This document shows positions 1 through 64,000 of a DNA stretch of 64,000 bases, in pieces; within the stretch, counting starts at the first letter, position 1, and every line of letters begins with the position of its first letter. The stretch comes from Bacteroidia bacterium. Lineage in GTDB: Bacteria > Bacteroidota > Bacteroidia > B-17B0 > Aurantibacillaceae. The position numbers were made by a program, and so were the translations under genes. The stretch lies in contig JALHRL010000022.1 of NCBI GenBank assembly GCA_022841465.1, forward strand, positions 1-64,000. Reading direction: 5' to 3'. Below the pieces are notes generated by a model. The model had not been told where the DNA came from, searched no databases, and saw nothing but the letters and a program-made list of their open reading frames with translations.

Positions 1-422
1 CCCCCCAACATTTTGCATTTTCTTCTCCTTCAAGTTGGATACCCGGAACTGCTCAATCTGGAGCTGCTATTTTAGGCGAAGTTTCATCTAAAATACCCGA
101 TAGTTTAAAAACTCTGGTCGATAAATCGGTTTTTCAACCAATAAAAAAGGCAGCAGTTCCTGTCATTGGTTCAGACATTTCTTCAGTTTTATCACCCCCA
201 ACGTCTAAACCAATTAGCTTAAAAGAATTCAATGAATCTGATATAGAGCCGCTAAAAGCTCGCATAACTCCTGAAATGGGAGAAACAGGTCAAAGATTAT
301 CTAGATTATTAGATGATGTAAAGGGTAGACCTTTACAAGCAATAAGAGCCAGGATGTTTGCTCTTTATCAAAATCCAGAATACAGAAAAATAATAGATCA
401 ACAAGAGGGTAGTCAAAAATGA
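1..422 (+). CDS. C-terminal part of an unrecognised phage protein (5' end outside window)
   Basis: An uninterrupted reading frame runs from position 3 to the TGA at 420-422, so the window starts inside a gene. The visible residues are Ser/Pro/Ala-rich at first and then a charged helical tail rich in Arg, Leu and Glu. No domain was recognised. Its stop overlaps the ATG of the next gene (ATGA), which indicates translational coupling and a shared rightward operon, probably the end of the late region. A virion or late protein is likely from position only. Confidence 0.6.
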   Translation, partial: PQHFAFSSPSSWIPGTAQSGAAILGEVSSKIPDSLKTLVDKSVFQPIKKAAVPVIGSDISSVLSPPTSKPISLKEFNESDIEPLKARITPEMGETGQRLSRLLDDVKGRPLQAIRARMFALYQNPEYRKIIDQQEGSQK

Positions 423-703
423 CAGACTTAGAAAAAGAACGTCTTTTTGAGACTCTTGATAAGATATCAGATAGAATCAATGAAGTTGAAAAGACTCTCG
501 TGAAACAAGAAGCTAATCTGTCTGAGCATATGAAGAGAACCGAACTTGCTGAAGAAAACTTACAACTTCTTAGAGAAGAACTTAAGCCTCTAGAAAAACA
601 CGTATACTATATTGAAGGAGCTTTTAAGCTTGTCGGTGGAATAGGCGTGATAGTCTCTTTAGTTGTAGGCTTTATTAAGATATTGACTTTTTTAGGTCAA
701 TAG
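419..703 (+). CDS. Coiled-coil protein with one C-terminal membrane segment (XhlA-like)
   Basis: 94 residues. Residues 1-60 are highly charged with heptad-like Leu/Ile spacing, predicting a coiled coil. Residues 68-91 form one hydrophobic segment (GGIGVIVSLVVGFIKILTFL). This layout matches small holin-associated or haemolysin XhlA-like phage proteins, but the match is by architecture only. It starts in an ATGA overlap with the upstream gene and runs tail-to-tail into the leftward gene at 675-1085, overlapping by 29 bases. Confidence 0.65.
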   Translation: MTDLEKERLFETLDKISDRINEVEKTLVKQEANLSEHMKRTELAEENLQLLREELKPLEKHVYYIEGAFKLVGGIGVIVSLVVGFIKILTFLGQ

Positions 704-1085
704 ATCTATCAACCATATCATTTAAAAAGTTTTCAATTTCTTCTTTTTCTTTATAAAAATCTTTATTTTTGTCTTGATTAGTAATCTGATCTACAGTCTT
801 CGTAATATCTTCTTTAAGATCTAATAAATTTTTAGCTTTAGCTTTATTGTAAACACATCGATTTCTTCGATTGTTTAGATTGTAAATATCTTTTCTATTA
901 TTATGCGTTTTGTGAAGGTTTTCTTCTGAGTAATTACCTTCATCGTTTTTATCAAACGTAGCATTAATATATTCTTTATTAAATTTTTTAAGAAAATCTA
1001 AGTCTTTTTTAGATAGTTTTTTTATATAATCTTGTTCATAGAGTTCACTTCTCGTGTTAACTCTATAACTTTTTCTTTTTTTCAT
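675..1085 (-). CDS. Hypothetical basic protein
   Basis: 136 residues, very rich in Lys, Asn, Asp and Glu, with no hydrophobic segment and no recognised domain. Its 3' end overlaps the end of the rightward gene 419-703, so this is the convergent border of two transcription units. It is the last gene of the long leftward block. The ORF is long for such AT-rich sequence, which supports it being real. Confidence 0.55.
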   Translation of the reverse strand: MKKRKSYRVNTRSELYEQDYIKKLSKKDLDFLKKFNKEYINATFDKNDEGNYSEENLHKTHNNRKDIYNLNNRRNRCVYNKAKAKNLLDLKEDITKTVDQITNQDKNKDFYKEKEEIENFLNDMVDRSIDLKKSIS

Positions 1086-1121
1086 ATATTAAACATATAC
1101 AAAAAAGTGTTACTTGTCAAA

Positions 1122-1502
1122 CTATTTAACAGCTTGGCTTACAGCAAAAGCGGTAGCAACCGAAGTTAGGATACCTAATGTAAACATTCCCGCGTATTTC
1201 CAGAAAGTATACTCTTCATGTTTCCTAAGTTTATCATTTAGCTCAGAATTATCCTTTTGAGCAACATTTAGGCGTTCTTGATATAAAGAAACCGATTCTT
1301 TATAATTTTCAAGAATTTTTTTATTATTTTCAGCAAGGCCCTTATAAAGATCTAATTCCTCAGACATTAACCTAAGCTTTTTTTCTCGCTCAGGGGTAAT
1401 AAGATACCCTCTATAAGGAGCAGGCTGAGTTTGCTCTAATAGATCAAAATCAGCGCGAGCTGGCGCTATTAATGCTAGGACTAGTGCGCATGCTACGATC
1501 AT
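1122..1502 (-). CDS. Exported coiled-coil protein with C-terminal membrane segment
   Basis: 126 residues. A signal peptide-like start (MIVACALVLALIAPARA) is followed by a long charged coiled coil (about residues 35-95) and a C-terminal hydrophobic helix (YAGMFTLGILTSVATAFAV). The start lies within the lipoprotein gene in another frame and has a GAGG about 7 bases upstream. It sits directly after two spanin-like genes, so a role in disrupting the envelope at lysis is inferred. The exact family is not recognised. Confidence 0.6.
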   Translation of the reverse strand: MIVACALVLALIAPARADFDLLEQTQPAPYRGYLITPEREKKLRLMSEELDLYKGLAENNKKILENYKESVSLYQERLNVAQKDNSELNDKLRKHEEYTFWKYAGMFTLGILTSVATAFAVSQAVK

Positions 1503-1653
1503 TTCTAAACCTCATCATATCCCGCTCTATACGGCGTTTACGGTCATCCATACACTCTTGGCTATCCTCACCCATCTCTTCGCAAATCGTCAAAGGAAGG
1601 GCACTACAAGCGCTTAAAACTAGGCTTAGAGTAATAATAAGATACTTCATCAT
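1450..1653 (-). CDS. Small outer-membrane lipoprotein, candidate o-spanin
   Basis: 67 residues. The N terminus MMKYLIITLSLVLSAC is a lipoprotein signal with a lipobox (L-S-A-C), so the mature protein would be lipid-anchored at Cys16. The rest is short, polar and Arg/Ser-rich, as in many o-spanins. Its ATG overlaps the stop of the preceding membrane/coiled-coil gene (1650-1931), and its 3' end overlaps 1122-1502. Such nesting is typical of two-component spanins, which fuse inner and outer membranes in the last step of lysis. Confidence 0.6.
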   Translation of the reverse strand: MMKYLIITLSLVLSACSALPLTICEEMGEDSQECMDDRKRRIERDMMRFRNDRSMRTSPSINSASSR

Positions 1654-1931
1654 TTATTGTCCCAATACTTTTTAACTTGGTCAGGATCTAAGTCTTGTAC
1701 CTTTTTTTCTTTTATACTAGCTTCAATATCTTTTGACAAGAGTTCTTTTTCTTTAATCTTCTCGTCTACAACCTTGCTTCGTTCTTCAAGCCTAATAGAT
1801 TGCTCTTTAAGTAAAGTTGAAGCAAGTTTAGAAACTAGATCATTTATACGTTTTTTCTGGAATAGTAGAAGACCGACAATAGATCCAATAGCAGCTATTA
1901 CCAAATACCAATATTTTTTTAGAGTTTCCAT
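1650..1931 (-). CDS. Membrane-anchored coiled-coil protein, candidate i-spanin
   Basis: 93 residues. One N-terminal membrane helix (about residues 7-24, YWYLVIAAIGSIVGLLLF) is followed by a long Lys/Glu coiled coil. This is the usual architecture of an inner-membrane spanin subunit with its C terminus in the periplasm. Its stop overlaps the start of the candidate o-spanin lipoprotein (ATGA), the classical arrangement. It follows a secreted protease and a holin-like gene. The spanin assignment rests on architecture and gene order. Confidence 0.55.
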   Translation of the reverse strand: METLKKYWYLVIAAIGSIVGLLLFQKKRINDLVSKLASTLLKEQSIRLEERSKVVDEKIKEKELLSKDIEASIKEKKVQDLDPDQVKKYWDNK

Positions 1932-2641
1932 TAATCTATCCCAAAAGCTCCGAGAAAGCCGGTAAGCGGTGTAACAAGGCTAAATTCATTTTCAACAGCA
2001 CTATTAACTCCAACAACTTCGCCGGTCTGAGTATTAATAACGGGTCCTCCCGACATACCGGGGACTAGTGGTCCCTTGCCGGCGGTAAAGAAGTTTAGCT
2101 GAGACATCGGCACGTATGGGTGACATACAACCCCCTTTTGACCTTGAGGAAATCCACAAGCTACAAATGGACCGCTTTTATAGAAGCCGTTGACATGAGT
2201 TGCTAGTGGGTAGCGCGCGTGTTCGGAAAAGTCTCCTCTGAGAAGACCAAAGTCCAAACGACCGCTAGCACCGACAGCTCTAGCAAGTTTTCCGGTTGGC
2301 ACACCATTTTCGTCGGCAATAATAATATCACTTTGAGATAACTGATTCATCATGTCAAAAAGACAATGGGCGGCAGTCGCTGCGTAGCTTTCGTCAAATA
2401 CAACAGCAGAGCAAAAGAAACCGTCCCGAGGATCAATCAACATAATGATTGCTCCGTGTTTTGGATTTGGGTGTTTGCTATACTTTTTAATTTTAGTAAG
2501 CATTTTAGTATGCCGACTTTTGACTACAGACTTTGGACCAACCTCTAGAGTTTGATTAGCAGAGGCTGTATTAATTAATAGAGCAAGGGAACCACCCATA
2601 GCGGCCCCAATTAAAAATAGTACAAATTTATTTAGTTTCAT
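1931..2641 (-). CDS. Exported trypsin-like serine protease
   Basis: About 236 residues, taking the ATG at 2641 (MKLNKF), which overlaps the end of the upstream gene; an in-frame ATG at 2671 is also possible. An N-terminal hydrophobic signal (FVLFLIGAAMGGSLALLI) ends near TASAN. The chymotrypsin-fold triad is visible: His in AATAAHCLF, a later Asp (candidate in GRLDFGLLRG) and Ser in GMSGGPVINT, which is the V8/DegP-like glutamyl-endopeptidase pattern. It likely acts in the periplasm or envelope. Secreted trypsin-like proteases are uncommon in phage genomes. Lying between holin-like and spanin-like genes, it may help lysis or process envelope proteins. Confidence 0.85.
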   Translation of the reverse strand: MKLNKFVLFLIGAAMGGSLALLINTASANQTLEVGPKSVVKSRHTKMLTKIKKYSKHPNPKHGAIIMLIDPRDGFFCSAVVFDESYAATAAHCLFDMMNQLSQSDIIIADENGVPTGKLARAVGASGRLDFGLLRGDFSEHARYPLATHVNGFYKSGPFVACGFPQGQKGVVCHPYVPMSQLNFFTAGKGPLVPGMSGGPVINTQTGEVVGVNSAVENEFSLVTPLTGFLGAFGID

Positions 2642-2852
2642 CTGATTTACTCGAACTGAATGTTTTTCCACGAATGTTTAATTTTCTACCAAAGTATAAT
2701 GCTACGGTAGTTCCAAACAATTCAAAGAGTGGTCCAGTGCTTTTGATTACTTGAAAAATTTCAAGTCCAGACGCAATTAAAAAGGCAACAAATGCCACAG
2801 TCATAAGAGTGAGACTCACGCTTTGACCCTCACTTTCTTTTTTTAGCCACAT
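2628..2852 (-). CDS. Small two-helix membrane protein, candidate holin
   Basis: 74 residues from the ATG at 2852, which has AGGA about 7 bases upstream; the ORF is open to 2882. Two hydrophobic segments (LTLMTVAFVAFLIASGL and ELFGTTVALYFG) are joined by a short turn, and the C terminus is charged and Ser/Lys-rich. Size and topology fit class II or small phage holins. The endolysin lies far away at 48847-49245, so the lysis genes are dispersed. Function is inferred from topology and neighbours. Confidence 0.5.
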   Translation of the reverse strand: MWLKKESEGQSVSLTLMTVAFVAFLIASGLEIFQVIKSTGPLFELFGTTVALYFGRKLNIRGKTFSSSKSDETK

Positions 2853-3195
2853 TTCTTTTCCTAACACGGTTAGAGTTTTCAACCTTTGTCTTAAGGTCGT
2901 GATGTTCTAAACATAATACCTGAAAACCTTCAGGAGTGCAAAACATTTTTTCAATATAATCATTCCAATCTGTAAAACCTTTTGCAGGATCTACAACTGG
3001 AATAATATGATCTATTTGTACATTTTTTCGAGCATGTAAGACATCAAAAGGGCATAGATTACAATTATAATGCCAGATCATTCTACCGTTAACCGATATT
3101 TGTTTAGCTCTAGCTCTAAGGAGCGCTTCGTTTCTTGCCGGCCACATGTATGACATGCGCCGCAGGGTTCTTATTAAGAAGGGTTTGAGTTCCAT
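2830..3195 (-). CDS. HNH endonuclease family protein
   Basis: 121 residues. The HNH core is visible: a first Cys pair (NCNLCPFD), then IDHIIPV with the catalytic His, and a second part with FQVLCLEHHDLKTK. The CxxC...CxxHH residues would bind the structural zinc. The protein is short, with basic ends. In phages such proteins are free-standing homing endonucleases or packaging-linked nucleases. Its position among nucleotide genes, not near terminase, favours a nicking or homing role. Overlaps the holin-like gene downstream. Confidence 0.8.
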   Translation of the reverse strand: MELKPFLIRTLRRMSYMWPARNEALLRARAKQISVNGRMIWHYNCNLCPFDVLHARKNVQIDHIIPVVDPAKGFTDWNDYIEKMFCTPEGFQVLCLEHHDLKTKVENSNRVRKRNVAKKRK

Positions 3196-3492
3196 TTATT
3201 TTGGCGGATTTTTGTAGAAACGACTAAAGCTACAAACTGAGCATTTTTTTAACCAACGAACGCCCATTTTTTCAACGCTTAGTCTTCCTTTTCCGCACTC
3301 CTCGCATTTTTTTTCAACAAACCTAGAAACTTCAACTTTAACTTCTAGCTCTTCTTCATCGTCTTCTTTATGCTCTTGGCTATATCGTATAAGCGATTTG
3401 ACTTGTCGTTCTAGTCTTTTAATCTGTTGTTCTTTTTGTTTTAGTAACCGTCTTAGGGCTTCTACATCACTGTCGTATTTGTTTCTGGACAT
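3196..3492 (-). CDS. Coiled-coil protein with C-terminal zinc ribbon
   Basis: 98 residues. The N-terminal half is a charged coiled coil (about residues 10-55, Lys/Gln/Glu-rich). The C-terminal half has a CxxC-x17-CxxC pattern (CEECGKG and KKCSVC), a zinc ribbon likely to bind nucleic acid or protein. It abuts the dUTPase gene (start and stop share a base). No named family was recognised. Confidence 0.65.
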   Translation of the reverse strand: MSRNKYDSDVEALRRLLKQKEQQIKRLERQVKSLIRYSQEHKEDDEEELEVKVEVSRFVEKKCEECGKGRLSVEKMGVRWLKKCSVCSFSRFYKNPPK

Positions 3493-3911
3493 TATGCCCC
3501 CGAACTGCCGTAACCCTTTGAACCACGTTTTGTCTTAGATAAAGTTCGTACTTCTTTTAGTTTAACACTAGGTAACTCAATAATAACCAATTGCCCAACT
3601 CTGTCGCCAATAGAATATACGTCGTTTCCTTCGCCAAGGCTTTTATACCTAAACGACAGCTCACCAGTATAACCGCTATCAACAACACCAACGCAGTTGC
3701 CGAGGATCATGTCTTTGTTAGTGACGCTTGATCTAGGAAATAAGAGTCCTACATATCCTTTTGGAATATCGACACAAATGCCTGTCTTATAATCTAAATA
3801 ACGCTTTTCTTTTTTTACTGAAGTACAGTAAATATCAAATCCAGCATCTTGCGTATGTGCCTTGGTTGGCTGTTTAGCATCTTTAGTAAGCCTGATAAAT
3901 CTAAGAAGCAC
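3492..3911 (-). CDS. dut: dUTP diphosphatase
   Basis: 139 residues, the usual length for a trimeric dUTPase. It hydrolyses dUTP to dUMP and PPi, keeping uracil out of phage DNA and feeding dTMP synthesis. Conserved motifs in order: motif 1 DAGFDIY, motif 2 PRSSVTNK, motif 3 GVVDSGYTGEL with the catalytic Asp and the Tyr that contacts the base, motif 4 GDRVGQLVI, and the C-terminal glycine-rich motif 5 KRGSKGYGSSG. It overlaps the dNMP kinase gene and works with ThyX and dCMP deaminase encoded in the same leftward block. Confidence 0.95.
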   Translation of the reverse strand: MLLRFIRLTKDAKQPTKAHTQDAGFDIYCTSVKKEKRYLDYKTGICVDIPKGYVGLLFPRSSVTNKDMILGNCVGVVDSGYTGELSFRYKSLGEGNDVYSIGDRVGQLVIIELPSVKLKEVRTLSKTKRGSKGYGSSGA

Positions 3912-4614
3912 TGATAAGATCCTTTAGTTTTTTTAGAAGCGGTTTTGGATATTTTTTTACGTTGTAAATATAATACTCTTCTATTTTTTTCTGAACTTGG
4001 TCAATAGACTGATTATTTAAAATTACTTTATCATATTCTTTATCAGAACCTAAACTATTTTCAGAAACATGAGTGCTTTTATTTGAAGATGCACGTTTTA
4101 GACGCAATAAATGAGCGCCTAGTGAATTTTTAAGCATCAGTCTTTCATTTTTAAAACGACAATCGGTGATGACAATTCGTTTTTGAACAGAATTTTTAAT
4201 AATGGCTTCAGCAACTAGAATCCAAAAATCAGGGTTAATCCTATCCCTAACAACTTCTGTACCTACAAACTGAAGAATCTCTCTTGGAGTTGTAAATTTC
4301 TTATTTAAAATAAACTCTTTTAAAGCCTGTTTATCATAATTTAAACTAATATTATAATAAGCCGCTTCCTTTTCAATACTATCAATAAGAGAACTTGAAT
4401 AGCTTTTATCCAAAATAAAAGCTGTATCAAATTTCATTTCTTTTTGTCTAGCATTAGAAAAAAGTTCATAGTCAACATCGAATGCTTCCGAACAGATAAA
4501 ACGTAGTGAATCAGCAAACGATACACGCCTAAAACCAAACTCTTCAATAAGACGTTCAGCGGCTGTATCTTTACCAACACCCTTTTCTCCGCATAGAGCA
4601 ATAATCACAGACAT
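3901..4614 (-). CDS. Deoxynucleoside monophosphate kinase
   Basis: 237 residues. The P-loop GEKGVGKDTAAERL lies at the N terminus, followed by FRRVSFADSLR, the layout of T4 gp1-type dNMP kinases, and later FTTPREILQFVGTEVVRDR and VITDCRFKNE. These features are shared with phage dNMP kinases. It should phosphorylate dNMPs to dNDPs with ATP. Its start overlaps the end of the upstream gene, and its end overlaps dut, so the genes are expressed together. Confidence 0.85.
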   Translation of the reverse strand: MSVIIALCGEKGVGKDTAAERLIEEFGFRRVSFADSLRFICSEAFDVDYELFSNARQKEMKFDTAFILDKSYSSSLIDSIEKEAAYYNISLNYDKQALKEFILNKKFTTPREILQFVGTEVVRDRINPDFWILVAEAIIKNSVQKRIVITDCRFKNERLMLKNSLGAHLLRLKRASSNKSTHVSENSLGSDKEYDKVILNNQSIDQVQKKIEEYYIYNVKKYPKPLLKKLKDLISAS

Positions 4615-4988
4615 TTTTTCTCTACCTCAGTTAAAAGTTTAGCAACTTTATTTAAAAGAGTATTGTTTTTACTTTTTTCAAGTTTACTAAGTATCTTAAC
4701 AGAATTTTCTAAAATTGAAACGCTATATTTAGCGACAAACTCAGCATAAATTTCTTCATAATCATCGCCCGTTATCTCATTAGTTGAGTCCAAACATAAA
4801 CTTGCGTGATATGCATGAAAAACTTCATGAATTATTGTATTAAGATTACAAGACCCAGCAGAAATACATATCTCTCGTTTATCAATATCAGTTACCGCAA
4901 CGCCGTCTGAGATTTTACGATAATCTTCGTCTTTAAGTTTAAAGACTTTCCAATTTTTGCCGAGTATTCGGGTTGTAATCATAATCAC
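4605..4988 (-). CDS. Small zinc metallopeptidase-like protein
   Basis: 127 residues. A clear HExxH zinc-binding motif lies in the middle (TIIHEVFHAYHASL), followed about 20-25 residues later by a Glu-rich helix (DDYEEIYAEFVAKYS) that could supply the third ligand, as in ImmA/IrrE or SprT-like gluzincins. There is no signal peptide, so it is cytoplasmic. It overlaps both neighbours. The substrate is unknown; ImmA-type proteins cleave repressors, but that role is only a possibility here. Confidence 0.65.
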   Translation of the reverse strand: MIMITTRILGKNWKVFKLKDEDYRKISDGVAVTDIDKREICISAGSCNLNTIIHEVFHAYHASLCLDSTNEITGDDYEEIYAEFVAKYSVSILENSVKILSKLEKSKNNTLLNKVAKLLTEVEKKCL

Positions 4989-5746
4989 CCCACATACAGC
5001 TTATTACCAAATACAGCTTTATGATCAATGATATGAATTGTATTATTAAAGAAAAGTCCGTTTGGAAGAACTGTAACAATTGAAAATGCGTGACCCCACT
5101 GGTGATGATTTTTTACATATTCAAAGATTTTATGGTTTGCATCTCCAAGCCAGCCGGAGTTAATAGCGCGGTGTGAGTCACCATTAAGCATTACAGTTTG
5201 ATATTCTTGAACGCGATGGGTGTGTCCATATACAACACTAGCTCCACACTTTCTGACAGTCTGAGCTGCGGTGTAATCGCCCGATCCAGCTGGCTCGTGA
5301 CGGGCATATAATTTAGAGTTAAGCACTTTTACTTTTTGGTTAGGTCCATATGGAATCCATTTCCATCCCGGACGTTTGTCCAGACGCAAGAGCTTTTTGA
5401 TGCTCATAAGACCGTAAAGTTGTGGCGCTTTATCTCGGATATAGCGGTCGAATCTATTTTCGTGATTACCTTCGATATAGACCTTTTCGGCTTTAGGAAA
5501 AAGCCTGTCAAGTTGATTTAGTCTTTCATTGACAGCGTCAGTTTCTTTTTTTAGAAAATTTTCTAGGTCTGGATCTTTTGGGTGAGATCCAACAGTAGCA
5601 AACTCGCCGTAATCACCAAGAATAACTACCGAATCAATATGAGGAAGTCCCTGACGAGCAATTTTTAACATCAACTCATAAGAACGTTTATCTTCATAAG
5701 GAATATGAGTATCCGGAATAATCAGAGCATACTTAACTTTTTGCAT
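4985..5746 (-). CDS. Calcineurin-like metallophosphoesterase
   Basis: 253 residues. The five-part metallophosphoesterase signature is complete: DTH near the N terminus (IIPDTHIPYED), GD (VILGDYGEF), GNHE (IEGNHENRF), a later conserved His (ARHEPAGSG) and GHTH (VYGHTHRVQ). These ligate two metal ions. Many phages carry such enzymes as nucleotide phosphatases, 2',3'-cyclic phosphodiesterases or single-strand nucleases; the substrate cannot be read from sequence. Its stop overlaps the start of the zinc peptidase-like gene. Confidence 0.9.
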   Translation of the reverse strand: MQKVKYALIIPDTHIPYEDKRSYELMLKIARQGLPHIDSVVILGDYGEFATVGSHPKDPDLENFLKKETDAVNERLNQLDRLFPKAEKVYIEGNHENRFDRYIRDKAPQLYGLMSIKKLLRLDKRPGWKWIPYGPNQKVKVLNSKLYARHEPAGSGDYTAAQTVRKCGASVVYGHTHRVQEYQTVMLNGDSHRAINSGWLGDANHKIFEYVKNHHQWGHAFSIVTVLPNGLFFNNTIHIIDHKAVFGNKLYVG

Positions 5747-5754
5747 TTTGCCTT

Positions 5755-5952
5755 TTAGAGTTGTTTAATTTTTTTAAGAACTTCTTCGATGTTCTTTACA
5801 TTGTTACTTAGAATCTGCATAGTTTCAAGAGAAATATTGACCGACTTATATTTCGATACTAACTTTATCAAAGATAAGTGTAAATTTAGCATTTCTCTTA
5901 GTTTTTGATCTAGTTGCTTTTTTAAAACTGCTTTTTCGAAATCAATTATCAT
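5755..5952 (-). CDS. Small helical hypothetical protein
   Basis: 65 residues, all predicted helical, with Leu/Lys-rich heptads (LDQKLREMLNLHLSLIKLV...). No recognised family. It overlaps the end of the VWA gene by 4 bases, which supports translation. Confidence 0.55.
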   Translation of the reverse strand: MIIDFEKAVLKKQLDQKLREMLNLHLSLIKLVSKYKSVNISLETMQILSNNVKNIEEVLKKIKQL

Positions 5953-7082
5953 ATATTAATCATGTATCCAAATTCAGCCGGTTTAGGGGCGCCCGGATTT
6001 ACGTTAACCCATAATACGGGAATTCCTGGGTTTTCTGGTACGTCAGATGTATCCATGTCTCCAAAGTAAATAATCGCGTCACATTTAAGCTCCTTGCATT
6101 TTTTTAAAGCTGGATCGTATGCTGTTCCGCCGTGACCGGTTCTTTTATACTCGATTTGATTTTTTGACTTTACTTTTTTAACTTCTTTAATTTCACAATC
6201 AGCTTGTATTACATTTATAGTTTCAGATTCTGGGATTAAAGAAAATAACTCATCAATAAATTTTAAATAACTTTCGTCAGAAATCGACCCAGACGTGTCT
6301 AAACAAACTCCAATATTTAATTTACGTTGTTTCTTTTTTCCTGGCTGTTCGAACTCAAATCTTCTGTGTGTTTTTTTTCTAGTATTTTTAGTTTTAGATA
6401 TAGTTCTGGTTGAAACAAAATTTCTTAATATACTTTTCCACGGCAAGGTGTTTGTTGTTGCATATCTTTGAAGTACCCGAGAAAGATCGGAACTAATCTT
6501 ACCGTTTGCTTTTTTAAGAGCTTGGTCTTTAATTTTTTCAATATTTGCTTGTACTTCAAACTGTTCGTCACCTTCTAATGGTTTATCACTTAGATCATGA
6601 TCATCTAAGACCTTGTCGGACAATTCTCTGCTGGGTTGGCTATCTTGTTTTGGAAGGTGCTTGATCAATATATCATAGTAGTATTCAGCGGTTTCTAAAG
6701 GATTAACCGGAACAGCGTTTTTGATAGCTTTAGAAATATCAGAAACTTTTACATGATCAATATTTCTAATATCTAGAAGTTGATTAATAGCACAATCCAT
6801 TGCAATATTAGTTATTTGTTCAATTTTATTAAATCTGGAAAAATGACCCATTACAGCATGAAGAATCTCGTGTTTTAAAACTTGTTTTCTGTCATGCCTA
6901 GAAGTTTCTTTTATAAAGTCAGTGTTAAAATAAACTACAGGTCTTTTGGTTTTAAAAGAAATACCCGCAGTTGGCATTTGTTTTTTATCTGCAACATATT
7001 TTAAATCACAATAAGAAATAAAGTGTGCATAAAAAGGCTCACTCTGAAGCAGATCATAGATAACTTCTTCAATTTCTATCAT
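5949..7082 (-). CDS. VWA-domain protein with metallopeptidase-like N terminus (DUF2201 type)
   Basis: 377 residues. The N-terminal part has HEILHAVMGHF, an HExxH followed by a downstream His, as in the metallopeptidase-like DUF2201 N-terminal domain. A linker follows, then a basic segment and the VWA domain, which opens with CLDTSGSIS, a complete MIDAS DxSxS motif, and continues with a GGT-containing loop (GHGGTAYDP) and YFGDMDTSD. It lies in one operon with a MoxR-type AAA+ ATPase (7629-8660). MoxR-VWA pairs act as ATP-driven remodelling or metal-insertion chaperones, and several are implicated in conflict systems. The target here is unknown. Confidence 0.85.
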   Translation of the reverse strand: MIEIEEVIYDLLQSEPFYAHFISYCDLKYVADKKQMPTAGISFKTKRPVVYFNTDFIKETSRHDRKQVLKHEILHAVMGHFSRFNKIEQITNIAMDCAINQLLDIRNIDHVKVSDISKAIKNAVPVNPLETAEYYYDILIKHLPKQDSQPSRELSDKVLDDHDLSDKPLEGDEQFEVQANIEKIKDQALKKANGKISSDLSRVLQRYATTNTLPWKSILRNFVSTRTISKTKNTRKKTHRRFEFEQPGKKKQRKLNIGVCLDTSGSISDESYLKFIDELFSLIPESETINVIQADCEIKEVKKVKSKNQIEYKRTGHGGTAYDPALKKCKELKCDAIIYFGDMDTSDVPENPGIPVLWVNVNPGAPKPAEFGYMINI

Positions 7083-7632
7083 ATTTGTCTGCCATAGACA
7101 TTTCTAGTAAGGAGGTATAAAGAACTCCTTCTTTTGCGTAAATTTCTTCTGGATATTCTCCGTCAAAAACAAGAGCCGGTCCTTCATCGCTATGAAGCAT
7201 TAATTCTTTGATCTTAATGATCTTAGGATTTTTAACAAGAACGACAGCTTTGTCTAAAGTCCAATAGCAGAATGTGTTTTTAGCAATAATAATAAAATCA
7301 TCGAGTGCTTGATTTTTTTCTTTTCTAATCTCTTTAAAAACAAAATCATACAAACCGTATGTTGTATTTTCGTATGTTCCAAAATTAATTTGGCTTAAGA
7401 TATCATCTTTGGATATTGTTTTATCCTGAAGAAGCTCTTTTACTTTAGAAAGACCTTCTTGAGGTCCATTTACCCAAACGATCTCAGGTCGCTCTTGTTT
7501 TTCTTTTTCATAGAGTCGAATAACGGCATCTTCTACTTCCTTTTCTGAAGTAGAAGACGGATTTTCAATAAACTTAGAATAGTTTTTAATATATTCTTCA
7601 AGAATTGCTTGTTGTTTTTCTGTTAGATTCAT
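7069..7632 (-). CDS. Hypothetical protein with a DUF6745-like C-terminal motif
   Basis: 187 residues between the AAA+ ATPase and VWA genes, overlapping both by 4-14 bases. The N-terminal 60 residues are helical. Towards the C terminus there is LMLHSDEGPALVFDGEYPEEIYAKEGVLY, of which the core HSDEGPA-x-x-FDG resembles the LHxxDGPA motif seen in DUF6745-type proteins. Being sandwiched between MoxR and VWA genes suggests it is a third component, perhaps an adaptor or substrate. The family link is tentative. Confidence 0.6.
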   Translation of the reverse strand: MNLTEKQQAILEEYIKNYSKFIENPSSTSEKEVEDAVIRLYEKEKQERPEIVWVNGPQEGLSKVKELLQDKTISKDDILSQINFGTYENTTYGLYDFVFKEIRKEKNQALDDFIIIAKNTFCYWTLDKAVVLVKNPKIIKIKELMLHSDEGPALVFDGEYPEEIYAKEGVLYTSLLEMSMADKYDRN

Positions 7633-8660
7633 TGTTTCAAATACCTTTTAATAAAGTTAACGTCGTTAAAAAGACTATTTTTTTCTTTAAACGTAAGATT
7701 TTTAATACGATCTATAAAACTCATACTAACTTCTAGAGGAATTAAACACAAGAAATTTTTTAGATTATCTGAGCGCTTTTTATCTAAAAGTTCTTTGTTT
7801 TTTTCTAAATTAAAAACAATCTCATCTAGAACATTACCCAATAGATCAGTCCGATCTTTTAGATTTTTAATCCTAGATTCATTTTTTGAAAAACTATCTA
7901 GAATATCAGTCATTTTAATTTTTTCTTTATTATCATTAATAAAAGAAAATAGACCAGCAGCCGCAGTCTGACCTACACAACCGGAGATTACTTCGTATTT
8001 AAAATTACCAAGATCTTCCGATAGCAGTGGATTTACCTTTTCAAACCACGCTCTAGGATCATAAGGAATTGATTTTTTATCTAACCGTGTCCCGGGATCT
8101 TCCATGAGCATAGCCGGGTTATGCCTAATAAACTCAGCTATGACGAGTGCTCCGTTTTCTTCACAGAAAGCAGCAAACTCTGTGGCTTCCGGTTCAATCT
8201 CAATATGGCAAAACCGACTTAGTAGTGCTCGATCGCTTACATCAGTGACTGTAAACTTTTCATTTTGATAGTTACCGGCGACAATAATTTTCCATTCTTC
8301 ACCAATTGACTGTCTATGGATTTTGCCAGTCTGCACAAAAGGAAACATGAGCTGAAGGACGTCGGGGTGTGCGCGATTAAATTCGTCTAGGAAGATAATT
8401 CCTTTGCCTGTCTGAGCTTCTTTGATCCATTCCGGTGGCAAATGAGAAACAGTCCCACTAGATTCATCTTTATGCAAAAGACCGACTAAGTCGCCAGGTT
8501 CTTGTGTTGCGAGATACAGTGGGATAAACTTATACCCATTTTCTTTTGCATATTGTCTTATGGACGATGTTTTTCCAATACCTTGAGCACCATGAAGATA
8601 TGGAACAATGTTATTTTTAAGTAAAAGAGGGAGAACTTTTTTAAGACCTGTAATATTCAT
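7629..8660 (-). CDS. MoxR-type AAA+ ATPase
   Basis: 343 residues. Walker A GAQGIGKTSS lies at residues 24-33, Walker B GIIFLDEFNRAHPDV near residue 90, a sensor 1 region at KIIVAGNYQNE and an arginine-finger region at DRALLSRF. Order and spacing fit the MoxR/CbbQ/NorQ group. It is first in an operon with a DUF6745-like gene and the VWA partner. MoxR ATPases form hexamers that work with a VWA protein to remodel a substrate. The start at 8660 follows a 126-base gap, the likely promoter region. Confidence 0.88.
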   Translation of the reverse strand: MNITGLKKVLPLLLKNNIVPYLHGAQGIGKTSSIRQYAKENGYKFIPLYLATQEPGDLVGLLHKDESSGTVSHLPPEWIKEAQTGKGIIFLDEFNRAHPDVLQLMFPFVQTGKIHRQSIGEEWKIIVAGNYQNEKFTVTDVSDRALLSRFCHIEIEPEATEFAAFCEENGALVIAEFIRHNPAMLMEDPGTRLDKKSIPYDPRAWFEKVNPLLSEDLGNFKYEVISGCVGQTAAAGLFSFINDNKEKIKMTDILDSFSKNESRIKNLKDRTDLLGNVLDEIVFNLEKNKELLDKKRSDNLKNFLCLIPLEVSMSFIDRIKNLTFKEKNSLFNDVNFIKRYLKQ

Positions 8661-8786
8661 TTATATAATCTTCTATTCCAATTTTGTTTTAACTTACTCT
8701 TACAGTTTGCCATCAATAGTTTGTACAAAACAAGATTATTTTTGTTAGTCAATCTTAACAATATATGTTTGGTAAAGACTGAGGCT
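8661..8786. other. Intergenic gap between polymerase and MoxR operons
   Basis: This is one of the few gaps in the tightly packed leftward block. On the minus strand it contains TTGACT followed 17-19 bases later by AT-rich sequence, a weak candidate promoter for the MoxR-VWA operon. A short imperfect inverted repeat (TAAAG...CTTTA) lies near the polymerase stop. Neither is strong. Confidence 0.3.
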
Positions 8787-9464
8787 TTAAGAATTATTAA
8801 TTTCATTTAGCTTTTCTCGATTACGCTTTAAATGATACTTAGTATAGTCCTCTAATTTTATTACATTTTTAAATAAAGATAATGTTTTATAGACTTTTTC
8901 AACTAACACCATAGAATCGTGGTCATTGTTCCAATTTTGTACAGTGCCTAAAGATTCGTCAGTTTTAAAATACATGTATACTTTATCGCCCATCTGATAA
9001 TGAGTTCCTTCTAATGCATTTTTTATTTTGACTTCGTTAGTTCGTTCTGAGGTAAGTACCTTTTCTGTTACAGTCTTTTTAGATGCCCATCTAGAAATAT
9101 CTTTGACATTAAGAGTTTCTTTTATATATTTTTTATAAACATCTATTATCTCATCTTGTTTAAAATTTACAAGTTTATCAATAATAGCTGCTATCATTTC
9201 CTTTAACGCGGGCTCAATTTTACTAGACTTTAAGGCAGAGCCTTTTTGCTTTATCTTCTTGCCGTCGTATAAAATATAGTTTTTGGCTTTCAGAACAACC
9301 ATAGTCTCATATAAACCATCGTCCGCCCATTTAATGCCGTCAGGAAAACGACTGTTTAGCTCTGTTAATAAGGCTTCTGTTTCTTCTTTTGAAAATGGAC
9401 TTTGATCTTTTTTACAAAAAGAAATACTGTCTGTGTCTAGATTTACTATGGTAAAATCATGCAT
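8787..9464 (-). CDS. B-family DNA polymerase, C-terminal fragment (palm motif C and thumb)
   Basis: About 225 residues from the ATG at 9464 (MHDFTIVNLDTDSISF). The start is followed within ten residues by LDTDS, the catalytic motif C of family B polymerases, and later by a KAKNYILYDG motif, typical of the region after motif C. The ATG overlaps the TGA of the upstream polymerase gene by 8 bases, with GAGGA about 10 bases upstream. The fragment therefore completes the active site begun by the 576-residue gene. The two frames differ by one base, so a frameshift in the sequence or a programmed frameshift is an alternative to true splitting. Confidence 0.85.
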   Translation of the reverse strand: MHDFTIVNLDTDSISFCKKDQSPFSKEETEALLTELNSRFPDGIKWADDGLYETMVVLKAKNYILYDGKKIKQKGSALKSSKIEPALKEMIAAIIDKLVNFKQDEIIDVYKKYIKETLNVKDISRWASKKTVTEKVLTSERTNEVKIKNALEGTHYQMGDKVYMYFKTDESLGTVQNWNNDHDSMVLVEKVYKTLSLFKNVIKLEDYTKYHLKRNREKLNEINNS

Positions 9465-11187
9465 CTTCTTCGTCCTCAGTTTCAATACTCTTAGATGGTA
9501 CGTAGTCTTTACTAGATGCCCATTTAATTGCTTCCTTTAAGATTTCTCTTCCGCGTCTAGTGACAATCGAGGCGTTAACTGGGGAGTTAAAGTGAAGTCC
9601 TGTTGCTCCTAGAAGACCGTAGGCGCTATTAATACCGATCTTTTGGGATTGTTCTAAGTCTGAGTAGTATCGATCGCCCGTATCTGCTGCAAGTTTTTTA
9701 TTCTGTAAACGTTCTTCAGTAAAATAACGAACCATGTAGATAAAGTGTTTTAAAGGATCTTTTATTTTATCATAAATATTATAAGAAAGGATAATAGAAG
9801 GATATAGACTTGCTACGTCGACTTTAAATACGTTCTTATAAACACCTGGATAGCCGTCAGATATAGCACCTTCAAATGGTACAGACTCAGTAGTCGCGGG
9901 TACGCTATGACCCATCTGAAGGTAACTTCTTAAAAGAAAGGCATTAAGCTGACTACCAGAAGCTGAGTAGTTCATAGCTTGAAATGTCTTTGGAATACTC
10001 TGATTAAAGTAAAAAAAGCTTGGGATCATTAGATCATAAAGAGCTAGAGCGTCGTCGCTATCATCAATAACGTAGGCTTTAATCTTATCGCGTTCTTCTT
10101 TTATTCCCCAGTTCTCACCAATCTTAGAGGCTTCGTAAAATTGACGCCCAGGCTTTTCTAATTTTTCCTGTTTAATTATAGTTTTTAGACCGTAGCTTTC
10201 ATATTTACGACCTACATCATATTTATACGAAAGAAACATTGTATCGATTATTTCTCGCCCAAAAATATGACATTTATTATATTCGTAACTTTGTGATCCG
10301 TCTTTTCTAAAAAGAGACGTCTTTTCTTCAAAGACGGCAGGAGAACCATCCCGTCCGAGCATAAGCCTAGTACTATTCATTCTAGCGACGTGATCTAAGT
10401 ATGGAAGGTCAAATCCGTAGCCATTGTGGGCGACTAGTATTGACGGATTTTTTTGACGAACCCAAAGGCACCAATCTTCTATCATTGCTTTTTGTGTTGG
10501 GTATTCATCGGAAGAAAATAGTTTCTTTTCTACATTTCCTTTACAATTTCTATAAGCAGAACTAATACAAAAAATAAAAGACTTGGAGTTTTTAGTTAAA
10601 CCGTTAGTTTCAATGTCAAAAGCCAAAACCGAAACGTCCTTAACTTTCATTCCTTTAAAATATGTAACGCCTTTGCTTATTAAAGCTGCTTCTTTTTCAT
10701 CCCATATAATAAAAGGTTTATATCTATATAAAGCTTGTTTATCATCTTGATAATCTTTGTAATGATTATATTTTTTAATAAACTTATATTTAAGATTACC
10801 CCGAAGCGGTTCCCAATCCTTTGTTAGTTTTTGTTCTGAGATTATCCACCATTGATACGGTTCTTCGGTTTGTTCAATCCTACCGTCTTCATGCTCTATA
10901 AATTTATAAAACTTAGAATCTTTTACAGCACAAGACACGACACGTTTAGTTGGATCTTTACCAAAGATAAAAGATTTTTCTTTTAAAAGCTTAAAACAGT
11001 CTTGATTTTTTTCCGATAAATAATCTATGACTTCAGCTTTTTCGTTTTCTGGCCATGTCCCGCTAATTAGAATATCTTCGTTTATACAAAGCCAGCCGTT
11101 ACTAATTTTGACTGACGAAATTTTAATCTTACTGGTGTCTACTAACTTGGTAAAATTATACCACTCTTGTCTAGTTGTAATTTTCAT
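9457..11187 (-). CDS. B-family DNA polymerase, N-terminal fragment (exonuclease, motifs A and B)
   Basis: 576 residues. The 3'-5' exonuclease motifs are visible: Exo I LAFDIETNGL, Exo II AHNGYGFDLPYL and an Exo III region with DDSDDALALYD. The polymerase motif A is VDVASLYPSII and motif B is QKIGINSAYGLLG. The protein ends soon after motif B (ETEDEEDA), just before motif C, which is at the start of the next gene. Together the two parts are about 800 residues, the usual length of a phage or archaeal B polymerase. It replicates the phage genome with the primase-helicase encoded just upstream. Confidence 0.92.
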   Translation of the reverse strand: MKITTRQEWYNFTKLVDTSKIKISSVKISNGWLCINEDILISGTWPENEKAEVIDYLSEKNQDCFKLLKEKSFIFGKDPTKRVVSCAVKDSKFYKFIEHEDGRIEQTEEPYQWWIISEQKLTKDWEPLRGNLKYKFIKKYNHYKDYQDDKQALYRYKPFIIWDEKEAALISKGVTYFKGMKVKDVSVLAFDIETNGLTKNSKSFIFCISSAYRNCKGNVEKKLFSSDEYPTQKAMIEDWCLWVRQKNPSILVAHNGYGFDLPYLDHVARMNSTRLMLGRDGSPAVFEEKTSLFRKDGSQSYEYNKCHIFGREIIDTMFLSYKYDVGRKYESYGLKTIIKQEKLEKPGRQFYEASKIGENWGIKEERDKIKAYVIDDSDDALALYDLMIPSFFYFNQSIPKTFQAMNYSASGSQLNAFLLRSYLQMGHSVPATTESVPFEGAISDGYPGVYKNVFKVDVASLYPSIILSYNIYDKIKDPLKHFIYMVRYFTEERLQNKKLAADTGDRYYSDLEQSQKIGINSAYGLLGATGLHFNSPVNASIVTRRGREILKEAIKWASSKDYVPSKSIETEDEEDA

Positions 11188-13149
11188 TTACCACCCACTA
11201 GATTTTTTATTCTCGTCTTCTTTAGCTTTCTTTTCTTCCATAAGCTTAACAAAATCAAATTCATCCTCGTTTGACATTTCATATACTTCACCACGAGGAC
11301 CGTCCCATTTCAACGTAAACTCTGCCAGTTCACCTAAATCATTTTTTAAGACAGCGAACTGCATGAACTTATCGTTTTTAAAATCTTTAGGATTATAAAA
11401 CGGTCTCCACAAAGAGACAATAATCCGAGCACTTTGATAAACAAAGGAGCTACCTTTAATCGACGTGTATTCGTGAATTGGTGAGTCGGGGCCTTTTGCC
11501 AAGCCCATTTTATTGGGTTGTACTAAAGTAATTAACGCAATATCCAAGTCATTGACGAGATCTTGAAGCTCCCCAGCAATCCTTTTGGATGCTTGGACAT
11601 CATCGGAGAAATCACTGGATACACGCTCAAAGTAATCAAGCATGACAAGCTTTACTTTTTCGCCACTCTCTTGTTGGCATTTAATGATGTATTCTCTAAT
11701 GTCTTTTACTGTTGGGGAGCTTTTATTAAAGAAATTTACGTTTCCAAACTCATCCTTAAGTTTATTAAGAAGTTCACCTTCTTTGTTGTTCTTAAACAGA
11801 TCATAAAGCTTGTTACGGTTAAAGCCGCTAATTTTATAAAGAACTTTTTCAAACATCCGATTAGGATGCATGTCTAAAGACGCAAAAACACTTTTAACGC
11901 CAGCCTTTGACGTATTATTAAGGATATTAAGGGCGATAGAGGACTTACCCCCTCCGGCAGCCCCAATAATAAGACAATTTGCGCCAGTTGATATGAATAC
12001 GTTCTTATCTAAAGAGGGAATTCCAGTGTAGATGGTATTTTTATCAATGTTTGTGACATAGCTCTTAAATTTGTCTTTTAAATCATAAAGCGTCGAAGGC
12101 TTAACCTCTTCGTCGTGATCATATACACAGGCATTTGTTCCGAGTTTATCACAGATACCTTTTAAAATTGGATGGTTTTGGCAAGAAAACTGTCCGCCTT
12201 TCCAATTTTCTCTAAATACCTCGGATGCTGCCCTATAAATTTCATCATCAGGCAAGCGTTCTTTATTCGATACAAGTGTTTGCTTTTCGGCGACACCTTT
12301 AAGCATTCGATAAACAATTTGCTCATTAAATCCTTGAGCCTTGTATGTGGCAGCTAAAGCAATGATTAACTCTCGCCGATGACCGTCGCTAAAATAACCT
12401 TCTTGTACAGCATACTTACAAGCCGGAAGCCATTTGGGTTTATTGGCAAAATTAAGCTCTTGCGGAGTTTGATTAACCGTTTTTGTGTTAATAACGGTCT
12501 TAGACAACTCTAATAGACTAGAAGGAAGATCAGTAGGTTGCCAAAAGAATTGGTTGAGCTTTTCTTTTACTAGAATCGGGTTTTCAGCTATACTCTTTAT
12601 CTTTGCAATACTCAATTCAGTTAGTTCATCTTTATTAAGGGGAAATTTGTATAGACCAGAAGATTGGTGTTTTGTTCCAATTAAACGGATGATACGTTGA
12701 CTATCATAAACAACGGGATCAAATGACTTTAGATTTTTTGCTAAATTACTACATAGAGTTTTTAGTTCTTGTGATGTAAGTGTTGAGTTTAGGCGGACTC
12801 TGACGTGGAAACCTTTTTTTCCACTAAAGCAAATTTGCAAGCTGTTATCTGGGATTCCGTATGATAAAAGCTTAGTTATAATTTCTACAGTGTCGTTTCT
12901 GGCTATCTCCAAATCCTCGTTATCTAGATCAAATATAATTTGATTAGAGAGAACATTAGAGAAGCCAGAAACAGACCCTGAATTTTTCCATTCTTGAAAT
13001 TGTTCTTCGCTATAAGTATAGATTGATGTGTACCAATCTTTTGTAGTGTCGATGTTTAAAGAAAAGGGATTTTCCGTAACCGGAAGTAGTTTATAATTAG
13101 TAAAGCCTTGGCTTATCCGGTAATATCTATTCTTCAAAGTATTCTCCAC
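11188..13149 (-). CDS. Primase-helicase (AEP primase fused to RecA-fold helicase)
   Basis: 653 residues. The N-terminal part carries archaeo-eukaryotic primase signatures: IIFDLDNED with the metal-binding DxD near residue 74-76, CFSGKKGFHVRV near 107-118, and DPVVYDSQRIIRLIGTKH. A Cys/His cluster (SCQNHPILKGIC...C, about 322-341) may bind metal. The C-terminal domain is a DnaB/RecA-like ATPase with Walker A IIGAAGGGKSS near 394-404 and a Walker B-like VKLVMLDYFERV. It should unwind the fork and make primers. It abuts the polymerase gene with no gap. Confidence 0.88.
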   Translation of the reverse strand: MENTLKNRYYRISQGFTNYKLLPVTENPFSLNIDTTKDWYTSIYTYSEEQFQEWKNSGSVSGFSNVLSNQIIFDLDNEDLEIARNDTVEIITKLLSYGIPDNSLQICFSGKKGFHVRVRLNSTLTSQELKTLCSNLAKNLKSFDPVVYDSQRIIRLIGTKHQSSGLYKFPLNKDELTELSIAKIKSIAENPILVKEKLNQFFWQPTDLPSSLLELSKTVINTKTVNQTPQELNFANKPKWLPACKYAVQEGYFSDGHRRELIIALAATYKAQGFNEQIVYRMLKGVAEKQTLVSNKERLPDDEIYRAASEVFRENWKGGQFSCQNHPILKGICDKLGTNACVYDHDEEVKPSTLYDLKDKFKSYVTNIDKNTIYTGIPSLDKNVFISTGANCLIIGAAGGGKSSIALNILNNTSKAGVKSVFASLDMHPNRMFEKVLYKISGFNRNKLYDLFKNNKEGELLNKLKDEFGNVNFFNKSSPTVKDIREYIIKCQQESGEKVKLVMLDYFERVSSDFSDDVQASKRIAGELQDLVNDLDIALITLVQPNKMGLAKGPDSPIHEYTSIKGSSFVYQSARIIVSLWRPFYNPKDFKNDKFMQFAVLKNDLGELAEFTLKWDGPRGEVYEMSNEDEFDFVKLMEEKKAKEDENKKSSGW

Positions 13150-13160
13150 TACACTATAAT

Positions 13161-13415
13161 TTACTTAGGGCAAGAAACTACATCTTTTTCAATTTCAAGA
13201 ATCTGCTCTACCGTGACGGGAACAAGTTGTTGCTGCCCGCTTTCGAGATGGGTTACTAAGGTTACTAGATAAGGACTTAAAGACATTACACCAGCGACTG
13301 GGTGTCTAATGCAAGTCTTTTGTTCGGATCTAGCTTTTGAGACTAAATACTGTGTTACCGCTCCAGCAGAAAAACTAACAATAAGAGCTGCAACCGCTAA
13401 AAAGACTCGCTTCAT
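13161..13415 (-). CDS. Small exported or membrane-anchored protein
   Basis: 84 residues with an N-terminal signal or anchor (VFLAVAALIVSFSAGAVTQYLV) followed by a short polar domain containing two Cys residues. No family recognised. It overlaps the upstream gene by one base. Confidence 0.55.
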   Translation of the reverse strand: MKRVFLAVAALIVSFSAGAVTQYLVSKARSEQKTCIRHPVAGVMSLSPYLVTLVTHLESGQQQLVPVTVEQILEIEKDVVSCPK

Positions 13416-13666
13416 TAGGTACGCTCTGGAGGAAGAACTACATTAAATAAAACAAAGCTGGGCACTTTTGCTAGTCGTTCTTGTGCAGCCTCTTCGGTAA
13501 TTACACCGCGTTCAAGCAACCGAGTAATTTGCTCTTGTGGTTTTTGGAGTTGAAGAACTGCCCCTTTTTTAAGGGTGACATCATTTTTAAGAACGATGTA
13601 ACTCCTGGTACTGTCTTTTTTATCACGAAGCACGCTTCCAACTTCCAACCATTGTTTTTTTTGCAT
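13415..13666 (-). CDS. Small hypothetical protein
   Basis: 83 residues from the ATG at 13666 (MQKKQWLEVGSVLRDK), preferred because AGGAG lies about 9 bases upstream; the frame is open to 13714. It begins with a short beta-rich region (SYIVLKNDVTLKKGAVLQLQ), followed by a helix. It lies between ERF and primase genes, so a replication or recombination accessory role is possible but unsupported. Confidence 0.55.
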   Translation of the reverse strand: MQKKQWLEVGSVLRDKKDSTRSYIVLKNDVTLKKGAVLQLQKPQEQITRLLERGVITEEAAQERLAKVPSFVLFNVVLPPERT

Positions 13667-13717
13667 TATATTAGTCTCCTTTAGACTATGTTTTATCTGA
13701 GTTATTTCAGACAAATA

Positions 13718-14251
13718 TTACCAACCGCCGTTAGAATCGGTGTCTTGCGGTTTAGAACTTGTAGATTTAGACGCAACAAACTTAGAAGGTGTGACAGTTG
13801 AAGCTGCTACAGGTGTCAATTCTTTTTTAGAAGAATAACGTTGCTCATCAGAATCGTCTTCTGCGTCATCGTTTGTTGGAATCAAAAATGTATTAGATAC
13901 AAAGTATTTTTTTGCTCCGGTAATTGCTTTATAAATACCTTTATCAGTCTTATCTGAGCCTTGTGCTGGGATAATAGTTTCGTAAGTATCTTTAGGATCA
14001 TCAGCATTGATGACGGTAAACTTCATTTGAATCGACGTGATAAAACTATCTTTAATTGGGTCCATCCGTTCACTCATCAAAGTTGGTAGAACAATAACAC
14101 CGTGTTTAATCAAAGCTGGACGAATGGCTTCAATATAATCAGATTCTTTAGCGTATTTATAGTTTTGAAAAGTATTAACGCCGCGTTTAGACACGCTGGT
14201 TACTTCAGACATAACATCGACAATTTTTTGTGCAAGAGTTTTTTTACTCAT
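13718..14251 (-). CDS. erf: ERF-family single-strand annealing protein
   Basis: About 177 residues from ATG 14251 (MSKKTLAQKI), with AGGA upstream. The core shows the ERF pattern: VSKRGVNTFQNYKYAKESDY, then a long middle, and GSDKTDKGIYKAITGAKKYFVSNTF, the conserved ERF/Rad52-like stretch. The C terminus is acidic and Ser/Thr-rich, with a final GGW. ERF proteins anneal single strands in phage recombination and circularisation. It lies upstream of the primase-helicase and near a PD-(D/E)XK nuclease, a plausible recombination pair. Confidence 0.88.
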   Translation of the reverse strand: MSKKTLAQKIVDVMSEVTSVSKRGVNTFQNYKYAKESDYIEAIRPALIKHGVIVLPTLMSERMDPIKDSFITSIQMKFTVINADDPKDTYETIIPAQGSDKTDKGIYKAITGAKKYFVSNTFLIPTNDDAEDDSDEQRYSSKKELTPVAASTVTPSKFVASKSTSSKPQDTDSNGGW

Positions 14252-14252
14252 A

Positions 14253-14738
14253 TTAGAGAATTCCTTTTTCATAAAGTTCAGATTTTAAAGACATAATAGC
14301 ATCGCTTTCTGTGCGTTTTAATACTTGAGATGCTACCTTAGTTTCCATAGTATCAGGATCGAATAAATAAGAAACAACATAAAACATCATTCGATCATTT
14401 TCCATAACGCGCCTAATACCAACCGCGTATTGACTAAATCGACCATCAACACCAGGAACAGAGTGTTTTTTAAGCTGACGACGTTCTTTTTTTGTATGTT
14501 CTCTTTGAGGAACAACCGAAGGTGCTGAAATAGGCGTTTGAAGAATTTCAGTAGCTGGAGTAACTAACGGTTTAGCAACAACTTCTTCTTTAAGACCAAG
14601 TAAAATCTTAATGTCTTCAAGCTTTTCCATTGGCAAAAGAGAAACTGGAGTTTTTACTTGATAACCAGCTTTTTTTAGAACATCAAGAAGTTCTTTGTTA
14701 TCTTTACCGTATTTTTTAGCTAGTTCAAAAACTTTCAT
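14253..14738 (-). CDS. Protein with an IF2 N-terminal-like domain
   Basis: 161 residues. Residues 1-50 (MKVFELAKKYGKDNKELLD...KAGYQVKTPVS) match the small helical IF2_N domain found at the start of bacterial translation initiation factor IF2. The middle is Pro/Val-rich linker. The C-terminal part (GVDGRFSQYAVGIRRV...) is a compact unknown domain. No GTPase domain is present. It overlaps the ERF gene start and follows 14738-15343 directly. It could bind ribosome or RNA, but its role is unknown. Confidence 0.65.
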   Translation of the reverse strand: MKVFELAKKYGKDNKELLDVLKKAGYQVKTPVSLLPMEKLEDIKILLGLKEEVVAKPLVTPATEILQTPISAPSVVPQREHTKKERRQLKKHSVPGVDGRFSQYAVGIRRVMENDRMMFYVVSYLFDPDTMETKVASQVLKRTESDAIMSLKSELYEKGIL

Positions 14739-15343
14739 TATTCCACCATTCCCTGTCCTTCAGACCTTAGATCTAACTCTACATAGTTTTTAGTCGGTCG
14801 TCCAGAATTATTGCTGCCTATTTCTTTTAAAGTATTTAAGAAATCTTCATCTTTAAGACCTGCATTTTTAAGCATTGTATAAAGATGTTTTGCCGCGTGG
14901 GGTTCTTTGGTTTGGTAAAGAGTCTCAACAGTTCGAGATACTCTTTCGTAAGCTTCAATTTTTTCATCTTTGACCGCTTCAGTCTTTAAGCCCATCAAAA
15001 CCATAAGCTCTTCAATCTCAGAATCAAAAAGCGAACATAGTGGTGCTAGATCGGTTTTAGCCATGGTTAGTCGTGATACCGTCTTTTTGGTGTCGTGGTC
15101 AGTTTTAGAGAATGTCGATACTATCAAACGATTCATTTCTAAGGACTTCTTTACTGCTTCAGCTTCTACTGGCTCATGCTCAATAACACAAGATACTCCG
15201 TATTCTTTCATGACCGCTTCGAGTAAGTCGCTCTTAAGCGATCTTTCTTCAGGGATGTATAGCCCAGCTTTGTTGTGGTGGTCGGTTTGCGCTTTGAGCC
15301 AACTGCCTAAATGTTTAATTAATCTTTTGTGATCTTTTACCAT
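14738..15343 (-). CDS. Hypothetical protein in recombination operon
   Basis: 201 residues, mainly helical and charged, with no transmembrane segment and no recognised motif. Its stop and the start of the IF2_N-like gene share one base, and its start overlaps 15337-15543. Operon position suggests a replication or recombination link only. Confidence 0.55.
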   Translation of the reverse strand: MVKDHKRLIKHLGSWLKAQTDHHNKAGLYIPEERSLKSDLLEAVMKEYGVSCVIEHEPVEAEAVKKSLEMNRLIVSTFSKTDHDTKKTVSRLTMAKTDLAPLCSLFDSEIEELMVLMGLKTEAVKDEKIEAYERVSRTVETLYQTKEPHAAKHLYTMLKNAGLKDEDFLNTLKEIGSNNSGRPTKNYVELDLRSEGQGMVE

Positions 15344-15543
15344 CTTTTTTTCCTTTTATATTTTAAGGGTTTAAATACATCTTTGTTGTTTTCTATAACA
15401 CGTTCAATATCCCATTGATTAGGATAGTGACGTAATATCCGCCAAACATCACGTTTGACCGACGTCGGGACACGCTCGTTTTTACTCATGCCAAGTTCAT
15501 CAAAAAAATCACGTACTTTTAGAATTACATCAAGCTTAATCAT
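15337..15543 (-). CDS. Small basic hypothetical protein
   Basis: 68 residues, with a strongly basic C terminus (PLKYKRKKRW), suggesting nucleic acid binding. It overlaps both neighbours by 4-7 bases. No family recognised. Confidence 0.55.
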   Translation of the reverse strand: MIKLDVILKVRDFFDELGMSKNERVPTSVKRDVWRILRHYPNQWDIERVIENNKDVFKPLKYKRKKRW

Positions 15544-16616
15544 ACTTGTTCTAGATCGTCGTCTTTTTTATTCCAACATTTATTATAGTAAGGACATAGC
15601 CCATAACTAGTTTTACAGGAATTTAGGTTTCTTGTAAAGATACCTTGTTTAATTAGAGAATTTATTTGTGCGGCATTATCTAAAACTAGTTCTTGTTTTT
15701 CTTGATCAATCTGAGCTTTTACAATATCAATCTTTATCCTTGGATCTATTTTTTCAAGCCATTCACCGTTACAACGTAAACCGTTTACTTCGTTACAGCA
15801 TTTACGGTGTGTAGATCCTTTAGCGGCTTTATAACCACATACTGTACATACTTTAGTCTTATTTTTAATAACGTTTTTATTTAAAACAATAAACGCTACA
15901 TCTCTTACACCTAAAGCAAAGGAATACAAGATTAACTGGGGACTAACAGAAGCCGAGTCCAAATCATAGTCTCTGGATGATGTTTTGTTATCTATAATAG
16001 TCTTAACTCCATCTAAATCGGCAACTAAATCAACAAATCCAATTATTTTATCTTTTTCTGGAGTTTCTAAACTAATTTCTTCTTGAACAGAGTAAACCTT
16101 GCTTATTTTTGGCGCAATCTGTTCTTTATAAGCATTAATCATTAAAATGCCTTTTTGGCGAAGGCACAACCAATTGGCAAGCGAGTACATTCTTTTGTAT
16201 TTAGGTACTACGTTTTTCCAACCGTACTGTTTTTTTAGATTAGATGCTTTAGTTACAACTTCTTTAATATCTTCGGGAAACCCGAGTTGATTCTTTATAT
16301 TCTCAAGCTGGGCTATGTCGGCTTCGTCAAGTAAGTCGTAATCAAAGTCTTTTTCAGCATACACAACCAAATCTGTTTCCGGAATGTATTGCTCTTTATT
16401 ATTAATTCTTGCAAATCTAAATTTCTTTTCAAAAACATCAATAGGGTCATTTTCAGTTTTTAATAAAACCTCATTGAGTGCTGCGTCTATTGCGCTACCT
16501 AAGATTAATGCACCGGAGGTTACACGTTCTCTAAGCCTATCAACATAGTGATATTTATAGGCAACACCACAAGTTTGGTATTTATTTAATGCACTATGTG
16601 ATAATTTATTGGTCAA
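15540..16616 (-). CDS. PD-(D/E)XK exonuclease, Cas4/AddB-like
   Basis: 358 residues. It opens with LSHSALNKYQTCGVAYKYHYVDRL, of which the S-x-x-x-Y-x-x-C part is the usual start of Cas4/RecB-like nucleases. The nuclease core is visible as GFVDLVADLDG and TIIDNKTSS (D...DxK). The end has CxLCPYYxxCW, giving with the first Cys a four-Cys iron-sulphur cluster arrangement. An additional CxxC pair lies inside (VCTVCGYKA). It likely resects DNA ends for ERF-mediated annealing. Confidence 0.85.
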   Translation of the reverse strand: MTNKLSHSALNKYQTCGVAYKYHYVDRLRERVTSGALILGSAIDAALNEVLLKTENDPIDVFEKKFRFARINNKEQYIPETDLVVYAEKDFDYDLLDEADIAQLENIKNQLGFPEDIKEVVTKASNLKKQYGWKNVVPKYKRMYSLANWLCLRQKGILMINAYKEQIAPKISKVYSVQEEISLETPEKDKIIGFVDLVADLDGVKTIIDNKTSSRDYDLDSASVSPQLILYSFALGVRDVAFIVLNKNVIKNKTKVCTVCGYKAAKGSTHRKCCNEVNGLRCNGEWLEKIDPRIKIDIVKAQIDQEKQELVLDNAAQINSLIKQGIFTRNLNSCKTSYGLCPYYNKCWNKKDDDLEQV

Positions 16617-17433
16617 GTTGAAACTCTCTTACATTTTCGTGTTCAATTAGTTTTCGGTATTGTATCCAACCTACAAGATTACCACTTTTAATAGACTCAA
16701 GAGGATCTATCATCGGCGTTGCTTGGTGTTCTAGCGGCGAGCAGTGTTTAGGAACACTTCCGACTAGCCTCATATAAAGAGCTTTATCTTGTTCATACGT
16801 TGATTTAGAGCCGTCGTGATTTAAATAAGAAACACGAGCACATTTGGCAACGCTTTCGATAATATTTTTCTCAGACCCAATTTTTGAATCAACAAACGGC
16901 AAATGCCACTCATTGTCTTTTAAAAACTGCGGAGTAGAAGACGTCATAGCAAAATACATCTTTTTTGCTAGCTCTTGAATTTCAGGCTGCGCGTCTTTAT
17001 GAAATCTTAGATTAAAAAAGTTACTAAATTGCGAGCTAGTCAAAACAACTGTAATGTTGCTATATGGTTCTGTAATTCTATTAGAATATTGTTTATGAAG
17101 TCCAAGTTTATCCAATAGATAAGAAGATAATAAAGCTGTATATTTACCAAAAGACCAAACAATTTTAGCGGCAATTAAAGTTATACCGCTAAGGGGTTCT
17201 CCGCCTTGCATCCCCGGTCTATTCCTAGTATAAACCAAAGGTTCTACTTTATCGACTATAATATTTTTAAGAAGTTTTTTAACTGGAATAGCCCTAGAAC
17301 TGGCGGAGTTTCTAGAAAAAACACGATGAGTCATTAACTCAGCATGAATGTATCTAGGATAAGTAAGAACAAAAGTTGTAAGTCTCGAACCGTTTGAACA
17401 AGTGCTGTCTTTAATTATCTTTACTTGTATCAT
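16606..17433 (-). CDS. thyX: Flavin-dependent thymidylate synthase ThyX
   Basis: 275 residues. The ThyX signature appears as HAELMTHRVFSRNSASSRAIP, of which the core HRxxSxNSxSxR binds dUMP and FAD. Further conserved elements are FFNLRFHKDAQPEIQELAKKM, of which the RxHxxAQxEI part is diagnostic. It methylates dUMP to dTMP using methylene-tetrahydrofolate and reduced flavin. It overlaps a PDZ gene upstream and the nuclease downstream. Confidence 0.95.
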   Translation of the reverse strand: MIQVKIIKDSTCSNGSRLTTFVLTYPRYIHAELMTHRVFSRNSASSRAIPVKKLLKNIIVDKVEPLVYTRNRPGMQGGEPLSGITLIAAKIVWSFGKYTALLSSYLLDKLGLHKQYSNRITEPYSNITVVLTSSQFSNFFNLRFHKDAQPEIQELAKKMYFAMTSSTPQFLKDNEWHLPFVDSKIGSEKNIIESVAKCARVSYLNHDGSKSTYEQDKALYMRLVGSVPKHCSPLEHQATPMIDPLESIKSGNLVGWIQYRKLIEHENVREFQLDQ

Positions 17434-17866
17434 TTGTGCAGATTTTTTCTCTTCTTATTATAATACGTTTTGTATCAGTTTGATTGGTAACTTGTATTAT
17501 CACTAAAGTACCAACTTCACCTTTGACGTCTTCGTTAAATTCTAACAAGTCTCCGGGCATTATGCCAGCATTATCTGCCGGGTAACCTTTGTATACTTTT
17601 TCCGCAAAATAATAACCGTCTCTGTAAGAAAGTAAAATGCCTATTCCTCCATAGTAGGAAGAACATTCTTTAGTTTCAACAACTTCCTGTTGTTTTAGGA
17701 TTCCATCAGTCCCTTTATTACTCTCAGATTCTTTATCTTTTTCAACTATTTCAATATTATCTTGAACATTACCAGATGCTTTGTTATTTGATTGTTGAGA
17801 AATGTTAAGAAACAATAATGATATAATGCTTAAATGAACAACAAAGCTTAATAATCCGTTTATCAT
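17411..17866 (-). CDS. Membrane-anchored PDZ-domain protein
   Basis: 151 residues. An N-terminal hydrophobic segment (LLSFVVHLSIISLLFLNI) is a signal anchor. A Ser/Lys/Glu linker leads to a PDZ-like domain (GGIGILLSYRDGYYFAEKV, then YPADNAGIMPGDLLEFN and VIIQVTN). Two Cys residues flank the domain. It should expose the PDZ domain in the periplasm, where it may bind C termini of envelope proteins or proteases. No protease domain is attached. Confidence 0.75.
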   Translation of the reverse strand: MINGLLSFVVHLSIISLLFLNISQQSNNKASGNVQDNIEIVEKDKESESNKGTDGILKQQEVVETKECSSYYGGIGILLSYRDGYYFAEKVYKGYPADNAGIMPGDLLEFNEDVKGEVGTLVIIQVTNQTDTKRIIIRREKICTNDTSKDN

Positions 17867-17871
17867 ATTTT

Positions 17872-19761
17872 TTATCTAATGGGGCAAAATCCCGCGTCAC
17901 AGTCCGAGTTTACATCAATTTCAACAAAGGCCGTCCCGCTTGTAATTGGTTTTACTCGTGCGCTTATTTCTTCAAATTTTTCTTTTGAGATTTCTTCATA
18001 CGGAGCTTGCTGAAAACCATGCTCATTATGTAAAAGAAAACTTACCGCTTTTAATGAGTTGTTATAGTTTTTTGATAACCATTCTCTAATCGTGGTTAGC
18101 TCTTCTTTTTTATAATAAACAGTAACAGACACGGCATTGTCTGACCATTCACTTTGAAGACGTTTTACGATTTCGAGTTGTTCAACAGCTGACATGTCTT
18201 TTGCCAGTTTAGTGCCTTCAGGGACGCTGACAGGAAAGGATACAACAACCGTTGACCTATCTTCGGTGCCATCAAATTGTTTTTGATATTCGATGTCATA
18301 GCCGTGACTTCGGCATACATCAACCAACGGAGAAGACGATGAGATCCTAATTCGTCGGATATAGTATTGGGCATACGCTGGGTGGCATCCAGGAGTTACA
18401 TTTGGAAGTAATGAAAGACTCCCACTAGGCTTAACTGTACATATTTTAATTGAGGTTGGCCATCCCATTTTTTTAGAATACTCTTTATCATGTTGACGAA
18501 GCGCTTTATATGTATCGCTTAACCATGAGCGTTGTTCTTCGGTGGCTTGTAGATATCCTGTTACTCCTATGCCCATACGCATGTTCTTATGCACAACTTC
18601 TTTTGTTTCTGGAAGATGGCAATCAAGTCTGAGTGAATGTTTGTTAATACGATAAAGAAGCTTTGCGACTTCTAGTAAGCGTTCTTTTGAACTAATGTTA
18701 GGCAAAAAGATTTCAGCAAGGCAACAAGTCTCAAAATTTTGAAGTGTTTGTTCTGAACAAGGATTGGTCGCAACAATATCAGGATCAGGATATTGCGTCT
18801 CACCAAGACGACCCACACGCTTTGCCAATCCAAGGTTAACCAGACCGTATGGTTCGCCGTTACCATTGTACCCGTCCCAAAATTGAACAGGCAAAAGATT
18901 GAAGTCGTTGCAGATAACTGAGTTGTTAGACATTGAGCGCCAGTTGGGAATATTCCCCAAATCCCAACGTTTAGCATTTAGGAATTGTAGATCGTCTGGA
19001 TCACCCAACGCAATTTGGGCGCTACGTCGCACATTACCGGCAACAACAACCATGCCGATGATATTCATAATATCAAGACAATCGATTGGGCGGAGCTTTT
19101 TGCCGGCTCGTGAGTTTAATACTTTATGAATTTCACCGATTCCGTAGCAAAGGTCTTCTGGGCCTGAGGCGGTTCCTCCGAATCCTTTAATGGGGGTACC
19201 TTTGTTCCTAATTAAAATAGGGCTATATGTAAATCCTTTACCAGTTTTAAAATGAGCTTTGAGGGTGCGGTCTAGCAACTCAACCCAACCTTCGCGGCTA
19301 TCAGGTACAATAAAATCCGCATCTTTAGTATCTTTGCGTTCTATTACTACCTTTTTAACTTTAGGTAGTTGATACACATATTCACGCTGAATATTGTACC
19401 CAACACCAGAACCAAGCATAAGGAGGTCCATTGCCCAAGTAAACGCTCGGGGGCTATCAACCACGGTAGCCGCGCAATTTTGCAAAGACGGCAAACCTAG
19501 TTTGTCTACGGTTTTGGTACCTAGCTGCCAAAGAAACCTTCCGGCGACAGTGCCCTCTAAACCTAGAAGAACTTCCCGAGCAAAATCTTCCTCTTCTTTT
19601 GTGAAAGGAATTTGAAGCTGAGTTTTACAAGCGTTTAAAACTCTATCAATTGTTCCATCAAATTCTTCTACCGGAGAATTTACATCATCTTCATTAAGAC
19701 GACGGCTATAAGTGCGTTTGTAAGTGATGTAACCAATTGGACCCCAAGGTGTTTTAGTCAT
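17872..19761 (-). CDS. nrdJ: Class II (B12-dependent) ribonucleotide reductase
   Basis: 629 residues, somewhat shorter than the 739-residue monomeric enzyme of Lactobacillus. Key residues: C96 (LQNCAAT), C335 and E337 (NPCSEQTL), C346 (NFETCCL), spaced as C119/C408/E410/C419 of the monomeric triphosphate reductase. The end has CDAGFC, the redox-active C-terminal Cys pair. It reduces ribonucleotides using adenosylcobalamin, so the phage relies on the host for B12. It feeds DNA precursor supply with ThyX and dUTPase. Confidence 0.93.
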   Translation of the reverse strand: MTKTPWGPIGYITYKRTYSRRLNEDDVNSPVEEFDGTIDRVLNACKTQLQIPFTKEEEDFAREVLLGLEGTVAGRFLWQLGTKTVDKLGLPSLQNCAATVVDSPRAFTWAMDLLMLGSGVGYNIQREYVYQLPKVKKVVIERKDTKDADFIVPDSREGWVELLDRTLKAHFKTGKGFTYSPILIRNKGTPIKGFGGTASGPEDLCYGIGEIHKVLNSRAGKKLRPIDCLDIMNIIGMVVVAGNVRRSAQIALGDPDDLQFLNAKRWDLGNIPNWRSMSNNSVICNDFNLLPVQFWDGYNGNGEPYGLVNLGLAKRVGRLGETQYPDPDIVATNPCSEQTLQNFETCCLAEIFLPNISSKERLLEVAKLLYRINKHSLRLDCHLPETKEVVHKNMRMGIGVTGYLQATEEQRSWLSDTYKALRQHDKEYSKKMGWPTSIKICTVKPSGSLSLLPNVTPGCHPAYAQYYIRRIRISSSSPLVDVCRSHGYDIEYQKQFDGTEDRSTVVVSFPVSVPEGTKLAKDMSAVEQLEIVKRLQSEWSDNAVSVTVYYKKEELTTIREWLSKNYNNSLKAVSFLLHNEHGFQQAPYEEISKEKFEEISARVKPITSGTAFVEIDVNSDCDAGFCPIR

Positions 19762-19770
19762 TTATTGAAC

Positions 19771-20181
19771 TTATATTAATTGGACCCAAATTACAATCTT
19801 TTTTAGTTTCTTAGCGTATTTTTCTTTGTGTTTTGGTGTAACAGAGTGATAGCGCGCGACCCAATTTTTATCAATCAGTTTCCATTTTTTATGGAGGCTT
19901 AACAGCTTTGCTGCACAAAAAGCATTGCCTTGCTTTGAGAACACATCGTAGTTTTTACATGTTGTGTTTAAATGGACACTATTAATTTGGAACTCCCCAA
20001 AATCTTCTGTACCATTTTTATTGAAATTGTAGGTGTACTTACCCTTAGAGCTTTCTAATATGCTAATTTTAACAAGCTCTATTGGAGCTATTTTATATTT
20101 TTTAGCAGCAGAAATAATATGCTCAATTGCAAAACTCTGGGTTGTTAAAAATGACAAAAATATAATTATAAAAAGATTCAT
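19771..20181 (-). CDS. Exported lytic transglycosylase-like protein
   Basis: 136 residues. A signal peptide (FIIIFLSFLTTQSFA) precedes an SLT-like core: KYKIAPIELVKISILESSKGKY with the catalytic-type Glu, then DFGEFQINSVHL and GNAFCAAKLL, and ARYHSVTP. This is the goose-lysozyme/SLT pattern. It likely cuts peptidoglycan glycan strands locally, not as the main endolysin. It overlaps the ArdC-like peptidase gene start-to-stop. Confidence 0.75.
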   Translation of the reverse strand: MNLFIIIFLSFLTTQSFAIEHIISAAKKYKIAPIELVKISILESSKGKYTYNFNKNGTEDFGEFQINSVHLNTTCKNYDVFSKQGNAFCAAKLLSLHKKWKLIDKNWVARYHSVTPKHKEKYAKKLKKIVIWVQLI

Positions 20182-20660
20182 AGTCCTATTACCGTACTTT
20201 TAAAGTATAGCAAATCTGGATCTACTTTTAAAATGTAATTTACCGAATCAACTACATATTGGTCTAAATCAACCTTAACTTGGTGACTATATTTTTGACA
20301 ATAAAAATAACTACGAGCTTTATAATCGTAGCCTAATAGTTGCATAAGAATAGAAGAAACCATTTCAGCAACACATTCTTCCTCTTCATATGATAGCTGG
20401 CGGTTTAAGATATCTCTTGTTGAATGAGCAAGCTCATGCATAACAGTAGAATACATGTCCGGCAAAAACGAAAAGGATGATCCGTGTTTAATTGTTCCTT
20501 TGTTATAAGCATGATCTTTTTTAAAGCTTTTTTTTAATTTAAGATTAAACCGTTGATAGTAAATATTTAATTTTTTAAATAGACTATCATCTAAAAGAAC
20601 ATGAAGACTTTGTTTAAACAATGTTTTGTTTTTAGAAAGTTCGGTTAGTTGTTTGTTCAT
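20178..20660 (-). CDS. ArdC-like zinc metallopeptidase
   Basis: 160 residues. The core TVMHELAHSTRDILN contains HExxH, followed about 15 residues later by YEEEECVAEMVSSILMQLLGY, where the Glu/Ala-Glu pattern resembles the peptidase domain of ArdC antirestriction proteins. The ArdC N-terminal ssDNA-binding domain is missing. It overlaps both neighbours. Anti-restriction or another proteolytic role cannot be told apart. Confidence 0.6.
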   Translation of the reverse strand: MNKQLTELSKNKTLFKQSLHVLLDDSLFKKLNIYYQRFNLKLKKSFKKDHAYNKGTIKHGSSFSFLPDMYSTVMHELAHSTRDILNRQLSYEEEECVAEMVSSILMQLLGYDYKARSYFYCQKYSHQVKVDLDQYVVDSVNYILKVDPDLLYFKSTVIGL

Positions 20661-21877
20661 TTTAAACCATGTGGTGTCTTTTCCCAGCCATAAGGATCTG
20701 TTATGGATTGTTTAAATGCTCTGGCTGCCGCAATTGAATGAAGTACCCAATAAAAGGGTAACAAACCGGCAATTAGAATCAAGTCATAGTTTTTTCTTTT
20801 AATTGAAGACAATGCATTTGAAATAACTAAGCATGAAGTTCCAATAAAAAAGTTAATATGGCATATAAAAATTAATTCTTTAGAAAAATTAAAAGGAGAA
20901 TAAAAATAAAAAATCACCATTAATATGTTTAAAGGAATATATAAAACATTTACAATAGGCGTCAGACCTACAAAAAATAAAATACCAAACCTATCCCAAA
21001 GCGATAGTTTCTTTCTCATTCTAAGATACTTAAGGTAAGTAAGCCAATACCCTTTAGTCCATCTAGTTCTTTGTTTAATCCAAGGAATAATTTTAGAACA
21101 GGCTTCTTCCCATGTAGTCGAATCAACTAAAAGTGTCTTGTACCCTAAACTGTAAAGCTTGATACCAAGTTCCGCGTCTTCGGTAACATTGTAACTATCC
21201 CAAGCTCCAACCTCTATTAAACGATTAGCTTTAAAATGGTTGGATGTTCCACCAAGGGGAATAGGCAATTTAGCTTTGTCCAACCCCGGCAACAAAAAAT
21301 CAAACCAGTAAGTATACTCAATTGTAAATAGACTGGTAAGAGTGTTTTGTTTTTTATTAAAATAATTTAACTTTGCTTGAATACAAGCTACATTTTTTTC
21401 TGAGTTTTCAAAAAGATATACAACTTTTTTAAGTTGATCAGTTTCGGGTTTATCTTCGGCATCGTATATAGTTACTATTGAATCCGGTGTTAGATTTGGT
21501 TTAATAAACTCTAATGTATAATTACAAGCTTTGGGTTTAGTTTTAGGTTGAGTATTTGGAAGAATTATAGTTTTAAAAAAATTATCAGAGTTTTCTATTG
21601 TTTTGGCAACTCTGATACTATCAATGTCGTCTTGTTCAAGAATAAGATAAACATTGATCTTATCTTTTGGATAATCAAGTTTTCTTAAATTTGATATAAG
21701 TTCGGAAATTACATTACTTTCTTTATATGCAGGTAAAAGAATGTGATAATCCGGGTAGAATTTTGGATTACCATATTCTACTTTTTTTTGTTTTAAGCCT
21801 AGTAAAAAAAGTACAATTTTAAATGACCAGTTAAAAAAGAAAAATAACTGAGTCAATAAAAAAAGAAACTCAATCAT
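20657..21877 (-). CDS. Membrane family-2 glycosyltransferase
   Basis: 406 residues. An N-terminal hydrophobic segment is followed by a GT-A fold: YHILLPAYKES, a DAED metal-binding motif (IYDAEDKPE), EDAELGIKLYSLGY and IKQRTRWTKGY, of which QRxRWxxG is the QxxRW processive-type motif of cellulose and hyaluronan synthase-like enzymes. Several C-terminal membrane helices follow (GILFFVGLTPIVNVLY..., NILMVIFYFY...). It likely modifies surface polysaccharide or lipid-linked sugars at the inner membrane. It forms an operon with an exported SLT protein and a coiled-coil protein. Confidence 0.88.
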   Translation of the reverse strand: MIEFLFLLTQLFFFFNWSFKIVLFLLGLKQKKVEYGNPKFYPDYHILLPAYKESNVISELISNLRKLDYPKDKINVYLILEQDDIDSIRVAKTIENSDNFFKTIILPNTQPKTKPKACNYTLEFIKPNLTPDSIVTIYDAEDKPETDQLKKVVYLFENSEKNVACIQAKLNYFNKKQNTLTSLFTIEYTYWFDFLLPGLDKAKLPIPLGGTSNHFKANRLIEVGAWDSYNVTEDAELGIKLYSLGYKTLLVDSTTWEEACSKIIPWIKQRTRWTKGYWLTYLKYLRMRKKLSLWDRFGILFFVGLTPIVNVLYIPLNILMVIFYFYSPFNFSKELIFICHINFFIGTSCLVISNALSSIKRKNYDLILIAGLLPFYWVLHSIAAARAFKQSITDPYGWEKTPHGLK

Positions 21878-22179
21878 CGTTTAGAAAAAAGACGTTGAAG
21901 AAGTCCTTTTGAACGCATTTTAAGTTGCGCGTTTTCCCTTTGAAATTTTTCAACATCTTCTTCTAAACTTTTAATCATTCGAGAAAGTGTAAATTTTTGT
22001 TGAGTCAAAGACGAAACGTTCAATTCAAGTAATTCGGTTTTACTACGTTCGTTTTTAAGTTCTTCTTTTGTAGACTCAAGTTTTTTTGAACTATATTCAA
22101 GCATCATTTGGAGATTCTTTACAGAACCCTTAAGAGTTTCTAATTCTTCTTGTATTTTAATAATATCTTGTTTTTTCAT
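21874..22179 (-). CDS. Coiled-coil protein
   Basis: 101 residues from ATG 22179 (MKKQDIIKIQ), preferred because an AAGG lies upstream and the longer frame would overlap guaC. Nearly the whole length is a coiled coil with regular Leu/Met heptads and a basic end (LLQRLFSKR). It overlaps the glycosyltransferase start (ATGA) and could organise the membrane enzyme. No family recognised. Confidence 0.6.
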   Translation of the reverse strand: MKKQDIIKIQEELETLKGSVKNLQMMLEYSSKKLESTKEELKNERSKTELLELNVSSLTQQKFTLSRMIKSLEEDVEKFQRENAQLKMRSKGLLQRLFSKR

Positions 22180-22180
22180 A

Positions 22181-23194
22181 TTAACCTTGTTTGTGGGGTT
22201 TGTTTTCATTTATTACGTTACCACTTACCTTAATAAAGACAACCTTTTTTTGAAACTCTTCTAAATTCTTAGCTCCTGCATAGGTAAATGCTGACCTAAG
22301 TCCGCCAATAATATCTTGAATAATTTCATTACTTTCTTGTTCAGAAAGAGATTTAACTCGAACCTGAACTCCTTCGGCTGCTCTATAACCAGCTAAACCA
22401 CCAAGCTTGTCTATAGCAACTTCTTTAGATGCCATACCTCTAAACGACTTATAGGCTCCGTTACTTGTTAGTTCAATACTACCCGGAGTATAATATGTAC
22501 CCGATAGCATGCCGCCTAAAATAACAGCAGACGCACCGGCTGCCAAAGCTTTGGCTATGTCTCCTGGCGAACGACATCCACCGTCAGCAATAATAGGCCG
22601 ACCAACAAATGAACACTCAGCAATTGCTGAAAGTTGAGGGACACCAAATCCAGTTTTGATTCGTGTCGAACATACGGAACCTCCGCCAATACCAACTCGA
22701 ATGCTATCGGCACCAGCTTCCGCAAGAAATGCAGCACCTTCTATAGTAGCGACAGTTCCCGCCATTAAATGTGCATTATTTCCAAACATTTCTTTGTAAG
22801 CTTTAATTGCGTTTCTTGCCGACTCTGAGTGGGCGTGTGCAATGTCTAGCATGAAGTTCGTTGCTCCGGCTTTAAAAAGAGCTTCGGCTCGCTCTAGTTC
22901 GCTTTTAGTAACGCCAAGAGAAACGAAAGTCTGTTGCGGCGACATTTTATATTGGTCGATGTTTCTTTGGATGTCCATAAACCGATGCAACGCTCCGAGT
23001 CCGCCATTTTCATGCATCCAATTAGCCATAGCGGTTTCTGTTATAGTATCCATATTAGAGCTAATTACAGGAGTTTTTAAACCAAGAAACCCACTAATGT
23101 CTACATGGCTTCTCGACTCAATGGGGTTATATTGAGGTTCCATAAGAACGTCGTCAAATGTTAGGCCGGAACCAACTAAATTAATTTTTCTCAT
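22181..23194 (-). CDS. guaC: GMP reductase / IMP dehydrogenase-family enzyme
   Basis: 337 residues. It opens with [13 protein letters not shown]. The active-site loop is [20 protein letters not shown] with the catalytic Cys, then [20 protein letters not shown] and FRGMASK. No CBS insert is present, and length and C terminus ([18 protein letters not shown]) are closest to GuaC (about 345 residues), which makes IMP from GMP. A CBS-less GuaB making XMP is the alternative. With PurA it can steer IMP between adenine and guanine nucleotides. Its start overlaps the remnant ankyrin frame. Confidence 0.88.
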
Positions 23195-23538
23195 AAAATT
23201 TTTTAATCAAATCTTTTCTATGGGCTTTAACTAAATTTTTTTCAACAAGATAATCAATAACTTCTTTATTTTTATGTTCAATAGCATTAATAAGACATAA
23301 ATCAAATTTATCACACATGTGTATCGAAGGGGGAAAATTTATAAACCGTATTCATATCTATTTTAAGCTCTTCATGAAAATATTTAAGAACATCTAAACG
23401 ATTTACAGATCCCGCTAGAGCTACTGCCCACCCTCGATCAAGTGTAATCGAAACTTTATTTGTATTTATATATTCTTTTATAATTTTTAATTCATAACCA
23501 TTTTCAATGGCATCATAAAATAACTCTTGGTAATTCAT
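23181..23538 (-). pseudogene. Ankyrin-type protein interrupted by a frameshift
   Basis: The first frame (23538-23311, 75 residues) begins MNYQELFYDAIENGYELKIIKEYI and has ankyrin-like helices, ending at a TGA at 23311-23313. In the next frame (one base on) the pattern resumes as CDKFDLCLINAIEHKNKEV, IDYLVEKN and so on, ending at TAA 23181-23183, which overlaps the guaC start. The switch can be placed in a run of five C (minus strand) near 23330. It is either a broken gene, a sequencing indel, or a programmed frameshift. The N terminus resembles the three ankyrin genes at 27-30 kb. Confidence 0.65.
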
Positions 23539-23942
23539 AATTTAATTACCTTTATTTGCGCTTTGGATAAAATAGAAATAGAGTCTTTAATTCTATAATC
23601 ATTTTCGTAAAAAACTGTTTTTACACCACCAAGGTTAACAATGTGTTTAGCACACATCTTACACGGCAAATGGGTCACAAAAATAATTTTATCTGTACTA
23701 GATCTTTCAGTACAGTTAATAATTGCATTGGTTTCTGAATGGATACAACCGCAAGATCCAGGACTGCTTTTGTCATCGCAACAATTGTCTAATCCTTTGG
23801 CGTTACCATTGTATCCAACAGAATATACTTTTTTAAAATCACTAGATGTAATTACCGTACCAACTTGAAGACGTTCACATGTAGATCTTTTTGAAAGATC
23901 TAAAGCTAAATTCATGTATATTTTTTCAAATTTAGGACGCAT
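23535..23942 (-). CDS. dcd: dCMP deaminase
   Basis: 135 residues. Zinc-site motifs of the cytidine/dCMP deaminase family are present: HSETNAI with the catalytic His-x-Glu, and LPCKMCAKHIV (PCxxC). The N terminus LALDLSKRSTCERLQVGTVI is the usual dCMP-deaminase opening, and GSCGCIHSE contributes metal ligands. It converts dCMP to dUMP, the substrate for ThyX. It overlaps both neighbours. Confidence 0.92.
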   Translation of the reverse strand: MRPKFEKIYMNLALDLSKRSTCERLQVGTVITSSDFKKVYSVGYNGNAKGLDNCCDDKSSPGSCGCIHSETNAIINCTERSSTDKIIFVTHLPCKMCAKHIVNLGGVKTVFYENDYRIKDSISILSKAQIKVIKL

Positions 23943-24258
23943 TGGATTGTTTAATAACCAGTTTATTTTTCATGCTTTCCAAAGACTCTATCAATTTTGG
24001 CGGAAGTTCACAATCGGTTTCTTTGTAGGTTAGTGGACTTTTGGGTTTCATTCCTCTATTACGCATTTCCTGTTCAATCTCATCATGTCTAACTTTCATA
24101 AACTTAGTGTGGTTCTTCCAACGCAAAGTTTCAGGGTGCCTAGAATAACCTTTAAGATTTTTCATTATAACAGAGTTCATTGTATGAAGCTCAAGATGCT
24201 CACCTAATAGTCGTTTGTTATCTAGTTCTTTTGCTGGGATTGGGTACCATGAACGCAT
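23932..24258 (-). CDS. Pyrimidine-dimer DNA glycosylase family protein
   Basis: About 108 residues from ATG 24258 (MRSWYPIPAKEL), chosen because AGGAG lies 7 bases upstream and the longer frame would run into the tRNA at 24273. Motifs typical of the Pyr_excise family related to T4 endonuclease V are seen: LLGEHLELHTMN and GYSRHPETLRWKNH, then VRHDEIEQEMRNRGMKPKSPL. It should cut at cyclobutane dimers after UV damage. It lies between dCMP deaminase and the tRNA cluster. Confidence 0.85.
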   Translation of the reverse strand: MRSWYPIPAKELDNKRLLGEHLELHTMNSVIMKNLKGYSRHPETLRWKNHTKFMKVRHDEIEQEMRNRGMKPKSPLTYKETDCELPPKLIESLESMKNKLVIKQSNAS

Positions 24259-24272
24259 ATTTACTCCTAGTT

Positions 24273-24348
24273 TGGTCCGCCAGGTGAGAATTGAACTCAC
24301 GACCTATGGTTTATAAGTCCATTGCTCTAACCACTGAGCTACTGGCGG
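24273..24348 (-). tRNA. tRNA-Ile (anticodon UAU)
   Basis: 76 bases including the encoded CCA. Acceptor CCGCCAG pairs with CTGGCGG, discriminator A. D-arm GCTC/GAGC, T-arm GTGAG/CTCAC with TTCAATT loop. The anticodon loop is CTTATAA with anticodon TAT (24313-24315), reading AUA. The base pair closing the anticodon stem (31-39) is an A-A mismatch. AUA is common in AT-rich phages and rarely served by hosts. Confidence 0.85.
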
Positions 24349-24353
24349 AAATT

Positions 24354-24429
24354 TGGCTGCGTGGGAAGGGCTCGAACCTCCGATCTCGCGATTAACAATC
24401 GCTTGCTGTACCAACTCAGCTACCACGCA
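24354..24429 (-). tRNA. tRNA-Asn (anticodon GUU)
   Basis: 76 bases including CCA. Acceptor TGCGTGG pairs with CCACGCA, discriminator G as expected for Asn. The anticodon loop is TTGTTAA, with anticodon GTT. T-arm GGAGG with TTCGAGC loop. It is separated from the other two tRNAs by 5 bases on each side, so all three come from one precursor. Confidence 0.9.
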
Positions 24430-24434
24430 ATATT

Positions 24435-24521
24435 TGGTCCTGGTTGAGGGACTCGAACCCCCACGCTCGTAATGAGCAGTCGATTTTAAGCCGACGTTGT
24501 CTACCATTCCAACAAACCAGG
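24435..24521 (-). tRNA. tRNA-Leu (anticodon UAA)
   Basis: 87 bases including CCA, with a long variable arm (about TGCTCATTACGAGCG), the class II form. Acceptor CCTGGTT pairs with AACCAGG. The anticodon stem is GTCGG/TCGAC with loop CTTAAAA, anticodon TAA, reading UUA. It heads the tRNA trio just after purA in the leftward transcript. UUA fits the AT-rich codon use of the phage. Confidence 0.9.
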
Positions 24522-24580
24522 ACATAAACCTTATATTAATTACTATTGCTATTACTATGCCAAAATTTTATCTAATAATT

Positions 24581-25786
24581 TCAACTATTGATTTGTAAAT
24601 CACCGTCTAAAAATAATTCAGTTGTATAAAGAGTTTCCGATCTTTTAGTCCCATAACTAACAATATCAACCGATACACCAGTAAGATCTTCAATCAAATA
24701 GACAAACTGTTTAAAATTATGATCTTTATGATCTTTCCATCCAGGAACTTGTGTATAAACACCTTGTTCATATACGCCAATAGTTTCAAAGTTGTTTAAA
24801 ACATCGCTTTTAGTTAAAACCCAAGAATCTATTCCGTTGGCTTGTACTGCTTTTTTTAGCATATCAATATCAATCCAACCGATATTTCTTTGTCTTCCGG
24901 TAGTAGCTCCGAATTCTTTGCCTATTTCTCTGATCCTGTTTGCCATGTGGGGGTCAGTTTGCTCGATGCAGCTTGGAAACGGCCCTTCCCCAACCTTAGT
25001 TACATAGCATTTTATAACGCCGTACACTCTATCTATGTCTTTGTAATTTAGTCCAGTCCCAGTCAAAGCGGCAGAAACAACTGTATTAGAAGATGTTACA
25101 AACGGGTAGTCACCTTGATCTAAATCGAGTAGAGTGCCTTGTGCTCCTTCTAATAAGATCCTTTTGTTTTCATCTTTTAACGTTCTTAAAAGAGAAACGG
25201 TATCTTGGACAAACGGACTTAATTGGTTTAACGAACTTTCACAAAAATCTTTAATTTCATTTAATGAAAAGTGTTTTTCAGATCCTAAAACTTTTAATAA
25301 AGCGTTTTTTTCAACTAAAACTCTTTCTAGTTTTTTATCTAAAATTTCTTTATTAAAAAGATCTTTGATTAAAATACCAGATCTTGATGCCTTGTCTTCG
25401 TAAGCAGGTCCTATACCTTTGAGAGTTGTGCCAATTTTAAATTGCTTTTCTCGGACTTTATCTAACTCAATATGATAAGGCATAATGATATGCGCATTTG
25501 AACTAACCATTAGATTATTTTTAACATCTAAGCCTGACAATTCTTTTGTAAAAGTAGACGGACAAACAACACAGCCGTGTGCGATAATGTTAAGAGTATT
25601 TGGGTTAAGAATACCACTTGGAATAATATGTAAAACTTTCTTAGTGCCATCTGGCAAATAGATAGTGTGTCCTGCGTTATTTCCTCCCTGGAAACGGACA
25701 ACAACATCATAGTCATGACTTAGAAAGTCTACAATCTTACCCTTACCTTCGTCACCCCATTGAGCACCTACGACGACACTCACCAT
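24581..25786 (-). CDS. purA: Adenylosuccinate synthetase
   Basis: 401 residues, near the usual 430. It opens VSVVVGAQWGDEGKGKIVDFL with the catalytic Asp12 in WGDEGKGK and the catalytic His in GGNNAGHTI. Further: GTLKGIGPAYEDKASRSGI, EGAQGTLLDLDQGDYPFVTSS, GVIKCYVTKVGEGPFP and TGRQRNIGWIDI. It makes adenylosuccinate from IMP, Asp and GTP. The catalytic Asp is kept, unlike phage PurZ enzymes of the 2-aminoadenine pathway, so ordinary AMP synthesis is expected. The C-terminal GTP-base part is slightly short. Confidence 0.93.
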   Translation of the reverse strand: MVSVVVGAQWGDEGKGKIVDFLSHDYDVVVRFQGGNNAGHTIYLPDGTKKVLHIIPSGILNPNTLNIIAHGCVVCPSTFTKELSGLDVKNNLMVSSNAHIIMPYHIELDKVREKQFKIGTTLKGIGPAYEDKASRSGILIKDLFNKEILDKKLERVLVEKNALLKVLGSEKHFSLNEIKDFCESSLNQLSPFVQDTVSLLRTLKDENKRILLEGAQGTLLDLDQGDYPFVTSSNTVVSAALTGTGLNYKDIDRVYGVIKCYVTKVGEGPFPSCIEQTDPHMANRIREIGKEFGATTGRQRNIGWIDIDMLKKAVQANGIDSWVLTKSDVLNNFETIGVYEQGVYTQVPGWKDHKDHNFKQFVYLIEDLTGVSVDIVSYGTKRSETLYTTELFLDGDLQINS

Positions 25787-26148
25787 AATTTAAACTCCAT
25801 CCCAACACCAAGTCTTGTATCTCTAAAACTTCCGGTTGATTGTATTGATGTCCAATTAATATTTTCAACAAACACGCTTGGTTTAAAAAAATCCAGTACA
25901 TTATAATTGATTGCATTCTTCATATAAAAAGAAGAACCTGCCGAACCCATAAGTTCAGCTTGAGACCACATAGAATAACCTAGCCGTTTATAAATAGGTT
26001 CATTAATGCCTACCCACGCTCTAAATCCAATATCACCATGGTCGAATGATCCCATGTAACCAAACCCGGCAAGACCTTCAGCTTGTGCTGTAATCGTCTT
26101 CATTAACACTATCAAGATAAATAACATCATCTGAATTTTTTGAAGCAT
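25780..26148 (-). CDS. Exported small beta-barrel-like protein
   Basis: 122 residues. A hydrophobic signal (MMLFILIVLMKTITAQA) is followed by alternating Gly/aromatic strands (GFGYMGSFDHGDIGFRAWVGI...) and ends in Trp (GVGMEFKLW), typical of outer-membrane beta barrels. It is only large enough for a small or incomplete barrel. Its size and end resemble the PagL-like protein at 41430-41888, but no HxSN motif is seen. It overlaps the BPSL0761-like gene. Confidence 0.6.
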   Translation of the reverse strand: MLQKIQMMLFILIVLMKTITAQAEGLAGFGYMGSFDHGDIGFRAWVGINEPIYKRLGYSMWSQAELMGSAGSSFYMKNAINYNVLDFFKPSVFVENINWTSIQSTGSFRDTRLGVGMEFKLW

Positions 26149-26296
26149 GCACTAACACCAATCTTGACGGGAATTCGCTAAGTAATTTTTCCGCTTTTTT
26201 TCTAAACTTAAGCTTAAGCTTTTTGTTATTTATTATTTCTAATAAATAACGCTTAGCGTAAATAATTGATCTAGCTCTTTCGTCTGGTAAAGTCAT
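26078..26296 (-). CDS. BPSL0761-family protein
   Basis: 72 residues. The N terminus MTLPDERARSIIYAKRYLLEI is the conserved opening of small BPSL0761-type proteins, followed by LRxxAxxLL-like LKFRKKAEKLLSEFPS. Its function is not known. The C terminus overlaps the next gene by about 70 bases in another frame, a long overlap for this phage. Confidence 0.6.
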   Translation of the reverse strand: MTLPDERARSIIYAKRYLLEIINNKKLKLKFRKKAEKLLSEFPSRLVLVHASKNSDDVIYLDSVNEDDYSTS

Positions 26297-26568
26297 TGAT
26301 CTTTAGATTCAAGCATATGCAAAGCATAAACAATTTTACTTTGCTGTCGTTTTTTGACTTCTTTTAGACCTTGAGAAAGATCTTTAATAGCATCTTTAGC
26401 TGCTGAATAGTTTGGATTAGCATGTAGCTCATCTTCAGCTTGTGCAATAGCTTGATTAGACTGTACAACTAGACTTTCTAATTGTTGTTTATCAAGTGAC
26501 TCAATTTCACTGATTGTTTCTTTATCCAAATTTTTAAACGCTTTTTTTAATTTCTTTTCTAATGACAT
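26293..26568 (-). CDS. Helical hypothetical protein
   Basis: 91 residues from ATG 26568 (MSLEKKLKKAF), preferred because this start just clears the stop of the response regulator; the frame is open to 26607. Charged and helical throughout, with coiled-coil character. No family recognised. Confidence 0.55.
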   Translation of the reverse strand: MSLEKKLKKAFKNLDKETISEIESLDKQQLESLVVQSNQAIAQAEDELHANPNYSAAKDAIKDLSQGLKEVKKRQQSKIVYALHMLESKDQ

Positions 26569-26569
26569 A

Positions 26570-27244
26570 TTATTCAAACCTATATCCTTTTTTAGAGTTT
26601 GCAACAATCCGAGTTTTTAAGCAAGGGTGTTTTTTTCTTAGTGTTTTAACCAACATAGTTACAGCATTTACAGTCTCAGCTGCTCCGGCTTCTTTAGCTA
26701 TTGTAATGTGATCAATGACTCTAGGTCTATTGTTCATTAACAACGCTAAAAACCGATACTCTGTATTACCTAGTATAATTTCTTGTTTAGTTATTTTATC
26801 AAATAGAATATTTTTTTGTCTATATTCTTCTTTATTATTTTCTTTAACTGTACGTCTTTTAATGTAAAAATCTTCACATTCAAAATAATTTATAGATTCG
26901 TCTTTATTTTGTAGAAGTTTATCAACTCTTTTTTCAAACTCTTTAATGTAAAAAGGATAAACAATATATTCATCTGTTCCTGATTCAAAAGCTTTAACTG
27001 CAAAATCTTCAGAATAAAAATCTGAAATTAAAATAAACTTTACTTTTTTATATCTAATGTCTTTTTTAAATAACCGAACAAGATCAAATCCGTTGATCAG
27101 TTTTTGTTTTATGTCTAAAATAATTAAATCTGGATTTTCAATGTGTAAAGTTTCAATAGCTAAAATTGGATTAGTTAAATTAATTAAGTTATAATTTTTT
27201 AAACTAATATTTAATTTTGAAAATATAACTATCTTTTTTTTCAT
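26570..27244 (-). CDS. OmpR/PhoB-type response regulator with atypical receiver
   Basis: 224 residues. The receiver has the phospho-acceptor-type Asp44 in LIILDIKQ and the usual beta-alpha order, but the acidic pair after strand 1 is missing (IVIFSKLN where DD is usual), and the conserved Lys before the last strand is replaced (IVYPF). The C-terminal winged helix (YRFLALLMNNRPRVID..., VTMLVKTLRKKHP...SKKGYRFE) is a Trans_reg_C DNA-binding domain. It likely binds DNA without classic phosphorylation. It may control accessory genes or host promoters. No sensor kinase gene is in the window. Confidence 0.85.
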   Translation of the reverse strand: MKKKIVIFSKLNISLKNYNLINLTNPILAIETLHIENPDLIILDIKQKLINGFDLVRLFKKDIRYKKVKFILISDFYSEDFAVKAFESGTDEYIVYPFYIKEFEKRVDKLLQNKDESINYFECEDFYIKRRTVKENNKEEYRQKNILFDKITKQEIILGNTEYRFLALLMNNRPRVIDHITIAKEAGAAETVNAVTMLVKTLRKKHPCLKTRIVANSKKGYRFE

Positions 27245-27246
27245 AT

Positions 27247-27603
27247 TTAAGAACTTATCGATTTTAAAAACTCAACAGTCTCTGTATACCCCCTATATTC
27301 TGCATATCGAATAGCCTAATTATCCAAAGCTCTAACACCAGCACCAAGTTGCGCTAGCAACTTGACCATCTCTATATGCCCACGATAAGCTGCATATCGA
27401 ATAGCTTCATCATTTTCAGCTCTAACATCAGCCCCAAGCTCTGTTAGAGCCTTGACCGTCTCTGTATGCCCATAATAAGCAGCCATTCGAATAGCACAAT
27501 CATTCTCAGCTCTAACATCAGCACCATCAGCTATAATCTGTTGAATAGCTTCTACAGGCAGACCTAGTTCAATTGCTTTATACAGTTCTTCTTGAATGTT
27601 CAT
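27247..27603 (-). pseudogene. Ankyrin-repeat gene 1 with in-frame amber codon
   Basis: It opens with MNIQEELYKAIELGLPVEAIQ, as in two sister genes. Ankyrin repeats of about 33 residues follow (ADVRAENDCAIRMAAYYGHTETVKAL). A TAG at 27316-27318 ends the frame after 95 residues, but the repeat continues in frame (AIRYAEYRGYTETVEFLKSISS) to TAA at 27247-27249. In the sisters this site is Trp or another sense codon, so TAG is a point nonsense mutation or a suppressed stop. The coding part is 27316-27603. Confidence 0.7.
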
Positions 27604-27608
27604 AAGCT

Positions 27609-27640
27609 GATTAATTCCTATTCTGAATGCATTTGGGTAA
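27609..27640 (-). repeat. 32-bp junction element copy 1
   Basis: On the minus strand it reads TTACCCAAA, 17 bases, TTAATC. It encodes the last residues of the subtilase (TQMHSE, stop) and carries the AGGAA before ankyrin gene 1. One of seven copies with fixed spacing, all at gene junctions. Confidence 0.8.
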
Positions 27641-28280
27641 GTTTAGAAGTTTTAATCGCCGCGGACATACTTGTCCCGGTTTCATATTTTCCATTAACTA
27701 ATAGATTATGTCCATTTTCTTTTGCGTTAACAGGTCCGCCATAGTTCGAAGAACTAACGCGAAACAGTCCAACATAATTGGCTACAACATAAAACCCGGG
27801 CAACCCAACTTCATAGCAAGCCGGATACGACCGGCAAGATTGATATAGGTCTTCTCCTTTATTTCCGGCGGCAACAACAACCTTAATTCCATTAATTAAC
27901 GCATTAATAATAGATTTACGTTCTTTAGGTAAATAAAGCCTACCATCAAGGCTCATGTTAATAATTTTAGCTTTATGTTTAATAGCTAGATTTACTGCAG
28001 TTGACGCAATTTGATCAACAGTTTCTCGGTCCTCGTTTTGAGTCATGTTTCTATAATGCACAGGGGAATGTATCCATTTAATAGGCATTATGCAAAATTT
28101 CGTAAGATCTGTGCGTTCGGCAATAATTGACGTAATTGCTGTCCCATGACCCATGACATCTCGAATACCGGTATTAGTTAGATCAAATCTAAGACCTTTG
28201 CAAAGCACAAACTCTGAGTTTTCATGAGTGTATCCAGAATCAATTACTGCTATGGGAGTTCTATGGTCTATATCAAACAC
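27618..28280 (-). CDS. Subtilisin-like serine protease (S8)
   Basis: 220 residues with a GTG start at 28280 preceded by AAGAG. The triad is visible: Asp in IAVIDSGYTH, His in VMGHGTAITS, oxyanion Asn in VVAAGNKG and Ser in ETGTSMSAAI. It is short for a subtilase and has no signal peptide or pro-peptide, so it is probably cytoplasmic. The last residues TQMHSE are encoded by the 32-bp element, exactly as in the Cys-rich protein at 30539. It lies between two ankyrin genes. Confidence 0.88.
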   Translation of the reverse strand: MFDIDHRTPIAVIDSGYTHENSEFVLCKGLRFDLTNTGIRDVMGHGTAITSIIAERTDLTKFCIMPIKWIHSPVHYRNMTQNEDRETVDQIASTAVNLAIKHKAKIINMSLDGRLYLPKERKSIINALINGIKVVVAAGNKGEDLYQSCRSYPACYEVGLPGFYVVANYVGLFRVSSSNYGGPVNAKENGHNLLVNGKYETGTSMSAAIKTSKLTQMHSE

Positions 28281-28281
28281 A

Positions 28282-28313
28282 AATTAATCTCTTTTCTGAA
28301 TGCATTTAGTCAA
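28282..28313 (-). repeat. 32-bp junction element copy 2
   Basis: Variant form TTGACTAAA, 17 bases, TTAATT on the minus strand. It joins the end of ankyrin gene 2 (GARLD, stop) to the subtilase start and shares TGCATTCAGAAAAGAGA with copy 4. Confidence 0.75.
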
Positions 28314-28581
28314 GTCTAGCACCAAGACTCTTGAGCAACTCAACAGTCTCTGTATGCCCACGATAAGCTGCCCATCGAATAGGCCAATCATTACCAGCTC
28401 TAACATCAGCTCCAAGCTCTGCTAGAGCCTTGACAGTTTCTGTACGTCCATTTCTAGCTGCCCATCGAATAGACCAATCATTCTTAGCTCTAAAATCAGC
28501 ACCATCAGCTATAATCTGTTGAATAGATTCTACAGGTAGTCCTAGTTCGATTGCTTTATACAGTTCTTGTTGAATGTTCAT
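28306..28581 (-). CDS. Ankyrin-repeat protein 2
   Basis: 91 residues. N terminus MNIQQELYKAIELGLPVESIQQ, then about two ankyrin repeats (IRWAARNGRTETVKALAELGADVRAG, IRWAAYRGHTETVELLKSLGARLD). It is nearly identical at both ends to ankyrin gene 3 but has fewer repeats, which points to duplication with loss or gain of repeat units. Ankyrin proteins bind other proteins; no effector domain is attached. Confidence 0.85.
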   Translation of the reverse strand: MNIQQELYKAIELGLPVESIQQIIADGADFRAKNDWSIRWAARNGRTETVKALAELGADVRAGNDWPIRWAAYRGHTETVELLKSLGARLD

Positions 28582-28586
28582 AATCC

Positions 28587-28618
28587 GATTAATTCCTATT
28601 TTGTATACGATTAGGCAT
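28587..28618 (-). repeat. 32-bp junction element copy 3 (diverged)
   Basis: Diverged copy ATGCCTAAT, 17 bases, TTAATC, between the PcfJ-like gene end and ankyrin gene 2. The AATAGGAATTAATC half is intact and provides the ribosome-binding site. Confidence 0.65.
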
Positions 28619-29288
28619 TTTTATAAAAAAATGTCTTTTCAAACATATTTAAATACTTAGGATTTTTTACAGTCTTATCAATGACACCCTTTAAATACGG
28701 CGAAACTTCAACATAACCCAAATTAACCATATCATTCGGATTTACAGTTTTACCCAAACGCTTTAAACACCTAATAACTTTTTGGATATATTTAGGGTGA
28801 ATGTGACCGTTACCTTTACCTTTAATTTGCTGAAGTTGATCCGATCCTGTTACCTCAAACGTAGCATGAGGCTCATTGTTTTGATCACGCAACGAATAGA
28901 TTTTAGTTTCTTTGCCGTAATATGAGGCAACGCAATGCTTCATAATATATCCTTCTCGTTTATATGCGGATTCACCGACAAGCCTGACAAGCCTAAACCC
29001 ATCCTTAAATTTAAGAACTGATTTAGTATCTTGCTCAGTTTCAGCTATTTCCGATGCCTTTTTTCTGAGTTTCTCGACCCATTCAAGAGACTTTTGTTTT
29101 GCTGTAATATAGTCCATCTTTTGAAAGCGCTTCGGTGCTGCGTCAGAATTAAGATAGTCAACAATGTGCTCGACTTCTTGATAAGAAACACTCGGATCTT
29201 TTTTGACTTTTTTTGCCAGTGTGTTGCTAATCCACCATTTAGTTTCATCTTTATTTGGTCGGTTCAAAAAATCTTGAATCATTGTCAT
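28611..29288 (-). CDS. PcfJ-like protein
   Basis: 225 residues. The central part GYIMKHCVASYYGKETKIYSLRD followed by EPHATFEVTG and IKGKGNGHIHPKYI matches the PcfJ-like domain found in plasmids and phages. The N-terminal 90 residues are helical and charged. Its role is not known; PcfJ genes travel with conjugative and phage elements. It may have been acquired together with the ankyrin modules. Confidence 0.75.
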   Translation of the reverse strand: MTMIQDFLNRPNKDETKWWISNTLAKKVKKDPSVSYQEVEHIVDYLNSDAAPKRFQKMDYITAKQKSLEWVEKLRKKASEIAETEQDTKSVLKFKDGFRLVRLVGESAYKREGYIMKHCVASYYGKETKIYSLRDQNNEPHATFEVTGSDQLQQIKGKGNGHIHPKYIQKVIRCLKRLGKTVNPNDMVNLGYVEVSPYLKGVIDKTVKNPKYLNMFEKTFFYKNA

Positions 29289-29294
29289 ATCTCC

Positions 29295-29459
29295 TTAGAT
29301 ACAGGATACAGTTTTTTCAAGCTGCTTGCTATCAGTGTTTTGAAATTTTTCAAAATCTGAGGCGCTATCAAAAGTCATTGTGCAAACCGTGTCGTTAATC
29401 TGAACGCGCGCAACGACCTCTTGTTCTTGAGTAACAGTGACTGTCAAAATATTAAACAT
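29295..29459 (-). CDS. Small beta-rich hypothetical protein
   Basis: 54 residues from ATG 29459 (MFNILTVTV), with AGGAG 7 bases upstream; the frame is open further upstream but that would overlap the previous gene deeply. It starts with alternating hydrophobic strands and has two Cys residues. Overlaps 29452-29712 by 8 bases. Confidence 0.55.
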   Translation of the reverse strand: MFNILTVTVTQEQEVVARVQINDTVCTMTFDSASDFEKFQNTDSKQLEKTVSCI

Positions 29460-29712
29460 AATAGTCTCCTGCTGAAAAATTGACTTGCAACATGTCGTCG
29501 TGTGGCGTGACTTTATACCTTTGATCCTCAAGTTGTTTAATAACAGCCAAAATAGTCTTTATTGACGCACCTCGGGTGCTGACGTTAACGGTTTCTTTTC
29601 CCTCATACGCGGCAGAAACTACAGCGTGTAAAACTTTGCTTTTAAGTTGAAACCTATTCAGTTTGCCGGTCTTGCTTTGTACTACGATCTTTTGTGCTTT
29701 TTGTGCGTTCAT
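29452..29712 (-). CDS. Hypothetical protein
   Basis: 86 residues with mixed alpha/beta character (KIVVQSKTGKLNRFQLK..., VNVSTRGASIKTILAVIKQLED). No family recognised. Its end carries the AGGAG used by the next gene. Confidence 0.55.
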   Translation of the reverse strand: MNAQKAQKIVVQSKTGKLNRFQLKSKVLHAVVSAAYEGKETVNVSTRGASIKTILAVIKQLEDQRYKVTPHDDMLQVNFSAGDYYV

Positions 29713-29715
29713 ATT

Positions 29716-29862
29716 TTACTTTTCTTTCTTTTTTTCTAGTTGTTTGTTTAGCTGTAACAGATAGTTGTGAATAGCCTTTATACGTTCTGGGTCGTTTGTC
29801 TGGTGGATAAGATCTAACATCCAAAGTTTAGTTTCTAGTAGTTCTTTTTGAGATTTTGTCAT
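29716..29862 (-). CDS. Small helical protein
   Basis: 48 residues (MTKSQKELLETKLWMLDLIHQ...), charged and helical. It starts 2 bases after the repeat element copy 4 and has an AAGAG upstream. It ends 3 bases before the next gene start, so packing supports expression. Confidence 0.5.
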   Translation of the reverse strand: MTKSQKELLETKLWMLDLIHQTNDPERIKAIHNYLLQLNKQLEKKKEK

Positions 29863-29864
29863 CA

Positions 29865-29896
29865 GATTAATCTCTTTTCTAAATGCAATTAGTCAA
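29865..29896 (-). repeat. 32-bp junction element copy 4
   Basis: TTGACTAAT, 17 bases, TTAATC on the minus strand. It links the end of ankyrin gene 3 (GARLD, stop) to the small gene 29716-29862. Closest to copy 2. Confidence 0.75.
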
Positions 29897-30524
29897 GTCT
29901 AGCACCAAGACTATTGAGCAACTCAACAGTCTCTGTATGTCCATTAGCTGATGCCAATCGAATAGCCAAATTATTATTAGCTCTAACATTAGCTCCAAGT
30001 TGCGCTAGCAACTTAACTGTATCTGTATATCCATTTGCAGCTGCAGATCGAATAGGTTTATCATTAGCAGCTCTAACATCAGCTCCAAGTTGCGCTAGAA
30101 CCCTTACGATATCTGTACGTCCATTTTGTGCCGCCCATTGAATAGCTTCATCGTTAGCAGCTCTAACATCAGCTCCAAGTTGCGCTAGAGCATTAACAGT
30201 ATCTATATTTTCATTTTCTACTGCATGTCGAATAGCATAGTCATCGCCAGCTCTAACATCAGCTCCAAGTTGCACTAGCAACTTAACTATTTCTGTATGT
30301 CCATTCTCAGCTGCCAATCTAATAGCCAAATCATTTTCAGCTGTAACATCAGCCCCAAGTTGCGCTAACAACTCAACTATTTTTATATGCCCACATCTAG
30401 CTGCCTGTTGAATAGCTTTGTCATATTCAGCTCTAACATCAGCGCCATCAGCTATAATCTGTTGAATAGCTTCTACAGGTAGTCCTAGTTTGATTGCTTT
30501 ATACAGTTCTTTTTGAATATTCAT
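29889..30524 (-). CDS. Ankyrin-repeat protein 3
   Basis: 211 residues with about six ankyrin repeats of 33 residues, each close to A-I-R-x-A-A-x-N-G-H-T-x-x-V-x-L-L-A-Q-L-G-A-D-V-R-A. N terminus MNIQKELYKAIKLGLPVEAIQQ and end NSLGARLD match genes 1 and 2. DNA repeats between units are strong, so repeat number can change by recombination. A protein-binding role is expected; the partner is unknown. Confidence 0.9.
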   Translation of the reverse strand: MNIQKELYKAIKLGLPVEAIQQIIADGADVRAEYDKAIQQAARCGHIKIVELLAQLGADVTAENDLAIRLAAENGHTEIVKLLVQLGADVRAGDDYAIRHAVENENIDTVNALAQLGADVRAANDEAIQWAAQNGRTDIVRVLAQLGADVRAANDKPIRSAAANGYTDTVKLLAQLGANVRANNNLAIRLASANGHTETVELLNSLGARLD

Positions 30525-30529
30525 AAGCT

Positions 30530-30561
30530 GATTAATTCCTATTCTGAATGCATTTGGGTAA
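30530..30561 (-). repeat. 32-bp junction element copy 5
   Basis: TTACCCAAA, 17 bases, TTAATC on the minus strand, nearly identical to copy 1. It encodes the C-terminal TQMHSE of the Cys-rich gene and provides AGGAA for ankyrin gene 3. Confidence 0.8.
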
Positions 30562-30706
30562 AATCACATTTGTCTTTACCAAAACATTCGCAATCGTTTT
30601 CTTTATCAAAGACAATATCACCCTCAAAGAAGACTCCCGCCCCGCAACAAGATTCATTAACTGTCGTCCATTCGCCACAATCGCAACAAATGCCATCTTT
30701 ACTCAT
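30539..30706 (-). CDS. Small cysteine-rich protein
   Basis: 55 residues (MSKDGICCDCGEWTTVNESCC...). Seven Cys residues are grouped as CCxC, CC and CxC...C, likely metal-binding. The last six residues TQMHSE come from the repeated element and are identical to the end of the subtilase, so the original C terminus may have been replaced. Its start overlaps the stop of the upstream gene. Confidence 0.6.
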   Translation of the reverse strand: MSKDGICCDCGEWTTVNESCCGAGVFFEGDIVFDKENDCECFGKDKCDFTQMHSE

Positions 30707-30854
30707 TGGTCTTGTCCTCCGTTAATCGAGCAAGGTCTCGGTCAATCAAACTCAATGTTACAAGCAAGAGTTGTCTGTTTAGATCATCACAATTGTTGTA
30801 TTGGTCCATGATTTCTTGTTTTTCTCTAAGCAATTCTAAAACTTCTTTTTTCAT
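30699..30854 (-). CDS. Small helical protein
   Basis: 51 residues (MKKEVLELLREKQEIMDQY...), helical, amphipathic. It overlaps both neighbours (ATGA type). No family recognised. Confidence 0.55.
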   Translation of the reverse strand: MKKEVLELLREKQEIMDQYNNCDDLNRQLLLVTLSLIDRDLARLTEDKTNE

Positions 30855-31018
30855 CGTCGCACCGCACTATATGGGGTTATACGCTTAATCATTTCTAATT
30901 TTACGGACACCTTGTAAATTTCACGCGCAATCCACCTTTTTTCAGCAACCGTAACGGCAACCCTGAATTGATCAAGCAACTTTGCTTTATAGGTTTCCAG
31001 CCTTTGACGCTCACTCAT
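30851..31018 (-). CDS. Small basic helical protein
   Basis: 55 residues from ATG 31018 (MSERQRLETYKAKLLDQF), with GAGGAG about 7 bases upstream. It is rich in Arg and Lys. It overlaps both neighbours. Confidence 0.55.
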   Translation of the reverse strand: MSERQRLETYKAKLLDQFRVAVTVAEKRWIAREIYKVSVKLEMIKRITPYSAVRR

Positions 31019-31166
31019 TGTCCGACTCCTCTTCTGAAACATCTTCTAGTCCAAAAATCTGCTCACGTTCATAATCCAATGCATCTTGATAACGCTTGTC
31101 TAGATAGTCTTGCTTTAACATATCTAGCCATTCTTGTAAGTCTTTAGCTTTTTTTGGATCATTCAT
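31011..31166 (-). CDS. Small acidic protein
   Basis: 51 residues (MNDPKKAKDLQEWLDMLKQ...) ending in an acidic tail (EDVSEEESDNE). Its stop overlaps the start of the next gene by 8 bases. No family recognised. Confidence 0.5.
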   Translation of the reverse strand: MNDPKKAKDLQEWLDMLKQDYLDKRYQDALDYEREQIFGLEDVSEEESDNE

Positions 31167-31230
31167 AAATATACCTATTGCATCTGCTATGCCAAGTTAT
31201 TCTTTAATATTTTCAACCAAAGGCACCATC

Positions 31231-31746
31231 CTACTTGTTCAACCTTTTGACAACTACCAAAGTCTTCTTCAGCTCTACCAATCGTGCGAGTCTCACCTCT
31301 CTAAGAGCCTTCTTAGAACGTGGATTGCACAGCTGTTGCCGAACAGACGCTATTAGACGCTCATAATGCCTTACAGACGCATCTAAATCATCTAGTCCTT
31401 GTGGTGCTTGAATTACGTAATCGATTTTAATACCGAGCAAATCCAGTATTCTATAGAGCCTAATTACATGCTTTATTGTAGACCGACTATAATAGTAGTT
31501 ATTTAACACCAATTTACCTTTAATAACTTTAAGAAGTGGGTACCATCCATAACTTGTGGCATAAAGGGTTTTAGGATCGAAAAAGAAATTAGAAGACTTA
31601 AATACAGCTTCACGACTAAAGAACCTTACCGGCAAACTAAAGTCCCCGAACGTATTCCCCTTTGCTTTTTCTAGTTCATGCTGAATTTTAGCGTACTCAA
31701 TAGCTCCAACAACCGACTCTTTTGTATAGTTCATACAACTAGTCAT
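31231..31746 (-). CDS. Hypothetical protein
   Basis: 171 residues, with an N-terminal mixed part rich in Phe/Tyr and a C-terminal basic helical part (RQQLCNPRSKKALREVRLARLVELKKT). No recognised domain. It lies just after a strong leftward terminator, so it probably has its own promoter in the short gap before it. Confidence 0.55.
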   Translation of the reverse strand: MTSCMNYTKESVVGAIEYAKIQHELEKAKGNTFGDFSLPVRFFSREAVFKSSNFFFDPKTLYATSYGWYPLLKVIKGKLVLNNYYYSRSTIKHVIRLYRILDLLGIKIDYVIQAPQGLDDLDASVRHYERLIASVRQQLCNPRSKKALREVRLARLVELKKTLVVVKRLNK

Positions 31747-31773
31747 TGCATGACGTGTGCCAGGGCTTAGATC

Positions 31774-31808
31774 AAATAAAAAGGGCAGACACCCAAAGAT
31801 GTCTGCCC
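31774..31808 (-). terminator. Rho-independent terminator (leftward)
   Basis: On the minus strand GGGCAGACA and TGTCTGCCC form a perfect 9-bp stem with an 8-base loop, followed by TTTTTATTT. It ends the transcript of the four small genes at 31832-32785. Confidence 0.9.
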
Positions 31809-31831
31809 AAAGACTAGACGTTGGTTAAAAC

Positions 31832-32071
31832 TTATACAGCTTTTATTAAATATTCAATGTCTTCATCGAAATGGTCAACTGCGTATATAACCATCCTATT
31901 TCCTTTTTGAAGGGCACCCAATTCATTAACATAATCTTCTAAATAAGAATTTGGTAATTCAGGGTCTACCGACCTTTTTATAAAATCAATGACCTCGTCT
32001 TTTTCATAAAAAGCCTTTACAACACGTTTATGAGACTCTATATCAAAAAAACTAACCTCATACTGCATCAC
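31832..32071 (-). CDS. Small acidic hypothetical protein
   Basis: 79 residues, alpha/beta (MQYEVSFFDIESHKRVVKAFYEKDEV...). Last gene before the terminator at 31774-31808. It overlaps the upstream gene by 4 bases. No family recognised. Confidence 0.6.
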   Translation of the reverse strand: MMQYEVSFFDIESHKRVVKAFYEKDEVIDFIKRSVDPELPNSYLEDYVNELGALQKGNRMVIYAVDHFDEDIEYLIKAV

Positions 32072-32280
32072 AAAACACTTTCCATAACTCTTTCTAACGT
32101 TTCCAATATCTCCTGCCGTGTAAAGCCTAGTTGCACACCTCGTTCAATCAACCGTTGCCTATATGTGGACCATTCGGAGGGCGTGAGCTGAAAATAAAGC
32201 GCGGGCATCCTATCTAGAATCGTGTACAGATCTTCTGGAACTAAAGCGTTTTGTAGACCTTCTAAAGCGTCTCTAATCAT
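32068..32280 (-). CDS. Small helical hypothetical protein
   Basis: 70 residues, helical, with LTPSEWSTYRQRLIERG in the middle. It overlaps both neighbours by 4 bases, indicating coupled translation. No family recognised. Confidence 0.6.
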   Translation of the reverse strand: MIRDALEGLQNALVPEDLYTILDRMPALYFQLTPSEWSTYRQRLIERGVQLGFTRQEILETLERVMESVL

Positions 32281-32558
32281 CTAGATTCCCTTCTATAACT
32301 AATAACGGCACCCTCTGATATTTCTATGAATTCCCCTTTTGTAAGCAATCGACCATCACCGGACGTTATAAACTCAGACCCGGGGCTATTGAATGTTATG
32401 ACCTTAGGCTTAAGACCGCCAAAGGTTATATAATTAACGTCACCATTTAAGGCGTATTTAACAGTCGTTTCTTGGTTTGAAAAGGTTTTTACTCTAATAA
32501 ACAAAGCGGGGCCATTCAACACAAAAGGCCCCCGTTTCTGTATCATCTTTTTCTTCAT
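32277..32558 (-). CDS. Small beta-rich hypothetical protein
   Basis: 93 residues from ATG 32558 (MKKKMIQKRG); the frame is open to 32573. Strand-rich sequence (ALFIRVKTFSNQETTVKYALNGDV...). It follows the upstream stop by 2 bases. No family recognised. Confidence 0.55.
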   Translation of the reverse strand: MKKKMIQKRGPFVLNGPALFIRVKTFSNQETTVKYALNGDVNYITFGGLKPKVITFNSPGSEFITSGDGRLLTKGEFIEISEGAVISYRRESR

Positions 32559-32560
32559 AT

Positions 32561-32785
32561 TCACTGACTCCAACTAATTAGCATTTCATCTGATCCAACG
32601 CCACTAACCTGATAACCCAAACTGGTCAAATATCTATACAAGGCGGTATATTCACAGTCTTTAACATTAGGGACTATAACTGATGTGTTTCCTACTTCAT
32701 GTGCATTGTTTATAGCAACACTTGCATTTATATATGCTTGGCTTTTAAAGAGCTTTTCTAGTCTGAGTTCTAGTGCTGGTTTCAT
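32561..32785 (-). CDS. Small hypothetical protein
   Basis: 74 residues, alpha/beta (ALELRLEKLFKSQAYINASVA..., YRYLTSLGYQVSG). First gene of a four-gene unit closed by the terminator at 31774-31808. It resembles in layout 47973-48236 (a helical start, a short strand end with SW), but the similarity is weak. Confidence 0.55.
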   Translation of the reverse strand: MKPALELRLEKLFKSQAYINASVAINNAHEVGNTSVIVPNVKDCEYTALYRYLTSLGYQVSGVGSDEMLISWSQ

Positions 32786-32796
32786 ATTATCTAGTG

Positions 32797-32996
32797 TACC
32801 TTAGGTTATCGACACATGGCAAGCTAAGAGAAGGAGTTTAGATCGGTTGTGAGATGAGGGTGTTTTAATTAGCGTTGAAAAGGTTAGTCTCTGGGATCAA
32901 ATGGTACTATTTGCATTCACCTCTTCACATTCTCACTCTCTCATCGTTCGTCCTCTCACCTCGTTCACCGCTTCAACACTGCTCGTCAAGCGAGCA
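32797..32996. other. Non-coding region upstream of the candidate RNA
   Basis: No convincing coding frame is present. It holds a hairpin CAAAT/ATTTG at 32898-32913, a pyrimidine-rich stretch (32914-32975) with repeated CTCA/CTCTC, and a hairpin TGCTCG/CGAGCA at 32980-32996 followed by TGTTTT that could act as a weak rightward terminator. Confidence 0.5.
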
Positions 32997-33009
32997 TGTT
33001 TTGCTTGTA

Positions 33010-33015
33010 TATAAT
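33010..33015 (+). promoter_or_regulatory. Candidate -10 box for the structured RNA
   Basis: TATAAT on the plus strand, preceded by TTGTA. No good -35 box is seen at 17 bases. It lies just upstream of a row of hairpins ending in a T6 tract, in a region where all protein genes run leftward. Confidence 0.35.
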
Positions 33016-33019
33016 AATG

Positions 33020-33262
33020 CATTAGATATGGCAAAATTGATCTCCGAGCAAGCCTATCCCTACCTAGTCTATATAAGACTCGGGATAAAAAGCGCCTTAG
33101 GGTTACTACTTGTTTCGCCTAAGTGTTCGCCACAATACTGATCAAGTTCTACCGTAGTTTCGCACATGGTACTTAATCCCTCGACACCATGTCAACCGAC
33201 GTTTCCGTCTGGGAGTTGCCTAGACCTAGACTTCAGCCTTTCGACTGAGTGAAGGGTTTTTT
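33020..33262 (+). ncRNA. Candidate structured non-coding RNA
   Basis: No coding frame. In order: TATCCC/GGGATA (33055-33060 with 33082-33087) enclosing AGTCT/AGACT with an ATATA loop; CTTAGG/CCTAAG (33096-33101, 33118-33123); ACATGGT/ACCATGT (33164-33170, 33186-33192); GACG TTTC CGTC (33198-33209); CTTCA/TGAAG (33231-33235, 33250-33254) directly followed by TTTTTT at 33257-33262. The last stem and T tract look like a rightward terminator. ATCCC at 33176-33180 could also pair with GGGAT at 33082, a possible alternative fold. No known RNA family was recognised. Confidence 0.5.
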
Positions 33263-33323
33263 AAAGCGTCTCCAGCAGAACCCAAGTTTGCTTGTTTAGA
33301 GCATCCTACTTATAGTTGTTAAA

Positions 33324-33530
33324 TCATCTGGCAAATTTAATCAAGTTTTTTTGATTTTCTACATAATAACTTGTGTCTTCGCTCAATTTTACAAGAGTTG
33401 TGCCATTCTGTGCCAATAGCTTTGTATTGAGCTTTTTGCCAAACAAATGCTTAAGCCCTTTAAGGTCTAGATAGCGTACAGACCAGACTGCTCGGGAATT
33501 ATACTTAGGGTACACTAGATAGGTTTTCAT
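33324..33530 (-). CDS. Small hypothetical protein
   Basis: 68 residues, basic (MKTYLVYPKYNSRAVWSVRYL...). AGGAG lies 9 bases before the ATG. It is preceded by two tandem copies of the 32-bp element. No family recognised. Confidence 0.6.
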   Translation of the reverse strand: MKTYLVYPKYNSRAVWSVRYLDLKGLKHLFGKKLNTKLLAQNGTTLVKLSEDTSYYVENQKNLIKFAR

Positions 33531-33543
33531 ATGTTCAACTCCT

Positions 33544-33575
33544 GATTAAAGCAATTTTAAAATACATTTGGGTAA
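33544..33575 (-). repeat. 32-bp junction element copy 6
   Basis: TTACCCAAA, 17 bases, TTAATC on the minus strand. The spacer differs from copies 1 and 5 except at TxxATT, so the two ends are what is conserved. It lies just upstream of 33324-33530. Confidence 0.7.
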
Positions 33576-33580
33576 TTTCA

Positions 33581-33612
33581 GATTAAAATCGTTCCCTAAT
33601 AGGTTTGGGTAA
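33581..33612 (-). repeat. 32-bp junction element copy 7
   Basis: TTACCCAAA, 17 bases, TTAATC on the minus strand, with an unrelated spacer. It lies 5 bases from copy 6, so the pair is tandem. Confidence 0.7.
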
Positions 33613-33614
33613 TC

Positions 33615-33851
33615 CTATAGGCAAAAGGTCGGCAGTCCCTGGTTACAGTTGTTTAGTGGTTTTGAACACATAGACCACATAGGTCGTATAGACCCAAGGA
33701 TGCCCTTGAATGCATGACCTAGGAATGAATGCCCTAGTGGGAGTCCTAGACATTCGTTGCCTATAACCCGATTGTGAGCGTCTAGTGGCTTAGTCTGCCA
33801 TGCCTTTAAAATCATTGTGATAGTCTCCGATGACACATTTGCAATAGTCAT
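33615..33851 (-). CDS. Small hypothetical protein
   Basis: 78 residues (MTIANVSSETITMILKAWQ...), no clear fold; it has a Gly/His/Leu-rich middle. Its ATG overlaps the upstream stop (ATGA). The amino-acid mix is less typical than the neighbours, so confidence is moderate. Confidence 0.45.
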   Translation of the reverse strand: MTIANVSSETITMILKAWQTKPLDAHNRVIGNECLGLPLGHSFLGHAFKGILGSIRPMWSMCSKPLNNCNQGLPTFCL

Positions 33852-34102
33852 GCCAACTCACCGTCTAGTTCGTCCTCAAACTCTAGGCGCTCCACCATGT
33901 AGACATACGGAGGACCCACGAGGCTAGGCTTTTCAAATGATGCCCTCCCTGCCGTGTCCACGAGCTTAATCAGGTCTTCATTGGATAGGTTGCCATTAGA
34001 GCCTTGCACGCCTCTTACTGCATACAACGTCCGGAGCATGTTGCCGCGTTGCCTATAATACATAGGCACAGAGGCCTTATCCTCTCGATAGATCTTATAC
34101 AT
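33848..34102 (-). CDS. Small hypothetical protein
   Basis: 84 residues. The start has AGGAG 5 bases upstream. Basic N terminus (YKIYREDKASVPMYYRQRGNMLR) and acidic end (EDELDGELA). No family recognised. Confidence 0.6.
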   Translation of the reverse strand: MYKIYREDKASVPMYYRQRGNMLRTLYAVRGVQGSNGNLSNEDLIKLVDTAGRASFEKPSLVGPPYVYMVERLEFEDELDGELA

Positions 34103-34104
34103 GA

Positions 34105-34545
34105 TTACTCCTTAATGAATGAATATTTGATGCCATTGTCAATCGTATAGGCCATAGGCTCGCTATTCCACTCAATAGCGCCCCAGACGCCTTGTAGAGG
34201 CTCTGTAGTGCCGTTGCTGTACACAAGGGTACCTTGACGATCCTTGACGATTAGAATGGATTCTTGAGCGAATACGGCAAATGCTAGCCTAGACGCTTCG
34301 CTTAGGTGCTCAAGGTCAACTTTATAGCTGAACTCCTTTACGCCTTTATACGATCCTTCGCATTCCCGGAATTGAACGCCTGCATCCTCTAACAACCCAA
34401 TGAGTCTACCACGAGCCAATAGGTTCTGCTCGGTTGTATTAGTGCTAAGTTCGGGACTGAAGAGGATGAAGCCTGAAGACGGCAGTCCGACAATGGCAGG
34501 ATTGACCAGGGGCTTAGATTGGCGGTTCATGTATTCTTTAGACAT
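34105..34545 (-). CDS. Hypothetical protein
   Basis: 146 residues, alpha/beta, with AGGAG about 10 bases before the ATG. C-terminal half is strand-rich (IVKDRQGTLVYSNGTTEPLQGV...). The gap upstream contains a TTGTGAGCG element. No family recognised. Confidence 0.6.
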   Translation of the reverse strand: MSKEYMNRQSKPLVNPAIVGLPSSGFILFSPELSTNTTEQNLLARGRLIGLLEDAGVQFRECEGSYKGVKEFSYKVDLEHLSEASRLAFAVFAQESILIVKDRQGTLVYSNGTTEPLQGVWGAIEWNSEPMAYTIDNGIKYSFIKE

Positions 34546-34561
34546 AATTATTTATCTCCTG

Positions 34562-34588
34562 TTTATACGCTCACAATTGACCTATACG
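34562..34588 (-). promoter_or_regulatory. TATAGG...TTGTGAGCG element, candidate operator
   Basis: On the minus strand TATAGGTCAATTGTGAGCG then TATAAAC, directly before the AGGAG of 34105-34545. A related sequence (TATAGGGCAAATGTGAGCG, then TCTA) lies just before 36382-36543. It resembles the left half of a lac-type operator, probably by chance. Confidence 0.35.
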
Positions 34589-34629
34589 CCTCGCTGCCGC
34601 CCATCCTTAGGCATACGTTGAGGAGAGAA

Positions 34630-34989
34630 TCAGATAACCTTAGTAGCCTCATTGCCGAGGATTACAGCTTGCGCATAATCATTGGCGTTTTTTGCGTCCT
34701 GTTCGGCTAGACGACGTGCAACATATTTAGCATGAGTATCGCGCTGCTGAAGCATGATCACGTTGTCATAGGTCTCAACCGTATGGTCGGATTCCCATTT
34801 AGTGCGGAATAGCTCATACTCGCCATAATAAGCCCTAAGCGCTTCGATAGCGTCGTCCTTAGAGTAACCGGCAGGCAATGAGCCTTCGATAGGCGTCATG
34901 TATGCCGTTGGTGCTGCATGATTAACCGATACATCACTAAGCTCGACGATACGCTTAAACACAATCTGTACTAATCTAGGTGCCTTCAT
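34630..34989 (-). CDS. Hypothetical protein
   Basis: 119 residues from ATG 34989 (MKAPRLVQIVFKRIVEL), preceded by AGGAG about 11 bases upstream; another start at 35037 overlaps the previous stop. Helical C-terminal half (KYVARRLAEQDAKNANDYAQAV). No family recognised. Confidence 0.55.
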   Translation of the reverse strand: MKAPRLVQIVFKRIVELSDVSVNHAAPTAYMTPIEGSLPAGYSKDDAIEALRAYYGEYELFRTKWESDHTVETYDNVIMLQQRDTHAKYVARRLAEQDAKNANDYAQAVILGNEATKVI

Positions 34990-35033
34990 ATAACTATTAT
35001 CTCCTAGTGCTTTAAAATAATCAATAGCTGAAA

Positions 35034-35438
35034 TCATTGAGCTTTTACAGCATACAAAATGATGGGACTTACAAACCATTCGCCTTCTGCCTTAGTCATC
35101 ATCCCTCGTGGGTTAAAGTATGTGTCGGTTTCTTTGCCGTCAATGATCTTGGTTGCATCAGTCCTTTTAAGGCTCAAACCCTTAACGATCGATTCTAGCC
35201 CGTATTGATCTACTACACGGTCTTTATAGAACACTCTCGTAATTTCTTTGCCGAGTGGACCAGTGAACGCTTTACAGGTAACTAAGTATTTAGTGCTCAT
35301 GCCATAGGTAGTTGCATCCGTTGTGCCAACGCTTTTCTTAATCATTTCAAAGCACCCACGGCGAAAACCCTGTAGAATTTTTAGTCGGCGTACTGTTCTT
35401 AAACAGCTTGATATCATTGGACTATTCACGGCAAACAT
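35034..35438 (-). CDS. Hypothetical protein (start uncertain)
   Basis: Up to 134 residues. The well-formed part begins at MSTKYLVTCKAFTGPLG (about 35300) and reads through strands to WFVSPIILYAVKAQ. The N-terminal extension is basic and of doubtful quality; no strong ribosome-binding site decides the start. Its 3' end sequence (TGATATCATTGAGCTTTTAC-like) recurs near 35538, suggesting past duplication. Confidence 0.5.
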   Translation of the reverse strand: MFAVNSPMISSCLRTVRRLKILQGFRRGCFEMIKKSVGTTDATTYGMSTKYLVTCKAFTGPLGKEITRVFYKDRVVDQYGLESIVKGLSLKRTDATKIIDGKETDTYFNPRGMMTKAEGEWFVSPIILYAVKAQ

Positions 35439-35832
35439 GAGTTAAATATTTGATAGCACGAGGTAATGTGAATATCACATGGGACAGAGGCGGTGTCAAC
35501 GTACTAGACGATTGACCAATGCTTAGACGAATTGGTGCTTGATATCATTGAGCTTTTACCGGTGGGGTAAGTGCTTGGAATTATTGGGGTGGTATGGTTA
35601 TAGATGTGATTTGTGGTGCGTGTGTGTGGGACAGAGGGCTGAGTAGTTGATATCGCTAGGAGAATGGGTGGCACGAATCTTGCAAGGCTGGCGCCTTCTA
35701 TAGCGGACATGAGCGGGGATATATGAGAGATAGGGAGAGATATGGGAGGGGGGGGGTAGGAGGGGAGAAATAAATATTGAATGTGGACATATCTCAAACA
35801 CAACATACTCCCTCTATAGACTGTACCTTTTT
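35439..35832. other. Purine-rich non-coding region with short repeats
   Basis: The plus strand is strongly G-rich, with a run of nine G near 35748 and several GGGAGAGA stretches. GATATCATTG recurs near 35411 and 35539, and ATGGGACAGAGG-like sequence near 35478 and 35627. Two overlapping open frames on the minus strand are low-complexity (Pro/Ser/Ile/Thr) and are not accepted as genes. Possible roles are a promoter region for the leftward genes downstream or an origin-like region. Confidence 0.4.
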
Positions 35833-36030
35833 CTAATTCTTTTCAACCCAGTACTTAAAATAATTAGTTTGCAACTCACTTTTTCTAATAAGCGCAATTA
35901 AATATCCATTAAGATCTAAACTCATAGAAAACGTCTTGCCATTAACATAAGCAACATCAATTCTCATATATTTCCAGAAAATGTTAAGATATATTATAGG
36001 TTTTGCCAGTTCAAACTGTATAAATTTCAT
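35833..36030 (-). CDS. Micro-gene of the M-x-F-I array (member 1)
   Basis: 65 residues, MKFIQFELAKPIIYLNIFW..., strand-rich and aromatic. It overlaps the next member (ATGA). Last in a head-to-tail series of nine tiny genes, most of which start M-x-F-I-x-L/F/V. No family recognised. Confidence 0.65.
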   Translation of the reverse strand: MKFIQFELAKPIIYLNIFWKYMRIDVAYVNGKTFSMSLDLNGYLIALIRKSELQTNYFKYWVEKN

Positions 36031-36215
36031 TGTTTATAAACCATTCCTAAACCTTTTTTCAGAAACATTTGTTTTCTAAATGTATCAAAAAAGAAATAAA
36101 GATACCAATTTTTAGGAAAAATAACAACAAAGTGATGACTTAAAACTCCATGGCCCTCTGGAAAATAATCGAATACAATATTGGGATAACATGAAGTAAG
36201 TTTTATAAATATCAC
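36027..36215 (-). CDS. Micro-gene of the M-x-F-I array (member 2)
   Basis: 62 residues, MIFIKLTSCYPNIVFDYFPE..., very rich in Phe and Tyr. It overlaps both neighbours by 4 bases. The motif at the start is shared with other members; the rest has diverged. Confidence 0.65.
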   Translation of the reverse strand: MIFIKLTSCYPNIVFDYFPEGHGVLSHHFVVIFPKNWYLYFFFDTFRKQMFLKKGLGMVYKQ

Positions 36216-36394
36216 TGCACCCTCCTTATCAAGTCTATAAACTGTTCCTGGCTTTCCATAACATTCATCAGCCGACCAAAATTGTCATAAATGGAATACA
36301 GTGTACCTTTTGTGTACATAAGAAGCATCCTACCAGTCAAGTAAAATGGATTAGCCGTTGTATTAGGCATGCATTTTAATTCTATAAATTCCAT
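36212..36394 (-). CDS. Micro-gene of the M-x-F-I array (member 3)
   Basis: 60 residues, MEFIELKCMPNTTANPFYLTG..., ending in a helix (QEQFIDLIRRVQ). The upstream gene overlaps its start by 13 bases. Confidence 0.65.
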   Translation of the reverse strand: MEFIELKCMPNTTANPFYLTGRMLLMYTKGTLYSIYDNFGRLMNVMESQEQFIDLIRRVQ

Positions 36395-36543
36395 AAAAAG
36401 AACTCGTAATCATCTCGTTGTAAAGTAATTGCAATGTGTAGATCATTATTTTGTATAAAATCTAAAGACAAACAAGAGTCACATAGGCAGTCGATCGTAC
36501 AGAATTTAACGAATGGATGGTAGGGTAGTGTTATAAACCTCAT
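36382..36543 (-). CDS. Micro-gene of the M-x-F-I array (member 4)
   Basis: 53 residues, MRFITLPYHPFVKFCTIDC..., with three Cys residues. A TGTGAGCG element lies just before the ATG. Too short for the usual length cut-offs but packed like its neighbours. Confidence 0.6.
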   Translation of the reverse strand: MRFITLPYHPFVKFCTIDCLCDSCLSLDFIQNNDLHIAITLQRDDYEFFLWNL

Positions 36544-36575
36544 TAGACGCTCACATTTGCCCTATAAGCGACGAT

Positions 36576-36767
36576 TTAAGTATGGGTGCTACCATTGCCC
36601 TCAGAAATAGAAAACGACTGTACAAAGGTATTCTGGACTTTTCTTAGGTATTCCACATGACGGTATATCCTATCGTTGGCATACATCCAATACAGCACCC
36701 CTGATCTAGAAAGAGGCCTGGACTCATTCTCTAGTTCTTTTTCAAAGTATACACTTATGAATTTTAT
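36576..36767 (-). CDS. Micro-gene of the M-x-F-I array (member 5, ATA start)
   Basis: 63 codons. The frame opens at ATA (IKFISVYFEKELENES...), exactly where a start would give M-K-F-I, with GGAGG 4 bases upstream. ATG to ATA is one change. Either ATA is used as a rare start or the gene is silenced. No other ATG near the start is in frame; an internal Met appears later. The frame is otherwise intact. Confidence 0.5.
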   Translation of the reverse strand: MKFISVYFEKELENESRPLSRSGVLYWMYANDRIYRHVEYLRKVQNTFVQSFSISEGNGSTHT

Positions 36768-36918
36768 AGAACCTCCGTATCTTGTCTTGTAGCTTAATGG
36801 CTTTTCCGAACTGTTCGTAGAATGTTACAGGTATGTCTCCGTACCATTGGAACACATCATTAAGCTCACTGACAATCAGAATATTGTCTAGATCGTCAAA
36901 ATAGTCTTGATTGAGCAT
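36742..36918 (-). CDS. Micro-gene in the array (member 6)
   Basis: 58 residues, MLNQDYFDDLDNILIVSEL..., without the M-x-F-I start. Its ATG overlaps the stop of member 7 (TAATG), and its end overlaps the start of member 5. Packing suggests coupled translation. Confidence 0.55.
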   Translation of the reverse strand: MLNQDYFDDLDNILIVSELNDVFQWYGDIPVTFYEQFGKAIKLQDKIRRFYKIHKCIL

Positions 36919-37091
36919 TATCCTATCGGATAGGTGTAAAATAGTCGCTTTAGATACTGTAACATTTTGTATTCAGAATTGTAAGGACCTTGTGATGGTA
37001 GCTGCCAGCAAAAGTAGTAATATCTAAAGATTGAAGATATGTCGTCGCTATTAAAATGATCTACAGGTCGTTGTAGGCGTATAAGCTTCAT
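36918..37091 (-). CDS. Micro-gene of the M-x-F-I array (member 7)
   Basis: 57 residues, MKLIRLQRPVDHFNSDDIS..., with M-K-L-I in place of M-x-F-I. Aromatic middle (FRYYYFCWQ). Its start shares a base with the stop of member 8. Confidence 0.6.
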   Translation of the reverse strand: MKLIRLQRPVDHFNSDDISSIFRYYYFCWQLPSQGPYNSEYKMLQYLKRLFYTYPIG

Positions 37092-37270
37092 TACCTGAGA
37101 CCTTTAGAGAATAGCCGAGATAAAATTACCTTATTACCGTCGTCACTAAAGAAAGATAGGAACGGAGTCATAAGACCTGAATGACTCTTTACATCAGAAT
37201 AAGAAGCGACATAGCGCTGGGTCATTCTTGCTTCTTGGTCTATTTCTAGAAATATGTGTATGAAATTCAT
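37091..37270 (-). CDS. Micro-gene of the M-x-F-I array (member 8)
   Basis: 59 residues, MNFIHIFLEIDQEARMTQR..., no clear ribosome-binding site in front. It follows a 144-base gap holding two hairpins. Confidence 0.55.
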   Translation of the reverse strand: MNFIHIFLEIDQEARMTQRYVASYSDVKSHSGLMTPFLSFFSDDGNKVILSRLFSKGLR

Positions 37271-37414
37271 ATAGTTTTGGAGGGGGTCCGTGGGCTAAAA
37301 CGACACCACAGACCCTCCCCATCCTTATCTGCTTATGCCTGGAATAAGCAGCATGGTCCTACAATCCTCGGGTTGTGCGCGCTATGCCCGTGTGCTCTTA
37401 GACCTAAAAACAGC
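37271..37414. other. Hairpin-bearing gap inside the micro-gene array
   Basis: Two inverted repeats: GGGTC-C-GTGG with CCAC-A-GACCC (about 37284-37315), extended by GGAGG/CCTCC, and TGCTTAT/ATAAGCA (about 37330-37350). No T tract follows on either strand, so a processing site, attenuator or leader structure is more likely than a terminator. The gap is G/C-rich for this genome. Confidence 0.45.
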
Positions 37415-37618
37415 TTACCCGCGTCCGCCATAAGTTGCAACAAAATATTTTCTAAGCATTGTCGCTTTTAGGTTTATGCGCCCAATTTCTTTGTTTTCAA
37501 TCTTAGAGTGTACCTCTGAGGTAGAAAAGGAAGAAGAAATGAATAGATAATTATGGTATCCATCGTAATAAAAACTATAACTTACCGGTTTATTTGACGA
37601 AAGTTTTATGAAGCGCAT
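37415..37618 (-). CDS. Micro-gene of the M-x-F-I array (member 9)
   Basis: 67 residues, MRFIKLSSNKPVSYSFYYD..., strand-rich with a basic C-terminal half. First gene of the array, 3 bases after the DNA ligase stop, so the array probably shares the ligase transcript. Confidence 0.65.
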   Translation of the reverse strand: MRFIKLSSNKPVSYSFYYDGYHNYLFISSSFSTSEVHSKIENKEIGRINLKATMLRKYFVATYGGRG

Positions 37619-37621
37619 AAC

Positions 37622-38572
37622 TTATAATTTTTTTCTATCTATCCGCACATAGTCAGAAAACATTTTTTCGGAAGTACAGTCTTCGGGCTTAACGTCGTCT
37701 CTAAATCTGTGAAACGTCGGGTGTCGAAGTCGGCCCGCTAAATTTTTATCACTAACTTTTTGAATTTCTTGAGCAAACACATCAATAACCTTACCTTTAT
37801 AGGCGTCAAAATCCCTAGACATAAGAAGCCTTGTTTGGTCATTAAAACCACTTACATAGCCAATCTCAACTAGATTACCCTCGTGGTATACACTAACGGC
37901 GATAGAACCCAGTTGGTTAGCATATTTACCTTTGCCGGGCTTGTATCCTGTAATTATAGCTGATATGTCATAGGATTTCTTAAGCTTTGACCAGCCTTCA
38001 CCATATGGCTTACTTGTGTCTTTGATTATGAGACCTTCACCACCTTGGGCTATCATCTGTTTAAAATATTCGAGTTTGTCGTCGGTTATGACTTTAATGG
38101 CTTTGATATACGGACTATTAGCTTGCGACACAACTGTTTCTAGAATGGCTCGTCGCTCGACCCAAGGCAGTGCGCGCACATCCAGCCCACTATAGAACAT
38201 AACATCAAAAGCGTTATAGACGACTTTACCGGTTTTTTGCTTTTGAACAGCCTCCTCCGGCAAAGAATTCATTATAGCGTTTGTTTCAAGAAAGCTTGAA
38301 TAAAATACTTCTCCATCTAATACTGTACCATTTAAATCTTTATAATCTACATCTGTTATATGTGGGACATTATCAGTCTTATCTGATAGAAAACCGTCTG
38401 AGACAGATTCTCGTCTAGAAAGAAGTGTATTACCGGTTCTCCTTCCGTAAGGACAACCTCCTATGTATAGGACAAATCTAGAACCGTCCAACTTTTCTTC
38501 TGCTATATATTGTTTATCTTCAATGTTTTCAGGTAGTTTAGCTTTACAGCGACTAGGAATACATAGTTTCAT
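37622..38572 (-). CDS. lig: ATP-dependent DNA ligase
   Basis: 316 residues. The nucleotidyltransferase motif I is EEKLDGSRF, with the lysine that takes AMP at Lys27. Further: a motif III-like stretch (FDVMFYSGLD), motif IV GEGLIIKD, motif V WSKLKKS, then an OB-fold part (DISAIITGYKPGKGKYANQLG). No N-terminal DNA-binding domain, as in small phage ligases. It seals nicks in replication and repair. Confidence 0.9.
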   Translation of the reverse strand: MKLCIPSRCKAKLPENIEDKQYIAEEKLDGSRFVLYIGGCPYGRRTGNTLLSRRESVSDGFLSDKTDNVPHITDVDYKDLNGTVLDGEVFYSSFLETNAIMNSLPEEAVQKQKTGKVVYNAFDVMFYSGLDVRALPWVERRAILETVVSQANSPYIKAIKVITDDKLEYFKQMIAQGGEGLIIKDTSKPYGEGWSKLKKSYDISAIITGYKPGKGKYANQLGSIAVSVYHEGNLVEIGYVSGFNDQTRLLMSRDFDAYKGKVIDVFAQEIQKVSDKNLAGRLRHPTFHRFRDDVKPEDCTSEKMFSDYVRIDRKKL

Positions 38573-38722
38573 AGCGTTTCTCTTAAAAAGTTCATTAACT
38601 TAACTTGTATATCTACCGTTTTTGTTATTGTTCTTTTTGCATTTGTAAATAAATATGAAAGCATTCTACCCTTAGAATATTTATCGAATTTTATGACAAT
38701 AAAATGCATTTTGTACCTTATT

Positions 38723-38738
38723 TTAACAAATATAAGTA
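38723..38738 (+). promoter_or_regulatory. Late-promoter-like motif, copy 1
   Basis: TTAACAAATATAAGTA followed by TGG. The last A is the A of the ATG of the next gene, so the transcript would be leaderless or start inside the gene. One of seven copies, all on the plus strand. Confidence 0.6.
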
Positions 38739-39076
38739 TGGAAAGCAAATGTCTTTGTAAGATTTGTAATGTAGAGAAGGTTCGCCGTAAGTCAGAGTTT
38801 AGGGAAGGGCGCTACCACTATAGGGATGAACGAGGTAAGCTCTGGCGGGGTAAGCACTGTCCCAAATGCGTTGTAGTGCTTAATAGAAAGTACATCCCCC
38901 TAATAAAGGGGCTTATAAAGCAGACCTGCGTTATTTGTCAAAAAGAGTTTGAAACCTATAAACGCTTAACATGTAATCACTATTGCCGTAAAATTTATGT
39001 AAAGCGTCAACGTATAGCTAAGCTAGAAAAACGATCCGATCTTCCACAAACGCAAAGCCAAGAAGAAAAATCGTAA
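38738..39076 (+). CDS. Zinc-finger-like protein
   Basis: 112 residues from ATG 38738 (MESKCLCKICNVEKVRRK); the frame is open to an ATG at 38693. Cys pairs CxCxxC and a second group CxxC (QTCVICQKEF) with a C...H...C (LTCNHYCRK) suggest two zinc-binding sites, as in HNH-like or ribbon proteins. The C terminus is basic. It is an isolated rightward gene in a leftward region, driven by a late-type motif. No HNH catalytic core is complete. Confidence 0.6.
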   Translation: MESKCLCKICNVEKVRRKSEFREGRYHYRDERGKLWRGKHCPKCVVVLNRKYIPLIKGLIKQTCVICQKEFETYKRLTCNHYCRKIYVKRQRIAKLEKRSDLPQTQSQEEKS

Positions 39077-39333
39077 ACGGATGTATTCCTACAAGCTGGT
39101 GGTATAGCCCTTAGCATGCGCTGGTGTGTTTTTTTGTATACTTTAGTCATATAAGACTCTATGTCCGAGTCTGAGCTATATTCGGCTATCTTTCCTGGGA
39201 AGGTATTTACAAGAAACTCATACACCTGTTTATTGCTGTATACGTTCTTAAATCGTATATAGGCAAGCATTGCCCTAACTATCCCTAGTGGTAATCTTCC
39301 TTCGGATAGCTGTCTCAATCGCTTTTTCTTCAT
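39007..39333 (-). CDS. Hypothetical protein
   Basis: Up to 108 residues from ATG 39333, preceded by GGGGG; a start at 39270 would avoid overlap with the membrane gene. Basic and helical. It overlaps the end of the rightward zinc-finger-like gene by 70 bases, an unusual tail overlap. Confidence 0.5.
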   Translation of the reverse strand: MKKKRLRQLSEGRLPLGIVRAMLAYIRFKNVYSNKQVYEFLVNTFPGKIAEYSSDSDIESYMTKVYKKTHQRMLRAIPPACRNTSVYDFSSWLCVCGRSDRFSSLAIR

Positions 39334-39574
39334 TCATACCCCCAGCAATAAGAGTCTCGACGTCTTTAGAAATTTCAATTAGTTGCTCACGTCTAGCCTC
39401 TATAAAGAGATAGTTTAACATATTAAATCCAGACAATGCTAGAAACATCATACTAACTTTTGGATCAACATTAGCCATAACCATCATAGAAACAGTTGTA
39501 ATTATTACCAAAATCAACGTTAATGTTGATAATAGTTTCATTATTTTGATAGCTTTTGTAATTCTAAGATTCAT
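39275..39574 (-). CDS. Small membrane protein
   Basis: 99 residues with two hydrophobic helices (LLSTLTLILVIITTVSMMVM and VSMMFLALSGFNMLNYLF) and a cytoplasmic charged end. Same layout as 39564-39875, so the two may be distant paralogs. Overlaps it by 11 bases. Confidence 0.6.
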   Translation of the reverse strand: MNLRITKAIKIMKLLSTLTLILVIITTVSMMVMANVDPKVSMMFLALSGFNMLNYLFIEARREQLIEISKDVETLIAGGMNEEKAIETAIRRKITTRDS

Positions 39575-39875
39575 CTTTTTCCTTTAGTTTATTATATTTA
39601 GATACAGCCCAACCTACAACTATGTCTTCTTTTAGTTTCTTTTTTTTTATTAATTTATTAGCTCTATGTATGATATAAGCGAGTCTTGCTTGTTTTCTAT
39701 AAAGCTCTAGCCAAGCCGTTGCTGCTATTCCCGATATACCAAAGAAAAGAAATGAACTTAAAACGTTATTTAAAATAACCATAAGGAAAGCAAAAACGAA
39801 AGAAGCAACAAACACAAGTAGAGATGCATTTAGAGCACTTTCTATCTCATTAAGGGTTGATTTTAAATTTATCAA
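39564..39875 (-). CDS. Small membrane protein
   Basis: 103 residues with two hydrophobic helices (LLVFVASFVFAFLMVIL and FLFFGISGIAATAWLEL) and a Lys-rich tail. It starts in overlap with the upstream gene. No family recognised. Confidence 0.6.
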   Translation of the reverse strand: MINLKSTLNEIESALNASLLVFVASFVFAFLMVILNNVLSSFLFFGISGIAATAWLELYRKQARLAYIIHRANKLIKKKKLKEDIVVGWAVSKYNKLKEKDES

Positions 39876-40612
39876 ATTAATTCTCTCTTATATTGAAAAG
39901 CTTCAGATGTAAGCTTGTGGATTGGGTGGTTTGGATTTTGATAATATATAGCATAGACATCCTTCATACCACGTTTATAGCCAATCTTTAAAAAGGCTAC
40001 CCAAACTTTATAGAGGGCTCGCCAAAGTGTACCTTTTCGTACCAGCAAAAACCAGGCAGTATAGGGTAGCTTCCAACTATCCGTACTTTTGTAACTTATT
40101 ACCCCCATAACAAATTGCATAATAATGATACACAAAATGTCCCAAAGAGAAGGAGTCTTTCCTGCGCAAAGTTTTAGAAAAGAAATAAAGCCCGGAGACC
40201 TATGATACCAAGAATGGAAACAGAACTGTCCTGGATTTTGATTGTTCCAAAAATACTTAGGCTGACCACCAAAATAAAACTTCATGTAACTAGTGTTCTC
40301 GCCGTGCTCCAGCATTTGCCGCGCAAACTTACCGTTATCGAATAATGCCGAGAACGCGAGGACTGGGGTCAGGTTATCCATGCTGTCATATTCGTTAGAA
40401 ACTGGGGTACGTTGAAGTAAGCCGGGCTGCCGCACACACATGGCAAAATTCTCCTTTACGCGCTCGATTTGTTGTAATTTTTGGATTCGCGTAAAAGAGG
40501 GATTGGACAAGTATGCAATAAGCATTTCAAAAGTGAACAGTGTCCCATTCTGAGTAACTTGACCAGGCTCAAGAGTTGTCAATCCAAATCGGTCTTCAAA
40601 TTGTTCGTTCAT
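39872..40612 (-). CDS. Hypothetical protein
   Basis: 246 residues. The N-terminal 90 residues are helical; a middle part is rich in Trp/Tyr/Phe and His (FWNNQNPGQFCFHSWYHRSPG); then a hydrophobic stretch (WDILCIIIMQFVMGVI) that may be a membrane segment, and a basic C terminus. No recognised family. It overlaps both neighbours. Confidence 0.6.
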   Translation of the reverse strand: MNEQFEDRFGLTTLEPGQVTQNGTLFTFEMLIAYLSNPSFTRIQKLQQIERVKENFAMCVRQPGLLQRTPVSNEYDSMDNLTPVLAFSALFDNGKFARQMLEHGENTSYMKFYFGGQPKYFWNNQNPGQFCFHSWYHRSPGFISFLKLCAGKTPSLWDILCIIIMQFVMGVISYKSTDSWKLPYTAWFLLVRKGTLWRALYKVWVAFLKIGYKRGMKDVYAIYYQNPNHPIHKLTSEAFQYKRELI

Positions 40613-40869
40613 TAGAAATACCTCAAATCAATAGGATTAGATCTTTTTGAATTAATATTATATTGTTGACGAGTAACAGTTCTGAATGTTTGTACAATTT
40701 TTAAAGGAATAGGAAGCTTTACTATCTGAGTTCCGTCAAAAAAATTTTGGGGGTTCCTAACGGTTTCCCAAAAAACACGAAGACTATAAGTAGATTTGTC
40801 GTTCTCTAGGGAAATATCGTGCCACATTCTAATGACTCTACTAGCGTGTGGAAATTTTACTAATTTCAA
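40612..40869 (-). CDS. Small hypothetical protein
   Basis: 85 residues, MKLVKFPHASRVIRMWHDI..., basic and strand-rich. The start M-K-L-V-K-F is like the micro-gene array at 35.8-37.6 kb, so it may be an outlying member. Shares one base with the next gene. Confidence 0.6.
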   Translation of the reverse strand: MKLVKFPHASRVIRMWHDISLENDKSTYSLRVFWETVRNPQNFFDGTQIVKLPIPLKIVQTFRTVTRQQYNINSKRSNPIDLRYF

Positions 40870-41054
40870 AATTCGTAATCCTTCTCTCGCTCAACAGAGT
40901 TTTGGTAATCTAAAAACTTAGACGCTAATATCAGATCGTGGAATGTAGCGGCTTGACCATCGACGTAAAGAACGTGCCAACTAAAGGTAATGTTACTGTA
41001 TGTTTGAATTAAGTAATTACCATCCTTTTCTAATAGTCTAAACTTTTTTGTCAT
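40866..41054 (-). CDS. Small hypothetical protein
   Basis: 62 residues from ATG 41054 (MTKKFRLLEKDGNYLIQTYS), which has a purine-rich sequence upstream; the frame is open to 41069. Strand-rich with Trp/His in the middle. It overlaps both neighbours. Confidence 0.55.
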   Translation of the reverse strand: MTKKFRLLEKDGNYLIQTYSNITFSWHVLYVDGQAATFHDLILASKFLDYQNSVEREKDYEF

Positions 41055-41229
41055 TGTTTTCTTTCTCATAAGCAGGACACCAAAAACTATGGTTAGGCCC
41101 TTTTGATGCTTTGTTTACCTTTTCGGAACCGCACTCACACTTAACTTCTTTATACCAAGGATTCTTAGAAGTGCAGTTCCAACATTGTATATGATCTGTA
41201 CAATAACAGACATCGTCAGAAATAAACAT
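41038..41229 (-). CDS. Small zinc-binding protein
   Basis: 63 residues. CxC...CxxC (CYCTDHIQCWNC) and CxC (KCECG) with a late Cys-Pro (FWCPAYE) make a likely two-site zinc protein. No family recognised. Confidence 0.6.
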   Translation of the reverse strand: MFISDDVCYCTDHIQCWNCTSKNPWYKEVKCECGSEKVNKASKGPNHSFWCPAYEKENNDKKV

Positions 41230-41232
41230 ATA

Positions 41233-41433
41233 TTAGTAAGATACTCCAGTTATCTCTACCCATCTATCTAAATCTTTGTCTTTAGCTAAAAATTCGTAAT
41301 AAAAGATACCATTAGGAGTCTCCACCTGGGCAGAAATGACGTTAGTATCGTCGTTCTTAGGAGTTATAGTCTGTACATAGACAATATAGCCGGGTCTAAG
41401 TGGGTCGTAATAGCGTTTTTCAACTTTAATCAT
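41233..41433 (-). CDS. Small beta-rich hypothetical protein
   Basis: 66 residues of alternating strands (IKVEKRYYDPLRPGYIVYVQTI..., TPNGIFYYEFLAKD). It overlaps the PagL-like gene end (ATGA). No family recognised. Confidence 0.55.
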   Translation of the reverse strand: MIKVEKRYYDPLRPGYIVYVQTITPKNDDTNVISAQVETPNGIFYYEFLAKDKDLDRWVEITGVSY

Positions 41434-41888
41434 TTAAAAAAATACCTGACAGTTATTGTAACCATATCTCGACCAACATTCGGTAAAGAGATACCTAAAT
41501 TGGAGATGTGTTTATAGCCAATCTGTATTGCGGTACCCTCAATTCCCTTAAATCCTATATGAGCATCTTGAGCAAACTGAAAATATCCAGAATTAATACT
41601 GTCACTTACAGTCATAACTCCAACGGACTGTATAAACCCGATATAAAATGGTCCATAAGACGGTTCTACCCCTAGTCCGCTCTGAAAAAAGCCAATGGGC
41701 TGCCCGCCAGTTCGGTGGTCGCGCAATAAAGTAAACTCATGTTTTGCAACAATAGAACTAAAATTACTTTGATATCCAAGGCTTAGGCCAAAAATATCGG
41801 TTGGTCGATCACTCATTGCTAGGTTATACCTGGCAAAAAAACTACTATTATCTAAAATTAAACCCATTAGTGCTAATAAAAATTCCAT
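41430..41888 (-). CDS. PagL-like lipid A 3-O-deacylase
   Basis: 152 residues, the size of PagL. The N terminus is hydrophobic, then strands of an eight-stranded barrel follow, ending in Phe-Phe-Lys (VRYFFK). Near the end is YKHISNLGISLPNVG: His127-x-Ser129-Asn, the catalytic His/Ser pair of the PagL/acyloxyacyl hydrolase group. Asp141 lies at the +14 position where Glu is usual. It should remove an acyl chain from lipid A in the outer membrane, altering the cell surface. The Asp and the weak signal peptide make the match tentative. Confidence 0.6.
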   Translation of the reverse strand: MEFLLALMGLILDNSSFFARYNLAMSDRPTDIFGLSLGYQSNFSSIVAKHEFTLLRDHRTGGQPIGFFQSGLGVEPSYGPFYIGFIQSVGVMTVSDSINSGYFQFAQDAHIGFKGIEGTAIQIGYKHISNLGISLPNVGRDMVTITVRYFFK

Positions 41889-41892
41889 AAAT

Positions 41893-41909
41893 TTAACAAA
41901 TATTATATA
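41893..41909 (+). promoter_or_regulatory. Late-promoter-like motif, copy 2
   Basis: TTAACAAATATTATATA followed by GG and then the ATG at 41912. One base longer than the consensus. It lies between the divergent leftward and rightward blocks. Confidence 0.6.
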
Positions 41910-41911
41910 GG

Positions 41912-42655
41912 ATGGCTAACCTATTCGACAGACGCCTTCTAGCAAAGAATGCTCAAAAAATTCTTTCTAGTCAAGACAATTATACCGGCGTTGATATCAG
42001 GACTTTTAGAGTCGAAAAATCAGCACGTCCTGTATTTTATCTAACAATTACAGCTATCACAGGCTCTACAGAGCTTATTATAGAGAATTCTGGTGACCCT
42101 GACCAGGACTTTAAGACTTTATTCACACAAACCTATACAGCCGTTGGTAAGTATACGATACCACTAACAGATGTTCAGCGCTATTTTACTATAACGCTAA
42201 CCACCTCCGGCGGAACAGCCTCATACACCCTAGCAAGCATCCTAGCGGAAGCAAGCACATCTAATATAGCAGAGGATTATCTTGCTGAGATTGCAGCAAA
42301 TACCTCAGGAAATCTACTAGGCGAAGGTAAGAATTATTATAGTACAGCCTTGGCTGTCCCTAGTGGTGGTTCGGTCGATGTTGTAACCCACACTGTGCCT
42401 ATCGGAAAGACACTATCAGTTTTAAGAGCTGAATTTTCCGGAAACAACATAGCTAATTACGAACTAAAAATAAACGGAATCGTTGTAGCCAAAAAACGCA
42501 CATGGTTCGGTACCGATATTAGTGGTTCCATGGTTTTTGATGGAGTTGGTCTAAAGGCAATTGCCGGCGACATTGTTAAGCTGACTGTTGAAAATTTTAG
42601 ACCCGACATTGGTGATTTTGAAGCACGAATATTTGGAGTAGAACGAGATGAGTAA
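41912..42655 (+). CDS. Virion structural protein, likely surface or tail
   Basis: 247 residues. An N-terminal helix is followed by Thr/Ser-rich strands (VFYLTITAITGSTELIIENS..., YTIPLTDVQRYFTITLTTSGG) and a C-terminal beta domain. First gene of the late block, and the ATG follows the promoter motif almost directly. No family recognised; beta-rich composition fits a decoration or tail protein. Overlaps the next gene by 8 bases. Confidence 0.65.
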   Translation: MANLFDRRLLAKNAQKILSSQDNYTGVDIRTFRVEKSARPVFYLTITAITGSTELIIENSGDPDQDFKTLFTQTYTAVGKYTIPLTDVQRYFTITLTTSGGTASYTLASILAEASTSNIAEDYLAEIAANTSGNLLGEGKNYYSTALAVPSGGSVDVVTHTVPIGKTLSVLRAEFSGNNIANYELKINGIVVAKKRTWFGTDISGSMVFDGVGLKAIAGDIVKLTVENFRPDIGDFEARIFGVERDE

Positions 42656-42845
42656 ATTAGACATAGCTAGAAAAAAATCTGAAGTATTAAAAATGCAAGC
42701 TGCTAAAGCCGATATGGAGTTCAAAATTCTCGAACGAGAAGAAGAAATTCTTCGACTTCGTAAAAATATTGAGATTCAGGATGAGCACGTTCTTAAGGTT
42801 TCTAAAGAACTTGCTGATCTTGAGGCTCAAAGTCCCAACAATTAA
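42648..42845 (+). CDS. Small coiled-coil protein
   Basis: 65 residues, entirely charged helix with heptads (FKILEREEEILRLRKNIEIQ...). It overlaps its upstream neighbour and precedes structural genes. No family recognised. Confidence 0.6.
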   Translation: MSKLDIARKKSEVLKMQAAKADMEFKILEREEEILRLRKNIEIQDEHVLKVSKELADLEAQSPNN

Positions 42846-42869
42846 TAACCCTTAAGGAGATAGTATAAA

Positions 42870-43649
42870 ATGGCTGATCAAAATACAAGTTTGCCGGTTA
42901 GAAGTCAGGCAGATGGTTTAGATGAAAGACTTCATGCGAAGCTAGTTGACTATGCTGATCCAAGCGGTGTTGACAAACAGCTTGAGATTACTGAGAAATT
43001 GGCTCATGTTCGTGTCCACGGTCAAGATGAGGCAGGAACTAAAGTCCAACTTCGTTTGAGCGAAGACGGTCACGCAAACGGTGATGGTATCTATGATGCT
43101 ACAGATAATACCGATCCGGCTAGCGTTGGATTGGTAGCTCTTGAAAGAAACGCAGCTCCGGCTGATTCTCAACAAGTTCAACGTCTTACTTCACGCTCTA
43201 ATGGGACAGGATCTATTCGTTCTTTGGACGTTTCGCTTTTGGACGAAAATGCTGAGCCGTTTACCGCTTCCAACCCGCTTCCAGTAACGGTTGTGGATAG
43301 TGAAGGAACGGAAGTCAACGATTACCTAGCGTCCGCGGCTGTTGCCGCAGGTGCTTCCGCTAACCATGACTATACCGTTACCGCAGGAACGACTCTTAAA
43401 CTTACGCAAGTTTGGGCATCGGCTTCTGGTAAAATGAAGGTAGAAGTTCAAGTTGAAACCGGTGTTGGAACCGGAACGTTTACTAGCAGATTTGTCGCTT
43501 TTGTGAGCGCTTCGGATAATAACGTCGCAGTTTCTATTCCGGAAGCTATTTCTGTTGCAGCGGGTGTTCGGGTTCGTGTGATTCGCACGAACAGGGATAA
43601 CCAAGCTCAAGATCTTTACTCGACTATTTCGGGTCACGAAATCGTTTAG
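42870..43649 (+). CDS. Virion structural protein
   Basis: 259 residues. Helical N-terminal part, then Asp/Thr/Val-rich strands and a C-terminal beta sandwich (LKLTQVWASASGKMKVEVQVETGVG...). AAGGAG lies 10 bases before the ATG. More GC-rich at codon third positions than its neighbours, as the capsid gene is. A head or tail decoration role is inferred. Confidence 0.6.
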   Translation: MADQNTSLPVRSQADGLDERLHAKLVDYADPSGVDKQLEITEKLAHVRVHGQDEAGTKVQLRLSEDGHANGDGIYDATDNTDPASVGLVALERNAAPADSQQVQRLTSRSNGTGSIRSLDVSLLDENAEPFTASNPLPVTVVDSEGTEVNDYLASAAVAAGASANHDYTVTAGTTLKLTQVWASASGKMKVEVQVETGVGTGTFTSRFVAFVSASDNNVAVSIPEAISVAAGVRVRVIRTNRDNQAQDLYSTISGHEIV

Positions 43650-43663
43650 TAGTGGGGTGACGT

Positions 43664-44059
43664 ATGGCTGATCTATCAGAAATTCAGGCATCTAATACAG
43701 TCAAAGTTGTTGGCTCTGATGCGTCTGGTGTAGAACAAACTCCGGTTCGTTCAACACCAAATGGTGAGCTTAAAAACGCTGATTTTATTAATGCTTCGAT
43801 AGTTCAGACTACGTTATCAGTTGGGACGGGGGCGAGTGTTCAAGCCGTCGTAGGCGGCTCGCCCCTTACCAATAGAAAAAGCTTACTTATTCAAGCATTA
43901 GGAACCAACATAACATACGGTTTTACTTCTGGAAGCCAACCGTTTACTCTAGCTAATGGTGCTACTGTGCAATTTAGCATAGGAGATACGGTCAGTCTTT
44001 GGCTTAGACGTTCAAGTGGTTCCGGGACGGTAAACGTTGCTATTGCGGAGTTTGCCTAA
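43664..44059 (+). CDS. Virion structural protein
   Basis: 131 residues of mostly beta strands (LSVGTGASVQAVVGGSPL..., FTLANGATVQFSIGDTVSLWLRR), a compact beta-sandwich pattern often seen in small phage surface proteins. Shares a base with the next gene. No family recognised. Confidence 0.6.
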   Translation: MADLSEIQASNTVKVVGSDASGVEQTPVRSTPNGELKNADFINASIVQTTLSVGTGASVQAVVGGSPLTNRKSLLIQALGTNITYGFTSGSQPFTLANGATVQFSIGDTVSLWLRRSSGSGTVNVAIAEFA

Positions 44060-44445
44060 TGGCCAGTACTTATGTTCAGGTTAATCCGGTAGCAGATTCT
44101 ACTCCAGGCTTTAGTTACGGTCGTCAAGGGTCTGTTTCTTCTGGAACTTATCTTCAAATAGATGGAGTTCCAAGTAATCTATCTGGTAGGATAGTGCCGT
44201 TTGAAACTGCTGAGTTATATAAAATTTTTGTAGTCACAAGTGATGATGCTACTTTTGATTTAGACATTCAAAAACGAAGCGGTATGACGTTTACAACAAT
44301 ATATACGGCTAATATAGTCGGTCAAAGAGTTAGCACTTTTGCTGTTGAAGATGTCGAGTTTGTTCTTGGTGATGAGATTTGTGTTGTAGTTTCTAGTGGA
44401 ACTGCTAATAATATTGTAGTAGGATTGATTATAAAAGGAAACTAA
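44059..44445 (+). CDS. Virion structural protein
   Basis: 128 residues, beta-rich (LSGRIVPFETAELYKIFVVTSDDATFDLDIQ). It may form a jelly-roll-like fold with its neighbour. No family recognised. Confidence 0.55.
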   Translation: MASTYVQVNPVADSTPGFSYGRQGSVSSGTYLQIDGVPSNLSGRIVPFETAELYKIFVVTSDDATFDLDIQKRSGMTFTTIYTANIVGQRVSTFAVEDVEFVLGDEICVVVSSGTANNIVVGLIIKGN

Positions 44446-44448
44446 TGT

Positions 44449-45789
44449 ATGAGTAAAATATTAAAAAATACAACAGTTTCTGATATTTTTGTTGCTGACG
44501 TTGGTATAAATCTTATAGCAGCTTCTAGCTATACAGTCCCTGCCCAAGACTACATGCTTTGGGCAGCATCTAGTAATGTTATTGTTTATATAGGTAATGG
44601 TTCTGTTGTTGTAAATGACGGTACTTATGATCTTTCTCCGGCCCAAGGGGTTGGTTATATTCAAGGTTCTTTTATTCAGCGAGATTTTATCCCTTCATTA
44701 AAAAATAATGACCGTCTAAAAGTTGAAGTAATCAGTACAGGTGGAGCACCAAACGTTCAAGTATCATCTAATGATCAAACGTCGGGGTATTTAGAAGAAA
44801 AAATAGTAGCGGTTTCTGGTGAGACAACAGTAACAACACTAAATGATGGCGGAGACGAAGATCTTCAAGTTGGATTAGCAAATGCTGGAACTCCAGGGAC
44901 TTATGGATCGGCAGCTCAAACTCTAGTCTTAACTACAGACTCTAAAGGGCGAGTAACTTCGGTAACAAACACACCCGTAGCAATTCCTTCAACTCAAGTC
45001 ACTGATTTTATTGAAGCCACTCAAGATGCCGTAGGTTCCGCGTTAGCTGATACTTCGTCTGTTGATTTATCTTATAATGATGTTGGTAACGCTATAACAG
45101 CAACAGTTCTTCCTGCCGGGGTTGATCATAATTCTTTGGCGAATCTTACCTCTGGCGATCCACACACTCAATATGTTAATAGAGAAACTAATGCTACTGT
45201 AACAGATAACGCAATTACTCGCTGGGACGGTACCACAGGTCGAGATATTCAAAATAGCCTAGCATCTGTTGATGATAACGGTGCTATTATATCCCCAACC
45301 CATATAAGAGTGGGGGATACATCCGACACAACTAATGGAAACATTAGACTAAATTCTGGGGATTTAGAGGGTCGAGTTGGTGGTCAATGGGTGTCCTTAA
45401 CTAAAAATGATATTATTTATAATAGAGTCTCTAGGACCACATCTATATCAACAACCAGTACAAATTATGTTGTTATGACATCTATGACATTAACACCACC
45501 AGCTGGAACATATTTAGTTGACGGACGTTCTACTGTAACCGCAACTTCAAACAATAGAACAGTTTCTATGGCAATATATTCGGACGGTGTTATTGTTTCT
45601 GGTAGTCAAACCGAATCTTTTATTAGAACGGGCTCTGGTTTTTTAACAAACACTGACATAGAATCTCTCGTTAACGACGCTGTTGTAACGGTAAATGGAT
45701 CTCAAGCTGTCGATCTTAGATGGAAAACTACAGGCGGAACAGTCCAAGCTAATTTTATTTCTCTTAGACTAATTAAGGTATCATCGTGA
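44449..45789 (+). CDS. Tail fibre-like protein
   Basis: 446 residues. Ser/Thr/Val-rich beta structure; the middle has DHNSLANLTSGDPHTQYV, a motif common in phage tail fibres, and WDGTTGRDIQNS, also typical of fibre shafts. The C-terminal 150 residues form a separate beta domain, perhaps receptor binding. It lies upstream of a cysteine-peptidase-like gene. Confidence 0.75.
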   Translation: MSKILKNTTVSDIFVADVGINLIAASSYTVPAQDYMLWAASSNVIVYIGNGSVVVNDGTYDLSPAQGVGYIQGSFIQRDFIPSLKNNDRLKVEVISTGGAPNVQVSSNDQTSGYLEEKIVAVSGETTVTTLNDGGDEDLQVGLANAGTPGTYGSAAQTLVLTTDSKGRVTSVTNTPVAIPSTQVTDFIEATQDAVGSALADTSSVDLSYNDVGNAITATVLPAGVDHNSLANLTSGDPHTQYVNRETNATVTDNAITRWDGTTGRDIQNSLASVDDNGAIISPTHIRVGDTSDTTNGNIRLNSGDLEGRVGGQWVSLTKNDIIYNRVSRTTSISTTSTNYVVMTSMTLTPPAGTYLVDGRSTVTATSNNRTVSMAIYSDGVIVSGSQTESFIRTGSGFLTNTDIESLVNDAVVTVNGSQAVDLRWKTTGGTVQANFISLRLIKVSS

Positions 45790-46277
45790 TTATTTATAAT
45801 TTTGAAAAGATTGTTGATGTTGATAAATTAATTAAAGAAATTAATCAATCAGGTCTTTTAAATTTTTTATATGTTTCAACTGCTCATAATCAATTAAGTG
45901 TTTGTTTTTCTTCGACACTTTCAACTGAAGACCAGACTACATTAAATACTTTGGTTTCTTCACATATTGCATTTGATCAACAGAAAGTTGTTCAAAATAT
46001 TATCAGTAACGCAATGAATTTTGGTTCAGAAATAGTAAAAAAAGTTGCAACTGAAAACGTAATGCTTGGTATTACTCAAGCAGGTAAAACCAAAATAGTC
46101 GCTGATGTTTGTAAAAATCTACAATATTATCTTACTACAGGTTCTCTTTATGTTGCAATTGACGAAATTAATCGTCTTATAGCAGAAGAACTAGATCCAA
46201 ATTTAGAGCCTTTTGTCACAGAAGCTAGATTAAATTCTGTAAAAAGTGAAATACAGTCATATCTAGGTATAGTATGA
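45786..46277 (+). CDS. Hypothetical structural-region protein
   Basis: 163 residues, alpha/beta then helical (SLYVAIDEINRLIAEELDPNLEPF). It overlaps the fibre gene end and the next gene start. No family recognised; it may be a fibre chaperone or a tail component by position. Confidence 0.5.
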   Translation: MIIYNFEKIVDVDKLIKEINQSGLLNFLYVSTAHNQLSVCFSSTLSTEDQTTLNTLVSSHIAFDQQKVVQNIISNAMNFGSEIVKKVATENVMLGITQAGKTKIVADVCKNLQYYLTTGSLYVAIDEINRLIAEELDPNLEPFVTEARLNSVKSEIQSYLGIV

Positions 46278-46783
46278 GAACTATTTTCTTAGGTTTTTCT
46301 AAGAGAAAAGGGTTTGCTCCTTTAAGTGTTTTAATTCGAGCTGTAGAAGGTGTTGATTTTTCACATACTTTTATAGAAATTAATTCTAAAGATAAAGATT
46401 TAGACTTTATTTATCACGCTTCTGGCTCTCAAGTTAACTTTAATGGTAAAGAATTATTTCTTGAAAAAAATCAAGTTATAAAAAAATACGCTATAGATAT
46501 TTCTGAATATAAATACAAAAATCTTTTAAAATTTTGTGTAAAAAACTCAGGTAAACCATATTCGTTAGCCCAACTATTTGGTTTGGGTTTAGTTAGTTTG
46601 TGTAATTTGTTTGGACTAAAATTAAAAAACCCAATATCAGAATCTGGTTTTATTTGCACAGAATTGGTTATTGAAGCGTTAAATGCTACTGAGTTTAATT
46701 TTTTAACTAAGATAGATTCTAATTCTATAGGTCTAAGAGATTTAGAACATTTAATCAAAACTATGTCTTTGCAATCGAAGTAA
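46274..46783 (+). CDS. Papain-fold (NlpC/P60 or YiiX-like) peptidase or amidase
   Basis: 169 residues. His in DFSHTFIEI precedes the Cys in GFICTELVIEAL; this order, His before Cys, is the circularly permuted papain-like fold (YiiX-type). KPYSLAQLFGLGLVSL sits between. It may cleave peptide or lipid bonds in the envelope, or serve tail assembly. It overlaps the end of the leftward SIS gene. Confidence 0.65.
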   Translation: MRTIFLGFSKRKGFAPLSVLIRAVEGVDFSHTFIEINSKDKDLDFIYHASGSQVNFNGKELFLEKNQVIKKYAIDISEYKYKNLLKFCVKNSGKPYSLAQLFGLGLVSLCNLFGLKLKNPISESGFICTELVIEALNATEFNFLTKIDSNSIGLRDLEHLIKTMSLQSK

Positions 46784-47177
46784 TATCTGTAATAAAATAT
46801 TCTTTTAATTTATCAGTTTCGTCAGTATCATACATTTGATAAAAGGTTGATACATTCTTTAGAGATGTATCTTTATATCCACAAAAAGAAAATGTGGTTA
46901 CTCCGTTTTTTATACATTCAAATGCTAAATTAAATAATTCAGTTGAACTTTTTTCTGAAAAGATAATTAAAAGGTCTCCGGTTTGCATTGCTGGAACGTA
47001 GTACGGTATTGCTAGGTGTATGGGGGTTATAGTACCTCTGGTTGCGCGATTAAATAAGTCACAGACTTTTACTGAGATTTCTGAACTATCAGAATACACA
47101 TAAAAGCGTTTTCGGTTAGCTCCAATTGTATAAACTAACTCTAATGCTGTATCTAAGTTGTATTGATAGCTAGACAT
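46761..47177 (-). CDS. SIS-domain protein
   Basis: 138 residues. Rossmann-like core with GDLLIIFSEKSSTELFNLAFECIKNGVTTFSFCGYKD, the pattern of sugar isomerase (SIS) domains such as GmhA, where Ser/Thr after the second strand bind sugar phosphate. Full GmhA motifs are not all present. It could act on phospho-sugars of surface glycans. It is the last gene of a leftward island within the late region. Confidence 0.6.
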   Translation of the reverse strand: MSSYQYNLDTALELVYTIGANRKRFYVYSDSSEISVKVCDLFNRATRGTITPIHLAIPYYVPAMQTGDLLIIFSEKSSTELFNLAFECIKNGVTTFSFCGYKDTSLKNVSTFYQMYDTDETDKLKEYFITDITSIAKT

Positions 47178-47728
47178 TATATCTCACAGATTATACCCTG
47201 CAACATCATCGCTAGAACATGTGCATGATTTATGTTTAGAGTCGCATCTGACAGTATTTCATTATAATTATTAGAGTTTATTTCACAACTTTTAACGTCT
47301 TTAGATACAAGATAAAATGTTTTAGCGTTTTTATGATATTCTCTTAAAAGATTTTGAAAGCTTGCAGTTTTTAAGCAATACTGTAAATATTTTGGGATAA
47401 AAATATTTTTTCTTAGGTAAATAGTATCTACCCACTTACCAAAATAAACCCGATCTGCCAAAATGGGTGTTTTTGATAAGCCATTCCAGCCATTAATAGC
47501 ATAGTCTATATACTCTTCGGTTGGGATATCCATAGGGCCTATCATAGACTTTGGAACCCAACAGAATCTTAGTCCTGTATCTAAATCACAAGCATAGTAC
47601 TCATTATATAGATGAACGTTTTTAAGATCTTTAGGATGTAAACCACTATTCTCATCAACAAAGACAGAACGAGACTTTTCAGAGTCTGAAAGAAGTTCGT
47701 AATCTTTAATTGATAGAATTTTTATCAT
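47177..47728 (-). CDS. Hypothetical protein
   Basis: 183 residues, alpha/beta, with aromatic-rich stretches (NEYYACDLDTGLRFCWVP, RVYFGKWVDTIYLRKNIFIP) and a Cys in the last three residues. It overlaps the SIS gene and 47725-47973. No family recognised; with the SIS gene it may serve carbohydrate chemistry. Confidence 0.55.
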   Translation of the reverse strand: MIKILSIKDYELLSDSEKSRSVFVDENSGLHPKDLKNVHLYNEYYACDLDTGLRFCWVPKSMIGPMDIPTEEYIDYAINGWNGLSKTPILADRVYFGKWVDTIYLRKNIFIPKYLQYCLKTASFQNLLREYHKNAKTFYLVSKDVKSCEINSNNYNEILSDATLNINHAHVLAMMLQGIICEI

Positions 47729-47973
47729 TTTTGTTGCCTTGAAAGACGAGCCATCATACGTCGAGTATGACGATTCATGGGATTAACCATGTGATCGCCG
47801 TCTTTATTCAAAAGCTTTTCATTTTCTTTATATGACTTAACAGTTTTATCTTCACCGGTAGTCTCATCTTTAATAGTTTCAGTAACCAAAGATACCGATT
47901 CTAAAGTTCGCTCGCCTTTAGAATTAATATAAACTGGTAAAGTAATAAAATCAGATTTTCTATATGATGGCAT
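47725..47973 (-). CDS. Small basic hypothetical protein
   Basis: 82 residues ending in a basic helix (NRHTRRMMARLSRQQK). No family recognised. Shares a base with the upstream gene. Confidence 0.55.
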   Translation of the reverse strand: MPSYRKSDFITLPVYINSKGERTLESVSLVTETIKDETTGEDKTVKSYKENEKLLNKDGDHMVNPMNRHTRRMMARLSRQQK

Positions 47974-48236
47974 TAGGAACTCCAGGAAACGTTCAACATT
48001 GAACCATTAAGATTTACTTTTAGACCATGAAAACGAAGAAAGTCTAAAACACTTTCTCTTACTTTATCTTCAAATTGATAGTCGAATTCTACATCAGTAG
48101 AATACATACCTTGTTTAGCAGCTTCGTTGATGGTATAGCTAATATCGTTAATAGCACTTTCAACTTCTTTTTTTGAGTTTTTGAAGTTTGCGTTTCTAGT
48201 AATTAGTTTAAGTTCTTGAGCAAAAATAGCTTTCAT
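47973..48236 (-). CDS. Small hypothetical protein
   Basis: 87 residues, helical with a strand end (LKVNLNGSMLNVSWSS). Overlaps 48233-48514. No family recognised. Confidence 0.55.
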   Translation of the reverse strand: MKAIFAQELKLITRNANFKNSKKEVESAINDISYTINEAAKQGMYSTDVEFDYQFEDKVRESVLDFLRFHGLKVNLNGSMLNVSWSS

Positions 48237-48514
48237 TGAATTGTATCCTTTTCTTCAATTGAGTTAATTATATCGGTTATAATTTTATACATTTTAGATT
48301 TCATCAGAGCTTTTTTCTGTTTTTCGTCTTTCATAGAATCTATCATCATAAGATAAATATTAATAAATTTAACACAATTCGTCTTTAAAAGATTGTAGTG
48401 TTGTATAAAAGGATATAGTCCCTCATCTACCATTTTTTTATAATCTTTTTTAGAAACTTCGTCTTGTTCTTCATATTTAAGTAAGAAAGCTTCTATTTCA
48501 GTCTGCCAATCCAT
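48233..48514 (-). CDS. Small helical hypothetical protein
   Basis: 93 residues, acidic helical with Lys-rich stretches. It overlaps both neighbours (ATGA type and 17 bases). No family recognised. Confidence 0.55.
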   Translation of the reverse strand: MDWQTEIEAFLLKYEEQDEVSKKDYKKMVDEGLYPFIQHYNLLKTNCVKFINIYLMMIDSMKDEKQKKALMKSKMYKIITDIINSIEEKDTIQ

Positions 48515-48827
48515 TTAAGATATCCTCTAGTGCTTTCTTTGTTTTTGTGCAGTTTTCTAGCCTATCCTTTAAAGGACCGGATTCTTTATCCTCAGTTTTT
48601 TCTAAAAGACTTTCTATCATTTTAGAGAACTGTTTTTGAGATTCAAGAATTACTTTTAGATGTAATTTTTTTACATTAGGATTATTTGAATTCTCGCTAA
48701 ACTTTTCACGAACACGGTCTAATTCTTTAGACACATCTTTTTCTCCGTTTTGTCCAGCTTGTTTAGCTAACAGCCCTAGAGTCCATGCACAATGTTCTTT
48801 TATGTCTTTTTGTAAGGAAATCTTCAT
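48498..48827 (-). CDS. Helical hypothetical protein
   Basis: 109 residues, helical and charged, ending DILNGLAD. Directly downstream of the endolysin gene in the leftward island. No family recognised. Confidence 0.55.
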   Translation of the reverse strand: MKISLQKDIKEHCAWTLGLLAKQAGQNGEKDVSKELDRVREKFSENSNNPNVKKLHLKVILESQKQFSKMIESLLEKTEDKESGPLKDRLENCTKTKKALEDILNGLAD

Positions 48828-48846
48828 TTTTATATGTATAACATCT

Positions 48847-49245
48847 TTACACTTTGGTTACAAGCTCAAAATGTGGAAGATCATTGAATTTTTGATCTTT
48901 ATAATCTCCATCCATATCCCAATCTCCACCCCATCTGATATTTATTCCTAGTTCTTTTGCTTTTTTTATAACTAGCTTACCGAATTCATAAAACTTTTTA
49001 GTGTCTTGCCAGTCTAAGGGGTATGGGGCTACATCTATAGCCATGCTGGGTTTGGTGTTGTGCTTACTTTCGGGCCATTTAAGTCTACTTACTTTATCTT
49101 TAAATGCCTTATCTTGTTCTTCTTCAGTCCTATGACCACATAAAATGGTACAGTCTGTGTCCTTTATAACCTCGTTAAATAGCTTTTGAAGATCAGGATG
49201 GCATTCATTTAGACGTTCTTTTGATTTTTTTCCAAATTTTGGCAT
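48847..49245 (-). CDS. Endolysin, M15-family L,D- or D,D-peptidase
   Basis: 132 residues. VanY/CwlK/T5 Lys-type zinc motifs: SKHNTKPSMAIDVAPYP (H...D) and DLPHFELV (final His ligand), with GGDW before the last. Length fits T5 endolysin (137). It cuts the peptide stems of peptidoglycan. No signal peptide, so release depends on a holin. It lies on the minus strand inside the late region, away from the holin-like and spanin-like genes at 1-3 kb. Confidence 0.93.
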   Translation of the reverse strand: MPKFGKKSKERLNECHPDLQKLFNEVIKDTDCTILCGHRTEEEQDKAFKDKVSRLKWPESKHNTKPSMAIDVAPYPLDWQDTKKFYEFGKLVIKKAKELGINIRWGGDWDMDGDYKDQKFNDLPHFELVTKV

Positions 49246-49260
49246 AAAAAGATCCTTAAA

Positions 49261-49276
49261 TTAACAAATATATGTA
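49261..49276 (+). promoter_or_regulatory. Late-promoter-like motif, copy 3
   Basis: TTAACAAATATATGTA followed by GG. About 100 bases upstream of the gene at 49376, leaving a leader of that length before the packaging genes. Confidence 0.6.
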
Positions 49277-49375
49277 GGAAGCCTTAAACGCAATGCTAAC
49301 AGCTTTTAGAAGCAATGGCAATGTCCGATAAGTAGCTCACGCAATTAAAGCATTCCTAAACAATATGGAGGTTTT

Positions 49376-49693
49376 GTGGGAATTTTGAAAAATCTCACAC
49401 TAGAAGCACTACTTTTAGTGACTTTTTTTGCAAAAATTATGATTTTAGGAGTTTCTTTACCTGAAACTCTAGTCTTTTGTGCATTAATTGCTCTTTATTC
49501 GTTAAAACTATTCTTTGATGTTAAGAAAATAAACGAAATAAACGAAAAATCTTCAAAATTAATGATTGAAGCTGTTGAAGCTATTAAAAAAGACTCAGAA
49601 GAACAGATTAAGCTGCTTAAAACCGAGATTCAAGAAGTAAAAACTAAAATTTCGACTTCTAACATCGCGTCTTCACTTAAACCGAGGATGTAA
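49376..49693 (+). CDS. Membrane protein with coiled-coil tail
   Basis: 105 residues with a GTG start, preceded by GGAGG. Two N-terminal hydrophobic helices, then a charged coiled coil (EKSSKLMIEAVEAIKKDSEEQIKLLKTE). First gene of the packaging operon. It may be a holin-like or membrane-associated late protein. Confidence 0.6.
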   Translation: MGILKNLTLEALLLVTFFAKIMILGVSLPETLVFCALIALYSLKLFFDVKKINEINEKSSKLMIEAVEAIKKDSEEQIKLLKTEIQEVKTKISTSNIASSLKPRM

Positions 49694-49695
49694 AG

Positions 49696-50067
49696 ATGTC
49701 AGCAACTGATATTATTGAAAGTTCGACCGATATTAAAGAGCTAAAAAACTTAGCTCGTACCCAACAACTTGTAATTCTAGAACTTCAAAAAAAAATTGAG
49801 ATTTTAGAAAGAAAAGAACAAAAACTCAATCACGTTGAAGTTATTTCTAGAAGCGCTGAGCAAGATCTTTGTGAAATTGAACTAAAACGACTAAGAGATA
49901 TAGCCTTAGACCGTTCTTTGACTTTAGAAGAAGCAAAAAGAATGGATCTATACGTTAAGAACCTTTATATCGCTAAAGGTAAGCCTGCCGATATAGAGAC
50001 TACCGGTAAAAAACAAAAAGAATTATCAGAAGCTGAGCTTATACAGATAGCACTTCTTAAAGAATAA
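49696..50067 (+). CDS. Candidate terminase small subunit
   Basis: 123 residues, helical, with an N-terminal coiled coil and a helix rich in Arg/Lys in the middle (CEIELKRLRDIALDRSLT). It immediately precedes the large terminase, where the small subunit is normally found. No helix-turn-helix signature is clear, so the call is from position. Confidence 0.5.
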   Translation: MSATDIIESSTDIKELKNLARTQQLVILELQKKIEILERKEQKLNHVEVISRSAEQDLCEIELKRLRDIALDRSLTLEEAKRMDLYVKNLYIAKGKPADIETTGKKQKELSEAELIQIALLKE

Positions 50068-50070
50068 TCA

Positions 50071-51513
50071 ATGTCTACTAAAATTGAAAAAATAAAAGCT
50101 ATAGAAGAACTCTGGAGAAAAGGCATTCTCTGGTGGAAGCTTTTTCCTTTTCAAAAAGATCTTTATAATATTTATCAAGAAACCAGCCAAAAAATAGTAG
50201 TTTGGGCTTGTTCGCGCCGATCGGGTAAGACAAGAACTGTCTTAGTCATAGCGTTTGAACAATGTTTAAAAAAACCTAATAGTATTGTTAAGTTTATTGC
50301 GCCTCAACAGGCTATGATCAGAAAAATCATCAAGCCTATGATTAGGGAACTATTAGAAGACTGTCCCAAAGATCTTAGGCCAATCTATCATACACAAGAC
50401 AATACATGGAAATTTCCCAACGGTTCAGAGATTCAGCTTGCCGGTACGGATAACGGCAACGTTGAATCCCTTCGTGGCGGTAATGCAAACCTTTGTATAG
50501 TCGATGAGGCTGGGTTCTGTGACGAGCTAAGCTATGCTGTTAATTCGGTTCTCATGCCGACTCTTGCTACAACTCGGGGCAAGCTTATTATGGTTTCGAC
50601 TCCACCGACTTCCCCCGACCATGACTTTGTTGATTTTATTAAAACAGCAAAGCTTAAGGGCGCTTACGCTCAAAAAACACTCGACGATAATACAATGTTG
50701 AGTGAACAAGAAAAAGAAGAACTCATTGATGCCATTGGTGGAAGAGATTCTATTGCTGTCAGACGTGAGTATTACGTTGAGATTATAGCAGATACGGCAA
50801 GGGCTATTGTTCCGGAGTTTGACGATGAAGTTCGTTCTGTTGTTATTAAAGACATCGATCGTCCTCCTTATTTTGACGCCTATGTTTCTATGGATATCGG
50901 CGTTAAGGATCTTACTGTGGCTCTGTTCGCTTATTTGGACTTTAGAAACGCGACGTTAGTTATAGAAGACGAGTTTGTTATCAATGGACCAGATATGACC
51001 ACAGATAAGCTCGCTAGGGGTATAAAAGCAAAGGAAGAGGCGCTTTGGAAGAATCCTTATACTGGTGATCAAAAAACCCCTTATATAAGAATTTCCGATA
51101 ATAATCTTTTATTAATTCAAGATTTGTCTAGAATTCACAATTTACATTTTTTACCAACCGAAAAGAAAAATGCCGATTCTGCCCTTAACCAGCTTAGGAT
51201 GTTGGTGTCTTCTAAAAAAATAATAATATCACCCAAATGTACAAATCTTATCCACCACCTAATAAACGGTACTTGGAATAAGAATAGAAGCTCATACGAG
51301 CGAGCTGTTGACCAAGAAAGCCGTCAACATCACTACGACGCTATAGATGCCCTTAGTTATTTGGTCAGAAACGTCAATTGGACTAAAAACCCGTATCCCG
51401 CTAATTACGATTATCCGATGGGTGAGATATTTTTAAATCCTAATTATTCCGAGGACTTATCTAGGAATAACATGATTTTAAAAAGTATCTTTACAAAAAA
51501 ATACAAAATTTAA
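50071..51513 (+). CDS. terL: Terminase large subunit
   Basis: 480 residues. Walker A is CSRRSGKTRT near residue 50, Walker B LCIVDEAGF, a motif III VSTPPTSP. The C-terminal nuclease has Asp in SMDIGVKDL and the final Asp in HYDAIDALSYLV. It pumps DNA into proheads and cuts it. Followed by portal, scaffold and capsid in the usual order. A promoter-like motif overlaps its stop. Confidence 0.95.
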   Translation: MSTKIEKIKAIEELWRKGILWWKLFPFQKDLYNIYQETSQKIVVWACSRRSGKTRTVLVIAFEQCLKKPNSIVKFIAPQQAMIRKIIKPMIRELLEDCPKDLRPIYHTQDNTWKFPNGSEIQLAGTDNGNVESLRGGNANLCIVDEAGFCDELSYAVNSVLMPTLATTRGKLIMVSTPPTSPDHDFVDFIKTAKLKGAYAQKTLDDNTMLSEQEKEELIDAIGGRDSIAVRREYYVEIIADTARAIVPEFDDEVRSVVIKDIDRPPYFDAYVSMDIGVKDLTVALFAYLDFRNATLVIEDEFVINGPDMTTDKLARGIKAKEEALWKNPYTGDQKTPYIRISDNNLLLIQDLSRIHNLHFLPTEKKNADSALNQLRMLVSSKKIIISPKCTNLIHHLINGTWNKNRSSYERAVDQESRQHHYDAIDALSYLVRNVNWTKNPYPANYDYPMGEIFLNPNYSEDLSRNNMILKSIFTKKYKI

Positions 51514-51525
51514 CAAATATCATTA
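51510..51525 (+). promoter_or_regulatory. Late-promoter-like motif, copy 4
   Basis: TTAACAAATATCATTA followed by GG, overlapping the terminase stop. AGGTGG just after it serves the portal gene. Confidence 0.5.
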
Positions 51526-51536
51526 GGTGGTATTAA

Positions 51537-53582
51537 ATGAGTAAGCCTAAAAAATACTTTGCATCCTTAGAACCCAAAGAGTGCGTTCAGGCTTGCCTAT
51601 CTAAAATTGAACACTGGGCTCAGTCGTTGGAAACCAATGGCTATTACCAGAAAATGCGTGATTCGTGGGCCTATTACCATGGAGCACACTTTGCTTCTAT
51701 CAACTCAAGTCATAAAGTCATGTTTTCCGGTGATCAGGGTGAGCTAGCCAACTTGGCGGTTAATCACTTTAGAAACATCGGCGAGAACATGCTAGTTATG
51801 ACGACTTCTAACAGACCAACCCTAGAAGCCCGGTCTGTAAATACTGATTATAAATCTCTCGTTCAAACAAATTTAGCTAACGGTCTCCTAGACTACTACA
51901 TGCGTGAAAAACGCCTTGAGAGGCACCTTAAAACAGCAGTTCAACATGCAATCGTCCTAGGTTCTGGTTATGTCAGAATGGGCTGGAATGCAACAACCGG
52001 TGAACTTTTTGATTATACCCAAGAAGGCGCGCCAATCTATCAGGGTGATGTTGAATTTTCCAATCCATCACCGTTTGATGTTATTTTCGATCCCACCAAA
52101 GAATCTTCAAAAGCTGAATATCTTTTAGTTCGTAACTGGAAAAATAGGTACGATCTGGCTGCTAAGTTTCCTGAATATGAAAGTGAAATTCTTGGAGCTA
52201 AAACTAAAGCTGAAATTCAAGGCTTGGGTTTGAATTCTATGGGTTACGACGATACTGACGATATTGGCGTTTGGGAACTCTATCATGAGCGATCTGAATC
52301 TGTTCCAGAAGGTCGTTATGTTCTATTTGTTGACGAAAACTCTGTCTTAATCGACAGTCCACTACCTTATCGTTCTATACCTATATTTCGTGTTTCACCA
52401 TCTCTTATTTTGGGCACTCCGTTTGGTTATAGTAATCTTTTTGATATTATTCCTATCCAAGAAGCTATAAACTCTCTTTATTCGACAGTTTTAACTAACC
52501 AACAAGCTAACGGTGTACAAAACCTATTTGTTCCGGCTGGAGCTAATATCCAGACTGCTAACCTTGCTGGCGGGTTAAATATTATCGAAGGTACGGCTAA
52601 ACCAGAGCCTTTGAATCTTACCCAGACTCCTGCTGAAATCTTCAACTTTCTCACTACTCTTGAGAAGGTCGCTGAGACCATTTCTGGTGTCAATAGTGTT
52701 GCACGTGGTAATCCTGACTCCCCCTCGCTTCGATCTGGTAACGCGTTGGCGTTGGTTCAATCCATGGCTCTTCAGTTTATGTCGGGTCTTCAGCAACAAT
52801 ATGTTGAGTTGTGCGAAGACGTTGGCACCGGTCTAATCAACCTTCTTAAGGATTTTGCGGCAGTTCCTCGTATAGCAGCTATTGTTGGAAAAAACAATAG
52901 AACCTATATGAAGGAGTTTAAAGGTGACGATCTCCAAGACGTTAACCGAGTTATTGTAGATCTTGGTAACCCACTAGCTCGGACCACTGCCGGTCGTGTT
53001 CAAATGGCTGAGCAGCTTCTTCAAATGGGTGCAATCAAAACTCCTGAGCATTATATTCAAGTCATGAATACCGGTAAGCTTGAGGTTATGACCGAAAGCA
53101 CTACGTCGCAACTTCTTCTTACTAAAGGAGAAAATGAGTCAATGATGGGTGGTGAGTCAGTTCCAGTTATCGTGACTGATAACCATAAACTTCACATTGA
53201 AGAGCATAGCGCAATCTTGGCTGACCCAACAATTCGTCGTGACCCAGAATTAACCGCTATGGTTCTAGAGCATGTAAATCAGCATATCGAAGCTCTTAGG
53301 AATACAGATCCTAGCCTCCTGACTATGTTGGGTCAACAACCTCTTCAACCGATGGGTGCTCCTCTTCCGGGTGCTCCAGGAGAAGCTCCTCCTCAAGAAG
53401 GAGATATTTCTGCACCAAAACAATCGGAAACTAGTGATGTTATGGGCCAGCCTGTTAATAACACAGGTCAAAATATTCCTTCTATACCAGATGTAGACCC
53501 AAATCTTTTACCAAACCCTGGGCTACAGGCACAAAATGAGGCTTCACTAAACGCGAGGTATAACGCAAATGCAGGACAATAG
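51537..53582 (+). CDS. Portal protein
   Basis: 681 residues, typical of large podovirus-like portals. Helical N terminus, mixed core and a helical crown (AETISGVNSVARGNPDSPSLRSGNALALVQSMALQF). The last 100 residues are Pro/Gln/Gly-rich and flexible. Called from position between terminase and scaffold and from the length and composition. Forms the dodecamer through which DNA enters. Confidence 0.85.
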   Translation: MSKPKKYFASLEPKECVQACLSKIEHWAQSLETNGYYQKMRDSWAYYHGAHFASINSSHKVMFSGDQGELANLAVNHFRNIGENMLVMTTSNRPTLEARSVNTDYKSLVQTNLANGLLDYYMREKRLERHLKTAVQHAIVLGSGYVRMGWNATTGELFDYTQEGAPIYQGDVEFSNPSPFDVIFDPTKESSKAEYLLVRNWKNRYDLAAKFPEYESEILGAKTKAEIQGLGLNSMGYDDTDDIGVWELYHERSESVPEGRYVLFVDENSVLIDSPLPYRSIPIFRVSPSLILGTPFGYSNLFDIIPIQEAINSLYSTVLTNQQANGVQNLFVPAGANIQTANLAGGLNIIEGTAKPEPLNLTQTPAEIFNFLTTLEKVAETISGVNSVARGNPDSPSLRSGNALALVQSMALQFMSGLQQQYVELCEDVGTGLINLLKDFAAVPRIAAIVGKNNRTYMKEFKGDDLQDVNRVIVDLGNPLARTTAGRVQMAEQLLQMGAIKTPEHYIQVMNTGKLEVMTESTTSQLLLTKGENESMMGGESVPVIVTDNHKLHIEEHSAILADPTIRRDPELTAMVLEHVNQHIEALRNTDPSLLTMLGQQPLQPMGAPLPGAPGEAPPQEGDISAPKQSETSDVMGQPVNNTGQNIPSIPDVDPNLLPNPGLQAQNEASLNARYNANAGQ

Positions 53583-54369
53583 ATTTTCAGCTTTAAAAAA
53601 GAAAATGGGTGTTGAGGATGAACAAGTCTCGATGCCAGAAGAAATTTCTCCTTTAGAAACTGCCGCACGCACGGCAGGAAGCTCCTTAGCATTTGGACAA
53701 GATGCAAGAATTGCTGGAGCACTTGGAGCTGCCAAGGATGTCATGACCGGAGATGGCAAACTTTCGGACATCGTCGGTCTTTATAGAGATAATAAAGAAG
53801 ATTATGAAGATCGAACAGAAGACGCTATTGAACAAAATCCAAAATCGGCATTGGCGGGAGAAGTCGTTGGTACTGCTGCGAGTCTTGCTTTACCTGGCGG
53901 TCTTCTCGGACGTCTAGGCAAGGGTGGCAAGGCTGCTTATGGAGCTATACAGGGAGGATTACAGGCCGCATCGGAGTCTGAGGCAGACGAAGACTTGGCA
54001 TTGCCTGTAGCTGGTGGTGCGGCTTTGGGTGCGGCTAAGACAATGTTTCCAACACTTTCTAGTGTTATGAAGGCTGCTTCCGGTGTTAAAAAAGATAAAC
54101 CCGCGGATGCCGACCTACCTGGGTTCCTACAAAGTCGTCCAAAGCGTCAGGAAGCTACTCGTCTTGGTGATGCTAGAGACCCTAATAAATACTCACGTAT
54201 TGATATGGAAAAAGAAGGCCAAAAAATGGCTGAGGAAGCTAAACCTATGGAGCGTCAGCTTGCAGCTCTTATAGCTTCTCACAAAAGACGTTGGGGCAGA
54301 GAACCAACTGAGCAAGAAAAAAAGATTCTGGAAGCAAGGGCTTTCGGAAAAGATATAATTATTGAGTAA
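53569..54369 (+). CDS. Structural protein, possibly internal or ejection protein
   Basis: 266 residues. Gly/Ala-rich middle (LALPGGLLGRLGKGGKAAYGAIQGGLQAA), a hydrophobic alternating type that can insert in membranes, as in ejection or internal virion proteins. C-terminal helix basic. Overlaps the portal end by 14 bases. A maturation protease is not supported, as no catalytic motif is seen. Confidence 0.55.
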   Translation: MQDNRFSALKKKMGVEDEQVSMPEEISPLETAARTAGSSLAFGQDARIAGALGAAKDVMTGDGKLSDIVGLYRDNKEDYEDRTEDAIEQNPKSALAGEVVGTAASLALPGGLLGRLGKGGKAAYGAIQGGLQAASESEADEDLALPVAGGAALGAAKTMFPTLSSVMKAASGVKKDKPADADLPGFLQSRPKRQEATRLGDARDPNKYSRIDMEKEGQKMAEEAKPMERQLAALIASHKRRWGREPTEQEKKILEARAFGKDIIIE

Positions 54370-54372
54370 GTT

Positions 54373-54388
54373 TTAACAAATATAAGTA
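54373..54388 (+). promoter_or_regulatory. Late-promoter-like motif, copy 5
   Basis: TTAACAAATATAAGTA followed by AGGG. A 75-base leader follows before the scaffold gene at 54465. Confidence 0.65.
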
Positions 54389-54464
54389 AGGGAAACCTTT
54401 TAGAGTAAGCAATAACGCCCTCTAATTAATGCGTATTCTTTTAAGAACCGCAAAAGGAATAAAT

Positions 54465-55400
54465 ATGTCTGAAAACGAACAATCTGTTGAATCTAATATT
54501 GAGTCTACTGAAGCACAACCAGAAATGCAACAAGAAGCTGCTGTGGTGCAGGAGTTAACCAGTCCCGAAACTGAAGTTAAGGAAGTTTCTAAAGATGGTC
54601 TGGATAAAAATCCTGAAGAACAAAAATTTAAGCTTAAAATCGACGGTGAAGATGTTGAGCTAACTGAAAACGAAATGAAGCGTTATGCGTCGATGGGTAA
54701 AGCTGCCCAAAAACGTATGCAAGAAGCTGCTGAAATTCGTAAACAACATGAAAGTCTTCAACGTGATGTTGAAACTTTTATTGATATTCTTAAAAAAGAA
54801 CCCGAACGCGTTCTTAAAGATTTGGGTATTGATCCTGACGTTTTTGCTGAGCAACAGATCAATAAAAAACTTGAGCAAGCTGCTAAAAGTCCAGAACAAA
54901 TTGAAAAAGAGCGCATCTTAAAAGAATTGGAAGATGCCCATAAAAAACTTAAAGAAGTTGAAGAGTCTAAGAAAAAAGAAGAACAACAGCGCTACGAAGC
55001 TGAATATGCAAAAGAAATCGAAAAGGATCTTACTTCTGCATTTGAAAACTCCAAAATTCCTAAAGACCCCCTGTTTGTTCGACGAGTTGCCGACCTTCTT
55101 TTCTTGGGGGCGACACAGGGAGTGGAGCTAAAGGCTTCTGATGTCCTTCCTCTTGCTCAAAAGCAGGCTTTTTCTGAGTTCAAAGGATTAGTTGGAGTAT
55201 TGTCCGACGAGATGTTGGAAGAGGTCTTGGGTAACGAAAGAATCTCAAATTTACGAAAAAGGTACATCAAGAATATTAAGCCAACTCCAGAATCGCTGTC
55301 TTCTGTGAAAGAAACAGCTACGCAAGCTCTTGAAAACACTGATAAAAACGTAAAAAAGGTAAAATCAAGCGAATTCTTTAAAAAAATTGGCTCATATTAA
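54465..55400 (+). CDS. Scaffolding protein
   Basis: 311 residues from ATG 54465 (MSENEQSVES), preceded by AAAGGA; the frame is open to 54429. Highly charged helical protein with Glu/Lys coiled coil (QINKKLEQAAKSPEQIEKERIL), directly before the major capsid gene. This location and composition are standard for scaffolding proteins. Function is inferred from position. Confidence 0.8.
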   Translation: MSENEQSVESNIESTEAQPEMQQEAAVVQELTSPETEVKEVSKDGLDKNPEEQKFKLKIDGEDVELTENEMKRYASMGKAAQKRMQEAAEIRKQHESLQRDVETFIDILKKEPERVLKDLGIDPDVFAEQQINKKLEQAAKSPEQIEKERILKELEDAHKKLKEVEESKKKEEQQRYEAEYAKEIEKDLTSAFENSKIPKDPLFVRRVADLLFLGATQGVELKASDVLPLAQKQAFSEFKGLVGVLSDEMLEEVLGNERISNLRKRYIKNIKPTPESLSSVKETATQALENTDKNVKKVKSSEFFKKIGSY

Positions 55401-55412
55401 CAAATATAAGTA
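55397..55412 (+). promoter_or_regulatory. Late-promoter-like motif, copy 6
   Basis: TTAACAAATATAAGTA, with GAC following. It overlaps the scaffold stop and starts a leader of about 165 bases before the capsid gene. Confidence 0.65.
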
Positions 55413-55576
55413 GACGGCTGTGTAACCACAAGCTTTCTAAAGTTTCCTCGCTCTCTTCATAACCCTTACGGGCTGATAGGACAACGGGATACTTAGAAGC
55501 GGAACTTTTAAGTAACCGGCCCTATTAACCCGATATTCATTAGAATATCAAAACTTAGTAAAAAGGAAATATAAAA

Positions 55577-56794
55577 ATGGCTGACGCTCATAGTATTGCA
55601 ACACTCGACGGTAACTTTAAACAAGTATATGCTGACAAAATTAAAGATCTTTACGCTGATAGCGTGAAGCTTCTTCCTCGCGTTAAATTCGTTTCTCGGG
55701 AAAAACAACCCGGTAACGCATACAACGCTCCTGTGATCCTCGGATCTGAGCATGGGATTTCCTATGCTACGGAAGATGAAGGCGCATTCGCATTGAATGC
55801 TCCTATCACTGGACAAACGAAAAACGCTTCGGTCAAAGGCACGCAAATGGTCCTTCGTTCGGCAATCAGCTACGGTGCTGCTTTCCGCGCTCAAGGCTCA
55901 ACCCGCGCTTTTGAAGATGCTACCAAATTGACGGTTAAGATGATGGTTGATTCTATCACCCGCGACATCGAGCGTCAATTGATCAACGGTCAAATGGGGA
56001 TGGGGGCAATCGCTTCGGTTTCTTCGCCAAGCATCACAATTGCTACCGCTGACTGGGCACCTGGCATTTATGTCGGTGGCGAGAACATGCCTCTCGAAAT
56101 CCGCGATGTAACTGGCGCAACCCTTCGTGGTTATGCTTCTATCGTGAAAGTCGACATGTCTACCCGGACTCTCGAACTCGATGCGCTCCCAGGCGGCACG
56201 GTTGCTACTGATGTTGTGTGGAAAAAAGGCTCTTACGGCAAAGAAATGGCCGGCCTCCACAAAATCATCTCCAACACCGGTTCGATCTTCGGCATTAACT
56301 CTGCTGACTACTCGCTCTGGCAAGGTAACGTGTATGCTGCTTCCGGCACCCTCAGCTTTGCTGAGCTTTCGGATGCATTGGCGCGCGCTGTCGAAAAAGG
56401 TCTCCAGTCGAAAGTGTTGGCGCTTGTCAACCCACGTACTTGGGTAGATCTCCTCGACGAACTCGTTGCTAAACGTCAGTTTGACTCTAGCTACAAAGCT
56501 GAAATGGGCGAAAGCGGCCACGAAGCTTTGGTTTTCCACTCGCAAAACGGGAAAATCGAAGTTCTTTCGAGCACTTTCGTTAAAGAAGGCTTTGCTTTCT
56601 TGGTTAGCGAAGATGATCTTCTCCGCGTTGGCGCTACAGACGTTACCTTCAAACGCCCTCACAGTAAAGACGGTTCTGAGTTCTTCAAAGAACTTGAGAA
56701 CAACGCTGGATTTGAACTTCGTTGCTACAGCAACCAAGCTTTGTTCTGCGAAGCTATTGGTCGCCAGACGATGATCACCGGTATCGTCAACTAA
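55577..56794 (+). CDS. Major capsid protein
   Basis: 405 residues, between scaffold and a strong terminator, with its own promoter motif and AAGGA before the ATG. Sequence pattern (N-terminal IKDLYADSVKLLPRVKFVSRE, central beta domain, late AIGRQTMITGI) fits an HK97-fold phage coat protein. Codon third positions are much richer in C and G than in neighbouring genes, the usual mark of a highly expressed capsid gene. No cleaved propeptide is evident. Confidence 0.88.
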   Translation: MADAHSIATLDGNFKQVYADKIKDLYADSVKLLPRVKFVSREKQPGNAYNAPVILGSEHGISYATEDEGAFALNAPITGQTKNASVKGTQMVLRSAISYGAAFRAQGSTRAFEDATKLTVKMMVDSITRDIERQLINGQMGMGAIASVSSPSITIATADWAPGIYVGGENMPLEIRDVTGATLRGYASIVKVDMSTRTLELDALPGGTVATDVVWKKGSYGKEMAGLHKIISNTGSIFGINSADYSLWQGNVYAASGTLSFAELSDALARAVEKGLQSKVLALVNPRTWVDLLDELVAKRQFDSSYKAEMGESGHEALVFHSQNGKIEVLSSTFVKEGFAFLVSEDDLLRVGATDVTFKRPHSKDGSEFFKELENNAGFELRCYSNQALFCEAIGRQTMITGIVN

Positions 56795-56819
56795 TTTAGC
56801 TCTTTAATAATTTTGGGAA

Positions 56820-56856
56820 GGGCTTTAGAATTCTGTTAGATTCTAAGGCCCTTTTT
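56820..56856 (+). terminator. Rho-independent terminator after the capsid gene
   Basis: GGGC-T-TTAGAAT pairs with ATTCTAA-G-GCCC (one mismatch) around an 8-base loop, followed by TTTTT. The last T tract runs into the next promoter motif. Confidence 0.92.
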
Positions 56857-56870
56857 AACAAGTATATATA
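56855..56870 (+). promoter_or_regulatory. Late-promoter-like motif, copy 7
   Basis: TTAACAAGTATATATA followed by GGGG. It starts in the terminator's T tract and precedes the fibre operon (56884). Confidence 0.6.
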
Positions 56871-56883
56871 GGGGCTATTAACA

Positions 56884-57342
56884 ATGTCTAAAGAGCTTAC
56901 AGTTTTAGGCACTCCTTATACTTATCCCGAAACTGGGGATAGGAAGTGGGGTGATGATGCGTCAGAATGGGCGCAGGCAATTACTGACGTTGTTGGTACC
57001 CTTGCTCCTCCCGGGTTTATACCCCAAACCACCTTCGATATCCAAGATAATATTCTTACTTTTTCCGATATTGATGGTGCATTATTTGATTCTTTAGTGG
57101 TACAATCTTTTAGAATGCAATTTTATGTCACTCGAACTGATGGAGTTGTCTCTTATACCGAAACTGGTGTAATTGAAGGCGCTTATACCGGCTCTGAGTG
57201 GGATTACGGTATCTCGGGTATTGGAGATTCCGGTATAGAGTTGCAAGTAACCTCCGCCGGTCAAGTTCAGTATAAGAGTTCTAGTGTTGGCGGTACTTAT
57301 AGCGGTACAATGACCTTTTCCGCTACAGTGAGTCAGGTTTAA
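56884..57342 (+). CDS. Virion structural protein
   Basis: 152 residues. N terminus TVLGTPYTYPETGDRKWGDDASEWAQ resembles the opening of phage fibre/decoration proteins, and the C-terminal half is beta-rich, ending in Gly/Ser/Thr strands (YSGTMTFSATVSQV). First gene after the capsid terminator. A fibre-attachment or head-tail role is inferred. Confidence 0.65.
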   Translation: MSKELTVLGTPYTYPETGDRKWGDDASEWAQAITDVVGTLAPPGFIPQTTFDIQDNILTFSDIDGALFDSLVVQSFRMQFYVTRTDGVVSYTETGVIEGAYTGSEWDYGISGIGDSGIELQVTSAGQVQYKSSSVGGTYSGTMTFSATVSQV

Positions 57343-57344
57343 CA

Positions 57345-59114
57345 ATGGCTTTGAAGTTTAAAGACTTTATTAAGGGTATAAGACTTCGAGGAGTTTCCTC
57401 CGATCCATCGGATAACCTTAATGGTTCCCTTTGGTATAACTCGGTCTCTGCCAGGGTCAAGGCTTATCTTGGTGGTGGTGTCAAAACTTTAGTCAGTGAG
57501 ACCGATACCCAAACTTTAACAAACAAAGAAATTGTTGTAGCAAACAACACTGTTACAACAGCAGCTTCTGGTAACCTAGTTGCTACAGAACTAAATGCAG
57601 CCTTGGCAGAGCTTCAGTCGGACATCGACACTCGCCAGCCAGTCGATGCTGAATTGACTGCAATTGCTGCTCTAGCAACTGACGGTTTGATTGCAAAAAC
57701 TGGTGCAGGAACGGCTGCTACTAGAATTATTACCGGAGAAGCTAACGAAATTAGCGTTTCTGATGGTGATGGTGTTGCTGGAAACCCTTTAGTTGGTATT
57801 GCAGACAATGCGGTTCTTCCTGGAACAGCGGCTGTAACTGTTCCTATCGGTACGACGCTTCAAAGACCTGGAACCCCAGTAAATGGTCAGATTCGGTACA
57901 ACTCTGATCTTAATATTTTTGAAGGCTACCAAAACGGTACTTGGGGTCCAATTGCTGGTAGCGGTGCCGGAACAGTAAAAGCTAATTATCTAGATCCAAT
58001 TTCAACGTCTCTTCCAACTGGTCTATCTGTCACTATTGACGGTCAAGCTGGGGTTGATGGCGACCTAGTCCTTTTTACCAACCTTCTTTCTGGTAATAAC
58101 CGTGTATATGAGCTTTCGGGTGTTGGTGTTTCTCTCGCTTGGGCACCTCAGACGCTTTTTGAAGGTTCGCAAGACCCTTCGGACGGCGATTCGGTTAGGA
58201 TTCTTAGTGGTGCAGCGTTTAAAGAACAGTTGGCCGTTTTTGACGGTTCAGATTTTAAAGTTAACGACACACTTCGTCTTTTTGATGAGGTTAGTGCTGA
58301 TTATCTTGAAATCGGTTCTATCAAAACTGTAGAACTTGTAAATAATACAACTAACGGCATTGTTTTTAGTGTTTCTCTAACCGGTAGCGAAAACTTTGTA
58401 GTTAATTATTCGGTTCTTCGTGGAGCTGGAATAAAAGAAACCGGTCAGTTGTTTGTTACGTCTGATGGGACTTCTACAGCGGTAGCTCGAAGTAGTGCCT
58501 TTATTGGTGATAGCGGTGTAACCTTTGACAGCGACATAAACGCCGGAAATATAAGACTTCTTTATACAACAACCAATACAGGCGTAAACGCTATAATGAA
58601 GCTTAGCGTTCAGCGTTGGGCTAACGCTTCTGGTGGAGCAGGCGGTATTCCCAATTACGGAACCTCCCCGTCTTCTTCAGTTCCAGCAAGTGGGGCTACC
58701 GGTGATGTTCAGTTTAGGGGATCATCAGGTTTCTTAGACGGTGATGTAAATTTTAAGTGGGACCAAGCAAATAGCTCGATAAATCTTAATGGATTAAGAA
58801 TAAAAAGCTTGCAAGGACCGGTATCTTTGTTAGATAATCAAGCCGTAGCTGTTACGGCCTTTAGTTACCCTAAAACAATTTCTTATATGGTTATAGAGTA
58901 TTCTATTTCTAGAGATACAGATGTTGTCTTAGGAAGACTCTTAGTTGTAAACAACGGGACATCGGTCAGTTTGTCTGATGATAACGTTGGAGTTGGTAGT
59001 GTTGGTATTAGCTTAGCTGCTGTTATTAATGGTTCAGATATCGATCTGACCTATACATCGACCAACACCGGGTTTAACGGTTCACTGAAATATAACATGA
59101 GGTATTGGAGTTAA
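57345..59114 (+). CDS. Fibre protein 1
   Basis: 589 residues, Ser/Thr/Ala/Gly-rich beta structure. N-terminal module MALKFKDFIKGIRLRG with DNLNGSLWYNS is shared with the next two genes. TPVNGQIRYNSDLNIFEGYQNG in the middle repeats this motif. Two similar C-terminal beta domains (LFVTSDGTSTAVARS..., LLVVNNGTSVSLSDDNVG), each ending in DLTYTSTNTG-like strands, look duplicated. Likely a trimeric fibre. Confidence 0.8.
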   Translation: MALKFKDFIKGIRLRGVSSDPSDNLNGSLWYNSVSARVKAYLGGGVKTLVSETDTQTLTNKEIVVANNTVTTAASGNLVATELNAALAELQSDIDTRQPVDAELTAIAALATDGLIAKTGAGTAATRIITGEANEISVSDGDGVAGNPLVGIADNAVLPGTAAVTVPIGTTLQRPGTPVNGQIRYNSDLNIFEGYQNGTWGPIAGSGAGTVKANYLDPISTSLPTGLSVTIDGQAGVDGDLVLFTNLLSGNNRVYELSGVGVSLAWAPQTLFEGSQDPSDGDSVRILSGAAFKEQLAVFDGSDFKVNDTLRLFDEVSADYLEIGSIKTVELVNNTTNGIVFSVSLTGSENFVVNYSVLRGAGIKETGQLFVTSDGTSTAVARSSAFIGDSGVTFDSDINAGNIRLLYTTTNTGVNAIMKLSVQRWANASGGAGGIPNYGTSPSSSVPASGATGDVQFRGSSGFLDGDVNFKWDQANSSINLNGLRIKSLQGPVSLLDNQAVAVTAFSYPKTISYMVIEYSISRDTDVVLGRLLVVNNGTSVSLSDDNVGVGSVGISLAAVINGSDIDLTYTSTNTGFNGSLKYNMRYWS

Positions 59115-59116
59115 TT

Positions 59117-60880
59117 ATGTCTAACGTATACAAAATCAGAGCCCTTGGTGGTCTTAGTATTCCTGTTTTGTCGAGTGATCCAGTATCTCCCGAAAACGGT
59201 ACTATTTGGTATAACTCCAGCGATGATAAATTTCGAAGCCGAGAAGGTGGAGTAACATCCGAACTCGGAAGCCGAAGCGAGTTTGGTGATGATGTTTTTC
59301 GTATTATTGACGACTCTGATGGGACTAAAAAAGTAGCCTTTTCAGTTGGAGCACTTTCTACCGCAACAACTAGAATTATTTCGGTACCAGATGCAGACGT
59401 TGATCTGGCTGATGTTAACACTGCTGTCCAACGAGACGGCTCAGTGGCTTTCACCGCAGACCAATCGATGGGCGGATTTAAGCTTACTAACTTGGCTTCT
59501 CCGGTTGCGGCCACTGACGCAGCTTCTAAAGGCTACGTTGATGCAGTTCAATCGGGACTAGATGTTAAACAGTCTGTTCGTCTTGCGACGGTTGCTGCTC
59601 TTCCTGCTAATACTCCAGCAGGATCTGGAGTAGGTAAAACTCTCACCGCTGACGCTAACGGAGCACTCAGTGTGGATGGGGTTGCTGTTGCGGCAAGTGA
59701 TCGAGTTTTAGTTAAGGATGAAGGAGATCTTCAAGATAACGGTATTTATGTTGTAACCCAAGCTGGGTCTGGTGGTGCACCGTTTATCCTCACTCGGGCT
59801 ACAGATTTTGATTCCAATACCGAAGTTACAGCCGGAGCGTTTACTTTTGTTGCTAGCGGGACAGTAAACGCTGGCACTGGATGGGTTTTAACTACCGAAG
59901 ATCCTATTACTCTAGAGACTTCGGGTCTTATATTCAGTCAGTTTTCTTCATCAGCTCAACTTCAGGCTGGGGAAGGTTTAGTCCTTAACGGTCAAGATCT
60001 TGATGTTAATGCTGGTAACGGTATTGAAATTGTTGCTGATGCTGTTGTAGTAAAACGCGACGCGGTTGGTGGAGCAAACCTCGCGGCAGCAATTGACGTT
60101 AACTCTAACGGAGTTGCGGTTAGAGTTGATGATGTAACCATTGAAGAAGGCGCTTCCGGTCGTCTACAGGTAATGGATGCCGGAATTACTAATGCTAAAG
60201 TTGCAACCGGTATTGACGCTGCTAAAATTGCCGATGGTTCAGTTTCTAATGCAGAGTTTCAACGTCTTGATGGAGTGACTAGCGGGATTCAAGGTCAACT
60301 TGATGCTAAAGCAAGCACTGCACTCAGTAACCTGGCTTCAGTTGCAATTAATACAAGCTTAGTTTCTGATACCGATAATACCGACGATCTCGGTTCTCAG
60401 GCAATTAACTGGAAAGACGTACACGCTAAGTCACTGAGATCGACTAACGGTGTTTTAGTTGATTCTGACTCTGATGCGGTTGGTGATAGAGCTAGTGATC
60501 TTACACTTGTTCAAAAAGCGGTTAAGCGTGGTAAGCAATCTAGCGCGTTAATTGAAGAAGAATATGTTGACGCTTCTACTTTAGCAAACAATACAACGGC
60601 TGTGGTTGCAGCATTCACCTTTGCACATGCTAGCTATGTCGGTCTTGAAGTTCAGTATGTAATCCGCGAAGCTACTTCTTTGGATACAAGGATTGGTTCG
60701 CTTCTTGTTTCTACTGATGGAACCGTAGCATCGGTAAGTGATGTATTTTCTGAAACAGCAGACGTTGGTGTCAGTTGGTCTGCTGCTGTTAGTGGAGCTA
60801 ACGTTGAACTGACTTACACAAGCGCTAACTCTGGTAATGCTCGCACGATGCGCGCAGACCTAAAACGATTTAGAGCTTAA
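59117..60880 (+). CDS. Fibre protein 2
   Basis: 587 residues from ATG 59117 (MSNVYKIRALGGLS), with GGAG upstream; the frame is open to 59105. Shares the NG-x-I-W-Y-N-S-x-x-D-K-F module. Phage fibre signatures: GYVDAVQSGLDVKQSVRLAT, GALSVDGVAVAASDRVLVKD, NGIYVVTQAG. The C-terminal 100 residues resemble the C-terminal domain of fibre 1 (GSLLVSTDGTVASVSD..., VELTYTSANSG), so they are paralogs. Confidence 0.85.
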   Translation: MSNVYKIRALGGLSIPVLSSDPVSPENGTIWYNSSDDKFRSREGGVTSELGSRSEFGDDVFRIIDDSDGTKKVAFSVGALSTATTRIISVPDADVDLADVNTAVQRDGSVAFTADQSMGGFKLTNLASPVAATDAASKGYVDAVQSGLDVKQSVRLATVAALPANTPAGSGVGKTLTADANGALSVDGVAVAASDRVLVKDEGDLQDNGIYVVTQAGSGGAPFILTRATDFDSNTEVTAGAFTFVASGTVNAGTGWVLTTEDPITLETSGLIFSQFSSSAQLQAGEGLVLNGQDLDVNAGNGIEIVADAVVVKRDAVGGANLAAAIDVNSNGVAVRVDDVTIEEGASGRLQVMDAGITNAKVATGIDAAKIADGSVSNAEFQRLDGVTSGIQGQLDAKASTALSNLASVAINTSLVSDTDNTDDLGSQAINWKDVHAKSLRSTNGVLVDSDSDAVGDRASDLTLVQKAVKRGKQSSALIEEEYVDASTLANNTTAVVAAFTFAHASYVGLEVQYVIREATSLDTRIGSLLVSTDGTVASVSDVFSETADVGVSWSAAVSGANVELTYTSANSGNARTMRADLKRFRA

Positions 60881-60911
60881 CCTTAATGGAATGTTAGGAA
60901 ATTGAGGATAT

Positions 60912-61292
60912 ATGGCAGATAATTTCTTTAAAATCTCTAAGGGGGTAAATCTTACCCCACAAGCTGGAGCACCTTCAAATCCAGCTAACGGTGATATATA
61001 TTACGACACTTCTTTAAACAAATTTCGTAAATATGAAAATGGTTCTTGGTCAGATATTAGTTCTGGAGGCGGAGGCGGCTCTACTCAAGGTAGTGAAACT
61101 GAAAATACTACTACAGCGAGTAAAAGCACCTCAACTGGCAGGACTCTATTCTGGCCAAATCTTAGTATTGCAAATACACACACTGTTACAGTTGTAGCAA
61201 GCTCTAACTTAGTGTCTGTTGATGCAATTGAAGTTCAATCAGGCGGAACGCTGGACATACAGTCTGGTGGAATTGTAAAAATAATCGATTAA
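60912..61292 (+). CDS. Short fibre-related protein
   Basis: 126 residues. It has the same N-terminal module (MADNFFKISKGVNLTP, SNPANGDIYYDTSLNKFRKYENGSW), then a Ser/Thr linker and a short repetitive end (GGTLDIQSGGIVKI). It seems to be the attachment module with a very short tip, perhaps a truncated fibre or a bridging protein. Confidence 0.65.
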   Translation: MADNFFKISKGVNLTPQAGAPSNPANGDIYYDTSLNKFRKYENGSWSDISSGGGGGSTQGSETENTTTASKSTSTGRTLFWPNLSIANTHTVTVVASSNLVSVDAIEVQSGGTLDIQSGGIVKIID

Positions 61293-61305
61293 TAAAGGAA
61301 ATTAA

Positions 61306-62049
61306 ATGTCTACTCTAAAAGTAAATACTATTACAAATGCAGCAGGAACTGGAGCACCGGCGGTAAGTTTTGGAATTATTGGTCCGGTAACCACGAAGAC
61401 GGGCAACTACACTGCTACTGCAGCGGATGAAACAATCCTTGTAGACTGCACCAGCGGTGCTGTTACAATCACAATGCCATCGGCTAGCACGGCTGGTAAG
61501 CGGATCACGGTTGTAAAAACCGATGCTAGTGCAAACAAAGTTACAGTTCAGCGCGCGGCTTCTGACACTCTTGCGGGTGCTACGTCGTTTAAAATCGGCC
61601 TTCAATATGACTCCGCTGATATGGTATCGAACGGCGGGACACTTTGGCATATCCTGAAGTATCCGGTTATCTCTGCCCACTACCGGTTGGAATCCACTGT
61701 GGCATCAGACACGTCCACACCGATCAATTATGGCGCTAAGATTTACGATAGCGCGGACATTGTTACAACAGGTGTCGGAACTTGGGTTTGCACAGCGGCG
61801 CTTGCTGGTTTTTATGATGTTGGCCTAAATGGTCACACTTCCAGTGCGTCAACAATGCGTCTCTACAAAAACGGCTCGCTTTACGCCGCAATGAATACGA
61901 CATCCGGCGGTACCTATAGCGGTACTTATGTCGGCGTTGAACTAGCCATTGGTGATACCTTCAACATCAGGACTTCAGTCTCCGTGAACGTAGTTGATGA
62001 CCCGAGTGCGGGCTATCCTAACCGTATCACTATTTCTCGTAGAAACTAA
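61306..62049 (+). CDS. Fibre tip-like structural protein
   Basis: 247 residues. MSTLKVNTITNAAGTGAPAV is the typical start of a phage fibre tip module, followed by a TMPSASTAGKRITVVKTD beta region and a C-terminal C1q-like beta domain (YDVGLNGHTSSASTMRLYKNGSLY...). The second half is richer in G and C than its neighbours, suggesting exchange of the tip domain from another source. Confidence 0.7.
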   Translation: MSTLKVNTITNAAGTGAPAVSFGIIGPVTTKTGNYTATAADETILVDCTSGAVTITMPSASTAGKRITVVKTDASANKVTVQRAASDTLAGATSFKIGLQYDSADMVSNGGTLWHILKYPVISAHYRLESTVASDTSTPINYGAKIYDSADIVTTGVGTWVCTAALAGFYDVGLNGHTSSASTMRLYKNGSLYAAMNTTSGGTYSGTYVGVELAIGDTFNIRTSVSVNVVDDPSAGYPNRITISRRN

Positions 62050-62067
62050 TTTAAAGGAAATAATTTT

Positions 62068-62472
62068 ATGATGGACGAATTTAAAAAATTACTAGCTCAA
62101 AAGAAAAAAGAAAACGGCGAAATGTCGCCAGATCAGAAAAAAGCCAAGATGAAAGTCTCCGAAGAACTTCGATCTTTGGCCGACAAAATGCTTGGCTCTG
62201 AACTTCCCGGCTTGAAGAAAGTCACGGTTGCTTCTAACTCTGAAGAAGGTCTTAAGCGCGGTCTTGAAAAAGCCGAAGATCTTCTTGAGCAGAAAAAAGA
62301 AGCAATGGGCATGAAAAAAGAAATGCTTGCTGAAGAAGAGCCAAAAGATCCTTTGGAGTCTGAAGATGAAATCGAGACTGCCAAAGAAGATCCTATGTCT
62401 AAAGTTAAATCTCTTCTTGCTGGTATGTCAGAAGAAGAGCGTAAGAAGCTTCTTGAATCGATGATGGGCTAA
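62068..62472 (+). CDS. Charged helical protein
   Basis: 134 residues, Lys/Glu/Met-rich (62 percent polar by eye), with a start MMDEFKKLLAQKKKE. Short helices with acidic stretches; could be a fibre chaperone or a second scaffold. No family recognised. Confidence 0.55.
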   Translation: MMDEFKKLLAQKKKENGEMSPDQKKAKMKVSEELRSLADKMLGSELPGLKKVTVASNSEEGLKRGLEKAEDLLEQKKEAMGMKKEMLAEEEPKDPLESEDEIETAKEDPMSKVKSLLAGMSEEERKKLLESMMG

Positions 62473-62497
62473 TAGCCTCTTTCCTTAAGGGGTTATT

Positions 62498-63430
62498 ATG
62501 TCTTACCTAAATTCTGATAGCTTAATTAGGAGTCTAAAAAGACGCGCTTCTATTCCTGAATCCCAGGTAACTTTTGAAGAGCAAGACTTTTTAGATATTC
62601 TTAATGAAGAAATGCAAATCGGTTTAGTACCAAGTATTCTTTCTGTCCATGAAGAGTACTTGGTCTATTCCGTTGACATTCCTGTAGTCCAAAATCAAGC
62701 GACATACCCAATTCCATACAGGGCCATTGGTAATAAGGTTCGCGAGGTTAGCCGTGTTGACTCTGGTGGTAATAGCTACCCGATGGCAAAGGTTAATCCA
62801 GAAGACGCTCATAACGATCCTGGTGTATATGGCCAGGTTTACTTAGGGCGCTTTCTGATTGAAGGTGGAAATATTAAGCTCTTGGATTCCACTCTTCTTA
62901 ACGGAGATGGATTTCTTAGAATTAAATATTATCTAAGACCTAATCAACTTGTCTCTTCTAAGCGAGCGGCACAGATTACATCTATCAACACACTCACTGG
63001 TGTCATAACTTTCAGTTCTAATCTTCCTAAGAACTTTTCTAATGGAATGTTGATTGATTTCAATAGAACTAAAAGTGATCATCGCATTATCAAGTTTGAT
63101 GTAGCCGTTACAGCGACAACGCTTAATAGCATTACAGTTGATCCGGCAGATCTTCCTGCATCACTTGAAATAGGTGACTACGTCTGCGCAGCTGGTGAGA
63201 CTTACATCCCTAATATTCCAACCGACCTTCACGTTGTCCTAGCTCATAGAGGTGCAGCACGCTGTGTTGAGGCTATGGGCGACGCTAATGGTCTAGCAGC
63301 AGCTAATCAAAAGCTTGCTGAAATGGAATTAAAGACACAACAACTAATCGACAACCGTTCTGACGGCAACCCAAAGAAAGTTATCAATCGTAATAACTTC
63401 TTTAATCGCCGAGGACGATGGAGTAGGTAA
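62498..63430 (+). CDS. Head-tail adaptor-like protein
   Basis: 310 residues. N-terminal helical part (LIRSLKRRASIPESQVTFEEQDFLDILNEEM) resembles phage adaptor or head-completion proteins, followed by a beta domain and a helical end (AAANQKLAEMELKTQQLIDNR...). It precedes the next tail gene with a TAATG overlap. The call is from pattern and position. Confidence 0.6.
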   Translation: MSYLNSDSLIRSLKRRASIPESQVTFEEQDFLDILNEEMQIGLVPSILSVHEEYLVYSVDIPVVQNQATYPIPYRAIGNKVREVSRVDSGGNSYPMAKVNPEDAHNDPGVYGQVYLGRFLIEGGNIKLLDSTLLNGDGFLRIKYYLRPNQLVSSKRAAQITSINTLTGVITFSSNLPKNFSNGMLIDFNRTKSDHRIIKFDVAVTATTLNSITVDPADLPASLEIGDYVCAAGETYIPNIPTDLHVVLAHRGAARCVEAMGDANGLAAANQKLAEMELKTQQLIDNRSDGNPKKVINRNNFFNRRGRWSR

Positions 63431-64000
63431 TGGCTCAAAGCACGTTATTAAGAGCTAAAGGTTTATTTTCCTTCCAAAATCTTCTTTCTGAAGTTCCGGA
63501 AGGTGCTCTTGCTCGTGCTGATAACGTTGTAATCGATCGAGAAGGTGTCATAGAACCCCGTAAAGGAATTAAACTTTATGGAACTGCAATGGTAGGCGAT
63601 AGCTCAAGAGCTAAACAGCTTTTAAAATATAAAGATCGCATCATTAGACACTATAATGATAAACTAGAATTTGATAATGGGCTAGGTACTTTTAGTGCGT
63701 TTTCAGGTTCTTACCTAGAGCTAGAAGATGGACTTAGGATTAAAGGTCTTGAAACACGCGGTAATTTCTTTTTTACAACCAAAGATGGCATTAAAAAGAT
63801 CTCAGCAGCAAGTGCTTCTCAACTTAGCTCAGCTTCGGGTTTTATTACGGATGCTGGTGGTGTAAAGGCTACAGATGTTACTGGTATTGTAGATTTTACT
63901 AACCCTGGCTTTTTTACCTGTAACTCAAAAGTTGCATATCGTGTTGTCTGGGGTATTAGAGACGCAAACAATAACGTTATACTTGGAACACCTTCCGAGC
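63430..64000 (+). CDS. Tail or stabilisation protein, N-terminal part (cut by window edge)
   Basis: The frame opens at ATG 63430 (MAQSTLLRAKGLFSFQNLLSEVPEG) and is open to 64000. RADNVVIDREGVIEPRKGIKLYG, of which the ADNVVIDREGV part is typical, appears in podovirus tail stabilisation or tail-accessory proteins. It overlaps the adaptor stop (TAATG). The rest lies outside the window. Confidence 0.6.
   Translation, partial: MAQSTLLRAKGLFSFQNLLSEVPEGALARADNVVIDREGVIEPRKGIKLYGTAMVGDSSRAKQLLKYKDRIIRHYNDKLEFDNGLGTFSAFSGSYLELEDGLRIKGLETRGNFFFTTKDGIKKISAASASQLSSASGFITDAGGVKATDVTGIVDFTNPGFFTCNSKVAYRVVWGIRDANNNVILGTPSE

Follow-up and report, generated by a model that had tools for sequence, protein, structure and literature searches.

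A tandem array of overlapping micro-genes with a short shared N-terminal tag in a tailed phage, and tagged arrays in its portal relatives

Why a phage should carry a run of very short genes that begin almost alike and then differ is the question raised by the minus strand of the DNA analysed here. The window, bases 1-64000 of a 73,012-base contig in a 3.77-Mb bacterial assembly, contains genes for a large terminase, a portal and major head proteins, which mark a tailed phage. Nine frames of 53-67 codons each lie head to tail on the minus strand between 35833 and 37618. The features of the locus, from the higher to the lower coordinates, were as follows.

40612..40869, minus strand: weak candidate member, 85 aa, TTG start, MKLVKF..., with V in place of the tag's I at residue 4
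38569..38709, minus strand: u11, 46 aa, MHFIVIKF..., additional tagged frame ahead of the ligase, whose start it overlaps by 4 nt
37622..38572, minus strand: gene for an ATP-dependent DNA ligase of 316 aa, flanked by u11 and u9; best NCBIfam match TIGR02779, E 1.9e-31, under its cut-off
37415..37618, minus strand: u9, 67 aa, MRFIKL..., directly following the ligase
37271..37414, minus strand: gap between u9 and u8, 144 nt, containing a GC-rich hairpin
37091..37270, minus strand: u8, 59 aa, MNFIHI...
36918..37091, minus strand: u7, 57 aa, MKLIRL..., overlapping by 1 nt at either side
36742..36918, minus strand: u6, 58 aa, MLNQDY..., the sole frame without the N-terminal tag, ending ATA CTT TGA
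36576..36767, minus strand: u5, 63 codons, IKFISV..., tag without a standard start, overlapping u6 by 26 nt
36382..36543, minus strand: u4, 53 aa, MRFITL...
36212..36394, minus strand: u3, 60 aa, MEFIEL..., overlapping u4 by 13 nt
36027..36215, minus strand: u2, 62 aa, GTG start, MIFIKL..., with 4-nt overlaps with both u3 and u1
35833..36030, minus strand: u1, 65 aa, MKFIQF..., the last gene of the array

All nine frames described in an earlier note on this DNA were present and on the minus strand. Eight of them, with ATG or GTG starts and 50-70 aa in length, covered 81% of the 1786 bases; in 2000 dinucleotide shuffles of the array the mean number of such frames was 0.71 and the maximum 6, so that eight were reached in 0 of 2000, and the opposite strand of the region held none. 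That note had spoken of mostly overlapping frames; six of the eight junctions overlapped (by 1, 1, 26, 13, 4 and 4 nt), and the other two were gaps of 144 nt (u9-u8) and 32 nt (u5-u4). When only neighbours within 60 nt of each other were counted, 6 of 7 overlapped in the window set, which for the packing, BLAST and aromatic counts comprised the nine frames and the 40612 frame, with u11 left out. The 144-nt gap folded no more stably than expected (z -1.57, with an equal or better fold in 10 of 200 shuffles), Rfam at gathering scores gave three tRNAs only and no match in this gap, and scans for promoters and terminators revealed no excess near the array. A GGAGG was found upstream of u2, and the ATA codon of u5 lay 4 nt downstream of CGGAGG; a pattern match for a Shine-Dalgarno-like sequence was missing at 7 of the 11 starts checked (those of u1-u9, u11 and the 40612 frame). 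The region is a real array in a tailed phage, made up of about ten closely packed micro-genes in one orientation, with frames near or below the usual limits of annotation. The count of nine members itself had overlooked u11, and the 40612-40869 frame, proposed earlier as a possible extra member, remained a weak candidate only; it has V at residue 4 and a TTG start.

The frames resembled each other chiefly in their first residues. Seven of the nine started with M/I-x-F-I (u1 MKFI, u2 MIFI, u3 MEFI, u4 MRFI, u5 IKFI, u8 MNFI and u9 MRFI), one more than the six counted previously; u7 started with MKLI and u6, with MLNQ, was untagged. An M.[FL]I start was present in 7 of the 8 array frames with a standard start, versus 4 of 232 frames of 40-95 aa from the rest of the contig (Fisher 3e-10); in 31 related contigs it was found in 134 of 7134 short frames (1.9%). 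All eight tagged members of the nine had a hydrophobic residue at position 6, with varied codons, which points to conservation of the first strand at the level of the protein. The codon of Ile-4, by contrast, was ATA in 8 of 8 tagged frames, compared with 25% of the Ile codons in the other frames of the contig, and ATT in u11. A conserved nucleotide element was also considered and rejected: RTGNNNTTYATH had 18 copies in the window where 11.9 were expected, at least 18 copies arose in 6 of 100 shuffles, and 9 of the 18 copies lay in or beside the array, so that there was no excess elsewhere. DNA repeats at the tags amounted to short two-copy matches only.

Beyond the tag, the micro-proteins were largely unlike each other, as had been stated from the sequence. 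The 45 pairs formed by the nine frames and the 40612 frame gave a mean z of 0.14 past residue 6, and two pairs stood out, u2/u3 (p 0.007) and u3/u6 (p 0.010), where 0.45 pairs at p <=0.010 were expected. In the alignment u3 was 30% identical to u2 and 25% to u1, and whole-sequence BLAST at E 0.01 returned 0 pairs in the window set. The nine may be paralogs, the term used for them earlier, but outside u2/u3 and u3/u6 their similarity past the tag scarcely exceeded chance. AlphaFold2 predicted four strands and a C-terminal helix for u1 (pLDDT 73) and a low-confidence hairpin with a helix for u3 (pLDDT 51); the input alignments of the two models overlap and the models are hence not independent. 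Both models are weak, and a shared fold is no more than a possibility. The bodies had an unusual composition in common, with W, Y or F at 100 of 569 residues in the window set (p 0.0035 versus base composition). The codon scores of u3-u8 were lower than those of every test segment from the phage's own leftward genes.

Searches of databases assigned none of the frames scanned to a family. Pfam and PHROGs, searched up to E 10 with eight array frames (all but u5) and the frames at 40612 and 41233, gave nothing better than E 0.07 for the array, and the best match overall (E 0.0039, under the family cut-off) belonged to the 41233 frame. PADLOC, whose models describe defence and not anti-defence systems, gave nothing at E 1 for the same eight frames, u11 and the ligase, and NCBIfam gave nothing for the eight frames and u11. 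A profile search seeded with the array likewise led to no family: the nine-row profile, with u5 included, matched no PDB sequence, and in 20 further records a profile of the window array gave two weak partial matches (E 0.003). Foldseek with the u1 model found nothing at E 0.001 in PDB and BFVD. A search of IMG/VR for a triple M-x-F-I pattern returned 19 matches, all spurious on inspection. Derivation of the array from host DNA was rejected, since comparison with 100 genomes returned, besides the array itself, only two matches, 25 and 32 bases long. In the open-licence literature, covered at the level of titles and the beginnings of abstracts and with subscription papers and outside preprints beyond the scope, no description of such arrays was found.

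The array was situated in a leftward gene block together with replication genes, and this block is probably expressed early. The array DNA with its surroundings had no match among 50,697 phage records, and the ligase and the primase-helicase had only distant matches there. Scans of viral contigs with the ligase, the primase-helicase and the capsid protein found no relatives, whereas alignments of the terminase and the portal did. A ligase search in 19 portal relatives, many of them fragments and run without a positive control, found none. The 16S gene of the assembly reads, by our own judgement, as Bacteroidota, and the sole portal relative in named bacterial genomes was in a Flavobacteriaceae metagenome bin; the host of the phage is nevertheless uncertain because binning can be wrong.

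To place the array among related phages, the portal alignment was searched against IMG/VR, which gave 267 relatives, of which 80 were kept; extra scans that started from the portals of two relatives yielded 74 loci for G399 and 70 for L131, partly shared. Long contigs were examined stretch by stretch. Arrays of 5 to about 50 tagged micro-genes, mostly overlapping, were found in several portal relatives (G399, G415, G423, G430, L131 and the pair L290/L291), each with its own C-terminal tag and with bodies that were largely dissimilar. The largest, in G399 (IMGVR_UViG_3300046373_000092), consisted of 51 frames of 28-110 aa, 50 of them on one strand, with an end like S-x-I/L-h-x-E-L-F/L/Y. In G415, whose portal is 69% identical to that of G399, all 12 frames were on one strand and ended in S/T-K-L-I-x-A-L-F-K or similar; G430 had 36 tagged frames, 32 on one strand (I-L-E-Y-E/K or similar), and L131 had 15, all on one strand (L-Q-R-W-x-L-P or similar). 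L290 and L291 had 7 and 8 tagged frames ending in I/V-L-E-Y and appeared by eye to be conserved at both ends, and G423 had 5. In the seven control contigs the same patterns occurred in 0-6 frames per contig; they were derived from the contigs that they count, and these numbers still include at least three rows that look spurious, two of G430 and one of G399.

A rule free of such patterns, in which the last ten and the first seven residues were compared with shuffles, flagged 5 of 32 long contigs (G399, G402, G415, G423 and G430) and 3 of 112 family loci of at least 8 kb (L131, L290 and L291; the loci overlap and some phages are repeated among them), and 0 of 26 other contigs of at least 8 kb, which are shorter than the long contigs. 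It missed the window, where the tag is too short, and hence undercounts. G402 was rejected as an array of the same kind because it contains some twenty paralogs with conserved bodies and repeats, which we take to be MORN-like. Packing was tight throughout: among neighbours within 60 nt, 57 of 59 overlapped in six relatives' sets (G399 21/23, G415 4/4, G430 13/13, L131 12/12, L290 3/3 and L291 4/4). In 48 tags of G399, serine was encoded by six codons, leucine by five, and glutamate by GAA 20 and GAG 19 times; such use of many synonymous codons indicates that selection kept the amino acids of this tag and not just the DNA. Whole-sequence BLAST at E 0.01, with the tags included, gave 24 pairs among 50 G399 proteins, 5 among 32 G430 proteins and 2 between G399 and G415; it gave 22 among the 15 L131 proteins, so that the bodies of L131 are not all dissimilar. 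None of 53 hand-picked micro-proteins of the relatives matched PHROGs or Pfam at E 0.01. The fraction of W, Y and F in the bodies of seven arrays, the window among them, was 0.142-0.218 (L290 and L291 are not independent, and G423 was left out) and lay in each case above the expectation from base composition (0.109-0.163); large proteins had about half as much, 0.079-0.097, and the short frames of seven relatives in which no array was flagged had 0.087-0.122. The codon usage of the micro-genes fell between coding and non-coding DNA in all four phages tested. These intermediate scores fit young or unusual genes together with composition bias, and they also speak against ordinary, long-kept genes.

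The array of the window resembled those of the portal relatives in the size of the genes, the packing, the one-strand runs, the aromatic-rich bodies (measured in all but G423) and the presence of one conserved end per phage with little other shared sequence. The conserved end is N-terminal in the window, however, and mostly C-terminal in the relatives. The profile of the G399 tag, the only tag tried as a profile of its own, scored best on G415 frames and matched none of the window array, and hhalign of the window array against a mixed alignment of the relatives gave nothing. Among the long relatives, G395 and G398 have the portals closest to that of the window phage (59-60%), and neither had such an array. 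The window array is therefore grouped with the others by its build and not by demonstrated descent, as these comparisons gave no sequence link between the tags; a common origin of these arrays is a possibility only.

The earlier note had called the genes fast-diverging, and the pair L290/L291 allowed turnover to be followed. Proteins were identical in 16 of 25 genes compared, terminase and portal among them. Three of the seven paired micro-genes were identical and four were 50-88% identical (22/30, 30/34, 27/32 and 20/40 residues), and one extra micro-gene was present in L291 only. The dN/dS values of the four differing pairs were 0.25, 0.16, 0.10 and 0.63, which gives no indication of positive selection, and an ordinary gene of 113 residues in the same block was identical at 95 of 113 positions. 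Divergence under purifying selection has affected the entire block, and turnover was modest: one gene gained or lost and one strongly changed gene constitute the entire support for fast renewal. Fast divergence is thus plausible, but rapid turnover of the micro-genes is weakly supported, given the identical pairs and the lack of any close relative of the window phage among the phages found.

The account that we favour, as a possible rather than a probable one, is that the micro-proteins combine a short shared end with a variable interaction surface and act as small binders of host or defence proteins, made early and diversified by lineage. In each tagged product of the window, the short hydrophobic first strand (M-x-F/L-I-x-hydrophobic) would be kept as an element common to all, for structure or for docking; the constant element of G399, which on a reading of its residues may form a strand and a helix end, would be its counterpart. 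The aromatic-rich body would vary freely as the contact surface. With a position in the leftward block beside the replication genes, the products may be made early, when they would bind varied proteins of the host or its defences, and the sets of micro-genes may have been diversified inside each phage lineage. A host-directed role of the micro-proteins is probable on this reading. Host takeover or anti-defence, the role suggested in the earlier note, may apply, although the family, defence and structure searches gave no match that points to it.

A somewhat unlikely alternative is that the conserved ends are a by-product of translation, the end of one gene holding both the ribosome-binding site and the start of the next and thereby fixing its codons, so that no functional tag would be common to the proteins. 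The R-W-x-L-P-stop ends of L131 contain GGA in 13 of 15 cases and an ATGA stop/start in 12 of 15, and an overlap of exactly 16 nt joins 10 of 12 close neighbours there; the L-E-Y-K/E tag of G430 and L290/L291 often precedes 4-nt overlaps, where its codons may supply GGAG; the Q and E codons of the G399 tag lean to CAG and GAG; and Ile-4 in the window is almost always ATA. However, G399 conserves the S and I/L of its tag, written in many synonymous codons, at positions that precede any such site, L131 for the most part conserves C-x-F/I-x-x-L still further upstream, and the tag of the window follows the start codon, with 7 of 11 starts lacking a Shine-Dalgarno-like match. That the array consists of nine unrelated small genes, their likeness being the hydrophobic first strand common in small proteins and the arrays of the relatives being separate, is unlikely: body similarity is at chance save for 2 of 45 pairs and no link to the relatives' tags was found, but the tag stands on 7 of 8 standard-start frames versus 1.7-1.9% of other short frames.

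It is decidedly improbable that the conserved end provides short homology for exchange, in which case the locus would be a platform where recombination gathers unrelated small genes as cassettes with no common function. The L291 micro-gene without a counterpart in the very similar L290 and the mostly dissimilar bodies inside the sets agree with such exchange, whereas the DNA of the tag is too little conserved for repeats in G399 or the window, the bodies have aromatic enrichment in common, and most L290/L291 micro-gene pairs keep their order. An array that is in decay or is non-functional filler, its frames being open only by chance, would account for the weak codon signal and for the tag of u5 without a standard start, yet it is very improbable in view of the shuffles, none of which in 2000 gave as many frames, the start/stop overlaps, the shared tag, and the retention of about 50 such genes in one relative.

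The favoured account of small, host-directed binders also bears on known systems. The host takeover module of the Bacillus phage SPO1 is reported to have 26 genes whose products are potentially cytotoxic and shut down processes of the host; growth was attenuated by eight products, and Gp53 was an adaptor-like modulator of ClpCP (PMC6873191). Of the known systems it is functionally the nearest, and its likeness to the window array lies in a cluster of phage genes, many of them small. In contrast, when the same test was applied to the first 40 kb of the SPO1 record, where the module is situated, no common terminal tag emerged, and among 17 of its genes that were translated 12 exceeded 67 aa and the W+Y+F fraction was 0.108, without aromatic enrichment. 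It is plausible that the window array works like the takeover module of SPO1, but it is not a member of that module type. A stretch of the Vibrio phage PG07 likewise had no tag excess. The FlbD family (PF06289) consists of small proteins starting MIKLTRL, and their hydrophobic first strand and length of about 60 aa gave a lead for the MKFIKL-like starts; FlbD identity was rejected, since in the genome that contains the window PF06289 matched no array frame and gave a single weak match (E 0.03), on another contig. The multigene families of African swine fever virus and the poxvirus families are expanded tandem host-interaction genes with conserved domains, unlike the arrays described here, in which only about 4-12 residues are conserved.

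The early regions of phages rank among the main sources of inhibitors against bacterial enzymes and defences, and their smallest genes are often missed by annotation. The combination of a shared terminal tag and overlapping short frames provides a sequence rule for finding such unannotated proteins, whose targets could then be screened. If the tag were a translation junction only, the arrays would be a clear case of operon packing that shapes protein sequence; if it were a common docking end, a single partner would explain the entire array. A wider possibility, which we consider quite unlikely, is that a family of tailed phages, perhaps of Bacteroidota, holds libraries of up to about 50 hypervariable, aromatic-rich mini-binders, in which the one short constant end of each phage docks all members to one partner or forms the strand of a common mini-scaffold and the body is diversified for host targets. 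If true, this would be a constant-plus-variable design with a logic comparable to that of antibody libraries.

At the junction of two of the overlapping minus-strand micro-genes, u6 (36742-36918) ended in the codons ATA CTT TGA, and the downstream frame u5 (36576-36767, minus strand) had no standard start codon at its N-terminal tag. CTT TGA is the sequence at which the RF2 (prfB) frameshift takes place, and a +1 shift there would lead from the end of u6 into the u5 frame. As an alternative to this shift, a CGGAGG was located upstream of the ATA codon of u5. The micro-genes u9 and u8 were separated by:

37271-37414, minus strand, GC-rich hairpin

This hairpin stretch gave a z of -1.57 against shuffles and had no matching family in Rfam.

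Two other groups of genes were picked out by eye in the window, by repeat type (the first three) or C-terminal pattern (the last three):

27316-27603, minus strand, ankyrin-repeat-like gene 1
28306-28581, minus strand, ankyrin-repeat-like gene 2
29889-30524, minus strand, ankyrin-repeat-like gene 3
29452-29712, minus strand, small gene a
32561-32785, minus strand, small gene b
47973-48236, minus strand, small gene c

The ankyrin-like genes shared a start like MNIQ-E/Q/K-ELYKAI-x-LGLPVE and form a further local set of paralogs whose N-terminus is constant, and small genes a-c may be paralogs judging from their C-terminal likeness. About 20 paralogs of 86-130 aa, which have repeats like WYLNG..HRVDGPA and whose constant ends resemble MKVFKGW and KLIFNEHFKLEE, were scattered over about 15-82 kb of the long IMG/VR portal relative G402 (L176-L180).

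The main difference between the close phage contigs L290 and L291 was a block containing part of the micro-gene array, near which both carried larger inserts that were not alike between the two. These contigs form a natural pair for the study of change in the micro-gene array.
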